DNA from: a bacterium | Lineage (GTDB): Bacteria > SZUA-79 > Acidulodesulfobacterales > Acidulodesulfobacteraceae | NCBI GenBank assembly: GCA_021812245.1 | Contig: JAKAOK010000014.1 | Span: 1-43,565, forward strand | Reading direction: 5' to 3' | Length of the DNA: 43,565 bases | In this document: positions 1-43,565 of the stretch, piece after piece | How positions within the stretch are numbered: the first letter of the stretch is position 1 | How the letters are laid out: every line of letters begins with the position of its first letter | Translations under genes and position numbers: made by a program | The notes under the pieces: model-generated | The model's input: the letters and a program-made list of their open reading frames with translations, nothing else | Told to the model about the DNA's origin: nothing | The model's database searches: none

Positions 1-129
1 CTTGTTTCAAACTGGCATGAGTTTTGCTTTAAAATTATAATATAGTACAGTTATAGCTCGATATATTTTATACCGTCAGCTTACTTATTTCACGGTTGCG
101 CGGTTATTACGATAATTTTATACCCCCCA

Positions 130-160
130 TTGACATAATACGGAGGAGTATAATTATTAT
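130..160 (+). promoter_or_regulatory. Candidate sigma70 promoter for the small ORF at 228
   Basis: A perfect -35 box TTGACA lies at 130-135. The best-spaced -10 is TATTAT at 155-160, with a 19-bp spacer. A better-looking TATAAT at 149-154 is only 13 bp away and so badly spaced. It would drive the short ORF at 228-386, whose transcript would end at the hairpin at 447-488. Spacing is not ideal, so confidence is moderate. Confidence 0.4.
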
Positions 161-227
161 ATATAAATAATTAAAATTTAAACGGATTATATATTTAATA
201 GTATCAACCTATAAGAAGACTTTTATT

Positions 228-386
228 ATGGAACGGATAAAAGAGCCGCAGTCTAAAACCTTTGACCGGTTAAACCTGCCGCAGTCCCACTTGACGGAAG
301 GCAGGGGAGACACGGAACTTACCGGTGCAGGGCTTATTAATGACCCTTCGGTTCCTTCTAGAGGCGAGGTTTTAAAATATTTATAA
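228..386 (+). CDS. Small hypothetical protein, 52 aa
   Basis: An ATG-initiated ORF of 52 codons ends in TAA. I do not recognise the family. The product is hydrophilic, begins MERIKEPQSK, is rich in Gly, Pro, Asp and Glu, contains RGDTELTGAG and ends PSRGEVLKYL. It has no signal peptide, membrane segment or cysteines, so it looks like a flexible cytoplasmic peptide. The ribosome-binding site is poor (AAGAAG about 10 bases upstream). The ORF is more GC-rich than the flanking DNA. It sits alone between a TTGACA promoter candidate and a strong hairpin, so it may be a monocistronic small gene. The same transcript could equally be a non-coding RNA whose ORF is accidental. Confidence 0.4.
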   Translation: MERIKEPQSKTFDRLNLPQSHLTEGRGDTELTGAGLINDPSVPSRGEVLKYL

Positions 387-446
387 ATTTTACGGCATTA
401 TCTTAAAACCTGCCGGTTGAATTTGTTAAATCGGCTTCAATGTTTT

Positions 447-488
447 AATAATACCGGATTAACGCATAGGCGGTAATCCGGTATTATT
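447..488 (+). terminator. Hairpin terminator after the small ORF
   Basis: A perfect 15-bp stem pairs AATAATACCGGATTA (447-461) with its reverse complement at 474-488 around a 12-base loop. A T-rich stretch (TATTTTAATC) follows. The stem starts with A/T pairs and its arms are symmetric, so it could end transcription from either side. It separates the small ORF unit from the por promoter 36 bp downstream. Confidence 0.65.
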
Positions 489-523
489 TATTTTAATCGG
501 CAAGTTTCGGGTTCGGAAAACTC

Positions 524-553
524 TTGACATTCGGGCTTTAAAAAGTGTATAAT
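524..553 (+). promoter_or_regulatory. Consensus sigma70 promoter of the por operon
   Basis: TTGACA (524-529), an 18-bp spacer and TATAAT (548-553) match both hexamers exactly. The predicted transcript starts near 560 and has a leader of about 95 bases before porG. A short imperfect stem (GGAC/GTCC arms, about 606-626) lies in the leader. This is the strongest housekeeping promoter visible in the window, in keeping with a highly expressed central enzyme. Confidence 0.85.
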
Positions 554-654
554 TTTTAAAACGCCGATATAAAATCTTTTAATTTATTTCAAGGAATAGA
601 CAGATGGGACAGATTTAAAATCGTCCTCTAAAAATAAAAAAGGATAAATATTTT

Positions 655-1224
655 ATGATGAAAGAAATAAGAATACACGGCAGAGGCGGCCAGGGTTCCG
701 TTACTATGGCATCCATTCTTGCCCTCAGCTTTTTCGACGACGGAAATTACTGTCAGGCGTTTCCTTCTTTTGGGTCGGAAAGAACCGGCGCGCCGGTTCA
801 GGCTTTTGCAAGATTTTCGGATAAGCCTATCAGAACGAGACACCAGATATACGAGCCGAATTATATAATCGTTCAGGATATAACGCTTCTTAAATCAGTT
901 CCCGTTTACAAGGGCATCAAAGACGGCGGCAAGATTTTGGTTAATTCGGAAGCCGCTGTTAAAGACGTCATAGGCGGACTCGGCGGAACTAAGGAAGAAA
1001 GCATAGTAATGTTTCCGGCATTAAAAATAGCAATGAAAATTTTAAACAAGCCTATCGTCAACACCACCCTGCTCGGCGCATTTTCGGCATTAAGCGGAGA
1101 CGTCACCATAGATTCTGTCAAGAAAGAGATAGAGAACAGGTTCGGTTCTAAATTAGGCAAACTTAACGCCGAAGCGGCGCAAACAGCTTATAATTATATA
1201 AAAGGAGATAGGAGTGGATTTTAA
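655..1224 (+). CDS. porG: Pyruvate:ferredoxin oxidoreductase, gamma subunit
   Basis: This is the gamma subunit of the four-subunit 2-oxoacid:ferredoxin oxidoreductase, which interconverts pyruvate plus CoA with acetyl-CoA, CO2 and reduced ferredoxin in the cytoplasm. The N-terminus carries the family signature HGRGGQGSVTMA (about residues 8-19), followed by FPSFGSERTGAPV, the CoA/interface region of the POR gamma domain. Its 189 aa is normal for a stand-alone gamma chain. The ATG at 655 is preceded by AGGA at 641; a second ATG follows directly at 658. It is the first gene of a gamma-delta-alpha-beta operon, the order seen in archaeal and Thermotoga-type enzymes. The 3' end overlaps porD by 11 bp. 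Confidence 0.93.
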   Translation: MMKEIRIHGRGGQGSVTMASILALSFFDDGNYCQAFPSFGSERTGAPVQAFARFSDKPIRTRHQIYEPNYIIVQDITLLKSVPVYKGIKDGGKILVNSEAAVKDVIGGLGGTKEESIVMFPALKIAMKILNKPIVNTTLLGAFSALSGDVTIDSVKKEIENRFGSKLGKLNAEAAQTAYNYIKGDRSGF

Positions 1225-1477
1225 GGTCGGAATAATTGCGATGCCGGGCGCGGCGCTTTCCAACAAGACGGGTTCTTTTGCCAACGAAACCCCGGTATTT
1301 AAGCATAAAGCATGCACGGGATGTAATCTTTGCATCTATTTTTGCCCCGAAGGCGTAGTGTATGGAGACAAAAAAACTAAAATATACGATTACGATTCCG
1401 ATTACTGCAAGGGATGCGGAATATGCGCCGAAGAATGTCCCGTGGACGATATAGAAATGGTTCTCGTAGAAAAATAA
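1214..1477 (+). CDS. porD: Pyruvate:ferredoxin oxidoreductase, delta (ferredoxin) subunit
   Basis: The 87-aa protein has two CxxCxxCxxxCP clusters (CTGCNLCIYFCP and CKGCGICAEECP), so it binds two [4Fe-4S] centres and passes electrons from the TPP site to ferredoxin. About 30 residues precede the first cluster, as in other delta subunits. The start is GTG at 1214, chosen because AAAGGAGA (1201-1208) lies six bases upstream inside the end of porG; the next in-frame ATG (1241) lacks such a site. Translational coupling to porG is likely. It is followed 33 bp later by porA. Confidence 0.92.
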   Translation: MDFKVGIIAMPGAALSNKTGSFANETPVFKHKACTGCNLCIYFCPEGVVYGDKKTKIYDYDSDYCKGCGICAEECPVDDIEMVLVEK

Positions 1478-1510
1478 TTTTAATTTGCAAATATAAACGG
1501 TGGATACAAT

Positions 1511-2683
1511 ATGAAACAGGTTCTCGAAGGCTCTATGGCTATTGCGGACGGCGTCAGGATGGCGGAGCCCCTTGTTATTTCGGCTTATCCGATTACGCCC
1601 CAGACCCACATAGTCGAACATCTTTCACAAATGGTTGCCGACGGCGATTTGAAATCAGAATTTATTATGGTCGAAAGCGAACATTCTGCGGCTTCCGTAG
1701 TTCTCGGCGCAAGCGCATGCGGAGTCAGAACTTATACGGCAACGGCTTCGCAGGGTTTGCTGTATATGGAAGAAGTCATATATAATATTGCGGGAATGAG
1801 GCTTCCCGTCGTTATGACGTTAGCCAACAGGGCGATTTCGGCGCCGATAAATATCTGGAACGATATGCAGGACGCTATGGCCGTAAGAGATACCGGCGCG
1901 ATTATGCTTGTCGCCGAAAACAATCAGGAAGCCTACGATATGCATATTCAGGCGTTTAAGATTGCCGAAAATCAGGATGTAATGCTTCCGGTTATCGTGA
2001 ACGTGGACGGGTTTGTTCTAACCCATACTTTTGAAGTTGTAGAAACTATAGACGACATCGAAAAGGTAAGGGAATATCTTCCGCCTTTAAATATGGAATA
2101 TAAATTGGACGTCGAAAATCCCTATTCTTTCGGGACGCTGGGTGAGCCTTCCGTTTATATGGAAGCGAGGTATAATCTTTATAACGCCATGAATTTTTCA
2201 AGAAACGTTATAATAGAAGCCGCAAAAGAGTTTAAAGATATGTTCGGCAGGTTTTACGGAGGTTTGACGGACTCTTATAAAATGGACGATGCGCAAACGG
2301 TTATCGTGGCAATGGGTTCGGTTCTCGGCACGATAAAGGATGCCGTAGATGAATTAAGAGAAGCGGGAAAAAAGATAGGCGTTCTTAAAATTCGTTCGTT
2401 CAGACCTTTTCCCGAAGAAGAAATCGTTGCCGCCCTTAAAAACGTCAAAAACGTTATAGTAATAGAAAAAGCCATATGCCCGGGAAAAGGCGGAATTCTT
2501 TCCGTGGAAATAAGGGATTCCCTGTTTAAGCATAAAATTAATTCCGTCAGCGTCAACGGTTATACGCTTGGACTTGGCGGCAGGGATATCACGCCTAAAA
2601 ATATTCACGACCTTGTTGCGAGGGCGGAAAAAGAAGAAAACGTCGACGGCGAATTTGTGGGGCTGTCCCAGCAGTATCTATAA
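1511..2683 (+). CDS. porA: Pyruvate:ferredoxin oxidoreductase, alpha subunit
   Basis: The 390-aa alpha chain contains the pyrimidine-binding and transketolase C-terminal-like domains of the POR family. Visible signatures are AYPITPQTHIVEHL near residue 25, the VESEHSAASV region, and the C-terminal-domain segment GSVLGTIKDAVDEL with RSFRPFPEEE. The sequence resembles pyruvate-type rather than oxoglutarate-type alpha chains, an impression that has not been tested by a tree. It pairs with PorB to form the TPP active site. The start ATG at 1511 has only a modest GGTGG upstream. It is third in the por operon. Confidence 0.92.
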   Translation: MKQVLEGSMAIADGVRMAEPLVISAYPITPQTHIVEHLSQMVADGDLKSEFIMVESEHSAASVVLGASACGVRTYTATASQGLLYMEEVIYNIAGMRLPVVMTLANRAISAPINIWNDMQDAMAVRDTGAIMLVAENNQEAYDMHIQAFKIAENQDVMLPVIVNVDGFVLTHTFEVVETIDDIEKVREYLPPLNMEYKLDVENPYSFGTLGEPSVYMEARYNLYNAMNFSRNVIIEAAKEFKDMFGRFYGGLTDSYKMDDAQTVIVAMGSVLGTIKDAVDELREAGKKIGVLKIRSFRPFPEEEIVAALKNVKNVIVIEKAICPGKGGILSVEIRDSLFKHKINSVSVNGYTLGLGGRDITPKNIHDLVARAEKEENVDGEFVGLSQQYL

Positions 2684-2720
2684 AAATAAAATATTAATAA
2701 AAAATAGGAATATTAAAATT

Positions 2721-3617
2721 ATGCTGACGAAAGAGGAAACTCATAACGAACTGTTTACAATGGGACATACCGGCTGTTCGGGGTGCGCCCAGTCTATGAG
2801 CGTGAAAATGATAATGGAAATCCTCGGCAAAAATACCATTGCCACTAACGCCACTGGATGCCTCGAGGTTTTTTCCACGCGCTGGCCGGAATCTTCATGG
2901 AAGATTCCGTGGATACATTCTCTTTTTGAGAATTCTGCGGCGGTAGCTTCGGGAGTCGAAGTGGCGCTTAAAGCTATGGGCAAAAAGGACGGCATTACGG
3001 TTCTTGCACAGGGCGGCGACGGCGGTACGGCCGACATCGGACTTCAGTCTCTTAGCGGAATGTTCGAAAGAAACCACGATGTTTTATACGTCTGCTACGA
3101 CAACGGCGCATATATGAATACGGGATACCAGAGAAGCGGCTTGACCCCGTTCGATGCCTATACCACGACGAGTCCTTCGGGAAAAGAATCTTTCGGAAAC
3201 CAGAGACCGAAAAAATATATGCCTGAAATTGCGATGGCTCACAGAATTCCGTACACAGCGGTTGCATCCGCAGGTTATCCTATGGACCTTCAAAAAAAGG
3301 TTAAAAAGGCTAAATCCATAACGGGAGCAAAATATCTGCAGGTTGACGTTCCGTGCGTTCCCGGATGGAAATACGAGCCGAAATATTCCGTAAAACTTGC
3401 CCAGCTTGCGGTCCAGACGGGTCTTTATCCGTTATTCGAGGCGGAATACGACAAAATAATTTCGGTTAAAAAGATAAGCAAAAAAGTTCCGGTAGAGGAA
3501 TATCTCAAACTGCAGGGAAGATTTAAACATCTGTTTAAAGACGATGCCGGAAGAGCGGAAATAGGAAAGATTCAAAAAATTGCCGACGAAAATATCGAGC
3601 GTTTCGGTTTAATTTAA
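2721..3617 (+). CDS. porB: Pyruvate:ferredoxin oxidoreductase, beta subunit
   Basis: This is the TPP-binding beta chain, 298 aa. The TPP/Mg motif GGDGGTADIG spans about residues 98-107 and continues to CYDNGAYMNTG near 125-135. Cysteines at about 19, 22 and 47, and one in VDVPCVPGW, are placed to hold the proximal [4Fe-4S] cluster. The reading frame is open back to 2568 inside porA, but that extension is unlike the family. ATG 2721 (MLTKEETHNE) has AGGA upstream and gives the usual length. The TAA stop shares one base with the folD ATG (TAATG), so the two are translationally coupled. Confidence 0.93.
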   Translation: MLTKEETHNELFTMGHTGCSGCAQSMSVKMIMEILGKNTIATNATGCLEVFSTRWPESSWKIPWIHSLFENSAAVASGVEVALKAMGKKDGITVLAQGGDGGTADIGLQSLSGMFERNHDVLYVCYDNGAYMNTGYQRSGLTPFDAYTTTSPSGKESFGNQRPKKYMPEIAMAHRIPYTAVASAGYPMDLQKKVKKAKSITGAKYLQVDVPCVPGWKYEPKYSVKLAQLAVQTGLYPLFEAEYDKIISVKKISKKVPVEEYLKLQGRFKHLFKDDAGRAEIGKIQKIADENIERFGLI

Positions 3618-4495
3618 TGACAGGGAACAATTCCGATATCCAAAAAAAGCTAATCGACGGAAAACTCATTGCTTCGGAAATAGAACTCTCTATATCGGAA
3701 AAAATCGTAGAATTAAAAAATAAAGGGATCGTTCCGTCGATAGCCGTCATTCTGGTAGGAGAAAACCCGGCTTCCATAGTTTATGTCAGAAACAAAGAAC
3801 GTGCCGCGGAAAGATGCGGAATATTATCCAAAAAAGATATTTACCCCGAATCTTTAACCGAAAAAGAGCTTTTAAATAAAATAGAAGAATTAAATAACGA
3901 CCCTTTAATTCACGGCATTCTTGTCCAACTGCCCCTCCCCTCTCATATCGACGAAAAAAAAATAATGGAAGCGATAAATCCGGCAAAAGACGTTGACGGG
4001 TTTCATCCTTTAAACGTCGGGAAAATTTTTACCGAAAACGCTTCTTTTTACCCCTGCACCCCTTACGGCATCTTAAAAATGCTGGATTATTACGATATTC
4101 CGGTTAAAGGGAAAAACTGCGTTATAATAGGGCAGAGCAACATCGTGGGCAAGCCTCTTGCCGTTATGCTTATGAACAGGCTCGCAACCGTTTCGTCTTT
4201 AAATATTTTTACGAAAGACGTGAAATCTATCGCCGCGGGAGCCGACATCTTAATATCCGCGACCGGCAAGGCGCATTTAATAGACGAGAACTACGTTAAA
4301 GACGGAGCCGTCGTAATAGACGTCGGCATTTCCAATATAGGAGGAAAGCTTTGCGGGGACGTAAATTTCGAAAGGGTTATAAACAAAGTTTCAAAAATAA
4401 CGCCGGTTCCGGGAGGCGTCGGCCCTCTTACCGTCGCGGTTTTAATGGAAAATACCGTTAAATCGGCTTTAATAAAATCAGGAATTAAAAAATAA
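3617..4495 (+). CDS. folD: Bifunctional methylene-THF dehydrogenase / methenyl-THF cyclohydrolase
   Basis: FolD interconverts 5,10-methylene-, 5,10-methenyl- and 10-formyl-tetrahydrofolate in the cytoplasm, using NAD(P). The catalytic lysine lies in YVRNKERAAERCGI (K60). Other family signatures are DVDGFHPLNVGK, the nucleotide-binding GQSNIVGKPLAVML and the C-terminal PVPGGVGPLTVAVL. The 292-aa length is normal. Lying between por and metV, it probably serves the methyl branch of the Wood-Ljungdahl pathway as well as general C1 supply. It overlaps porB by one base and is followed two bases later by metV, so it is in one operon with both. Confidence 0.95.
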   Translation: MTGNNSDIQKKLIDGKLIASEIELSISEKIVELKNKGIVPSIAVILVGENPASIVYVRNKERAAERCGILSKKDIYPESLTEKELLNKIEELNNDPLIHGILVQLPLPSHIDEKKIMEAINPAKDVDGFHPLNVGKIFTENASFYPCTPYGILKMLDYYDIPVKGKNCVIIGQSNIVGKPLAVMLMNRLATVSSLNIFTKDVKSIAAGADILISATGKAHLIDENYVKDGAVVIDVGISNIGGKLCGDVNFERVINKVSKITPVPGGVGPLTVAVLMENTVKSALIKSGIKK

Positions 4496-4497
4496 AA

Positions 4498-5154
4498 ATG
4501 ATAGTATCCAAACAAAAAGAATTAGACGACGTAATAAAAAAAATCAAAGGCTCCGTTTTTATATTCGGCTGCGGCATCTGCTCCGATACCTCCAGAACCG
4601 GAGGACCAAGGGAAGTAGAGGCTATGAGGAAGGTTTTAACCGATAGAAATATCGCCGTCGAAGGGACATATGTAATAGACGCTATGTGCCATCTTCAGAA
4701 AGTCAGAAAAGCGGCAAGGGACAACAGAGAGGGTTTGTCGAAAGCGCAGACCGTTCTGGCTTTGTCATGCGGCAGCGGCGTGCAGTCAGCCGTAATGGCC
4801 CTCCCGGATAATATAAAAGTAGTTTCCGGCGTGGATACCATGTTTTTGGGCAATATCGAAAACCTGTCTTCGCTTAAAGAGATGTGTTCTTTATGCGGAA
4901 ACTGCGTTTTAAACGAAACCGGCGGAATCTGTCCCGTAACGCTTTGCCCGAAAGGTTTATTAAACGGTCCCTGCGGGGGCATGAAAAATTATAAATGCGA
5001 AATAGATGAAAATATGGACTGCGCGTGGGTCAAAATCTATGAAAGGTCGGTAGTCCAGAATACGCTGGAAGATATTAAAAAAACGGCTAAACCTAAAGAC
5101 TATTCGGTTAAGAAGCCTGCCGCAACGCTGAAGTTTTCCGGTTCGCACAAATAA
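4498..5154 (+). CDS. metV: MetV-like protein (methylene-THF reductase C-terminal, Cys-rich family)
   Basis: A 218-aa protein matching the zinc/Fe-S-type C-terminal domain attached to, or encoded beside, methylene-THF reductases of acetogens and sulfate reducers. The C-terminal half is cysteine-rich: Cys at about 130, 133, 136, 145, 150, 159, 167 and 175, with the signature LLNGPCGGMKNYKCE and then DCAWVKIYER. The N-terminal half also carries CGICSD and a conserved-looking LSCGSG. In Moorella-type enzymes MetV partners MetF in reducing methylene-THF with low-potential electrons. No metF is visible in this window. It follows folD by two bases. The function is assigned by domain and context; the family match is firm. 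Confidence 0.85.
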   Translation: MIVSKQKELDDVIKKIKGSVFIFGCGICSDTSRTGGPREVEAMRKVLTDRNIAVEGTYVIDAMCHLQKVRKAARDNREGLSKAQTVLALSCGSGVQSAVMALPDNIKVVSGVDTMFLGNIENLSSLKEMCSLCGNCVLNETGGICPVTLCPKGLLNGPCGGMKNYKCEIDENMDCAWVKIYERSVVQNTLEDIKKTAKPKDYSVKKPAATLKFSGSHK

Positions 5155-5161
5155 ATTCCAT

Positions 5162-5185
5162 GGGGACAGACTTAAGTCTGTCCCC
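5162..5185. repeat. Perfect 24-bp palindrome between metV and hisC
   Basis: The 12-mer GGGGACAGACTT is followed directly by its exact reverse complement, giving a spacer-free palindrome. It sits 7 bp after the metV stop and 6 bp before the hisC ribosome-binding site. It has no T-tract, so it is not a classical terminator. From memory, very similar palindromes are scattered through many delta-proteobacterial genomes, some linked with REP-associated transposases; this has not been checked here. It may shape hisC translation or mRNA stability. Confidence 0.75.
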
Positions 5186-5202
5186 GAAAAAAGGAGTTAT
5201 TT

Positions 5203-6330
5203 ATGAAATCTTTTAACGTAAAAGCGCCGGATTATATTTATAAAATAAATCCGTATATTCCGGGCAAGCCTATAGAAGAAGTCGAAAGGGAAAAAGGGAT
5301 TACAAATATCGTTAAACTGGCGTCGAACGAAAACCCCCTCGGTCCTTCGCCCTTAGCCTTAAAAGCGGTTAAGGCTTGCCTTAAAAATTTGAACAGATAT
5401 CCGGACGGTTCGGGTTTTTATTTAAAGCAGGAATTAGTTAATTTTTTTGGCGGAAGCGGCGGACGGAAAAAATCCGAACAGCAGGGCCTTACGCCTGAAA
5501 ATTTTATCCTCGGAAACGGTTCCAACGAATTAATAGATATTGCCGTAAGAACGTTTTGCGAAAAGAATGAAAACATCGTGTCCCCGTTCCCTTCTTTCGT
5601 TGCGTATTATCTTGCGGGAGAACAGCTCGGTTTAAAGTTAAAAATAAGCAGGCTCAAAGATTATGCCCTTGATTTAGACGATATGCATAAATTAATAGAC
5701 GGCAAAACTAAAGTGGTTTTCATATCCAATCCAAATAATCCTACCGGCACGTTTTTCTCGAACGATAAAATTATAAATTTTATTAAAAAGGTAAAAGACG
5801 GCGTATTAGTCGTAATCGATGAGGCTTATATCGAATACATAGGCAAATCGTTAATTGAAGATATAAATATAGCCGATTTTCCAAACATCCTTGTTTTGCG
5901 GACATTTTCAAAAGTTTACGGACTTGCGGGACTCAGGGTTGGTTATGGAATAGGGCATAAAGATTTAATTTCTCTAATGGACAGGGTCCGCGAACCTTTT
6001 AACGTCAGTTCGCTTTCTTTAGCCGCCGCCGCGGCGGCATTAAAAGATAAAGAGTATCTTGAAAAAGTTATAACGACTAACGAAACCGAGAAAAATTATC
6101 TTTACGGCAGATTTAAAAAAATAGGTTTAGAATTCGTAAAAACGGGGGCAAATTTTATACTCGTAAAATTGAAAGGGCAAAAAGCCGCCGAAATATCGGA
6201 AAAACTTATGAACGCCGGCGTTATCGTGAGACATATGGACAGGTTCGGCTACGGCGATATGGTAAGGATTACCGTAGGCACGCATAAAGAGAATGTTAAA
6301 TTAATCAAAGCATTACGCAGACTTATTTAA
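5203..6330 (+). CDS. hisC: Histidinol-phosphate aminotransferase
   Basis: A PLP-dependent class I/II aminotransferase of 375 aa that transfers amino groups between histidinol phosphate and 2-oxoglutarate/glutamate. The subfamily commonly also serves aromatic amino acids. Signatures are KLASNENPLGPSP near residue 38-50, the PLP-contact SNPNNPTG (about 175-182), IDEAYIEY (205-212) and the Schiff-base lysine in RTFSKVYGLAGLRVGYG (K237). ATG 5203 has AAGGAG seven bases upstream. Lying ahead of aroF-tyrA-aroA, it may work as the aromatic aminotransferase too; that is inference from context. Confidence 0.92.
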   Translation: MKSFNVKAPDYIYKINPYIPGKPIEEVEREKGITNIVKLASNENPLGPSPLALKAVKACLKNLNRYPDGSGFYLKQELVNFFGGSGGRKKSEQQGLTPENFILGNGSNELIDIAVRTFCEKNENIVSPFPSFVAYYLAGEQLGLKLKISRLKDYALDLDDMHKLIDGKTKVVFISNPNNPTGTFFSNDKIINFIKKVKDGVLVVIDEAYIEYIGKSLIEDINIADFPNILVLRTFSKVYGLAGLRVGYGIGHKDLISLMDRVREPFNVSSLSLAAAAAALKDKEYLEKVITTNETEKNYLYGRFKKIGLEFVKTGANFILVKLKGQKAAEISEKLMNAGVIVRHMDRFGYGDMVRITVGTHKENVKLIKALRRLI

Positions 6331-6385
6331 AATTTTACAATTATTTGCCGATAGAGTAAAATAAAATATTAACTGAGGCATCAAA

Positions 6386-6577
6386 ATGAATAAAATAAAA
6401 TTTGTCTATTGGCAGGATGAAAATATTTGGTTGGGTTATTTATATGAATACCCGGACTATATGACTCAGGGAGAATCGTTGGATGAATTAAAGGAAAACC
6501 TTAAAGATATTCACAATAACATAATATCAAATGCCGTTCCTTATATAAGAAAAATTGCAGAAACGGAAGTTGCATGA
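6386..6577 (+). CDS. HicB-like antitoxin-family protein, orphan
   Basis: The 63-aa protein has the HicB-like N-terminal fold pattern: a beta strand (IKFVYWQDENIWLGYL), then YPDYMTQGESLDELKENLKDI, the usual strand-turn-helix with GxSLxELxxN. Only the partial RNase-H-like fold is present. The C-terminal DNA-binding domain found in many HicB antitoxins is absent, and no HicA-like toxin is visible on either side. A GAGG site lies about 8 bases before the ATG. It sits alone between hisC and aroF. It could be a solitary regulator, a relic of a toxin-antitoxin pair or an antitoxin acting in trans. Membership of the HicB-like superfamily is fairly clear. Confidence 0.7.
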   Translation: MNKIKFVYWQDENIWLGYLYEYPDYMTQGESLDELKENLKDIHNNIISNAVPYIRKIAETEVA

Positions 6578-6628
6578 AAAGAAAAATTAATGACAGGTAA
6601 ATAAAAATCTGGTTCGAGGAGGAAATAG

Positions 6629-7648
6629 ATGATTTTGGTATTAAAAAAAGGAGCTACCAAGGATGAAGTTAACCATATCCTCGGTAAAATAGAGCAGGCA
6701 GGACTAAAGCCCCACATTTCGGAAGGAGCCGACGTTACCATTATAGGCTGCATAGGACACGAAGACGCGGTTAAGGCTTTTTTTGAAGAGGCAGAAGCGC
6801 TTTCGGGAGTCGATAAAGCCATTAGAATATCCAAGCCGTATAAACTGGCTTCGAAAGAGCTCGGCAAGGAAAGGAGCGTCTTTAAAATCGGAAATATAGA
6901 AATAGGCGGGGACGATATAGCCGTTATAGCCGGCCCCTGCGCCGTAGAAAATCTTGAAAATCTTACGGAGATTGCCGAAAATATTAAAAAATCCGGCGCC
7001 AAAGTATTAAGAGGCGGCGCCTTTAAACCCAGAACCAGCCCATATACATTTCAGGGGCTCGGAGAAGAAGGGCTTAAATATCTGAGCGAGGCAAGGAAAA
7101 AAACCGGACTTTTAGTGGCGACGGAAGTAATGGACCCGAGAGATTTAGACCTTATCTGCTCTTATGCGGATATTATACAGATAGGCGCAAGAAATATGCA
7201 AAATTTCAGACTGCTTCAGGAGGTCGGAAAAGTAAATAAGCCGGTAATACTTAAAAGAGGCTTGTGTTCGACTATACAGGAATTTTTGATGTCTGCCGAA
7301 TATATTATGTCAAACGGTAACGAACAGGTAATATTATGCGAAAGGGGAATCAGGACTTACGAAACCTCCACCAGAAACACGCTTGATTTAAGCGCAGTTC
7401 CGGTATTAAAGAGGCTTTCGCATCTTCCCGTCATAGTCGATCCTTCCCATGCGGCGGGCGTATGGTATTACGTCGAGCCGCTTTCTCTTGCCGCAATAGC
7501 GGTTGGAGCCGACGGACTTATGATAGAAGTTCATCCTGTGCCGGAAAAAGCATTTTCGGATGGAGCACAGTCTTTAAAATATGACACTTTCGACGATTTA
7601 ATAAATAAAGCAAGGGCGGTCGCAAGGGCGGTCAATAGAAACATATAG
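6629..7648 (+). CDS. aroF: 3-Deoxy-7-phosphoheptulonate (DAHP) synthase, type I-beta
   Basis: Catalyses the first step of the shikimate pathway, condensing phosphoenolpyruvate and erythrose-4-phosphate. The 339-aa protein has an N-terminal ferredoxin-like regulatory domain (about 1-70, [18 protein letters not shown]), typical of the Thermotoga-type I-beta enzymes. The barrel follows, with [46 protein letters not shown] and [10 protein letters not shown]. The regulatory domain usually mediates feedback by tyrosine or phenylalanine. The start at 6629 follows a strong GAGGAGG. It is the first gene of a tight aroF-tyrA-aroA series, 12 bp before tyrA. Confidence 0.95.
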
Positions 7649-7660
7649 ACCTTAATAATT

Positions 7661-8533
7661 ATGTTTAAAGAAATTTCAATAATAGGGCTCGGTTTTATGG
7701 GGGCGTCTATAGCCGGAACCGTCAAAAAAAAATTTCCGGAAACAGAAATTAGAGGGTACGACGCCGTTAAAAAAAATATCGATTACTGTATTTCTAAAAA
7801 TATAATAGACGGTGTCGTAAATATCGAGAAAGCTGGATGCGGAGGCAGCGATTGTTTAATAATAATATGCATTCCCCCTGCGGCTATCGTATCTTTTTTT
7901 GAAAAACATCCGGTTTTTTTTATTAACGCGCCTTTAATAACGGATATCGGGAGTGTTAAAAACGGCATCACTTCTAATGCCGAAGCTAATAATATAAGCA
8001 ATTTCGTAGGCTCGCATCCAATGTGCGGTTCGGACAAAACCGGACCGGAAAATGCCGATTTTTCGCTTTTTGACGGCAGGAAATGCATCGTTATCAGAGA
8101 AACTGCCGATTTAACGGATAAACGAAGAACGGCAAAAATAGAGCAAACGGCGGAATTTTGGGAATCTTTAAACATGGACGTTATTTTTGCCGCGGCTGAA
8201 ACGCATGACTATATAACTGCATACACGAGCCACCTTCCCCACCTTATAGCTTTTTTGCTGTCGGATACGACGCTGTCTTATATTTCCGGAAGGCTTGCGG
8301 AGTTTAACGGTTTTATAGGGAGCGGTTTTAAGGATTCTACCAGAATAGCTTCTTCCTCCGTCGAATTATGGACGGATATATTTCTTATGAACGGCGCAAA
8401 CATTATTGCTTCTTTAGAAGACTTTATAGCGTCCGCAAATATAATGAAAGGATTTATAGAAACGGGAGATAAAGAAGGTTTAAGCTCATATCTGAATAAA
8501 ATTTGCGGAGAACGGAAAGAGGCGGGGATTTGA
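7661..8533 (+). CDS. tyrA: Prephenate dehydrogenase
   Basis: Converts prephenate to 4-hydroxyphenylpyruvate in tyrosine synthesis, or acts on arogenate in some members. The Rossmann motif IIGLGFMGASIAG starts at residue 7. The family motifs GSHPMCGSDKTGPENAD and THDYITAYTSHLPHLIAFLL carry the substrate-binding and catalytic histidines. The 290-aa length fits the monofunctional enzyme; there is no chorismate mutase or ACT domain. The start has a weak ribosome-binding site, so translation is probably coupled to aroF. The stop TGA overlaps the likely TTG start of aroA. Confidence 0.92.
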   Translation: MFKEISIIGLGFMGASIAGTVKKKFPETEIRGYDAVKKNIDYCISKNIIDGVVNIEKAGCGGSDCLIIICIPPAAIVSFFEKHPVFFINAPLITDIGSVKNGITSNAEANNISNFVGSHPMCGSDKTGPENADFSLFDGRKCIVIRETADLTDKRRTAKIEQTAEFWESLNMDVIFAAAETHDYITAYTSHLPHLIAFLLSDTTLSYISGRLAEFNGFIGSGFKDSTRIASSSVELWTDIFLMNGANIIASLEDFIASANIMKGFIETGDKEGLSSYLNKICGERKEAGI

Positions 8534-9903
8534 CGAAAGGTTTATTGGAATTTAAACAGGATAAAATTTTAGTTAAAGGGCTTTCAAAAGAATTTAGCGC
8601 GGCAATAGAAGTTCCAGGCGATAAATCTATATCTCACAGGGCCGTTATGCTCGGAAGTTTAGCCGCAGGAAAATCCCGCGTATCCAATTTATCTTTATCC
8701 GGAGACAACATGGCGACCGTCGCGGCATTCAGGAAACTCGGCATAAATATTAAAAAGCAAAATTTAAACGGCTCGCCAAAAGATTTCGTAATCGAAGGCG
8801 CCGGGCTTCACGGTTTGAAAGAGCCTGAATCGGTTATTAATACGGCTAATTCAGGCACCCTCACGAGGCTCCTTGCGGGAATACTTGCAGGGAAAGATTT
8901 TTTCTCGGTAATGTCCGGCGATAAATACCTTAATTCCAGACCTATGCGGCGTATAATCGAGCCTTTAAGCCTTATGGGGGCTAAAATAACCGGACGCAAT
9001 AAAAATGCTTATCCGCCGCTCGCAATTTCCGGCGGAGGTTTAAAATCTATTTTTTACGAAGTTCCGGTGCCGAGCGCCCAGGTTAAATCCTGCGTTATGC
9101 TTGCCGCTCTTTTTGCCGAAGGGGATACCGTTATATACGAAAAAAAAGAGACGAGAGACCATACGGAAAATTTATTAAAACTTCAGGGATACCCGGTTAA
9201 TGTCGATGTCCCCGTTAACGGCAGCGGCAGTCTTATAACGGTTAAAGGGCGCGGCAGGGGCGAATTAAAGCCTTTTAATATCGATATCCCCGGAGATTTC
9301 AGCAGCGCCGCATTTTTTATCGCACTCGGTATTTTACATAAAGGTTCCGAAATTACGGTCGGCAGCATTCTTCTTAACGATAAAAGAGCAGGGTTTATTA
9401 AGGCACTGAAAATGATGGGTGCGGACGTTAATTTGACCGTTACCGGAGAAGTTCCGGAAAAAATGGGCGATATAAAAGCAAAATACTCTACTCTTAAAGG
9501 TATAACCGTTCCTTTGGAACTGGTTCCGGATATGATAGACGAGTTTCCTATTTTTTCCGTAATCGCTTCTTTTGCGGAAGGCAAAACGACTGTAACCGGA
9601 GCAAAGGAGCTAAGGGTCAAAGAAAGCGACAGGATTAAGACTATAGTTTATAATTTAAGGGCGCTCGGGGTCGATATAAAGGAACTGGAAGACGGATTTG
9701 AAATAAACGGCAATCCCGATTTAAAAAACGGCCGCGAACCTTTAACGGCATTAAATTCGTTCGGCGACCACAGGATTGCTATGTCGATGATAATCGCTGG
9801 ACTTATTCTTAAAAGCGGAAAAATAGAAATCAGCGGTATAAGATGCATAAATACTTCTTTTCCCGAATTTTTCGATACCGTTTCCAGGTTAATAAACCAA
9901 TAA
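8530..9903 (+). CDS. aroA: 3-Phosphoshikimate 1-carboxyvinyltransferase (EPSP synthase)
   Basis: Joins phosphoenolpyruvate to shikimate-3-phosphate. Motifs: VPGDKSISHRAV (K32), ANSGTLTRLLAG, LNSRPMRRI, SAQVKSCVMLAALFA, LRVKESDRIKTIV and SFGDHRIAMSM. The NSGT pattern, rather than NAGT, recalls class II enzymes. The frame is open to a TTG at 8503, but TTG 8530 overlaps the tyrA stop as TTGA and is preceded by a purine-rich AGAGGCGGGG. It also gives an N-terminus closer to the domain start, so I prefer it (457 aa). Both candidate starts are TTG, which is unusual. The gene is the last of the aromatic series. Confidence 0.93.
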   Translation: MTKGLLEFKQDKILVKGLSKEFSAAIEVPGDKSISHRAVMLGSLAAGKSRVSNLSLSGDNMATVAAFRKLGINIKKQNLNGSPKDFVIEGAGLHGLKEPESVINTANSGTLTRLLAGILAGKDFFSVMSGDKYLNSRPMRRIIEPLSLMGAKITGRNKNAYPPLAISGGGLKSIFYEVPVPSAQVKSCVMLAALFAEGDTVIYEKKETRDHTENLLKLQGYPVNVDVPVNGSGSLITVKGRGRGELKPFNIDIPGDFSSAAFFIALGILHKGSEITVGSILLNDKRAGFIKALKMMGADVNLTVTGEVPEKMGDIKAKYSTLKGITVPLELVPDMIDEFPIFSVIASFAEGKTTVTGAKELRVKESDRIKTIVYNLRALGVDIKELEDGFEINGNPDLKNGREPLTALNSFGDHRIAMSMIIAGLILKSGKIEISGIRCINTSFPEFFDTVSRLINQ

Positions 9904-9922
9904 GGATATAAATAAAAATGAT

Positions 9923-10795
9923 ATGAAAATTATAGTAGCGCCTTCCGCCGGCTTTTGTTTCGGCGTTAAAAGGGCGGTCAATATGGCTTTAGATGCGGCC
10001 GAGCAATGCAGGCCGTTAGAAAAATTAAATACCCTCGGACCTATCATACATAATCCGCAGGTGGTTAAATCCTTAGAGGAGAAGGGCGTATTTTCGATAG
10101 ACGACATAGATTGCGGCTGTTTCGACACCTTGCTTATCCGTTCCCACGGCGTTAAGGCGGAAGTTATGGAAACGTTGAAATCCAAAGGCGTAAAAATAAT
10201 AGACGCCACATGCCCTTTTGTGAAAAAAGCGCAGAATTATATAAACGAAGCCGCTTTTAAAGGCTATTTTATAATAATGGTCGGAGATAAAAACCATCCC
10301 GAGGTTCAAAGCGTGATGAGTTTTGCGGATAAAGACAGGTTTTTAGTGATTAATAATCTTACCGATATGGAAAAAGTTCCGGTATCCGAAAAGCTGGCTT
10401 TAATTTCGCAGACTACCCAGGATGTAAATTTTTACAAGCACGTAATAGACGAAATAAATAAAATAGCAAAAGACAGTGCCGTCGTTTTCGATACGATTTG
10501 CGATGCCACTATGATAAAACAGGAAGAGTCTAAAATTATAGCTTCGAAAGTCGATATTATGATAGTCGTAGGAGGCTATAACAGTGCGAATACCAATAAA
10601 TTGCAAAATATATGCAAAGAGATTCAGCCTAATACATATCACATAGAAACCGAAAACGAAGTTAACCCGGAATGGTTTGTAAATGCTAAAAGCGTCGGCA
10701 TAACTGCGGGGGCATCCACTCCCGACTGGATAATAGAGCGGGTTTTAAAGAAAGTCCACGATATAGACGAAGCCGGATTAAAAAGATTTGCTTAA
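9923..10795 (+). CDS. ispH: 4-Hydroxy-3-methylbut-2-enyl diphosphate reductase
   Basis: The last enzyme of the MEP isoprenoid pathway, an iron-sulfur protein making IPP and DMAPP. The three cluster cysteines are in GFCFGVKRAV (C12), DATCPFVKK (C97) and TICDAT (C193). Substrate-binding histidines lie in IIHNPQ (H43), RSHG (H75) and DKNHPEVQS (H125, followed by the catalytic glutamate E127). At 290 aa the length is normal. It is followed by rpsA, a common lytB-rpsA adjacency in several phyla. Other MEP genes in the window are ispD and ispF. Confidence 0.95.
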   Translation: MKIIVAPSAGFCFGVKRAVNMALDAAEQCRPLEKLNTLGPIIHNPQVVKSLEEKGVFSIDDIDCGCFDTLLIRSHGVKAEVMETLKSKGVKIIDATCPFVKKAQNYINEAAFKGYFIIMVGDKNHPEVQSVMSFADKDRFLVINNLTDMEKVPVSEKLALISQTTQDVNFYKHVIDEINKIAKDSAVVFDTICDATMIKQEESKIIASKVDIMIVVGGYNSANTNKLQNICKEIQPNTYHIETENEVNPEWFVNAKSVGITAGASTPDWIIERVLKKVHDIDEAGLKRFA

Positions 10796-10816
10796 TTTAT
10801 TTAAATGTGGTAGATT
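10788..10816 (+). promoter_or_regulatory. Candidate promoter for rpsA at the end of ispH
   Basis: TTGCTT (10788-10793), a 17-bp spacer and TAGATT (10811-10816) form a plausible sigma70 promoter. TG at 10808-10809 provides an extended -10. The -35 overlaps the last codons of ispH. It would give rpsA a leader of about 30 bases containing the strong AGGAGG at 10832-10837. Confidence 0.45.
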
Positions 10817-10850
10817 AGTTTTATTAAATTTAGGAGGTAGTAATATATTT

Positions 10851-12479
10851 ATGGCAAAAAAAAGTTTTAATCAATTTAAATCCGTTAACGCGGGCGACGG
10901 CAATCCCACCGAATTTGAGATTCTGCTCGGTTCTTATGAAAATATGAACAGTAAAGGGCTCGTGAGGCAGGGAAAAATTTTAAATATCGACCAAGACTAT
11001 GTTTACGTTGATGTAGGAGATAAGTCCGACGGTATAATTACGGTTCAGGAGATATCCTCCGGCGGCGCTATCGATATTACTTCTATTGCGATAGGCGGTT
11101 TTATAGAAGTTTTTGTCGGGAGTTACGACGATAAACTCGGATATTTAATATGCTCCAGAGAAAAAGCAAAAAACGTTTACGCGCTTGACGATATAGAAAA
11201 GGTATGCAACGACAACGAACTAATAAAAGGGACCGTCGCGGCAAAGACCAAAGGCGGACTAATAGTGGATTTGAACGGGGTTACCGCGTTTCTGCCCGGT
11301 TCGCAGATAGACGTTAAGCTAACTAAGGATTTTGACGCTTTTCTCGGAAAGACTTTAGACCTGAAAGTTATAAGCGTGGATAAAAAAAGTTGTAACGTAA
11401 TAGTATCGAGAAGAAAAGTCATAGAAGACGAAATAAAAAAGTTGAAGGAAAATGTTTTAACCGATATAAAAGAAGGCGACGTGCTCGAAGGAATCGTTAA
11501 AAATATTACCGATTACGGCGTTTTTGTGGATTTGGGCGGCATGGACGGACTTATTTATATTACCGACATATCATGGAGAAGAATATCGCACCCGTCGGAA
11601 ATATTAAATCTCGGACAAAAAATAAACGTTAAGGTTATTAAGTACGACGAAGAAAAACACAGGGTTTCGCTCGGCTACAAACAGCTTTTCGACGACCCAT
11701 GGCGGAATATAGCGGATAGGCATAAGCCGGGGGATATCATAGAAGGCGTTATTATAAATATTACGGATTACGGCGCATTCGTCGAACTCGACGACGACGT
11801 TGAAGGACTTATACACTTATCGGAAATGACGTGGGAAAAAAAACAGATAGACCCGAAGACCTTTTTAACTAAAGGACAGAGGGTAAAGGCATCTATCTTA
11901 AACATAGAACCCGAAACGCGAAAATTATCTCTCAGCCTGAAAAGGCTTACCGAAAGCCCGTGGAATTTATTAAAAGATAAATATCCAATAGGCAAAGCCG
12001 TAGAAGGCACGGTCAAAAATATATACGAATTCGGCGTCTCCGTCGAATTAGAGGAAAATTTGGAAGGCTATATCAAGCAGAACGATTTTTCGTGGACAAA
12101 AAGAACGAAACATCCGAACGAGTTATTTAAAACAGGGGAGAAAATCAAGGCGGTTGTTTTAAGCATAGACGAAGAAAAGCAGAGAATCTATCTTGGAATA
12201 AAACAGCTTACCGAAAGCCCATGGTCTCATATTAAAGACAAATATTCCGTAGGTTCGGTTATAACGGGGACGGTATCTAATATCACGGAGTTCGGAATAT
12301 TCGTTCAGCTTGAAGAAGGCATAGAAGGACTCATTCATAATTCAAAAATTCCGGATAATTTTATTAAGGAAAACAATGTATCCGCCGGATCACAAATAAA
12401 TGCGGAGATAATAATGCTTGACGGAAATGAACAAAAAATCGGTTTATCCCTTGTCAACGTTGACCAGAATAAATTATGA
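10851..12479 (+). CDS. rpsA: 30S ribosomal protein S1
   Basis: Six consecutive S1/OB-fold RNA-binding repeats are visible. Two divergent N-terminal ones (GKILNIDQDYVYVDVGDKSD; GTVAAKTKGGLIVDL) are followed by four canonical ones (e.g. GIVKNITDYGVFVDLGG; GVIINITDYGAFVELDD; GTVKNIYEFGVSVELEE; GTVSNITEFGIFVQLEE). Six repeats and 542 aa match full-length S1, which binds mRNA leaders at the 30S platform. The frame is open upstream into ispH (to 10788), but ATG 10851 (MAKKSFNQFK) follows AGGAGG at 10832 and gives the natural start. The stop overlaps the sppA ATG by four bases (ATGA). Confidence 0.94.
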   Translation: MAKKSFNQFKSVNAGDGNPTEFEILLGSYENMNSKGLVRQGKILNIDQDYVYVDVGDKSDGIITVQEISSGGAIDITSIAIGGFIEVFVGSYDDKLGYLICSREKAKNVYALDDIEKVCNDNELIKGTVAAKTKGGLIVDLNGVTAFLPGSQIDVKLTKDFDAFLGKTLDLKVISVDKKSCNVIVSRRKVIEDEIKKLKENVLTDIKEGDVLEGIVKNITDYGVFVDLGGMDGLIYITDISWRRISHPSEILNLGQKINVKVIKYDEEKHRVSLGYKQLFDDPWRNIADRHKPGDIIEGVIINITDYGAFVELDDDVEGLIHLSEMTWEKKQIDPKTFLTKGQRVKASILNIEPETRKLSLSLKRLTESPWNLLKDKYPIGKAVEGTVKNIYEFGVSVELEENLEGYIKQNDFSWTKRTKHPNELFKTGEKIKAVVLSIDEEKQRIYLGIKQLTESPWSHIKDKYSVGSVITGTVSNITEFGIFVQLEEGIEGLIHNSKIPDNFIKENNVSAGSQINAEIIMLDGNEQKIGLSLVNVDQNKL

Positions 12480-13402
12480 GTATGAATAAACACCCTTTTT
12501 TAAGCGGATTGCTTTTTTTAATAGTATTTATAGGAGTATTCGGTATATTCATATATCTGATATTATTTAAATTTCAGTCAAAATCAAGCTATAACGTCGT
12601 CAGGGGTTCATCTCATTATGCCGTAGGTATAATAAATCTTACAGGCGCGATAACGAGTTCGTCGGACTTTGTGCGGCTTTTAAGCCACTATAAACGGGAC
12701 GGCGATGTTAAGGCCGTGGTAATCAGGGTAAATTCCCCAGGCGGAGAGGTTGCCCCTTCTCAGGCAATTTACGAACAGCTTATGAAATTCAGAAAACATA
12801 AGAAAGTAGTGGTATCTATGGATTCCATAGCGGCATCGGGGGCATATTACATCTCTTCTGCGGCGGACAAAATAGTCGCCGAACCGGGAACCCTGACCGG
12901 TTCTATAGGAGTAATAATGGAAATGCCCAACGTGTATAAACTTATGAAAAAAGTCGGCGTGTCTTATAACTATATCGTAAGCGGTCCGTATAAAGACATA
13001 GGAACTCCTTTCAAAGAAATGACTCCTATTCAGAGAAAGAAAATGCAGGGCGTCGTAATGAACGTTTATGGACAGTTTGTCGAGGCTGTCGCTAAGGGCA
13101 GGAATCTTAAAGTTACTTATGTAAAAAAACTTGCAAACGGCATGGTATATTCGGGACAGCAGGCGTTGAAATATCGTCTCGTGGATAAACTCGGCGATTT
13201 TCAGGATGCGGTTAAACTGGCTCAAAAATTAGCCGGAATTAAGGGCAAAGCTACTTTAATATATCCGGTCAGAAAACATTCTAACCTGTTTCAATCCGTT
13301 ATAAAAAGAGCGGTTAAGTCTTTTGTCGATAATATTGGAGGAGCCTCTTTTTTTAAAGGCGGCGGACTTGTTTCATACAACAATATGCGATTAGATTTTT
13401 AA
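12476..13402 (+). CDS. sppA: Signal peptide peptidase SppA, short form
   Basis: A membrane-bound serine protease that degrades released signal peptides. An N-terminal transmembrane segment (about residues 8-32) is followed by a single protease domain. The catalytic serine is in DSIAASGAYYISSAA (S121) and the lysine general base in SGPYKDIGTPF (K173), the Ser-Lys dyad of family S49. The oxyanion-region motif is RVNSPGGEV. At 308 aa it is the short, single-domain bacterial form. ATG 12476 overlaps the rpsA stop; an in-frame ATG at 12482 is possible. The active domain should face the periplasm. Confidence 0.92.
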   Translation: MSMNKHPFLSGLLFLIVFIGVFGIFIYLILFKFQSKSSYNVVRGSSHYAVGIINLTGAITSSSDFVRLLSHYKRDGDVKAVVIRVNSPGGEVAPSQAIYEQLMKFRKHKKVVVSMDSIAASGAYYISSAADKIVAEPGTLTGSIGVIMEMPNVYKLMKKVGVSYNYIVSGPYKDIGTPFKEMTPIQRKKMQGVVMNVYGQFVEAVAKGRNLKVTYVKKLANGMVYSGQQALKYRLVDKLGDFQDAVKLAQKLAGIKGKATLIYPVRKHSNLFQSVIKRAVKSFVDNIGGASFFKGGGLVSYNNMRLDF

Positions 13403-13425
13403 AAATTTAATTTAAAAAATGCCGT

Positions 13426-13911
13426 ATGGAAATTATTTATGCACCATGGCGTATGGACTATTTAGTAAAAGATAAATCTAAGGAAGAATGTGTTTTTTGC
13501 GAAGACAGCAAATGTTATGAAGACAAATACGTTCTTTTTAAAGGAAAATATTCATACGTAAAACTAAATACTTTTCCTTATAACTGCGGACATCTTTTGA
13601 TTATACCTTACGTCCACTCAAAGGAACTCAACGGGATTTCTTTTGAAGCGGGAGCCGAAATAATGAAACTACTGTCTTTAAGCTGCGATATTTTAAAAAA
13701 AGTTTACAAGTGCGATGCCATAAACGTCGGGCTTAATCTCGGCAAAGCGGCCGGAGCCGGCATCGAACAGCATCTGCATTTTCATATAATACCGAGGTGG
13801 GAAGGCGACGTTAGTTTTTATACCGTTTGTTCGGAACTGAGAGTCGTCTCGGAAATACTCGACGATACTTATGGCAAACTATCCGGCGATTTTAAAAATA
13901 TAATCTTGTAA
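13426..13911 (+). CDS. HIT-family nucleotide hydrolase/phosphorylase
   Basis: A histidine-triad protein of 161 aa. The triad motif is QHLHFHIIPRW (H116, H118, H120). The opening APWRMDYL together with a CVFC pair (C22, C25) resembles AP4A-phosphorylase-like HIT proteins that bind zinc and cleave dinucleoside polyphosphates. The exact substrate cannot be read from sequence. It lies 23 bp after sppA and 13 bp before a LapA-like gene, so is probably co-transcribed. Confidence 0.85.
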   Translation: MEIIYAPWRMDYLVKDKSKEECVFCEDSKCYEDKYVLFKGKYSYVKLNTFPYNCGHLLIIPYVHSKELNGISFEAGAEIMKLLSLSCDILKKVYKCDAINVGLNLGKAAGAGIEQHLHFHIIPRWEGDVSFYTVCSELRVVSEILDDTYGKLSGDFKNIIL

Positions 13912-13924
13912 GAGGCGTATATAA

Positions 13925-14170
13925 ATGGTTAAATATATAAACCTCGTTCTTTTGGTGGTCTTTGTAGCCGCAGTTTTAATTTTTACCGCAGAAAATCCCG
14001 AGCTTGTCAGCGTAAAATTTTTAGAATTCCGGTCAATCAATCTTCCTATATCGGTGATTGTATTTTCTTCTGCTATAATAGGCATTTTTATAGGCTTGAT
14101 ATACCATTTTTATACCGCTTATAAAACAAAAAGAGAACTGAAAACAAAAAACGAAAAAGAAAAATTATGA
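13925..14170 (+). CDS. LapA-domain (DUF1049) inner-membrane protein
   Basis: An 81-aa protein with two hydrophobic helices (about 5-22 and 41-61) around a short loop containing ENPELVSVKFLEF, the characteristic N-x-x-x-V-x-hydrophobic pattern of the LapA/DUF1049 family. It ends in a charged cytoplasmic tail (KTKRELKTKNEKEK). In E. coli the family member (YciS/LapA) takes part in lipopolysaccharide assembly with LapB. No LapB follows here, so the role is inferred. The ATGA overlap with the next gene suggests coupling. Confidence 0.75.
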   Translation: MVKYINLVLLVVFVAAVLIFTAENPELVSVKFLEFRSINLPISVIVFSSAIIGIFIGLIYHFYTAYKTKRELKTKNEKEKL

Positions 14171-15693
14171 CCGGTTTGGCGGAATTTGAAAAAAATTCAA
14201 TCGAACAGGCTATAACCGAAATTTTTTATAGATACGGATACGGAATACCGGCGCAGGATTTACTTAAAAAAATAGGCGTTGTTTCCGAAAATGCGGGATT
14301 CGGCGCTTTTTTAATAGGCGGCTTTCCGAGAGATATTATAATACATATTTTAAAGTCAAACCCCGAAACGTCTGATAAATTTAAATCTTCCAAAGTTTTT
14401 GAATCAAAACAGATTGCTTCGCTTGCGCTCGCAATGACAAAACAGCGCAAATTTAAATCTTCCAAAGTTTTTGAATCAAACTCCCGCTTTCTTGATTTAG
14501 ATATTGCCGTAAGAGGTTCTGCCGAAAAACTTGCCTTTTTGATAAAAGAAAAAAAAAATTTAAAATTTAAATTAAATTATTTGAAAGCGCATAAGAAATT
14601 CGGGACGGCTTCATTGGAGTTTTTAGTAAACGGTATGCCTCTTAAAATAGACCTTGCCTCCCTCAGAACCGAGGTTTATAAAAAACCCGGTATGCTGCCG
14701 GAAGTAAATACGGCAAAAACCGGACTCAAAGACGATATAAGCAGAAGAGATTTTACCATAAATACCGTCGCTTTTTCAATCAACCGCAAAGATTTCCTCA
14801 AGATTAAAGATTATTCGTCGGGAATACGCGATATATTAAATAAAAAAATAAGCGTTTTGCATGATTTAAGTTTCATTGACGACCCGACCAGAATGTTCAG
14901 GGCTGTTAGATTTGAAAAAAGGCTCGGTTTTCGAATAGGCGGCAAGACGCTAAAACTGATAAAAACCGCTTTAGATAAAAATATTTTAGACAATATTTCC
15001 GGCAAAAGAATAACGGCGGAATTATATCTTCTGTTGAAAGAGAAAAAGCCGGAGATATATTTCGAGAGGCTCGATAAATTAAATATTCTAAGCTCGGTTT
15101 ACGGCAAATTAAAATTCGGCAAAAAAAATAAAATCGTTTTTAAAAAAATTTCGGTATATTTTAACGAACCGGATAAAGCGGGCAAGATAAGAAGGGTTTG
15201 TAAAGATATAGATATTAATATGTTTTATATGGCGGAAATTTTTTACGGCTTGAGTAATTCCGAATTAAGCGAAGCGGTGAAAAGGTTAAATATGGGGCAG
15301 AAAATCGAAAAAATGTTGGAGGCGGTATATTCGGATATAAAAAAAATAAATAATTTAAAAGCAAATAATCTTTTTAATTTAAGCGTAAAAAATACGGGAA
15401 TATATGATAAACTTAATAAAATAGACGCAAAAAGCGTTTTATTTTATCTGTTCAAAGACTGCGGCAGGAACGAACCGGATTTAAATTTCAGGAAAATTAT
15501 AGTAAGATACTTAAATAAAATAATATTAATCAAGCCTTATTTGAGCGGACACGACGTTAAGTCTATGGGTATCTGCGAAGGACCGTTATGCGGCAAAATA
15601 TTGAACGAAATTAAATTATTAAAAATAGAGGGCAGGCTTAAATCCAAAAAAGACGAATTAGAATACATAAAAAAAAATTACATAAAAAATTAA
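14167..15693 (+). CDS. cca: CCA-adding enzyme / poly(A) polymerase family nucleotidyltransferase with repeat insertion
   Basis: A class II tRNA nucleotidyltransferase/poly(A) polymerase head domain is clear: IGGFPRD (50-56), the metal-binding LDLDIAV (D110, D112), KFGTASLEF, RRDFTINTVAFSI and DDPTRMFRAVRFEKRLGF. It completes or repairs tRNA 3' CCA ends, or adds poly(A). The 508 aa is long for the family. Residues 71-80 (KFKSSKVFES) recur exactly at 95-104. Between them lies a translated palindromic repeat (KQIASLALAMTKQR) matching intergenic DNA near 30040. The 72-bp duplication is in frame and falls between the GG motif and the catalytic DxD. Both tRNA-Leu genes here already encode CCA. The C-terminal half is Lys- and Asn-rich and divergent. 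Confidence 0.85.
   Translation: MTGLAEFEKNSIEQAITEIFYRYGYGIPAQDLLKKIGVVSENAGFGAFLIGGFPRDIIIHILKSNPETSDKFKSSKVFESKQIASLALAMTKQRKFKSSKVFESNSRFLDLDIAVRGSAEKLAFLIKEKKNLKFKLNYLKAHKKFGTASLEFLVNGMPLKIDLASLRTEVYKKPGMLPEVNTAKTGLKDDISRRDFTINTVAFSINRKDFLKIKDYSSGIRDILNKKISVLHDLSFIDDPTRMFRAVRFEKRLGFRIGGKTLKLIKTALDKNILDNISGKRITAELYLLLKEKKPEIYFERLDKLNILSSVYGKLKFGKKNKIVFKKISVYFNEPDKAGKIRRVCKDIDINMFYMAEIFYGLSNSELSEAVKRLNMGQKIEKMLEAVYSDIKKINNLKANNLFNLSVKNTGIYDKLNKIDAKSVLFYLFKDCGRNEPDLNFRKIIVRYLNKIILIKPYLSGHDVKSMGICEGPLCGKILNEIKLLKIEGRLKSKKDELEYIKKNYIKN
14377..14480 (+). repeat. Palindromic repeat inserted in cca, flanked by 32-bp direct repeats
   Basis: A 32-bp sequence at 14377-14408 recurs exactly at 14449-14480 (period 72 bp, 24 codons). 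The 28 bp at 14411-14438, beginning AGATTGCTTCGC and ending GCTCGCAATGAC, matches the reverse complement of 30025-30051 with one extra T. So a dispersed intergenic repeat lies inside a coding gene without breaking the frame. Confidence 0.85.
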
Positions 15694-15711
15694 AGCAACG
15701 GGGGTTTGAAG

Positions 15712-17070
15712 ATGATAGAATTTAATTTTAAATATGTTTTAAAGTCTGCCATAGAGGAAAACGGCCTCGAGGAATTAGAAATCAAATCTTTTGAAAGGGA
15801 GATTGTTGCGGCAAGAAGAAGCCTTAATGAGCTCAGGCGCAACGGAGAGGTCGGATTTTACGACGAAATATCGAATATCGGTATGGTAAGCGATGTTAAA
15901 ACGGCAGCCGAAAAATTATTTTCTAAAGATATTCAAACGCTTTATGTTTTAGGAATGGGCGGTTCTTCGCTCGGCGCGATATTTTTAAAAGAAGCGGTGG
16001 GCGGAATGTTAGGCGGCGCGAAAAAGGACAGGGGGATTAACGTTATCTTTTCGGAAAATATAGACCCTTTCTATATAAAAAAAAATATAGACAGCATCGA
16101 TATTAAAAAGACGGTATTCTGTTTTGTTACAAAATCCGCCGATACTATAGAGGTTGTGGCCCAGTTTTTTATTATTAAGGAATTACTTGAAAAGGCGGTT
16201 AAAGACTACAGGGACAATTTAATTTTTATCACCGATAAGCAAAGTGGATTTTTAAGGCGTTACGCCGACGAAAACGGCATAGGCGTTTTAGATATAGCCA
16301 AAAATGTGGGAGGAAGATATTCTATTACGACGGCTGGCACTCTTTTCCCCGCTTATATAATGGGGTTCGATATAGAAAAATTTCTGCGCGGCGCTATATC
16401 CTATAGAGACGATATACTGAACAAAGGGGTTTTTGAAAATAATCCGGTTTATACGATGGCCGCCGTTATATATCTTTTTTATGCAAAAAAGAACCGCAAC
16501 ATATTTGTTCCTTTTGTTTACAGCGATTATCTAAGGGAATTCTCAAGATGGTTCAGACAGCTTTTTGCCGAAAGTCTGGGAAAAGACCTCGTTTCTCCTA
16601 CGCCGGTTCCGGCGGTAGGGGCGACGGACCAGCATTCCCAGCTTCAGCTTTATATGCAGGGTCCGCAGGATAAGCTCATAGCATTTTTCTGCCTTAAAGA
16701 TATGGGAGGCGATTTTACGGTCAATTCAAGCGGATTTAAAGAATTCGATTATTTGAACGGTAAAAAACTGTCTGATATTCTTATTAACGAATTAAAAGGA
16801 GTGGAACTTGCCCTTGCTATAAATAAAAGACCGTCTTTCAGAATTACTTTAGATAAAATAGACGAATTTGGTATCGGCGAACTTTCCTTTATGTGTATGG
16901 AGGCGGTGGCGGTTCTAGGAATGCTCTTAAAAATTAACCCGTTTGACCAGCCCGGAGTGGAAAAAGGAAAGAAGTTCGCCTATCTGCTTATGGGGAGGAA
17001 AGGCGGCTCTTTAACTAAAGAATCGGAGGAATTGGAAAGACTTAACGCAATACCCGATATGCCTTATTAA
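15712..17070 (+). CDS. pgi: Glucose-6-phosphate isomerase
   Basis: Interconverts glucose-6-phosphate and fructose-6-phosphate. Family motifs: VLGMGGSSLGAIFL, VTKSADTIE, VGGRYSITTAGTLFPAYIMG, the ESLGKD segment and AVGATDQHSQLQLYMQGP, which holds the catalytic histidine. At about 452 aa it resembles the shorter Gram-positive/deltaproteobacterial form. The frame opens at TTG 15706, but ATG 15712 lies seven bases after GGGGG and is the better start. The gene is 18 bp after cca and 8 bp before miaA. Confidence 0.94.
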   Translation: MIEFNFKYVLKSAIEENGLEELEIKSFEREIVAARRSLNELRRNGEVGFYDEISNIGMVSDVKTAAEKLFSKDIQTLYVLGMGGSSLGAIFLKEAVGGMLGGAKKDRGINVIFSENIDPFYIKKNIDSIDIKKTVFCFVTKSADTIEVVAQFFIIKELLEKAVKDYRDNLIFITDKQSGFLRRYADENGIGVLDIAKNVGGRYSITTAGTLFPAYIMGFDIEKFLRGAISYRDDILNKGVFENNPVYTMAAVIYLFYAKKNRNIFVPFVYSDYLREFSRWFRQLFAESLGKDLVSPTPVPAVGATDQHSQLQLYMQGPQDKLIAFFCLKDMGGDFTVNSSGFKEFDYLNGKKLSDILINELKGVELALAINKRPSFRITLDKIDEFGIGELSFMCMEAVAVLGMLLKINPFDQPGVEKGKKFAYLLMGRKGGSLTKESEELERLNAIPDMPY

Positions 17071-17078
17071 TTTTATTA

Positions 17079-18017
17079 ATGCCTAATATTAAAAAAATCA
17101 TAGTTATAGGCGGTGCGACCTGCTCCGGAAAAACTGAAATTTCGGTCGAACTGTCGAAACTTTTTCCGGTAGAAATAATAAATTTCGATTCGATGTGTTT
17201 TTACAGGTATTTCGATATCGGGACCGCAAAACCGGATAACGAAGCGAGGGCGGCGGTCAAACATCATCTTGTAGATATTAAAGACCCCGATGAAGAATAT
17301 AATGCGCGGATGTTTTCCGAAGATGCGGCGGGATTAATCGAAGAAATAACGTCAAAAGGGAAAATACCTCTTTTTACGGGAGGGACCGGACTTTATATTA
17401 AGTCCTTAATTTACGGGCTTTCTCCGATTCCGGAAATAGATAAAGCCGTTTACAGGAAAAGAGCGGTCGAATTAATTAAAAAAATAGGAACTTCTGCGGC
17501 ATATGAAAAGCTGAAAGAGTTCGACCCCGCGTACGCCGGAAAAATATCGAGCTCCGACAGCCAGAGAATAGCAAGGGCTTACGAGGTGTATTCAGCCACC
17601 GGCAGGCCTTTTTCTTATTATCTTAGCGAAAATCCTTTCGGTGGGCCGCTGTATAATTATATATATTTTAACTTAAATCCTCCGAGAGATTATCTGAAAT
17701 CGTGTATAATGGAAAGGACGAGGCTCATTATGCAAAAAGGTTTAGTGGACGAAACGGAAAGTATTTTAAGCAGGGGATATAAAGCCGGTTTAAAACCGTT
17801 CAATAGTATCGGATACAAGGAATCTTTAATGTATCTGAACAAGGAAATTAAGACGGAAAACGATTTGTATTTAAAAATTGTTTCTTCCACCGTAAAATAT
17901 GCAAAAAGGCAGTCCACGTTCTTTAAAAAGGCGGAAAATGCGATGGAGGTTAATTTTACGGATTTAAACAAAAAGCTCGCGTTTGCGGCAAAGACTATAG
18001 AAGGGTTTTTAAGATGA
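17079..18017 (+). CDS. miaA: tRNA dimethylallyltransferase
   Basis: Transfers the dimethylallyl group of DMAPP to A37 of tRNAs reading UNN codons. The P-loop is GGATCSGKTE (11-20). It is followed by NFDSMCFYRYFDIGTAKP, the substrate-recognition segment, FTGGTGLYIKSL and the C-terminal VKYAKRQSTFF. Its 312 aa is normal. No good ribosome-binding site precedes ATG 17079, so it probably depends on readthrough from pgi. Both tRNA-Leu genes in this window are potential substrates. It overlaps hflX by four bases, and a miaA-hflX neighbourhood is widespread. Confidence 0.94.
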   Translation: MPNIKKIIVIGGATCSGKTEISVELSKLFPVEIINFDSMCFYRYFDIGTAKPDNEARAAVKHHLVDIKDPDEEYNARMFSEDAAGLIEEITSKGKIPLFTGGTGLYIKSLIYGLSPIPEIDKAVYRKRAVELIKKIGTSAAYEKLKEFDPAYAGKISSSDSQRIARAYEVYSATGRPFSYYLSENPFGGPLYNYIYFNLNPPRDYLKSCIMERTRLIMQKGLVDETESILSRGYKAGLKPFNSIGYKESLMYLNKEIKTENDLYLKIVSSTVKYAKRQSTFFKKAENAMEVNFTDLNKKLAFAAKTIEGFLR

Positions 18018-19117
18018 CCCAGAGGGCACTGCTTATCGGTATAAATGTGCCTGCTTCGGACAGGGAGAAAAGCACGGATTCGTTAGAAGAGCTTGCGATG
18101 CTTTCCGAAACGGCGGGCGCGGAAAATGTTTTCAAAGTTCTAAAAAATATAAAAAAAATAGATCCGGCATATTATCTTTCTAAAGGTATGCTCGAAGAAA
18201 TAAAAGAGCGCGCCGTTTCGGAGAATGCGGATATCGTTATAATCGACGCCTCTCTGAGTCCCGCCCAAGAGAGGAACCTTTCGGAGTATTTGGATTTAAA
18301 CGTTATCGACAGAACGAGGCTTATATTAGACATATTTGCCGTTCATGCAAGGACGGCGGAAAGCAGATATCAGGTCGAGCTTGCTATGATTAATTATATG
18401 CTTCCGCGGCTTAAAGGCATAGGCATAATGCTTTCGAGGACCGGCGCAGGGATAGGGACGAGAGGCCCCGGCGAAACCAAGCTGGAAACCGACAGAAGAA
18501 AAATAAGACAGAGGATTGCCTATATAAAGGAAAAAATAAAGCTTTCCGAGAAAACAAGGCAGTTGCACAGATATAAAAGAGGCAGACAGGGGCTGCGCAC
18601 CGCCGCTATCGTCGGCTATACCAATTCCGGAAAAACCACTCTTATGAAGAGATTAACCGGTAAAGGAGAAAAGGGGGAGAACAAGCTTTTTGCGACGCTA
18701 GGCACTAAGATGGCTTCTATTTACGACGCCGCCCGCAGAAAAAAGGTTATAATATCGGATACCGTAGGATTTATTCAAAACCTGCCGCTTTTTCTGGTAG
18801 AATCTTTTAAGGCTACCCTTGAGGAAACGGTCCATTCCGATTTATTGATACATGTTATAGATCCAATTCAAAGCGATGCGGCGGGCAAATATGAGGAAGT
18901 TATAAAAATATTGGACGAAATAGGGGCGGAAGACAAAAAGGTAATTACGGTTTTAAATAAAATAGACCTTTTGTCCGCAGAACAGGTTGATTTTTTATTG
19001 GTTAAATTTGAAATATTAACCGGAAAGCCGCTGGTTGCGGTATCCTCTAAAACAGGGGAAAACATAAACTTATTAAAAGAAAAGATATTCGAATCGTTGG
19101 ATTATCGAACAATATAA
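18014..19117 (+). CDS. hflX: GTPase HflX
   Basis: A ribosome-associated GTPase that splits stalled 70S ribosomes, notably in heat stress. The N-terminal HflX domain contains LSPAQERNLSEYL and the signature SRTGAGIGTRGPGETKLE. The G domain has G1 GYTNSGKTT, G3 DTVGFIQNLP and G4 NKID. At 367 aa it is the short form, without the extended C-terminal domain. ATG 18014 overlaps the miaA stop (ATGA). Its placement just before the chaperone/protease block is functionally consistent, although that block has its own promoter candidate. Confidence 0.94.
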   Translation: MTQRALLIGINVPASDREKSTDSLEELAMLSETAGAENVFKVLKNIKKIDPAYYLSKGMLEEIKERAVSENADIVIIDASLSPAQERNLSEYLDLNVIDRTRLILDIFAVHARTAESRYQVELAMINYMLPRLKGIGIMLSRTGAGIGTRGPGETKLETDRRKIRQRIAYIKEKIKLSEKTRQLHRYKRGRQGLRTAAIVGYTNSGKTTLMKRLTGKGEKGENKLFATLGTKMASIYDAARRKKVIISDTVGFIQNLPLFLVESFKATLEETVHSDLLIHVIDPIQSDAAGKYEEVIKILDEIGAEDKKVITVLNKIDLLSAEQVDFLLVKFEILTGKPLVAVSSKTGENINLLKEKIFESLDYRTI

Positions 19118-19130
19118 GGATAAATTAAAA

Positions 19131-19817
19131 ATGAAAAAAATAACTCTATTATCGTTATTGCCGTTATTGTGCTTATTATCGTGTTTTTTTTCGGGAAAAG
19201 CGTCCGGCATGAACGTTAAGGCGGAAACTTACATAGTTATCCCCAAAAATAATAAAGGAGATTTGCAGTCTTTGGCAATTAAACGCGCAATCAGACTCTC
19301 TTTAAAAAAAGCCGCAGAAAGCTTAGCCGACAAAAAAAGGTTTTTAAGTAAAAAAGATAACCGCGTTCTTGAAAAGGAAATTTATTCTAAGGGCTTAAAA
19401 TACGTATATTCTTTTAAAGTCATCAGGGCAAAAAAATACCTCAATCTTTATTATATCAATTTGATCGTTTTTATAAGGAAAAATATTCTCACGAGGAAAT
19501 TAAAAAGTTTAGGGTTTAAAATTGCCAAAGGCGGGGTTAAAGCGGAAAAAATAAATTACAACGTTTATTACGTAAAGTTTACAGGAAATTTCAGCTATTC
19601 CGATTCCAACAAGTTTCAGAAATTAATGCTCAAATATTCGCGGCATTTGCAAAACCTTTACGTATCGTCGTTTTCGGAAAATTTTGCCGAAATAAAAGTT
19701 TTATATTATGGCAGTATAATCAGGCTTTTTAAAAGAGTAAAACCCGTTATCGAAACATATTTAAAAGCAAAAATATACCCCGTTAAAAACAATACGATAA
19801 TAGTCGATGTAAAATAA
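19131..19817 (+). CDS. Secreted or lipoprotein of unknown function
   Basis: Not recognised. The 228-aa product begins with a signal peptide (MKKITLLSLLPLLCLLSC). LLSC fits a loose lipobox, so C18 may be lipidated; alternatively cleavage follows GKASG. The mature part is basic and rich in Lys, Ile and Tyr. One segment, SLAIKRAIRLSLKKAAESL, recalls the helix found in some flagellar/outer-membrane accessory proteins of the FlgT or DUF2066 type; that is only a resemblance. It lies 13 bp after hflX with an AAGGA site, so is probably the last gene of that operon. It converges on the membrane-protein gene, with only 5 bp between stops. Confidence 0.6.
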   Translation: MKKITLLSLLPLLCLLSCFFSGKASGMNVKAETYIVIPKNNKGDLQSLAIKRAIRLSLKKAAESLADKKRFLSKKDNRVLEKEIYSKGLKYVYSFKVIRAKKYLNLYYINLIVFIRKNILTRKLKSLGFKIAKGGVKAEKINYNVYYVKFTGNFSYSDSNKFQKLMLKYSRHLQNLYVSSFSENFAEIKVLYYGSIIRLFKRVKPVIETYLKAKIYPVKNNTIIVDVK

Positions 19818-19822
19818 AAAGA

Positions 19823-20308
19823 TTAAACCAGATGAAATATATTTTTTAGAGAAGTAATCGCTACGGTATTTAAATAAAAATTAAATACGGAATAAAGAAA
19901 AATGCTTATAAAAAGCGGGATAAAAAAATATATATAAATATTTTTATCCTTTTCGTATAAAACCCCGAGCGCCAGAGATATAGGCGGCGCGCCTATAAAC
20001 ATCTGCCCTACGAAAAGCCCTACCACCGGACCGTATTTTGCGACATAATTATGAGCCTTTTTGCCCTTTTTAGAGGCAAGCATCCCGTGCACCCATTTTA
20101 GAGACTTTAGTTTTAGGCCGGCATAAAACAGTAAGGAGCATAATAATGTTTCGGAAACGGTTATCAGGATAATGCTGGCATACGGATTCAATCTGTTGTA
20201 AACGGCATATGCCGTAGATACATATTTGCCTCCTATCAGGGGAGTTACGTTAATCGCCGTCATCACGACATATTTATAATAAAAAGGTTTCAAAAAGGTT
20301 TTTAGCAT
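19823..20308 (-). CDS. Small integral membrane protein, possibly of small-multidrug-export/DedA type
   Basis: About 161 aa with four probable transmembrane segments: TAINVTPLIGG region, YASIILITVSETLLCSLLFYA, VVGLFVGQMFIGAPPISLALG and IYFFIPLFISIFLYSVF. The quoted segments are partial. The pattern 'GPVVGLFVGQMFIGAPPIS' with a cytoplasmic KSLKWVHG...KKGKKAHNYVAKYG stretch resembles small export/VTT-like membrane families, but I cannot assign one. The frame is open to 20572 through the hsp20 gene. I start it at ATG 20308 (MLKTFLKPFYY) because the upstream extension is low-complexity and overlaps hsp20 antisense. It is divergent from hsp20. Confidence 0.6.
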   Translation of the reverse strand: MLKTFLKPFYYKYVVMTAINVTPLIGGKYVSTAYAVYNRLNPYASIILITVSETLLCSLLFYAGLKLKSLKWVHGMLASKKGKKAHNYVAKYGPVVGLFVGQMFIGAPPISLALGVLYEKDKNIYIYFFIPLFISIFLYSVFNFYLNTVAITSLKNIFHLV

Positions 20309-20334
20309 ATTATATTTATTTTTAAAGATTAATT

Positions 20335-20343
20335 TGATATAAT
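20335..20343 (+). promoter_or_regulatory. Extended -10 promoter candidate for the hsp20-clp block
   Basis: TGATATAAT at 20335-20343 is an exact extended -10 (TGnTATAAT) with no good -35. The transcript would start near 20350, giving a leader of about 49 bases to the hsp20 ATG. No CIRCE inverted repeat or sigma32-like box is seen in the 91-bp divergent gap, which is otherwise almost pure A/T. Confidence 0.4.
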
Positions 20344-20398
20344 TATAACTATAAATCATATATTTATAAAGCATAAAATATATTAAAATAAAATAAAA

Positions 20399-20740
20399 AT
20401 GTATTATTTTACTCCTGCATCGGATATGTTTGAAACGGCTGATTCTGTCTTTATATATATAGAACTTGCCGGAGTAAAAAAGGAAGATATAAGCATCGAG
20501 ATCGGCGAAAGAGCAATAGAAATCAGTGGAGTAAAGCGCCGCGGCGAAAGGGCGGAGGAGTATAATTTTCAAAGAATGGAGAGGCCCTTCGGTTTTTTTA
20601 AAAGAGCCTTCGATCTACCCCGGGCAATTAACGGGGATTCCATAGCAGCCTCTTTCAGCGAAGGGCTTTTAGAGATAATTATACCTAAAAAAACGAGAAA
20701 TAACGGATTCAGTTTTACAAGCATCGAAATTAAAGGTTAA
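20399..20740 (+). CDS. hsp20: Small heat-shock protein (Hsp20/alpha-crystallin)
   Basis: An ATP-independent holdase chaperone. The alpha-crystallin domain covers almost the whole 113 aa: ASDMFETADSVFIYIELAGV, KKEDISIEIGERAIEISGV, MERPFGFFKRAFDLP and ASFSEGLLEIIIPKK, with the A-x-F-x-x-G-L motif well kept. The N-terminal arm is nearly absent and there is no clear C-terminal I-x-I tail beyond FTSIEIKG, so the oligomer may be small. No Shine-Dalgarno sequence precedes ATG 20399. It is 29 bp before the Clp ATPase gene and presumably delivers aggregates to the downstream disaggregase. Confidence 0.9.
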   Translation: MYYFTPASDMFETADSVFIYIELAGVKKEDISIEIGERAIEISGVKRRGERAEEYNFQRMERPFGFFKRAFDLPRAINGDSIAASFSEGLLEIIIPKKTRNNGFSFTSIEIKG

Positions 20741-20769
20741 AAAATTTTTTAAGGAAGGTAAAATTTATT

Positions 20770-23100
20770 ATGTTTAATTTAGACTATTACGAAGATAAAT
20801 TATCGGAAAGCGGATACAGGGTGCTGACAATATCCATCGAGGAATCAAAGAGAAGAAAACATTATTACTTAGGGCTCGAGCATGTATTTTATGCCTTAAC
20901 CTTAGTGGACGAAGACCTTTTGAACGAAATATTTATAGAATTAAAAATAGACAAAAGAAAGGTGGTGAAACTTTTGAACGATTTTATGATGTCGTCCGAA
21001 CAATATATAGGCGAAGGAATGAAAATTTCCCTCCAGACAAGAAATTTATTCAAAAGCGCTTACGACTATGCCCAGAGTTCCGGAAGAAATCTTATAGAAT
21101 CTACCGATTTTTTAATGGTTATGTTTCAGGAGCCCAATTCCGCTCCTAACAGGGTTTTTAAAAGTCTCGGGGTAGATTCGGTGGTAATTGCCGATAAAAT
21201 TTTTCAAAAAATGAGGGAAAGAAGGAACAGGAGCGATGAAAACAGAAGGAAATACGATTTACCGTACACTTTAAGACAACATGCCATAAATTTAAGCAAA
21301 CTGGCTATTATGGATAAACTTCCTTTGGTTTTTGGAAGGGAGGAAGAAATTACGAGGCTTATGGAGATATTATGCCATATAGACAGACCTAATTCGGCTA
21401 TAATAGTAGGCGAACCCGGTGTAGGAAAAACGGCTATCGTAGAGGGGCTTGCAAGAAAAATCGAACTTGAACCGTATAACGTTCCTCCGAGGCTCAGAAA
21501 TAAAATCATAGTAAATCTTCAGATGAATTCATTAGTCGCGGGAACGGTCTTTAGGGGCATGTTCGAAGACAGAATGGAAAAAATAATAAACGAGCTGAAA
21601 TCCAGAAAAAGTATAATATTATTCGTCGATGAAGTCCACACGATTATCGGGGCGGGTTCGGCTATCGCCGTGCCGAGCGATGCGGCTAATATATTGAAAT
21701 CTTCTCTTGCGAGGGGTGAAGTACAGATTATAGGAGCTACCACACTTTCGGAATATAAAGAATTCATTGCGGAAGACGAGGCGCTGGCGCGCCGATTCAG
21801 GCTCGTTAACGTTCAGGAGCCGTCTGCAGAAGACACAAAAAGAATACTTTACGGATTAAAAAGAAGGTTTGAAGACACTTACGGCGTCGAAATCGAAAAC
21901 TCCGCTCTCGAGGAATCCATAAAACTTTCCTCGCGTTATTCCAAATCGCTAAGGCTTCCCGATAAAGCTATAGGGTGGATAGACTCCGGCTGCGTAAAAG
22001 CTGAAATTTATAATGAAGACAGGGTGGTTAAAAAAGAAAATATATATCAGGTTATCTCTCAGGAAACGGGTATGCCTGTAGATTTAATCAAAAGAGACGT
22101 GCTGGAAAGATTTCAGGATATGGAAGACTTTTTTTCAAAAAGAATAGTCGGACAGAAAGATGCGGTTAATTCGCTTGCCAAACATTTAAGGCTTAATAAA
22201 GGCCCTCTTAAAGAAAATTTTAACAAGCCCGATGCCGTACTCCTTTTTCTGGGCCCGACCGGTGTGGGCAAGACCGAAACGGCAAAAGCTATGGCGGAGT
22301 ATCTTTTTGGTTCGGGGAGAAACGTTATAAGAATAGATATGTCGGAATATAAAGACGGTTCTATCGCCGTCGATAAATTAATCGGTATGCCGAGGGGCAT
22401 TGTGGGTTCTTCGAGAGGAGGGCTTTTAACTAATCAGGTAAAAGACAATCCTTATTCGGTTATTCTCTTAGACGAGATAGAAAAGGCAAGCGATCTTGTG
22501 TTTAATCTTTTTCTTCAGGTTTTTGACGAAGGCTTTCTTACGGACGGCAGGGGCAAAAGAGTTTATTTCTCTGATTCCGTCATTATTATGACTTCGAATC
22601 TCGGTTCCCATGAATTTTCAAAATTCACAAAGCCGCTGGGTTTTATCGAATCCGGCGACATTGTAAAATCGCTGAAAGGGACCATAAATAAAGAAATAGA
22701 AAACTTTTTTTCGCCGGAATTTATAAACAGGATAGACGATATAGTCATATTCTCGCCTCTTACCAAGGAAGAGGTTAAGCAGATAGCGTTAATGCACATA
22801 GAAACCATAAATAAGACTATGCTGGAACACGGAAAAGAAGTGGCGGTAACCGGCGATGCTTTAGATAAGCTTGTGGAAACCGGTTACAGCACAAAATTCG
22901 GAGCAAGGTTTCTCAAACGCACCATAGACGACGTTATTAAAGTTCCGTTAACGCTAAAATGGAAAGAAGGAGATATATTTACCGTGGAACTCTCCGGGGG
23001 CGAAATTGTCGTTAACGCAAATAAAAATATAGAAAAAGATACCCCAAAAAATGGCAAAAACGGAAAGGAAAAATACAAGGAGGAGTCTGATTATGTCTGA
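20770..23100 (+). CDS. ClpA/ClpC-like AAA+ unfoldase with a variant second pore loop
   Basis: A 776-aa two-ring Hsp100 ATPase. Clp_N repeats occupy about 1-150. AAA1 has Walker A GEPGVGKT (214-221), Walker B FVDEVH (285-290), pore loop VFRG (260-263) and an arginine finger in LARRFR. AAA2 has Walker A GPTGVGKT (495-502), Walker B ILLDE (565-569) and FINRID. It lacks the coiled-coil M-domain of ClpB. KPLGF (LGF at 623-625) sits where ClpA, ClpC and ClpX carry their ClpP-docking tripeptide, so it probably feeds ClpP. The AAA2 pore loop, normally GYVG, is GIVG (543-546), so the gripping tyrosine is missing. It overlaps the DUF1844 gene by 8 bp. Confidence 0.85.
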   Translation: MFNLDYYEDKLSESGYRVLTISIEESKRRKHYYLGLEHVFYALTLVDEDLLNEIFIELKIDKRKVVKLLNDFMMSSEQYIGEGMKISLQTRNLFKSAYDYAQSSGRNLIESTDFLMVMFQEPNSAPNRVFKSLGVDSVVIADKIFQKMRERRNRSDENRRKYDLPYTLRQHAINLSKLAIMDKLPLVFGREEEITRLMEILCHIDRPNSAIIVGEPGVGKTAIVEGLARKIELEPYNVPPRLRNKIIVNLQMNSLVAGTVFRGMFEDRMEKIINELKSRKSIILFVDEVHTIIGAGSAIAVPSDAANILKSSLARGEVQIIGATTLSEYKEFIAEDEALARRFRLVNVQEPSAEDTKRILYGLKRRFEDTYGVEIENSALEESIKLSSRYSKSLRLPDKAIGWIDSGCVKAEIYNEDRVVKKENIYQVISQETGMPVDLIKRDVLERFQDMEDFFSKRIVGQKDAVNSLAKHLRLNKGPLKENFNKPDAVLLFLGPTGVGKTETAKAMAEYLFGSGRNVIRIDMSEYKDGSIAVDKLIGMPRGIVGSSRGGLLTNQVKDNPYSVILLDEIEKASDLVFNLFLQVFDEGFLTDGRGKRVYFSDSVIIMTSNLGSHEFSKFTKPLGFIESGDIVKSLKGTINKEIENFFSPEFINRIDDIVIFSPLTKEEVKQIALMHIETINKTMLEHGKEVAVTGDALDKLVETGYSTKFGARFLKRTIDDVIKVPLTLKWKEGDIFTVELSGGEIVVNANKNIEKDTPKNGKNGKEKYKEESDYV

Positions 23101-23497
23101 AGAAAACGGAAAATCGTTCAAAGTCGTAGATAAAAGAAAAATTCCGGATTCCGAAAGCGAAAGCGTAGTTAAAGAAGGAATCGAGGCGAAACAGGCGGAT
23201 GCGGAAAAAGAAACCGCAGGCGAAAAAAACCCAGAAAATGGCGAAATTTCTAATTTCGAGGCGGATTTTGCGACTTTTATTTACTCGTTGAATACGCAGG
23301 CTTTGCTTTTTCTGGGGAAAATACCAAATCCGCTCTCTAAAAAGTACGAGAAAGATATAGGCACTGCGAAATACCTCATAGACACCATAGATATGCTCTC
23401 TAAAAAGACTAAAGGCAATCTTGACGAAAACGAAGCAAAGCTTATAGAAAATGTTTTATATGACCTTAGAATGGCTTATATTTCGGAGAAAAAATAA
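23093..23497 (+). CDS. DUF1844 protein
   Basis: A 134-aa protein whose C-terminal two thirds is a clear DUF1844 domain: DFATFIYSLNTQALLFLGKI, then AKYLIDTIDMLSKKTKGNL and LIENVLYDLRMAYI. The first 60 residues are acidic, Lys/Glu-rich and probably disordered. The function of the family is unknown; it is common in delta-proteobacteria and Acidobacteria-like genomes. The frame is open from 23051, but ATG 23093 has AAGGAGGAG seven bases upstream and is preferred. Being coupled to the Clp ATPase and followed 25 bp later by clpB, it is a candidate adaptor or cofactor of this quality-control operon; that is inference. Confidence 0.82.
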   Translation: MSEENGKSFKVVDKRKIPDSESESVVKEGIEAKQADAEKETAGEKNPENGEISNFEADFATFIYSLNTQALLFLGKIPNPLSKKYEKDIGTAKYLIDTIDMLSKKTKGNLDENEAKLIENVLYDLRMAYISEKK

Positions 23498-23522
23498 AGG
23501 AATAAAGAGGTGATATATTTTT

Positions 23523-26138
23523 ATGAATTTAAATAATTTTACGATAAAATCGCAGGAAGTAATAGAACTGACGGTAAATACGGCTAAGGAGGCTAAAAAT
23601 CCGGAGGTCGGAGACCTGCATCTTTTATATGCCCTTATTAATTATGACGAAAACAGCATTGCCGTTTCTATATTAAAAAAAATAGGAGTAGATTTAAAAG
23701 CTTTTTCCGGCGAGACGGAAAAAGCCCTGTCAAAGCTTGCGACGGTCGAGGGGGGCATGGAACCCGGTTTTTCTTCGTCTTTGAAACGCATACTCGATGC
23801 TGCCGAAAAAAATAAAAATACTATGAAGGACGATTTCGTTTCCGTAGAGCATTTCATCCTTGCAATGTTTGACGTGAAAGATACAAAGTCCTACGAGATA
23901 TTAACAAAATTCGGCTTAACCAAGGATGCGGTTTTAAAAGCCCTGACGGACATAAGAGGCAATACTAAGGTTACTGACCAGAATCCCGAAGACAAATATC
24001 AGGCCTTAGAAAAATATACCGTTAATTTAACTAATCTGGCGAGGTCAGGGAAAATAGACCCCGTTATAGGAAGGGATTCCGAAATCAGAAGACTCATGGA
24101 AGTTTTATCGAGACGGACGAAAAACAATCCCGTTTTAATAGGCGACCCGGGCGTCGGTAAAACCGCGATAGTCGAAGGATTGGCAAAAAGAGTCGCCGAC
24201 GGCGACGTTCCAGAAATTTTAAAGAATAAAACCGTTCTTTCGTTGGATCTGGGCGCTCTTATCGCCGGAGCAAAATATAGGGGAGAATTCGAGGACAGGC
24301 TTAAAGCCGTCGTAAAGGAAATAAAATCGTCGGAGGGGAAAATAGTAATATTTATAGACGAGCTTCATAATCTGGTCGGCGCGGGAAAATCCGAAGGGGC
24401 GATGGATGCTTCCAATCTTTTAAAACCGGCGCTGGCAAGAGGAGAATTAAGAGCTATAGGCGCAACTACTTTGGACGAATATAGAAAATATATCGAAAAA
24501 GACGCCGCCTTAGAGAGAAGATTTCAGCCGGTATTTGTCGATGAACCTTCCGTGGAGGATACTATTTCCATATTGAGGGGGCTTAAAGAACGCTACGAAG
24601 CTTACCACGGAATAAGAATAAAGGACTCCGCCATAATTGCGGCGGCTACTCTTTCGCACAGGTATATTACGGACAGGTTTTTGCCGGACAAAGCAATAGA
24701 CCTTATGGATGAAGCATCCGCAAAATTAAGAATAGAAATAGATTCCATGCCTACCGCCCTAGACGAGATACAGAGAAATATAATAAAAATAAAGATAGAG
24801 CAGGAGGCTTTAAAGAAAGAAAAGGATGCGGAATCGAAGAAAAAGCTGAAGGAGCTTGACGAAGAACTGGCAAATCTCGAAGAAGATTTCAACCAAAAAA
24901 AAGCCAAATGGCAGAACGAGAAAGGGCATATACAAAAAATAGGTAAGATTAAAAAAGATATAGATTCGTTAAGATTTGAAGAGCAGAGATATGAAAGAGA
25001 AGGGAAATATGATAAAGTTGCAGAGATCAGGTATGGAAAGCTGAATGAATTAGAAAAAAAATTAGAGGACCTAAATAAGTCCGTTTTGGAAATGCAGGAG
25101 AAAGGAAGTTTCTTAAAAGAAGAAGTCGATGCTGACGATATTGCCAAGGTCGTAGCAAAATGGACGGGGATTCCGGTCGCAAAACTTATGGAAGGCGAGA
25201 AAGAAAAGCTTCTGCTCATAGAAGAGCATCTGCATAACCGCGTGATATCTCAGGACGAAGCTATAAACAGCGTCGCAAATACCGTAAGGCGTTCGAGAGC
25301 CGGTTTATCCGATATTAATAAGCCTGTCGGGTCTTTTATGTTTCTCGGACCTACCGGCGTTGGAAAGACCGAACTCGCAAAAGCTCTTGCCGAGTTTTTG
25401 TTTGACGACGAAAACAGTATAGTAAGAATAGATATGTCCGAGTATATGGAAAAACACGCTGTGTCGAGACTTATAGGCGCTCCCCCCGGTTATGTCGGAT
25501 ACGAAGAAGGTGGACAGCTTACGGAAGCGGTCAGGAGGCGTCCCTACAGCGTCGTTTTATTCGATGAAGTCGAAAAAGCCCACCAGGACGTATTTAACGT
25601 TTTGCTTCAGCTTCTCGACGACGGAAGATTAACCGACGGGCAGGGTAGGACGGTCGATTTTAAAAATACTATTGTCATTATGACATCCAATATAGGTTCC
25701 GATATTATACAGAGTTACAGCGGACAGCATTACGAAGAAATGAAGAACAACGTTATGAATCTTTTGAAAAACCATTTCAGGCCGGAGTTTCTTAACAGGC
25801 TCGACGATATAATTATATTTCATGCGCTTAACGAGGACGACATTATCAAAATAGTTAATATCCAGCTGGGTAAGTTAAAAAATACGCTTAAGGAAAAAGG
25901 CATAGATGCGGATTATACGGATTCATTGCTCAAGTTTATAGCAATGGAGGGATACGACCCCGTTTATGGAGCCAGACCGCTGAAAAGGGCTATAAAATCT
26001 TTCATACAGGACAGAATAGCGATAGATTTGCTTTCAGGGGGCATTGTTTCAGGGGATTCGATAGTTTTGGATTATAAAGAAGAAATAAACAACGTTATTA
26101 TCGAAAAAGCCGTCATCGTTAGCGCCGAGCCTGTTTAG
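23523..26138 (+). CDS. clpB: ATP-dependent disaggregase ClpB
   Basis: A complete 871-aa Hsp104/ClpB protein that extracts polypeptides from aggregates with DnaK and small heat-shock proteins. The N domain (1-145) is followed by AAA1 with GDPGVGKT (207-214), the pore loop [12 protein letters not shown] and [12 protein letters not shown]. The coiled-coil M-domain (about 400-525, very Lys/Glu-rich) marks true ClpB. AAA2 has [19 protein letters not shown], the pore loop GYVGYEEGG and [11 protein letters not shown]. There is no IGF/LGF loop, so it should not bind ClpP, unlike the upstream Clp. A GAGGTGAT sequence precedes ATG 23523. It is the last gene of the hsp20-clp-DUF1844-clpB operon. Confidence 0.96.
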
Positions 26139-26147
26139 CTCCGATTA

Positions 26148-26205
26148 CAATTATCGTTTTGTCATTAAGACAATTATCGTTTTGTCGTAATGACAAAACG
26201 ATAAT
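26148..26205. repeat. Competing hairpins from a repeated arm between clpB and degQ
   Basis: CAATTATCGTTTTGTC occurs twice (26148-26163 and 26171-26186). A single complementary arm follows. The second copy pairs with 26192-26205 (14 bp, 5-base loop). The first copy extends to a perfect 17-bp stem with 26189-26205 and a 22-base loop. The two structures exclude each other. No T-tract follows on either strand, so it is not a typical intrinsic terminator. Confidence 0.75.
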
Positions 26206-26246
26206 AAATAAAATTATATAAAAATTAAATATTGCTATAAAATGTC

Positions 26247-26276
26247 TTGAAGGATAATGTTTTTTAAAATTATATT
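26247..26276 (+). promoter_or_regulatory. Candidate sigma70 promoter of degQ
   Basis: TTGAAG (26247-26252), an 18-bp spacer and TATATT (26271-26276) fit a sigma70 promoter with 4/6 and 5/6 matches. It overlaps the T-rich DNA before the sigma54-like site at 26281. It would give degQ a leader of about 60 bases. Confidence 0.35.
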
Positions 26277-26280
26277 TTTT

Positions 26281-26296
26281 TGGCATTATTATTGCA
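26281..26296 (+). promoter_or_regulatory. Candidate sigma54 (-24/-12) promoter of degQ
   Basis: TGGCA (26281-26285) and TTGCA (26292-26296) are both exact -24/-12 half-sites. The GG and GC doublets are exactly 12 bp apart, as RpoN promoters require; only the CG after TGGCA is not conserved. Start would be near 26307, leaving about 38 bases to the degQ ATG. No enhancer-binding regulator gene is in the window. Confidence 0.5.
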
Positions 26297-26344
26297 TATT
26301 ATAAAATTAAAGTAATTAAATAACCAAAAAGGAGTTTTTAGATT

Positions 26345-27829
26345 ATGGGTTTAAAATCTGATTCAAAAATTATAGGCGCCGGAGTCGCGGTGCTAATCGG
26401 AATAATAGCAGGGATAATAATTACGGCAAACCTGCATTTATTTAAAAAATCTATGGCTGATGGAAGCGCGCCCGCAATTTATACTACAAAAGATTCCGCG
26501 ATGCCGGCGCAGAACGGTCCAAGCAATTTTATCGCGTTAATAAAGCGGGACAAGCCGTTTATCGTAAACATCAGGACGACACAAAAAGTAAAAAGCGGGC
26601 CGTTCCAAATGTATCGGAGTCCTTTTGGAAATCAACCCAATCCCTTCGGGAACTTTTTCAAAAATTTCTTTAATAACGTTCCGCAGAGCACTTATACCGA
26701 AGAAAGCTTAGGTTCTGGTGTAATTATCAGTAAAAACGGATATATAATTACCAATAACCATGTTATAAACGGCGCAACAAAAATATATGTCAAACTTTCC
26801 AACGGAAAGACATTCAAGGCAACGGTTATCGGTAAAGACCCTCAGGTTGACCTTGCTCTTCTGAAAATAAACGACGGCAACAATCTTCCGGCGGCAATTC
26901 TCGGCGATTCCGGCAAGTCGCAGATAGGCGAATGGGTCCTCGCGATAGGCAATCCTTTCGGATTAGGCTGGACGGTTACCAACGGGATAATAAGCGCTAA
27001 AGGCAGAGCCATAGGCGGTCCGTACGAAGATTTTATACAAACGAACGCGGCGATTAATCCCGGAAACAGCGGGGGTCCGCTTATAAATATGAAAGGGCAG
27101 GTTATAGGCATAAATACCGCCATTATAAAAGGGGCGCAGGGCATAGGATTTTCTATACCGGTAAACGTGGTAAAACAGGTTCTTCCGGAGCTTGAAACGG
27201 GCAAAATTACCAGGGGATGGCTAGGAATAGAAATACAAAAAATATCGCCCGCCCTCAAAAAAGCGTTCAATCTTGAAACTTCACGCGGGGCATTAGTATC
27301 TTCGGTTCTTCCTGACGGTCCTGCGGCAAAAGCCGGGTTGAGAAGCGGCGACGTAATAATAAAATTTAACGGTAAAGAAGTCAGGGAGATGTCCCAGCTC
27401 CCATGGTTAGTGGGAAATATAAAACCGGGAAAAACCGTTCCTATCGAAATTATCAGGAACGGCAAAAAAGAAATGCTTACGATAACGGTCGGAAACTGGA
27501 AGAGCCCTAAAAATTCTTTTAACGAAAAAACCCAGAAAATTTCGGCTAAGAAATTGGGTATTACCATAGTGCCGCTTACCCCTCAAAACATGCAGAGTTA
27601 CGGAATACAAAACGTCCGTCACGGAGTTATAGTATCGAAAGTTATACCCGGCGGAGCAGGGCAGAGAATGGGCATAATGCCCGGAGACGTTATAGAGTCG
27701 ATAAACCATCGGACGGTTAACGGTATCGGCGGGTATTTGAACGATATAAACAGGGCGGAGAAATCGAAGCAGTTTCTTTTCTATATAAGAAGGGGCAATA
27801 TGAAACTGTATCTGGCATATTCGGAGTAA
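26345..27829 (+). CDS. degQ: Periplasmic Do/DegQ-family serine protease
   Basis: A 494-aa HtrA protease/chaperone. An N-terminal hydrophobic segment (about 9-30) acts as signal or membrane anchor. The trypsin-like domain has the triad TNNHVING (H139), VDLALLKI (D169) and NPGNSGGPL (S242). Two PDZ domains follow: GWLGIEI...GALVSSVLPDGPAAKAGLRSG and GVIVSKVIPGGAGQRMGIMPG. A Pro/Phe/Asn-rich loop (about 85-115) is inserted before the first barrel, a region variable in the LA loop. ATG 26345 follows AAGGAG by ten bases. It is separated from clpB by 206 bp with its own promoter candidates and ends at a terminator. It handles misfolded envelope proteins. Confidence 0.94.
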   Translation: MGLKSDSKIIGAGVAVLIGIIAGIIITANLHLFKKSMADGSAPAIYTTKDSAMPAQNGPSNFIALIKRDKPFIVNIRTTQKVKSGPFQMYRSPFGNQPNPFGNFFKNFFNNVPQSTYTEESLGSGVIISKNGYIITNNHVINGATKIYVKLSNGKTFKATVIGKDPQVDLALLKINDGNNLPAAILGDSGKSQIGEWVLAIGNPFGLGWTVTNGIISAKGRAIGGPYEDFIQTNAAINPGNSGGPLINMKGQVIGINTAIIKGAQGIGFSIPVNVVKQVLPELETGKITRGWLGIEIQKISPALKKAFNLETSRGALVSSVLPDGPAAKAGLRSGDVIIKFNGKEVREMSQLPWLVGNIKPGKTVPIEIIRNGKKEMLTITVGNWKSPKNSFNEKTQKISAKKLGITIVPLTPQNMQSYGIQNVRHGVIVSKVIPGGAGQRMGIMPGDVIESINHRTVNGIGGYLNDINRAEKSKQFLFYIRRGNMKLYLAYSE

Positions 27830-27914
27830 TAAAAAATAATAATATAACAAATTTTTCTTAAAACCAAGACAAACTGTAAAAGCTGTAAGCTTTCCATCAC
27901 TCCTCCTAAAGGTG

Positions 27915-27951
27915 GCCCGGTTCCCTAAAAAGAGCCGGGCTATTATTTTTT
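27915..27951 (+). terminator. Rho-independent terminator of degQ
   Basis: A 7-bp stem (GCCCGGT at 27915-27921 with GCCGGGC at 27934-27940, one G-T pair) around a 12-base loop is followed by TATTATTTTTT. It lies 86 bp after the degQ stop and only about 28 bp before the selB ATG. Confidence 0.75.
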
Positions 27952-27963
27952 AAAAAATAAATT

Positions 27964-27972
27964 TGATAAAAT
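27964..27972 (+). promoter_or_regulatory. Extended -10 close to the selB start
   Basis: TGATAAAAT (TGn plus TAAAAT) ends six bases before the selB ATG at 27979. Transcription starting about seven bases after a -10 would begin at the ATG itself, implying a leaderless selB mRNA. No -35 or Shine-Dalgarno sequence is visible in the 27 bp after the terminator. Confidence 0.4.
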
Positions 27973-27978
27973 TAATAG

Positions 27979-29931
27979 ATGGATACTTTTATACTAGGTA
28001 CAGCCGGACATATAGACCACGGGAAATCTTCGCTTATTAAAGCGTTAACCGGTATAGAAACGGACAGGCTCGAAGAAGAAAAAAGACGCGGCATCAGCAT
28101 AGTGCTGGGTTATGCCAATATGCTTTTTCCTTCCGGTATTTCGGTGGGAATCGTGGACGTTCCCGGACATGCAAAATTTATAAAAACTATGGTTTCCGGC
28201 TCTGCCGGAATGGACGGCGTTTTGCTGGTCATTGCCGCAGACGACGGCGTAATGGCTCAAACCAAGGAACATCTGCTCATCTTAAAACTGCTCGGCGTCG
28301 ATTTAATCATACCGGTAATTACAAAAATAGATATAGTTTCCGATGAAATTATTTTAGAGAGAGAAGCTGAAGCAAGGGATTTTTTAAAGTTATACGGCTA
28401 TGATAAATCTGCAGAAAATATACTTAGAGTTTCCGTTAAATCAGGCGAAGGTATAGACGGATTAAAAAAAGAAATAGAAAAGGCGGCAAAAGAATATAAT
28501 TTAAAATCTTCCCTGAAACCCCTTCCGACGAAGGTTTTTCTGCCTATAGACAGAATAATTTCTTCAAAAGGTTTCGGGACTATTTTAGCGGGAACATTGA
28601 AATACGGCAGCTTTTCCGCAGGCGATGAAATTCAGATAATGCCTTCCGGCCTGACGGCAAGAATAAAAAGCATAGAATCCCATAATAAGTCGGTCGAAAC
28701 CGCCCGTAAATCCATGAGAATATCAGTTAACGTTCCGTCCGTAAAAAAGGAAAGCGTTAAATTAGGCGACGTAATATCGGCAAAAGACAGCCTTGCGGTG
28801 TCGGATTCTATTTTTACAAAAGTTTTTTACGATTTTGAAAATAAAAAAGATTTGAAAAGCCATATTTTATTGTCATTTATGACCGGAGGGACATCCGTCA
28901 ATTCTAAAATAATAATTTTTAACGCGGATAAAGGAATCCGACCGGGTGAATATTCATATGCGCTGTTTAAATTAAACGATAAAATATCCGTTATGGCTAA
29001 AGAAAAATTTATTATAAGAGATATAGGCGCGGGCAGGACGGTCGGCGGCGGAATTATAATAGACCCTTTGCCGGATTACGGGTATGAAGAGTCAAAAAAG
29101 AGCATTTACGAGACAATGGTTTCCGACGATATTAAAGAAGCCGTTTACGGCTTTATAACGGTTAGCGGAGGAAGCGCCGCAGAAAAGATTTATAAAAAAT
29201 TAAATATTGATTTTACCGGTTTCACGGCCGTTATAAACGAATTAAAAAGAGACGGCAGGATAATAACGGACGATAAATATAAATTTGCTTTTTTAAAAGA
29301 AGATTTCGACGCAGGAAGCTCTTTGCTGGTAAAAATAATAAACGAAAATTCAAAAGACGAAAACTTTAATTTTAAAAAAAGGTTAAACAAGCAGGAATTA
29401 TATGTTATTTTTGAGCAAAATTTTAATAAACCCGGGGCAGTCGGACTTTTCGATATCATAGTAGAAGATTTACTGTCCAAAAAAGAGGTCTTATACTATG
29501 ACGGCAATATAATTCCGAAAGGATTGGAGCATAGCGTCTCCGAAGCGGTTATTCCCGCCGAATATATAAATATTGCCGAAAAAATAGAAAATTTATTGAA
29601 TTCCAACGGCAACAGCGTTCCAGATTTCACGGAATTAGAAAATAAAATAAAAATAAATAAAAAGATATTAAATTATATAACCGCTCTTATGGTTAAGCAG
29701 GGAAAGCTCGTAAAGGTCAAACCGGATATTTATTACCTAAAAGGACAGATTGACGGCATCAAGTCTAAATTAGACGATTTTTTTGAAAAAGAAGAAAGGC
29801 TTGGGCCTAAAGATATGAAAGAAATTGCAGGCGTATCGAGAAAATATGCGATTCCCCTGCTTGAATATTTCGACAATACCGGATATACCGTCAAAAAGGG
29901 CGATTACAGGATAAAAAAAGCCGGAATCTGA
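27979..29931 (+). CDS. selB: Selenocysteine-specific elongation factor SelB
   Basis: Delivers Sec-tRNA to UGA codons marked by a SECIS element. The GTPase domain has GTAGHIDHGKSSLIKAL (G1), a RGISIVLGYANM switch region with the SelB-type ISI in place of the EF-Tu TI, DVPGHAKF (G3, D60) and TKID (115-118, G4). Domains II/III follow, then about 250 residues of winged-helix repeats that bind SECIS RNA, ending MKEIAGVSRKYAIPLLEYFDNTGYTVK. Its 650 aa is full length. No selA, selD or tRNA-Sec lies in the window. It is monocistronic between a terminator and a MITE-like element. Confidence 0.95.
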   Translation: MDTFILGTAGHIDHGKSSLIKALTGIETDRLEEEKRRGISIVLGYANMLFPSGISVGIVDVPGHAKFIKTMVSGSAGMDGVLLVIAADDGVMAQTKEHLLILKLLGVDLIIPVITKIDIVSDEIILEREAEARDFLKLYGYDKSAENILRVSVKSGEGIDGLKKEIEKAAKEYNLKSSLKPLPTKVFLPIDRIISSKGFGTILAGTLKYGSFSAGDEIQIMPSGLTARIKSIESHNKSVETARKSMRISVNVPSVKKESVKLGDVISAKDSLAVSDSIFTKVFYDFENKKDLKSHILLSFMTGGTSVNSKIIIFNADKGIRPGEYSYALFKLNDKISVMAKEKFIIRDIGAGRTVGGGIIIDPLPDYGYEESKKSIYETMVSDDIKEAVYGFITVSGGSAAEKIYKKLNIDFTGFTAVINELKRDGRIITDDKYKFAFLKEDFDAGSSLLVKIINENSKDENFNFKKRLNKQELYVIFEQNFNKPGAVGLFDIIVEDLLSKKEVLYYDGNIIPKGLEHSVSEAVIPAEYINIAEKIENLLNSNGNSVPDFTELENKIKINKKILNYITALMVKQGKLVKVKPDIYYLKGQIDGIKSKLDDFFEKEERLGPKDMKEIAGVSRKYAIPLLEYFDNTGYTVKKGDYRIKKAGI

Positions 29932-29933
29932 CA

Positions 29934-30212
29934 CCCCAATCCCGGTTTAGGATTTTTATATATGGATTATCTATATATGAATTACCTGAATTACTTAATA
30001 ACGTCATTGCGAGCGCACTATTCCGTCATTGCGAGCGCAGCGAAGCAATCTCGCTTTAGATTGGTTAGCTGCGCTGGAGTTAGCTGCGCTGGACTTCGTC
30101 CGTCCCATCTTTGCCTGCATAAAACCGTTGGTTTTATAAACGCAGTCAAAGATATGCTCGCAATGACGGGTTCTTGGAATTTCTTTAAATAGCTTCTAAA
30201 CCGGTATTGGGG
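29934..30212. mobile_element. MITE-like element with 17-bp terminal inverted repeats
   Basis: CCCCAATCCCGGTTTAG (29934-29950) recurs inverted at 30196-30212 with one mismatch, bounding 279 bp with no plausible gene. Inside: a 16-bp direct repeat CGTCATTGCGAGCGCA (30002-30017, 30024-30039); an inverted copy of its first part at 30156-30169; a tandem 15-mer GTTAGCTGCGCTGGA (30064-30093); and a long imperfect hairpin (30107-30153, about 20 pairs). It fills the gap between selB and ubiD. An ORF spanning 29962-30192 is made of these repeats and I do not consider it a gene. No clear target duplication is visible. Confidence 0.7.
30025..30051. repeat. Dispersed palindromic-repeat unit shared with cca
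   Basis: This 27-bp core, GTCATTGCGAGC followed by GCAGCGAAGCAATCT, is the reverse complement of 14411-14438 inside cca except for one base. Sequences of this general type (CATTGCGAGCGAAGCGAAGCAATC) are known from memory as high-copy intergenic repeats in many bacteria. Confidence 0.8.
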
Positions 30213-30247
30213 CTGCACCCTTTTTCTTTTATTTTTTTTATAAATTT

Positions 30248-30256
30248 TGATATAAT
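30248..30256 (+). promoter_or_regulatory. Extended -10 promoter of the menaquinone operon
   Basis: TGATATAAT at 30248-30256 is an exact extended -10. It lies just beyond the right end of the MITE-like element, after a T-rich run. The predicted start near 30263 leaves a leader of about 44 bases without a Shine-Dalgarno sequence before the ubiD-like gene. Confidence 0.5.
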
Positions 30257-30306
30257 AATACAGATGATAATTTAATATTATATGTATTATTATAAAAAAA
30301 TTAAAC

Positions 30307-31755
30307 ATGCCTTATAAAGACCTGCACGAATTTATCCGGATATTAGAAAAGAATAATGATTTACGCAGAGTAGGCGCTTCCGTCGATAGAAATTTGGAAA
30401 TAGCGGAAATTGCGGACAGGATGGTAAAAAAAGAAGGTCCGGCGCTTTTATTCGAAAACGTAAAAGGCTATAATTTTCCGGTTTTAATAAATATGTTCGG
30501 TTCAAATAAGCGCATATTACAGGCTTTTGAGGTCGAAAGCCTCGACGACGTCGGAAAAAGAATCTCTGAAATAATAGACCCCGAAATCCCCACGAATTTC
30601 TTTGAAAAGATAAAATCTCTTTCAAAACTTAAAAAACTCGCCGATTATATGCCAAGAATCGTCAAGAATGCCAAATGTAAGGAAGTCATAATAGACAAGC
30701 CGCCCCTGCTGGATATTTTGCCGGTTTTAAAAACGTGGCCGGAAGACGGCGGACCGTTTATTACCCTTCCTCTTGTTTTTACGAAAGACCCCGAAAAAGG
30801 CTCGACAAATGTTGGAATGTATAGAATGCAGGTTTTCGACGATACTTCGTGCGGTATGCACTGGCACATACATAAAGACGGCGCAAGGCATTTCAGAAAA
30901 TATAAAGAAGCAGGCAGAAAGATACCCGTTTCCGTAGTTATAGGTTCGGATCCGGCGGTGATTTATTCCGCTACGGCGCCGCTTCCTCCCGACATAGAAG
31001 AGATGATGTTCGCGGGATTTTTAAGAGAAGATGCGGTCGAACTCGTGAAATCGGAAACCAACGATATATATGTTCCCGCAAATGCCGAGTTTGTTCTTGA
31101 AGGATATATAGACCCTGCCGAAGATTTCAGGCTCGAAGGACCTTTTGGCGACCATACGGGATATTATTCGCTCGAGGATTTTTATCCGGTATTTCACGTA
31201 ACCCTTATAACGCACAGAAAAGATGCGATATATCCTGCTACCATAGTCGGCAAGCCGCCTATGGAGGACTGCTATATAGGAAAAGCTACGGAAAGGTTTT
31301 TTCTTCCTGCCGTAAAAAAGATTTTCCCGGAAATTGTAGATATGAATCTGCCTTTCGAAGGTATATTCCATGATTTGGCATTTATAAGCATTAAAAAAAG
31401 CTATCCCGGCCATGCAAAAAAGATTATGCACGGAATATGGGGTCTCGGCCTTATGATGTTTACTAAAATAATAGTCATATTGGACGAGGACGTTAACGTT
31501 CAGGACAGGAGCGAGGTTATCTGGAGAATATGTAATAATATCGACCCCAAAAGAGACGTTTCGTTTGTCGAAGGGCCTATCGACGTTTTGGAACATGCCT
31601 CCGATATTCCAAACTACGGCTCTAAAATGGGTATAGACGCTACAAAAAAATGGACATCGGAAGGCTATAAGAGAAAATGGCCGAACGATATAGTTATGTC
31701 GGACGATATAAAAAAACTTGTCGATGAGAAATGGAAGGAATACGGTTTAAGTTAA
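30307..31755 (+). CDS. mqnL: UbiD-family decarboxylase (menaquinone, MqnL-type)
   Basis: A prenylated-FMN-dependent decarboxylase of 482 aa. Motifs: NVGMYRMQVFDDTSCGMHWH (prFMN/metal site), IHKDGARHFRKY, the active-site EGPFGDHTGYYS and YPATIVGKPPMEDCYIGKATE. Adjacent UbiA- and UbiX-type genes and mqnE place it in the late futalosine pathway, decarboxylating the prenylated 1,4-dihydroxy-6-naphthoate (role known for MqnL in other bacteria). It requires the flavin made by the UbiX-like enzyme two genes downstream. The UbiD family is certain; the menaquinone assignment rests on context. The next gene follows after 6 bp. Confidence 0.85.
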   Translation: MPYKDLHEFIRILEKNNDLRRVGASVDRNLEIAEIADRMVKKEGPALLFENVKGYNFPVLINMFGSNKRILQAFEVESLDDVGKRISEIIDPEIPTNFFEKIKSLSKLKKLADYMPRIVKNAKCKEVIIDKPPLLDILPVLKTWPEDGGPFITLPLVFTKDPEKGSTNVGMYRMQVFDDTSCGMHWHIHKDGARHFRKYKEAGRKIPVSVVIGSDPAVIYSATAPLPPDIEEMMFAGFLREDAVELVKSETNDIYVPANAEFVLEGYIDPAEDFRLEGPFGDHTGYYSLEDFYPVFHVTLITHRKDAIYPATIVGKPPMEDCYIGKATERFFLPAVKKIFPEIVDMNLPFEGIFHDLAFISIKKSYPGHAKKIMHGIWGLGLMMFTKIIVILDEDVNVQDRSEVIWRICNNIDPKRDVSFVEGPIDVLEHASDIPNYGSKMGIDATKKWTSEGYKRKWPNDIVMSDDIKKLVDEKWKEYGLS

Positions 31756-31761
31756 ACTAAA

Positions 31762-32649
31762 ATGCTTAAAAAAATAAAAAATACGTTAGAATTGGTCAAG
31801 TTTTCCCATACTATATTTGTCCTGCCTTTCGCCCTCAGCGCTTTCCTCCTTGCCTTTTACGATAAATATCCCGCGTCTTTCGGCGCATCCCTTTTTTATT
31901 ATAAGATGATATGGGTCATTATAGCTATGGCTTCGGGAAGAAGCGGAGCAATGGCGTTTAACAGGATAATAGACAGAAAAATAGATGCAAAAAATAAAAG
32001 AACGATGGAAAGAACCATTCCGAAGGGCGAGCTTACTACTTTATACGGTGTTATTTTCGGGGTAATTTCCTATATAATGCTTATATTTTCCGCTTACGAA
32101 TTAAATTTTATATGTTTCGTTCTTTCCCCTTTTGTTATTATTTTTATCACGTTTTATTCTTTCACGAAAAGATTTACGTTTTTTTCCCATATGGTTCTGG
32201 GAATAAGTATGGCATTAGGTCCTTTGGGGACATGGCTAGCCGTTACGGGAAGTATAGACTATAAAATTTTGATTCTCGGCCTTGCGGTGGTTTTTTGGGG
32301 TTCGGGATTCGACATTCTTTACGCTATTTTAGATTATGACTTCGATACCGCAAACGGGCTTTTTTCCGTGCCCGCAAAATTCGGAATAAAAAACGCGATA
32401 ACGGTTTCCAGAATATTGCATTTGCTTGCTTTAATATGCTTAGTTTACATATATTTTATATTTAATCTTAATTTTTTATATATTATAGGGATAATTCTCG
32501 TTACCTGTTTTTTTGCCTACGAACATTTTTTAGTTTATAAGAGCTTAAATAATATCGATACTGCGTTTTTTACTATTAACGGATATATTTCCATAACTTT
32601 TTTCGTTTTTATATCTGCAAGCGTCATATATTCTAATATGCGGCAATGA
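31762..32649 (+). CDS. mqnP: UbiA-family prenyltransferase (menaquinone, MqnP-type)
   Basis: An integral-membrane aromatic prenyltransferase, 295 aa with about eight hydrophobic helices. The two Asp-rich motifs are NRIIDRKIDAKNKRT near residue 69 and DILYAILDYDFDTANGLFS near 186, which bind Mg-prenyl diphosphate. From context it attaches the polyprenyl chain to dihydroxynaphthoate in the futalosine pathway. The isoprenoid donor derives from the MEP route, whose ispH, ispD and ispF are in this window. No strong ribosome-binding site is present; coupling to the gene upstream is likely. Confidence 0.85.
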   Translation: MLKKIKNTLELVKFSHTIFVLPFALSAFLLAFYDKYPASFGASLFYYKMIWVIIAMASGRSGAMAFNRIIDRKIDAKNKRTMERTIPKGELTTLYGVIFGVISYIMLIFSAYELNFICFVLSPFVIIFITFYSFTKRFTFFSHMVLGISMALGPLGTWLAVTGSIDYKILILGLAVVFWGSGFDILYAILDYDFDTANGLFSVPAKFGIKNAITVSRILHLLALICLVYIYFIFNLNFLYIIGIILVTCFFAYEHFLVYKSLNNIDTAFFTINGYISITFFVFISASVIYSNMRQ

Positions 32650-32655
32650 AAGAAT

Positions 32656-33348
32656 ATGAAAGAAAATCTTAATATGGAAGCGGACTGTCATTCCTACATA
32701 GTCGCCTTGACGGGAGCGTCCGGAGCGATATACGGGTTCAGCCTGCTTAAGGCTTTAATCAGCCGCTCTTTTTTTGTCCATCTTATAATTTCTAAGCCGG
32801 GTTTTAGGGTAATTAAGGACGAGATGGGGATGTTTGCGGATATTTCCGGGGGCGGCGAAGCAAGCGCCGGCGGAGACGATTCTTCAAGCGGTTTTAATCT
32901 AAAGATAAAAAATGAGATAGTAAACAAATTCGGGCTGCATAAAGACGGCGGCAGATTTGCTTTTTTAGACGAGAATTTTTTAGAGGCGCGCATTGCAAGC
33001 GGCTCTGCAAAAAACGTTAAAGGAATGATAGTTATTCCATGTTCTATGGGCAGTCTTTCCAGAATTGCGAACGGAATTTCCGGAAATCTTATAGAACGGG
33101 CGGCAGACGTTATGCTTAAAGAAAGAAAAAAACTAATCGTATGTCCAAGAGAAACCCCGTTTAGCGATATACACCTTAAAAATATGCTCTCGCTCCATTC
33201 GTCGGGGGCGGCGATACTTCCGCCCATTCCTGCATTTTATAACAGTCCTCGGACGGTCGAAGATATTATAGATTTTATAACCGGCAAGATTTTAGATGCG
33301 TTAGGCATAGAGAACGATATTTATGCAAGATGGAAGGGTTATGATTAA
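32656..33348 (+). CDS. mqnM: UbiX-family flavin prenyltransferase (MqnM-type)
   Basis: Makes prenylated FMN, the cofactor of UbiD enzymes, from FMN and dimethylallyl phosphate. Motifs: ALTGASGAIYGFSLLKAL at residue 17, VIPCSMGSLSRIANGISGNL, the ERAADVMLKERKKLIVCPRE segment and FYNSPRTVEDIIDFITGKIL. At 230 aa it is longer than the usual 190-200. The extra length includes a Gly/Ser/Asp-rich stretch (GGGEASAGGDDSSSG, about 62-76) and the charged segment after it. The 3' end overlaps mqnE by 8 bp. The UbiD-UbiA-UbiX order makes a self-contained cofactor/enzyme set. Confidence 0.88.
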   Translation: MKENLNMEADCHSYIVALTGASGAIYGFSLLKALISRSFFVHLIISKPGFRVIKDEMGMFADISGGGEASAGGDDSSSGFNLKIKNEIVNKFGLHKDGGRFAFLDENFLEARIASGSAKNVKGMIVIPCSMGSLSRIANGISGNLIERAADVMLKERKKLIVCPRETPFSDIHLKNMLSLHSSGAAILPPIPAFYNSPRTVEDIIDFITGKILDALGIENDIYARWKGYD

Positions 33349-34426
33349 AAATAAAACTTTTGATTTAATAAAGGAAAAGGTTTATAATAATAAACGATTG
33401 TCAACCGACGACGCTTTGTTTTTATTTAAATCTCACGACCTGCTCTCGATAGGAGAACTTGCAAACTTTAAAAACTTTGAAATTAACGGGGATAAAGTAT
33501 ATTATATCGTCAATATTCATATAAATTATACTAATATATGCGTAAACAGGTGCGCTTTTTGCGCATTTTACAGAAACGGAAAAGAAACGGATGCATATTC
33601 TATGAGCATAGAAGAGATAATAGAATATATTAAGACGAATTACAAAGCCAATAATTTTAAAGAAGTTCATATTGTCGGAGGTCTTCATCCTTCCCTTCCT
33701 TACAGCTTCTATTTAAATATGGTCCGCAGAATAAAGAATGAATTTCCGTCTTTAATAATACAGGCTTTCACGGCGGTAGAGATAGATTATTTATCTAAAA
33801 TTTCAACGCTGTCCGTAGAAGGCGTGTTGACGGATTTAAAAGAAAACGGTTTAGACGCTCTTCCCGGCGGTGGAGCTGAAATTTTCAATCCTGCTATAAG
33901 AAAAAAATTATGCCCGCAAAAAATAAGCGGGGAAAGATGGATTTCAATACACAAAACCGCCCATAAAATAGGCATCCCTTCCAATGCTTCAATGTTATAC
34001 GGAGTAAAAGAAAGCTATGAAGATAGAGTAGGCCATTTAAACGAAATAAGATTAGCGCAGGATGAATCGGAAGGCTTCAAATCTTTTATTCCTTTCGCTT
34101 TCCAGCCTAAAAATACCGCAGTCAGGAATTCGAGGCTTACCACGGGATACGACGACCTTAAAGTAATTGCCATTTCGCGCCTTTTTTTAGATAATTTCAA
34201 GCATATAAAAACGTTTTTTGTAAACTTAGGCATTAACCTTGCACAGGTTTCCCTTTCTTTCGGCGCCGACGATTTTGACGGGACGCTGACGGAGGAAAAA
34301 ATATCGCATAATGCAGGCTCCGTTAACCCGGCGGGACTCAGCGTTAAAAATGTAAAAAAGATAATAGAAGAGGCAGGCAAGCTCCCTATTGAAAGAGATA
34401 CCGTATATAATGTTGTTTTTAATTAA
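33341..34426 (+). CDS. mqnE: Aminofutalosine synthase (radical SAM)
   Basis: Joins SAM-derived adenosyl to 3-enolpyruvoylbenzoate in the futalosine menaquinone pathway. The radical-SAM cluster motif is CVNRCAFC (CxxxCxxC) after HINYTNI. Downstream are HIVGGLHPSLPYSFY, LPGGGAEIFNPAIRKKLCP and the MqnE-like SLSFGADDFDGTLTEEKI. I favour MqnE over MqnC on that last motif. The frame opens at 33323, but ATG 33341 has GGAAGGG just upstream and overlaps the ubiX-type stop, giving 361 aa. It is last in the four-gene menaquinone operon; mqnA, B, C and D are not in the window. Confidence 0.87.
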   Translation: MIKNKTFDLIKEKVYNNKRLSTDDALFLFKSHDLLSIGELANFKNFEINGDKVYYIVNIHINYTNICVNRCAFCAFYRNGKETDAYSMSIEEIIEYIKTNYKANNFKEVHIVGGLHPSLPYSFYLNMVRRIKNEFPSLIIQAFTAVEIDYLSKISTLSVEGVLTDLKENGLDALPGGGAEIFNPAIRKKLCPQKISGERWISIHKTAHKIGIPSNASMLYGVKESYEDRVGHLNEIRLAQDESEGFKSFIPFAFQPKNTAVRNSRLTTGYDDLKVIAISRLFLDNFKHIKTFFVNLGINLAQVSLSFGADDFDGTLTEEKISHNAGSVNPAGLSVKNVKKIIEEAGKLPIERDTVYNVVFN

Positions 34427-34460
34427 TTTAATGATTCAAAGAGTTTAAGGAGGCCTAAAA

Positions 34461-34988
34461 ATGTTGAACTTAAACGAGTTTGTATTTTATCCGGGGTACG
34501 GCGTTTGTATCGTGGAATCTATTTCCAAGCAAAAAATAGGTTCTACGGAATTGTCTTTTTACAATATCAGGGTTTTGGAAAACAATGCGAAAATTATGGT
34601 GCCGGTCAAAAATGCCGATGAGGTCGGGCTGCGCCTTCTGATTAAAGAAAATGAAATCCAGAAAGTTTTTGACGTGCTTGAAGAAAAATGCGTAAAAAAT
34701 CCTTTCGCAAGGAAAGAATCATGGAATAAAAGGTTTAACGGATATAATATAAAGCTGTGTTCCTCATGCCTTTTCGAGGTTGCCGAAGTTTTGAGGGACC
34801 TTTATATTTTAAAGTGCGAGAAAGAGTTGTCTTTCGCGGAGAAAAAGATGTTTGAAAAAGCAAAGCACTTAATTATCAAAGAACTTTCGACCGTAATGAA
34901 CAGACCGGAAACTTATATAGAAGAAAAAATACAAAGGATATTTATAAATACTCCGGCTCAGCCTTCTAATTTAAATTTAACTGCTTAG
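34461..34988 (+). CDS. carD: CarD/CdnL-family transcription regulator
   Basis: An RNA-polymerase-binding protein of 175 aa that stabilises open promoter complexes, often at rRNA genes. The N-terminal Tudor-like RNAP-interaction domain is FVFYPGYGVCIVESISKQKI through NAKIMVPVKNADEVGLR. The C-terminal helical domain includes LRDLYILKCEKELSFAEKKMFEKA (quoted in part) and ends with EEKIQRIF. The length matches CdnL-type members. A strong AAGGAGG precedes ATG 34461. It is followed by a PIN/TRAM gene, the same neighbourhood as in many Gram-positive and delta-type genomes (carD-yacL-ispD-ispF). Confidence 0.88.
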   Translation: MLNLNEFVFYPGYGVCIVESISKQKIGSTELSFYNIRVLENNAKIMVPVKNADEVGLRLLIKENEIQKVFDVLEEKCVKNPFARKESWNKRFNGYNIKLCSSCLFEVAEVLRDLYILKCEKELSFAEKKMFEKAKHLIIKELSTVMNRPETYIEEKIQRIFINTPAQPSNLNLTA

Positions 34989-35028
34989 TATTTTTAAAAA
35001 TAATTAATTAAATAAATAAATAATATAA

Positions 35029-36084
35029 ATGAAAATTTTTAATAAGAAGCCAATCCTCTTTATAAGGATAATGCTGGTTCTTATTTCCGCTATTCTCGGC
35101 TTTTTAATAGGCAAAGAATACTGGCATAACGATTTTTTATCTTACGTAGGACTTTTATTCGGTTTTACAATCGGCTTTATCGTAGTTTCCGTTGAAAAAA
35201 GCATGGAGTCCATTTCCACAAAAAAAATTCTTACGGGAGGAATCGGACTTTTTATCGGACTTTTTATAATTAATTATATTACTTACCAGTTATTTAAATT
35301 TTTTTTTACCGGTTCTGATCTGGGATATATTACTTACGCTTTTGTGAACTTTGTAGCCGGCTATCTCGGGCTGATTATAGGCTTAAGGGTGTCCGACGAT
35401 TTCGGCGTCGGAGTTAAACAGGCGGATTCAAAAGATTTGCAGGGCGGAAGCAGCGGCTGGGAACAATGTCGCAACTATAAGGTTATCGATACCAGTTCCT
35501 TAATCGACGGAAGAATACTCGATGTTTCAAAAACGGGTTTTATCGACGGAACGTTTGTGATACCGACTTTTGTTCTACATGAACTTCAGCATATAGCAGA
35601 TTCTCAGGACCCACTAAAAAGGGTAAAAGGTAGGAGAGGTTTGGATATATTGAAAGAACTAAGGGAAGATAAAAATATAAATATCGAGTTTACCGATGTG
35701 GATTATCCGAATATAAAAGAGGTCGATGCAAAATTAATCGCGTTTGCCAAAGAAAGAAACGGCAAGATTATTACCACCGACTTTAATCTTAACAAAGTCG
35801 CCCAGGTTAGAAACATCAGCGTATTAAATATAAACGACCTCGTTAAAGCTCTAAGACCCATTCTCCTTCCGGGAGAAATAATGACTTTATTAATCACTAA
35901 AGAAGGAAGAGAAAAAAATCAAGGTATCGCATATATGGACGACGGGACGATGGTGGTCGTAGAAGATGCGATTAAGCTTGTCGGCTCGGAACTTAACGTC
36001 GTGGTTACAAGCGTTTTACAGACGTCTAGCGGAAGAATGATATTCGCAAGAATAAATTACGATAAGGAGCAAGCCGCAAATTAA
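35029..36084 (+). CDS. PIN/TRAM domain membrane protein (YacL-like)
   Basis: A 351-aa protein with four N-terminal transmembrane segments (about 8-25, 36-54, 66-90, 95-118), then a cytoplasmic PIN nuclease domain (about 145-270) and a C-terminal TRAM RNA-binding domain (about 280-345). The PIN acidic residues are in VIDTSSLIDGRI, the DVDYPNIKEVDAKL region and IITTDFNLNKVA. TRAM features include GIAYMDDGTMVVVEDA. Family: YacL/PRC-like PIN-TRAM ATPase-free RNases of unknown substrate. No Shine-Dalgarno sequence is visible before ATG 35029. Association with carD suggests a link to transcription/RNA quality control; the exact role is unknown. Confidence 0.85.
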   Translation: MKIFNKKPILFIRIMLVLISAILGFLIGKEYWHNDFLSYVGLLFGFTIGFIVVSVEKSMESISTKKILTGGIGLFIGLFIINYITYQLFKFFFTGSDLGYITYAFVNFVAGYLGLIIGLRVSDDFGVGVKQADSKDLQGGSSGWEQCRNYKVIDTSSLIDGRILDVSKTGFIDGTFVIPTFVLHELQHIADSQDPLKRVKGRRGLDILKELREDKNINIEFTDVDYPNIKEVDAKLIAFAKERNGKIITTDFNLNKVAQVRNISVLNINDLVKALRPILLPGEIMTLLITKEGREKNQGIAYMDDGTMVVVEDAIKLVGSELNVVVTSVLQTSSGRMIFARINYDKEQAAN

Positions 36085-36222
36085 TTTTATAGCAGCGATA
36101 CGGCGTTATCCTTTCGCAATTAAAATCGTTATAAAAAGGTGTGCGATTTATTTATTCCGTATTTTTTTTCTGCATATAACCGAATTATCGTCCGAAAATA
36201 AATAAGAATCCGATAGAAGCGG

Positions 36223-36996
36223 TTATGTCTTTCTGAATCTGCCAATCAATAATTGCGCTATCTCAATATCCAACGCCGAAGTTATTTTAATGTTAAAATC
36301 AGTCGATTTAACAGCCGCCGCCGTTAAACCTAAATTTTCTACAAGAGAAACATCGTCGGTCGATATAAAATTTTCTTCGGCGGCTTTTTCGAGCGCCTTT
36401 TTTATAATTTCAAATCTGAAAACTTGAGGAGTTTTGGCGGATATTAATTTATCCCTTTTTAGTGTTTTCAGTTCGGGATTTGCAGTTTTGATTCCGATTT
36501 CAGTTCCGATTCCGGTTTTTGCTCCATTGTTAATTTCTTTTATAGTTTCCGTAACTTCAGAGCAAAGAAAAGCGGCGCCGTGGCAGGCGGTTTTATCAAG
36601 CAATAAATGCAATTCTTCATCTGTTACGAAGGGCCTTGCGGAGTCGTGGATAAAAACTACGGTATTTTCTGTTTCGGCAGGAGAAATAATACTTTCTATA
36701 TATTTTATAGAATTATCGACCGAATGCTGTCTCGTTTCGCCGCCGGTTATTATTCTTATTTTTTTTATTTCGTCGTTTTCGAGATTTTTTTCAAAAAAAT
36801 CATTCCAGTCAAATTCAAAAACTGACGGCGGCGGGGCCGCTATAATAACTGCTTCAAAATTAATTTTTGATTTTAAAAAAATTTCAAGGCTGCGGAGTAT
36901 AATTTCTTTCTTATTAATCTTTATAAGCTGTTTAGGCATTGACAAGCCGGTTCGGGAGCCTGTTCCGGCGGCAAGCAGTACGGCGTAAATTTTCAT
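36223..36996 (-). CDS. ispD: 2-C-methyl-D-erythritol 4-phosphate cytidylyltransferase
   Basis: Makes CDP-methylerythritol in the MEP pathway. The nucleotide-binding start is AVLLAAGTGSRTGLSMPKQL; TGGETRQHSVDNSI, VFIHDSARPFVTDEE and KTPQVFRFEIIKKAL follow, all family signatures. The 257 aa is slightly long because of a Gly/Lys/Thr-rich insertion (INNGAKTGIGTEIGIKTANP, about 153-172) before the LKRDKLISAKTPQ segment. It is 3 bp downstream of ispF on the minus strand, convergent with the PIN/TRAM gene. The frame and all key motifs are intact. Confidence 0.92.
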   Translation of the reverse strand: MKIYAVLLAAGTGSRTGLSMPKQLIKINKKEIILRSLEIFLKSKINFEAVIIAAPPPSVFEFDWNDFFEKNLENDEIKKIRIITGGETRQHSVDNSIKYIESIISPAETENTVVFIHDSARPFVTDEELHLLLDKTACHGAAFLCSEVTETIKEINNGAKTGIGTEIGIKTANPELKTLKRDKLISAKTPQVFRFEIIKKALEKAAEENFISTDDVSLVENLGLTAAAVKSTDFNIKITSALDIEIAQLLIGRFRKT

Positions 36997-36999
36997 TTT

Positions 37000-37503
37000 T
37001 TACTCCGACGACAGCAGGCAAACGCTGAAGCACTCGATTGCTTTCCGTTTGCCTACGGAATCAAGCCCTTCTTTTGTTTTTCCTTTTATATTTATGCGCG
37101 ATTTATCGACATCAAGCGCCGAAGATACGGATTTTATCATATTTTCTTTATATGCGGAAATTTTAGGCGTCTGCGTTACAATCGTGATATCGGCGTTGAC
37201 TAAGCCGTATCCCTTATCGCGTACCAATTTGTAAGCATATTTTAATATTTCGATGCTGTTAATCCCTTTAGTCGATTTAAGATTATCAGGATAAAGAGCG
37301 CCTATATCGGGAAGGGACAATGCTCCCAGAAGGGCGTCAGTAAGAGAATGAAGGACGACGTCGCCGTCCGAATGAGCGGCAACCCCTATATGCCCTTCTA
37401 TCAATACCCCTCCGAGGTATAATTTTTTAGCGGCATTTTCAAAAAGCGCAATCTCTAAAAATTTGTGTATGTCGTAGCCGCTTCCTATTCTGATATTGTC
37501 CAT
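37000..37503 (-). CDS. ispF: 2-C-methyl-D-erythritol 2,4-cyclodiphosphate synthase
   Basis: A trimeric zinc enzyme of the MEP pathway, 167 aa. Metal ligands are in GSGYDIHKF (D11, H13) and AAHSDGDVVLHSLTDALLGA (H52). LPDIGALYPD and the C-terminal KTKEGLDSVGKRKAIEC follow. It is transcribed ahead of ispD, the reverse of the common ispD-ispF order. An extended -10 lies eight bases before its ATG, and no Shine-Dalgarno site is seen, so translation may be leaderless. It is divergent from the flavin oxidoreductase gene. Confidence 0.94.
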   Translation of the reverse strand: MDNIRIGSGYDIHKFLEIALFENAAKKLYLGGVLIEGHIGVAAHSDGDVVLHSLTDALLGALSLPDIGALYPDNLKSTKGINSIEILKYAYKLVRDKGYGLVNADITIVTQTPKISAYKENMIKSVSSALDVDKSRINIKGKTKEGLDSVGKRKAIECFSVCLLSSE

Positions 37504-37511
37504 TTAGAATA

Positions 37512-37520
37512 ATTATATCA
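37512..37520 (-). promoter_or_regulatory. Extended -10 promoter of ispF-ispD
   Basis: On the minus strand TGATATAAT ends eight bases before the ispF ATG at 37503. Transcription would begin at or within one base of the start codon, giving a leaderless or nearly leaderless message. No -35 match is visible. Confidence 0.5.
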
Positions 37521-37548
37521 TAACGCCGGTTTTCGGGGATAAAAAATG

Positions 37549-37557
37549 TGATATAAT
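37549..37557 (+). promoter_or_regulatory. Extended -10 promoter of the Old Yellow Enzyme gene
   Basis: TGATATAAT at 37549-37557 repeats the same nine bases seen before hsp20, ubiD and ispF. The predicted start near 37564 leaves about 40 bases of leader with AAGGAGG at 37589. It is divergent from the ispF promoter, their -10 boxes about 30 bp apart. Confidence 0.55.
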
Positions 37558-37604
37558 TTAAAAGTTAAGAAGGGTAATGTTAAAATAAAGGAGGATGGTT
37601 AATT

Positions 37605-38672
37605 ATGAGAATGCTTTTTGAACCATTGGAAATCGGCGGGATTAAAATTAAAAACAGAATAATGATGGCGCCTATGTGTATGTATTCGGCCGTTGACGGC
37701 GTAGTAGGCGCTTTTCATACGGCGCATCTCGGAGCGAGGGCAGTCGGCGGGGTCGGACTTATTATAGTCGAAGCTACCGGCGTAAGCCCGGAGGGAAGAA
37801 TAAGCCCTTACGACGCCGGAATATGGAACGAAAAGCAGATTGAAGCTTTTAAGCCCGTGGTGGAATTTTGCAAATCCTGCGGGTCGGCAATGGGCATACA
37901 GCTGGCGCATGCGGGAAGAAAGGCATCGACAAACGCTCCGTGGCTTGGAGACAACCCTTTAAAACCGGACGAAGGCGGGTGGCAGGTTCTTGGACCAAGC
38001 CCTATTGCATTTAATGAGGGCTATCCGATTCCAAAAGAAATGGATGAAAACGATATTAAAAAGGTTATAAAAGATTTTGCAAACGGAGCAAAGAATGCAG
38101 ATAAGGCTGGATTTGACCTGATAGAAATACATGCGGCGCACGGATATTTATTAAACGAGTTTTTGTCGCCTTTATCCAACAAAAGAAAAGATAAGTACGG
38201 CGGCTCTCTTGAAAACAGGGCAAGACTGCTGTTGGATGTAATAGATGCTATAAAATCTGAAGGTTGGCCGAAAAATAAGCCTATTTTTGTCAGAATATCG
38301 GCGGTAGATTGGGTGGAAGGGGGTTTCGATATCGACTCGGCAGTCGTTTTAGCCGGAATGCTGAAAGAAGCCGGAGTTTCTTTAATAGACTGTTCTTCCG
38401 GAGGAATCGCGCCTAACGCGAAAATGAATATATACTACGGCTATCAGCTCGGTTTTGCAAAAGAGATAAGGGAAAAAGCGGGTATTGCAGTTTCTGGAGT
38501 AGGACTTATTACTAAACCTGAATTTGCCGATTTCATATTAAGTTCCGGAACGGCGGATATGGTCGAAATGGGCAGGGAATTATTGAGAAATCCATATTGG
38601 CCCCTTATGGCGGCGCATAAACTCGGCGTAGATATAGAATGGCCGAAGCAGTATCTGAGAGCTAAGTTTTAA
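37605..38672 (+). CDS. namA: NADPH-dependent flavin oxidoreductase, Old Yellow Enzyme (YqjM/NamA class)
   Basis: An FMN-dependent ene-reductase with a TIM barrel, 355 aa. YqjM-class features: KNRIMMAPMCMYSA with the regulatory cysteine after PM, GIQLAHAGRKAS, IEIHAAHGYLLNEFLSPLSN, RKDKYGGSLENRARLLLDV and GRELLRNPYWPLMAA. It reduces C=C bonds of electron-poor substrates; the physiological substrate is unknown, and in anaerobes such enzymes may handle aldehydes or quinones. ATG 37605 follows AAGGAGG by nine bases. Monocistronic, followed by tRNA-Leu on the other strand. Confidence 0.9.
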   Translation: MRMLFEPLEIGGIKIKNRIMMAPMCMYSAVDGVVGAFHTAHLGARAVGGVGLIIVEATGVSPEGRISPYDAGIWNEKQIEAFKPVVEFCKSCGSAMGIQLAHAGRKASTNAPWLGDNPLKPDEGGWQVLGPSPIAFNEGYPIPKEMDENDIKKVIKDFANGAKNADKAGFDLIEIHAAHGYLLNEFLSPLSNKRKDKYGGSLENRARLLLDVIDAIKSEGWPKNKPIFVRISAVDWVEGGFDIDSAVVLAGMLKEAGVSLIDCSSGGIAPNAKMNIYYGYQLGFAKEIREKAGIAVSGVGLITKPEFADFILSSGTADMVEMGRELLRNPYWPLMAAHKLGVDIEWPKQYLRAKF

Positions 38673-38726
38673 ACCGGCAAAAGGAAAATATGAAAAAGGG
38701 TACTACGGAGAACCTTATAAAACATA

Positions 38727-38813
38727 TGGTGCCGAAGGGGGGAATCGAACCCCCATGGGATTGCTCCCGCCGGATTTTGAGTCCGGTGCGTCTACCAATT
38801 CCACCACTTCGGC
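38727..38813 (-). tRNA. tRNA-Leu (anticodon CAA), CCA encoded
   Basis: The reverse strand begins GCCGAAGTGGTGGAATTGGT. It carries the anticodon arm CCGGA-CTCAAAA-TCCGG (CAA), a long class II variable arm (CGGGAGCAATCCC), the T arm GGGGGTTCGATTCCCCC and the closing CTTCGGC followed by A and CCA. It is 87 nt with CCA and reads UUG codons. The 327-bp gap 38673-38999 holds this tRNA; the rest is A/T-rich DNA with only an extended -10-like TGATATAAA at 38941-38949. Confidence 0.97.
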
Positions 38814-38999
38814 TTATAGAAAATTATGCCGCCATTCTTACAAAGAAATATAAACGACAGATAAAATTTTACAATATAATAGATTAAAATTCAAGGAAAA
38901 CAATTTTGGGTTTTGCGTATTTTACAAAAATTAAATTATATGATATAAATTAATCAGGTAAAAAATGTTTTTTAGAAAAAACGGCGGGGTATAATTTAT

Positions 39000-39590
39000 A
39001 TGGCTGATATTAAGGAACCTGATTTTCATACCGATTTAGAAAAAATTCTTGGAAGCGGCGGGAATAAAAAAGATTTTGAATTAAATCCTTTTTTTAAGCT
39101 GGGCGTTTTTATTTTTTTAATTGCCCTGTCATGGTTGATTATCGTTTTTTTATATGTATCTTACATTCATTATTCAAATAAATACGATAAAGTTTTAAAT
39201 AATTTAAATTTTCAATTAAAAAGCGATATAACAAGGCTGAAAAAAATTAAAACAAATCTCGTATTTTTCAGGAAAGTTGCCAAAAATCAGGTCAATGTTT
39301 CATATATACTTTATCTTTTGTCGATTCACAGGTTCGGAAAAACCGGCATAAAATCTTTGTCGGTAAATAAAGGGCGCGTAGATATTTCTGTTTTCTCGCT
39401 GGAAAGGAGTTTTGCAAAAAGTTTAAATCTTATGAACGATTATGTTCTTTATCTGAATATTTACGGACTACAGACGCATACCGGGAGGTTCGGCATAACC
39501 TCTATCGAAGAAAAGAACGGCGGTAAAATTTCACGCATAATCGGAGTGCTTTCAAGCGGCAGATTCAAATTTAAAGCAAATAACGGTTGA
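39000..39590 (+). CDS. Hypothetical single-pass membrane protein
   Basis: Not recognised. The 196-aa product has a 35-residue acidic cytoplasmic head and one strong transmembrane helix (FFKLGVFIFLIALSWLIIVF, about 31-50). A coiled-coil-like stretch (NKYDKVLNNLNFQLKSDITR) follows, then a compact mixed alpha/beta region. That topology (short head, one helix, coiled coil, ferredoxin-like domain) is like PilN/GspL-type assembly proteins, but no other pilus genes are present. TATAAT at 38990-38995 is too near the ATG to be a normal promoter for this start. TGATATAAA at 38941 is more plausible. Convergent with mdh, 23 bp apart. Confidence 0.6.
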   Translation: MADIKEPDFHTDLEKILGSGGNKKDFELNPFFKLGVFIFLIALSWLIIVFLYVSYIHYSNKYDKVLNNLNFQLKSDITRLKKIKTNLVFFRKVAKNQVNVSYILYLLSIHRFGKTGIKSLSVNKGRVDISVFSLERSFAKSLNLMNDYVLYLNIYGLQTHTGRFGITSIEEKNGGKISRIIGVLSSGRFKFKANNG

Positions 39591-39613
39591 TGGTCAGGAC
39601 CGCCGGTTAATCT

Positions 39614-40546
39614 TTAATCTATAAACCCTCCGTCCTTTAAGTCCTTTATCGCATTTTGTATCACCGATGCCGAGCCCCTCAGACCTTCTATTTCCTTTTC
39701 GTTAAGCGGCGGTTTGATTACCGTTTCTATGCCGTCTTTTGAAAGAATCGCCGGAACGCCGGTATATATTCCGCTTATTCCGTAATAGTCATCGAGGTAA
39801 ACTGATAACGGCATTATCTGTCTCCGGTCTTTAACCATAGATTCTATAATCTCCGCCATGACGACTGCAGGGGCGAATATAGTTCCGCCTTTTAAAGCAA
39901 TTACTTCCGCCGCGCATGTTCTGGAATATTCGGCGATTTCCTCTAGCTTTTTCTTGTCGTATCCGGGTATGGAACTTAACGGTACGCTGTTTATGCCTGC
40001 AAGCGAAAAAACCGGCGTCATGCTGTCCCCATGTTCGCCCAGAAACATTATATCGACGTCTTTAGGGTTTAAGTCGAAAAACGTACCGACCGCCGAACGC
40101 AGTCTCGTAGTGTCGAGCATAGTTCCCATGCCGAAGACTTTTTTTCTCTCGAAGCCGGATACTTTATATGCAACATAAGTCATTATATCCACCGGATTAG
40201 ATACTACGAAAAGAATTGCGGTTTTATTGTATTTGGTAATGTTATTTACTATATCTTTTAATATATGGACGTTTTTTTTATTCAGGTCAAGCCTGGATTC
40301 ACCCGGTTTTCTCGGGATGCCGGCGGTTATGACTATAATATCGGCGTCTTTTACGGAGTCGTAATCGGCCGTTTTAACCCTTGTATAACCGGTAAGCGAA
40401 ATCCCGTGGGAAATGTCGAGCATCTCGCCCCTAGATAGATTGTGGTTTATATCTATCAGCGTAACCTCTCTTACGATATCCTTAAGAGTAAGCGTATATG
40501 CAAGGGTTGCTCCAAGCCTGCCTGCGCCTATTATGCTTACTTTCAT
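39614..40546 (-). CDS. mdh: Malate dehydrogenase (LDH-like family)
   Basis: Reversibly oxidises malate to oxaloacetate with NAD. The Rossmann start is SIIGAGRLGATLAY, with the acidic NAD-binding IDIN. The specificity loop reads AGIPRKPGESRLDL. R79 is at the place of LDH Gln102, which signals malate rather than lactate, while the following GESRLDL is LDH-like. The catalytic histidine is in FLGEHGDSM (H172). It is 310 aa, typical of LDH-like MDH. GGAGG lies nine bases before ATG 40546. Single gene with its own promoter. Confidence 0.9.
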   Translation of the reverse strand: MKVSIIGAGRLGATLAYTLTLKDIVREVTLIDINHNLSRGEMLDISHGISLTGYTRVKTADYDSVKDADIIVITAGIPRKPGESRLDLNKKNVHILKDIVNNITKYNKTAILFVVSNPVDIMTYVAYKVSGFERKKVFGMGTMLDTTRLRSAVGTFFDLNPKDVDIMFLGEHGDSMTPVFSLAGINSVPLSSIPGYDKKKLEEIAEYSRTCAAEVIALKGGTIFAPAVVMAEIIESMVKDRRQIMPLSVYLDDYYGISGIYTGVPAILSKDGIETVIKPPLNEKEIEGLRGSASVIQNAIKDLKDGGFID

Positions 40547-40614
40547 TAAAATAGCCTCCGTATTTTTATAAAACGAATTTAATTTATGGAATTAAAATAA
40601 GAAAAGCTTATTAT

Positions 40615-40643
40615 ATTATACAATCGGATAAAAAATCAATTAA
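40615..40643 (-). promoter_or_regulatory. Candidate sigma70 promoter of mdh
   Basis: On the minus strand TTAATT, a 17-bp spacer and TATAAT precede mdh. The -10 is exact, the -35 is 3/6. The leader would be about 60 bases and contains GGAGG. It lies in the 115-bp gap after cobO, where no clear terminator is seen. Confidence 0.4.
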
Positions 40644-40661
40644 TATTTATCTTCTGCCGTA

Positions 40662-41252
40662 TTATTTTTCTATTCCGGTTCTGGAAGGAATATTTTTATT
40701 ATAATAATGTTTTATTTCTTTCATTTCCGTAACTAAATCGGCAATATCCAGTATTTCTTGGGGAGCATTTCTGCCCGTAAGTATCAATTCTATATCCGGC
40801 CGCTTATTTTTTATCAATTTTATAATTTCTTCGGTCTTAATTATGCCTAAATTTATAGCGACGTTAATTTCGTCCAGCACCAGTATTCCGGTATCGTTTT
40901 CTCCGTAGGCGGCATCCTCGGCAAGCGCCAATCCTTTTCTGTTGGAATCCATATCTTTTTCCGATATTTTATCCTTGTTTATAAAAAAAGGGCTCCCGGC
41001 CTGATATATTTTAATAAGCGGAACGCAGTTTTCTATCGCTTTGACTTCGCCGGAATACGAGCCGCCCTTTAGAAATTGGATTATTAAGGATTTTATATTA
41101 TGTCCGCTTGCTCTCAAAGCCTGCCCGAGAGCGGCGGTAGTTTTCCCTTTTCCGTTTCCGGTATAAACCTGAACAAGACCGATTTCCAAAAATTTCCCGA
41201 AAGAAATTTTTTTAAACCAGTTATTATGAACCGAAAGATTTTTTTCATTCAT
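40662..41252 (-). CDS. cobO: Cob(I)yrinic acid a,c-diamide adenosyltransferase
   Basis: CobO/BtuR adenosylates the corrinoid cobalt using ATP. The P-loop is VYTGNGKGKTTAALGQALRA. IIQFLKGG, ILVLDEINVAINLGI and the C-terminal LTGRNAPQEILDIADLVTEM are family signatures. About 196 aa. The frame opens at a TTG (41264), but ATG 41252 is a better start; both lie inside the end of the transglutaminase gene, so the two are coupled. Corrinoid cofactors fit a Wood-Ljungdahl-type metabolism. No other cobalamin gene is in the window. Confidence 0.92.
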   Translation of the reverse strand: MNEKNLSVHNNWFKKISFGKFLEIGLVQVYTGNGKGKTTAALGQALRASGHNIKSLIIQFLKGGSYSGEVKAIENCVPLIKIYQAGSPFFINKDKISEKDMDSNRKGLALAEDAAYGENDTGILVLDEINVAINLGIIKTEEIIKLIKNKRPDIELILTGRNAPQEILDIADLVTEMKEIKHYYNKNIPSRTGIEK

Positions 41253-43149
41253 GAAATATGGCAACCTGATTGCTCAGGGTTTTTATGGCTCCGTTAAACA
41301 ATTTTTTTGCCGCGGCGTAGTCCCCGGACTTTATTTTATAACCGTTTACGGAAAAATACGACCGAAAAATCACGGTATTGTTTTTTACCGAATAGCTTGT
41401 TACGAAAGAACCGGCGTCGTTTCTGATATTCACGATTTTAGGAATAAAAACTATTTTATAATTTTTAGGGAAATCGAGATAAACATTGGTTTTTTCCGAA
41501 AAATTATATCCGAACTTTAGGGAGTATTTTCTTTTATCCATAGCCGTTATTTTTGTCAGTTCGGTTCTTGCTCTTAAAGGGAATCGTATCATAACTATAC
41601 TGCCGTTTTTGCCTGAATAATTTTTTGCAGCGAACGAAAAATTTTCTATGTAAGGTTTAGTAAGGCTGTTGCCGTTTTTAAAAGAATAGCCGGTTAGTCT
41701 TGCATTCGGGGCTATAGACATAACGTCTTTTAAGATACCGTTCTTTTTTTTTCTTTTAGACGTGGACGAGTAGAGATATCTCTTATACATATCGTATGCT
41801 CCGGAGTATATGAGGGACGACTTAACGTTTAGGATTCCTCCGCTTGAAACTGAAGCATATTCTTTTATCGATATGCTGTTTTTTGCCGGAGGAAATATAG
41901 GGGTTTTTGCGGTTATTCCTTTGCCGTTAACAAGTATTAATACGTTTCTGCCCTGGTCCATAGGAGGAAGGTCGCCGAAAGTCGTAACGTTAGACGTGGT
42001 ATCGGCAAACATAAATTTTCCGGATTTTATTAACTTTATAGCCGTTATTTCATGGTCGAAAACGAAAGGTGTAGGAATATTCGGGTTCATATCGGGAATT
42101 TCGGTCGTAGGTATAAGGACGGGATAAGCATTCACCCCTACCTGTTTTAGCATCGACGAAAAAAGCGTCGCGTGGTCTTTGCAGTCCCCTAACCTGTTTT
42201 TAAAAATAGAGTTTACGTTGCTTGGCTTATATCCGTCTATCCCGAATTCATATCCGACGTATCTAATCTTTTTCGCGGTAAAATTATATATTTTCTTAAT
42301 TTTTTCTAATTTTGTTTTTTTAGAATAAACCAATCTTTTTATATAGTTATTAAGTTCTGCGTCAGGCTTTATTCTGTCTTTTGTAAGATGCGCATACCAT
42401 GAAGCCACCCTGTTCCATGATTTTACCGAAGAAATCATAACATGGGGGACGATAAAAGATTCGCCCGGCCCCATTTGTTCGGGGGTTATTTTTTTCCTGT
42501 TCCAGATTGACCAGACAAGGGTCGTATTCAAGGAGTTTTTAATTATTTCGGGTTTTTCTTTCAATCCGTATTCGGCATACCGGTAATATAAGCCATTAGG
42601 TATCGTTAATTTATAAACCGATTTTTTTAAAGGAGAAAGTCCGCCGAAATAGTCTTCCGTAAAAAAGTTATTTTTCATATACGGTTTTATTACGGTGGTC
42701 CGATATTTATAATCGATTATCGAACCTTTAATTAAACCGGGAAGCTGCATTGTCCTTAATAATTGATTGGAAAAAATAGGGGCCGCTGGATTGAACGGCG
42801 CCGTTACGGTTTTTAAGAGGTTTGGAGCAATATGTATAATATTTCCGTTCGGCTGGATTATTTTAATAAAATATACTTTGAGTTTCTGGTTTTTTTTAGA
42901 AAAAGGAAAAGTTAAGGACGAATATTTTTTGATACCTTTCTTATTTATTATTTTTATTATTTCGTGTTCGGACATAATATCTTCATAATTTTTAGTGATT
43001 GTTTCATGGGTGTAATCCAGCAAGATTTTTGAAGATGCGGCGGAGGCATAACATATATTATGGTTAGAATTTGCACCCGTTAGATTTAATAATCCCGATA
43101 AAAGAAACGCGATAAACGGCAAATAAATTTTTTTTAACGGCTTTGTCAT
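41245..43149 (-). CDS. Secreted DUF3857/transglutaminase-like protein
   Basis: A 634-aa exported protein. A signal peptide (about 1-36, ending near CYASA) is followed by a DUF3857-like beta domain (40-240) and a transglutaminase-like cysteine-protease core (about 260-390). The catalytic triad is visible: NRLGDCKDHATLF (C323), FVFDHEITA (H366) and FADTT (D383). A beta-rich C-terminal domain follows. Such proteins sit in the periplasm or outer envelope; substrates are unknown, with peptidase or amidase action on cell-wall or surface material the likely class. It lies 65 bp downstream of tRNA-Leu(CAG) on the same strand and overlaps cobO by 8 bp. Confidence 0.87.
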   Translation of the reverse strand: MTKPLKKIYLPFIAFLLSGLLNLTGANSNHNICYASAASSKILLDYTHETITKNYEDIMSEHEIIKIINKKGIKKYSSLTFPFSKKNQKLKVYFIKIIQPNGNIIHIAPNLLKTVTAPFNPAAPIFSNQLLRTMQLPGLIKGSIIDYKYRTTVIKPYMKNNFFTEDYFGGLSPLKKSVYKLTIPNGLYYRYAEYGLKEKPEIIKNSLNTTLVWSIWNRKKITPEQMGPGESFIVPHVMISSVKSWNRVASWYAHLTKDRIKPDAELNNYIKRLVYSKKTKLEKIKKIYNFTAKKIRYVGYEFGIDGYKPSNVNSIFKNRLGDCKDHATLFSSMLKQVGVNAYPVLIPTTEIPDMNPNIPTPFVFDHEITAIKLIKSGKFMFADTTSNVTTFGDLPPMDQGRNVLILVNGKGITAKTPIFPPAKNSISIKEYASVSSGGILNVKSSLIYSGAYDMYKRYLYSSTSKRKKKNGILKDVMSIAPNARLTGYSFKNGNSLTKPYIENFSFAAKNYSGKNGSIVMIRFPLRARTELTKITAMDKRKYSLKFGYNFSEKTNVYLDFPKNYKIVFIPKIVNIRNDAGSFVTSYSVKNNTVIFRSYFSVNGYKIKSGDYAAAKKLFNGAIKTLSNQVAIFHE

Positions 43150-43214
43150 AAATTCTCCATAAATTTATGCATTTAGAATTAATTTGATTTAAGCGTATAT
43201 TTAACAGATATAAC

Positions 43215-43301
43215 TGGTGCCGGAAGGGGGAATCGAACCCCCACAAGAGTAATCTTACACGGCCCTGAACCGTGCGCGTCTACCAGTTCCGCCATTCCGG
43301 C
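43215..43301 (-). tRNA. tRNA-Leu (anticodon CAG), CCA encoded
   Basis: The reverse strand begins GCCGGAATGGCGGAACTGGT. It has the anticodon arm CACGG-TTCAGGG-CCGTG (CAG), a long class II variable arm, the T arm GGGGGTTCGATTCCCCC and the closing TTCCGGC plus A and CCA. It is 87 nt and reads CUG codons. It is in the same orientation as tRNA-Leu(CAA) 4.4 kb away, with a similar D arm and T arm. Confidence 0.97.
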
Positions 43302-43387
43302 TTTAATTGCGATATTTTATCCCTAATCCCGATTTAGAAAATATTTATAAGTTCTAATACTGAATAACAATGGATTCCCGCTTTCGC

Positions 43388-43437
43388 GATATTTCCGTCT
43401 GCGTTTATCAAAGCATGTCTTTGATGCAGACAGAAAT
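43388..43437. repeat. Hairpin unit, copy 1
   Basis: A 50-bp unit with an outer 12-position stem (one C-A mismatch) and an inner stem ATCAAAG/CTTTGAT around CATGT. It shares 42 of 50 bases with copy 2 at 43491-43540. Confidence 0.85.
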
Positions 43438-43490
43438 GGACACCCGTTGGGTGAAATCTTAAATCCCCATATTGTCATTCCCGCGAAAGC

Positions 43491-43540
43491 GATATTTCCA
43501 TCCGTGTTTATCGAAGCATGTCTTTGATACGGATGGAAAT
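43491..43540. repeat. Hairpin unit, copy 2
   Basis: Same 50-bp unit with a perfect 12-bp outer stem (ATTTCCATCCGT with its complement). Of eight differences from copy 1, six form three compensated base pairs and one repairs the C-A mismatch. Confidence 0.85.
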
Positions 43541-43565
43541 GCCAGAAAATAAATTCCTAAATCGG

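Follow-up and report, generated by a model that had tools for sequence, protein, structure and literature searches.

The cca gene in the DNA analysed here carries a short copied repeat between two 32-bp direct repeats, and these 32 bp are a duplicated stretch of the target, of a kind that is seen repeatedly. We consider it likely, with a probability of about three in four, that a CGTC-REP-like element inserts with a long target duplication, in which donor flanks are copied, 24–36 bp of the target are duplicated and 66–74 bp are gained. Since the same kind of event was found at other loci of the genus, we regard it as a mode of spread of this repeat. The window is the whole stretch of DNA that was analysed (43,565 nucleotides). 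Its own genome, G000, is a draft of 61 contigs that is 87% complete.

Insertion in the cca Gene

The insertion host (14167–15693, forward strand) encodes a protein of 508 aa of the CCA-adding enzyme/poly(A) polymerase family (Pfam PolyA_pol, 2e-13; PolyA_pol_RNAbd, 8.6e-07). The two copies of the duplication are located at 14377–14408 and 14449–14480 on the forward strand. They are identical at 32 of 32 positions, lie 72 bp apart from start to start, and are separated by a 40-bp insert (14409–14448). The 72-bp, 24-codon duplication with exact 32-bp repeats that was reported in the preliminary description was thus recovered in full. The net gain of 72 bp corresponds to 24 codons, so that the reading frame is still open, and the added residues lie, as described there, in the loop between GGFPRD and DLD. 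A CRISPR array comprises at least three repeats beside cas genes or a leader, whereas the cca locus has two repeats only, within a protein gene.

The top solved-structure match of the protein was 3h37_A (E 1.7e-37), a structure presumably from Thermotoga. Residues 51 and 53 of 3h37_A correspond to residues 61 and 108 of the protein in the window, which indicates that the insert is placed in a loop that is long in the PolyA_pol family. An AlphaFold2 model built with 10 sequences (mean pLDDT 64.4) was uninformative on the insert, because residues 46–107 fell below 50. The 24-residue insert is probably tolerated rather than useful, since the length of the GGFPRD–DLD loop already varies across relatives.

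Absence of the Insertion in Relatives

The cca protein was matched in 58 of the 61 genomes searched; the phylum is represented by 30 genomes in the collection used, from one family only. Loci were fetched from 29 relatives, of which 28 cover the site and one (L048) begins downstream at a contig end. The 24 residues were absent from all 28 loci spanning the site, as the alignment proposed in the preliminary description was meant to reveal. The nearest relatives, G006 and G009, with 97–99% DNA identity on both flanks, have a single copy of the 32-bp stretch and lack the insert. The 40 inserted bases were unmatched against the empty sites L040, L032, L036, L033 and L037, and the last three show the same 32-bp overlap as L040 and L032. 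The loop at this site differs in length and sequence in the remaining relatives. The cca insertion is derived.

The Repeat Core and Its Copies

The insert contains a 26-nt REP-like core, TCATTGCGAGCGCAAGCGAAGCAATC, at 14412–14437 on the reverse strand, which belongs to a CGCAAG subfamily. At one end of the core is a tag, which is TGTC in cca (TTTTGTCATTGC) and CGTC at most other copies. A second copy in the window, in a 25-nt form, is located at 30026–30050 on the forward strand. Positions 14411–14438 are, as first described, the reverse complement of 30025–30051 plus one T, which can be read from the sequence. The latter copy is present, but it is not plain intergenic DNA as had been stated: it lies within a composite element about 280 bp long (29932–30211, delimited by eye) with terminal inverted repeats, whose ends are CCCCAATCCCGGTTTAG and CTAAACCGGTATTGGGG. 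Flanks related to those of this element recur at other copies.

The 25-nt core was found with at most 3 mismatches at 49 places in G000, and a reversed-pattern control gave 0. The in-frame capture of a dispersed repeat is supported, and neither of the two outcomes named against this idea, conservation of the 24 residues in distant homologues or a lack of further core copies, occurred. Several of the copies form pairs on opposite strands with about 8 bp separating the cores. The 26-nt core was found with at most 1 mismatch at 15 places in G000, and matches were found in 10 of the 16 genomes of the genus. The exact cca core occurs elsewhere at G000:C36:20268, G006:C54:11084, G006:C87:3336, G009:C4:8893 and G026:C125:854. 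Plasmids of Novosphingobium and Methylosinus also carry the same core, as do 13 stretches of a viral collection. At a contig end in G009 (L262, G009:C32:1-400, positions 1–130), the REP is repeated in tandem every 36 bp.

The core had been called palindromic. This applies to inverted dimers of the unit elsewhere in G000, which are clear palindromes by eye. It does not apply to the single-stranded monomer unit, which showed no folding advantage over dinucleotide shuffles (z +0.9 to +1.3, 4 sequences folded). The DNA folds of the monomer gave other or shorter, interrupted stems, with ATTGC/GCAAT pairs recognisable by eye, and not the 8–9-bp stem with a 4–5-nt loop of CGTC REPs; we therefore use the name CGTC-REP-like. 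Hairpin strength was rejected as a driver for the same reason.

The palindromic sequence GTCATTCCCGCGAAAGCGGGAATC represents a second family, in which a stem of 8 bp and a loop of 4 nt are recognisable by eye; it was observed at 43332–43565 of the window and at L360, L362, L368 and L371–L374. With up to 2 mismatches allowed, it matched 10 times in the window together with a further 400 kb. The variant at the window end is located inside a composite element whose ends resemble those of the element at 30025.

The Donor-like Locus

The tract at 14403–14448 (reverse strand) resembles a locus of G006 (L107, G006:C54:11084) in 43 of 46 bases, and this tract extends past the core, by 11 nt ahead of it and by at least 6 nt behind it; BLAST gave 96% over 47 bases (14406–14452). 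This locus reads gattaGCGCTATTTTG-core-TGTTTTaaat, and the cca insert reads GCGCTGTTTTG-core-TGTTTTgat. The similarity includes the flanks, which indicates that flanking donor DNA was copied too. The moving thing is accordingly a short REP-centred tract and not a fixed element with sharp ends. A 36-bp stretch of the cca insert (14410–14445, reverse strand; query 1778–1813) is 100% identical to the insert at G009:C4:8893 (L113), and L078 and L066 have the same 12 nt before the core. A donor locus was not found in G000 itself among the matches listed, in a draft of 87% completeness.

It had been proposed that the extra T keeps the gene open. The arithmetic is correct, since 72 bp are 24 codons, but the T is no frame-saving addition. 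The 26-nt subfamily pre-exists at 15 places in G000 and occurs at the donor-like locus, so the T came with the copied DNA, and a compensating mutation is rejected. The orthologue of the donor-like locus in G010 has the 25-nt form of the core. A two-step origin, a small duplication followed by a REP insertion with an 8-bp duplication of CAAAACAG, had been suggested by the presence of CTGTTTTG on either side of the core. It was dropped because the donor-like locus shows that one copy of CTGTTTTG is donor flank and that the other arises where donor flank meets target.

Long Direct Repeats at Other Copies

The REP copies of the genus were sampled, leaving out the 25-nt copies of G007, G009, G011 and G015 and part of those of G012. 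The loci fetched form 147 REP clusters, namely 53 single copies, defined by no other REP end within 100 bp, and 94 multiples. Flanking direct repeats were scored against a null of flank pairs taken from different copies. A score of at least 15 was reached by 8 of the 53 singles, compared with 0.36% of the null (binomial 2e-11; 1e-9 without cca), and by 1 of the 94 multiples, where the repeat is internal to a composite. The other 45 singles are without long-duplication flanks. In the inverted-sense control, 6/53 singles and 29/94 multiples scored at least 15; these scores are ascribed to the inverted ends of composite elements, which were seen only in part.

Five of the 17 singles in G000 have flanking direct repeats with scores of 16.5–32, whereas the null reaches 14.0 at its 99th percentile and 20 at most. 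The cca flanks reach 32, and the two weakest, L084 and L089, correspond to null fractions of 0.7% and 1.1%. All four singles with an unaltered CGCAAG core (L076, which is cca, L078, L113 and L122) are among the eight; the fifth, L155, with an altered end, is not. Outside the genus, 23 copies (13 viral-collection loci, 4 plasmid loci) gave one score of at least 12, from a tandem repeat, so that the evidence for the long duplication is confined to this genus.

Empty Sites

For each event, the nearest relative read gave the overlap between the two flanks and the length of the unmatched insert. At cca (L076), the overlap is 32 bp and the insert 40 bp. The other overlaps and inserts are 34 and 40 bp (36 by eye) at L078, 31 and 36 bp at L006, 33 and 36 bp at L084, 33 and 33 bp at L089 (22 and 38 in other relatives), 35 and 31 bp at L122, and 24 and 48 bp at L113. 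The start-to-start distances are 72 bp at cca and L113, 74 bp at L078, 69 bp at L006, L084 and L089, and 66 bp at L122. At 7/7 loci with an empty site, the net gain was thus 66–74 bp, on average 70.1 bp (sd 2.7), from lengths read manually. The filled arrangement at these loci was seen in three drafts (G000, G006 and G009), and the empty sites in others. The objection that 32 bp is too long for a target duplication therefore does not hold, since such duplications recur, with empty sites, at other copies of the repeat.

The empty-site loci were picked for their direct repeats, save seven loci and six loci, so the seven cases are not a rate. L193, with a 17-bp repeat and a relative without a clean single copy, is a probable further case. 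L066 gained 39 bp with an overlap of just 3 bp, despite having 12 nt before the core as in L078, and L062 suggests a gain of about 25 bp without duplication. No long duplication was found at the empty sites of L061, L117 and L083, which are composite or messy. L117 was rejected as a case, because its repeat sits inside a 179-bp composite insertion with a 4-bp overlap. L102 and L099 are common to the relatives and have no empty site, L014 is composite, and L019 and L073 were uninformative.

Specificity to the REP

An ungapped scan for spaced repeats with a period of 45–90 was run on 443,565 bases of G000, comprising the window and 400 kb more, or roughly a quarter of the genome. Four loci scored at least 14: cca (32 bp), the second palindromic family (20 bp) and two loci without a REP (20 and 17 bp). 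Repeats of more than 20 bp were present only at cca, which was also the sole locus with a REP core, and no other comparable ungapped scar was found in these bases. Beyond the REP loci, a scan of the 653,839 bases fetched returned CRISPR arrays, coding repeats in other genera, a 33-bp repeat at L061 and the repeat at the window end.

The near-exact 33-bp repeat at L061 (G000:C61:31800-33800, positions 1022–1121) has 34 bp between its copies and adjoins a REP cluster, with no REP between the copies; at this site, G006 is without a 149-bp stretch and has no overlap. One CRISPR array of G000 (L069, G000:C36:2400-4400, positions 1018–2001; 36–37-nt repeat, period 72–74) starts a few nt past a REP.

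In-Frame Copies in Other Genes

In-frame REP copies were found in the ORFs of four conserved genes: cca, a Na+/H+ exchanger, a GT2 glycosyltransferase and a HycI protease. Two of them are long-duplication cases, cca with +72 bp and the exchanger with +69 bp. REP-derived peptides are present in the glycosyltransferase of G000 and G006 and on the N-terminal side of the protease of G015. The exchanger insertion is shared by G003, where further REPs accompany it, and by G026, which is placed in another genus. The G026 locus (L280, G026:C125) carries the same REP insertion and flanking repeats as L084 and L106, in drafts of different genera; this would mean either that the insertion is old or that the contig was misbinned. 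In the most economical view, insertions that keep the frame and fall in loops survive, and selection then retains the in-frame cases.

Proposed Mechanism of Insertion

A short DNA centred on the CGTC-REP-like repeat was copied into cca; it comprises the 26-nt core with donor flank at both ends, about 11 nt at one and a few nt at the other. The target was cut or copied such that the 32 bp came to lie on both sides of the insert. The long duplication implies either that the target strands were separated 24–36 bp from each other or that a polymerase went back upstream over the same distance. We favour a staggered break of roughly 30 bp, which would have been filled in around the short REP fragment. 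Simple slippage, which the preliminary description had considered, leaves the copied donor flanks unexplained.

The competing explanation that survives best, although we consider it improbable, is template switching during replication. A nascent strand would copy 31–48 nt at a REP locus and return upstream, and the re-copied stretch would be duplicated with no special enzyme. The donor flanks copied together with the core fit this explanation, as does the complex arrangement at L061. In cca, the donor flank on the right shares 3 nt (TTT) with the beginning of the duplicated target, and the overlap at L089 is TG, but the junction overlaps are short and inconsistent. Moreover, the net gains are narrowly spread (66–74 bp), and non-REP sequence would also be expected among the inserts of a generic process, of which none was found in 443,565 bases.

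The absence of generic non-REP insertions in these bases also speaks against a Cas1-type integrase, which we regard as unlikely. Here, a REP fragment would be joined to both ends of a repeat-length target by ectopic spacer-like integration, duplicating the target. The measures are similar: the inserts of 31–48 bp, duplications of 24–36 bp and net gains of 66–74 bp compare with CRISPR periods of 72–74 bp (G000:C36) and 66 bp (G006:C48). The difference from CRISPR spacer acquisition is that each insertion is a single event with two repeats, no array and no leader, and that the cargo is always a REP. Off-target spacer acquisition has reportedly been studied in E. coli. The duplication length varies, which is unlike one fixed integrase, and the core was in no spacer of the G000 and G006 array stretches viewed by eye.

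In G000, Cas1 lies beside a PrimPol (a match to an 'adaptation polymerase' model; TOTE-type), Cas6 and a CARF/Csx1 protein (L266, G000:C52:1-6000). The role of polymerases of this kind in adaptation is taken up in PMC8211822. Long-duplication singles number 7/28 in Cas1-positive genomes and 1/25 in the others (Fisher p 0.053, confounded by the kinship of G000, G006 and G009). Cas1 was found in 6 of the 16 genomes of the genus, including the REP-free G004 and G014, and was not found in the REP-rich G001 and G012 (both 91% complete). A broader proposal, slightly less likely still, is that the genus spreads its REPs by the Cas1 complex, perhaps with the neighbouring primase-polymerase, which would place REP-centred fragments at off-target sites of repeat length with 24–36-bp duplications and a 66–74-bp period. 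If this were true, the transposase-less CGTC REPs would gain a mobiliser.

A Y1/RAYT-type transposase, as with GTAG-tagged REPs, is very unlikely to have made the insertions, even though the single Y1_Tnp gene of G000 lies about 1 kb from the REP inside a neighbouring glycosyltransferase gene. Y1_Tnp is present in 9/16 genomes of the genus, including the REP-free G002, G004, G005 and G014, and is unrelated to copy number; it was not found in G006, G009, G010 and G012, which have 21, 10, 8 and 28 REP copies. Elements of the IS200/IS605 type make no larger target duplications, according to PMC2817692. Neither the Y1 transposase nor Cas1 was retained as a driver, since their genome distributions do not fit. 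An assembly artefact or strain mixture in this metagenome-assembled genome is the least probable explanation: G000 is a 61-contig draft whose junctions are known from the assembly alone, but both cca junctions are locus-specific, seven loci in three drafts are alike with empty sites in others, and the cca frame is kept.

Comparison with Known Repeats

The preferred reading, insertion of a CGTC-REP-like element with a long target duplication, has partial parallels. The CGTC-tagged REPs include RPE-6 and RPE-4, according to Di Nocera et al. 2013 (PMC3733652). They are described there as having a CGTC/TGTC tag with A-T rich first pairs after it and a high copy number, with inverted dimers and with intragenic positions for some of the copies, all as here. 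No dedicated transposase has been recognised for them; G000 has the one Y1_Tnp gene about 1 kb from a REP, while Y1_Tnp presence and copy number do not match in the 16 genomes. Their 8–9-bp stem was not seen in the monomer fold. The words 'duplication', 'direct repeat' and 'target site' are absent from the main text of that paper (0 occurrences). In the literature searched, with the primary RPE and YPAL papers outside its scope, we found no account of CGTC REPs with long target duplications.

The rickettsial palindromic elements were a fair precedent to cite, in that the relevant passages of PMC2229807 and PMC10969869 describe a mobile repeat read in frame inside conserved genes, with a similar outcome. 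These elements are about 105–150 bp long in Rickettsia, whereas the insert in cca is 40 bp, with a unit of about 36–43 bp, in an unrelated organism. Their target duplication is entered as '?' in the review PMC2229807, whereas that of the present repeat is shown here. The YPAL/RU-2 element of Yersinia, in the same review, also makes variable target duplications (3–26 bp, by empty and filled sites), but it is an enterobacterial element of 168 bp, compared with duplications of 24–36 bp and a unit of 36–48 bp here. The GTAG REPs mobilised by RAYT share the short imperfect palindromes and dimers, as described in PMC2817692. They differ in their tag and in a transposase family that makes no larger target duplication, and the GTAG tag was found at none of the REP copies listed in the genus.

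The CGTC-tagged REPs, including some RPEs, have so far lacked a known means of movement (PMC3733652), and the fresh insertions described here, whose empty sites can be read, reveal features of the process. Three of them, the copied donor flanks, the 24–36 bp duplicated and the 66–74 bp gained, make the mode of spread testable. In cca, the insertion is a case of a protein gaining 24 residues in one step.
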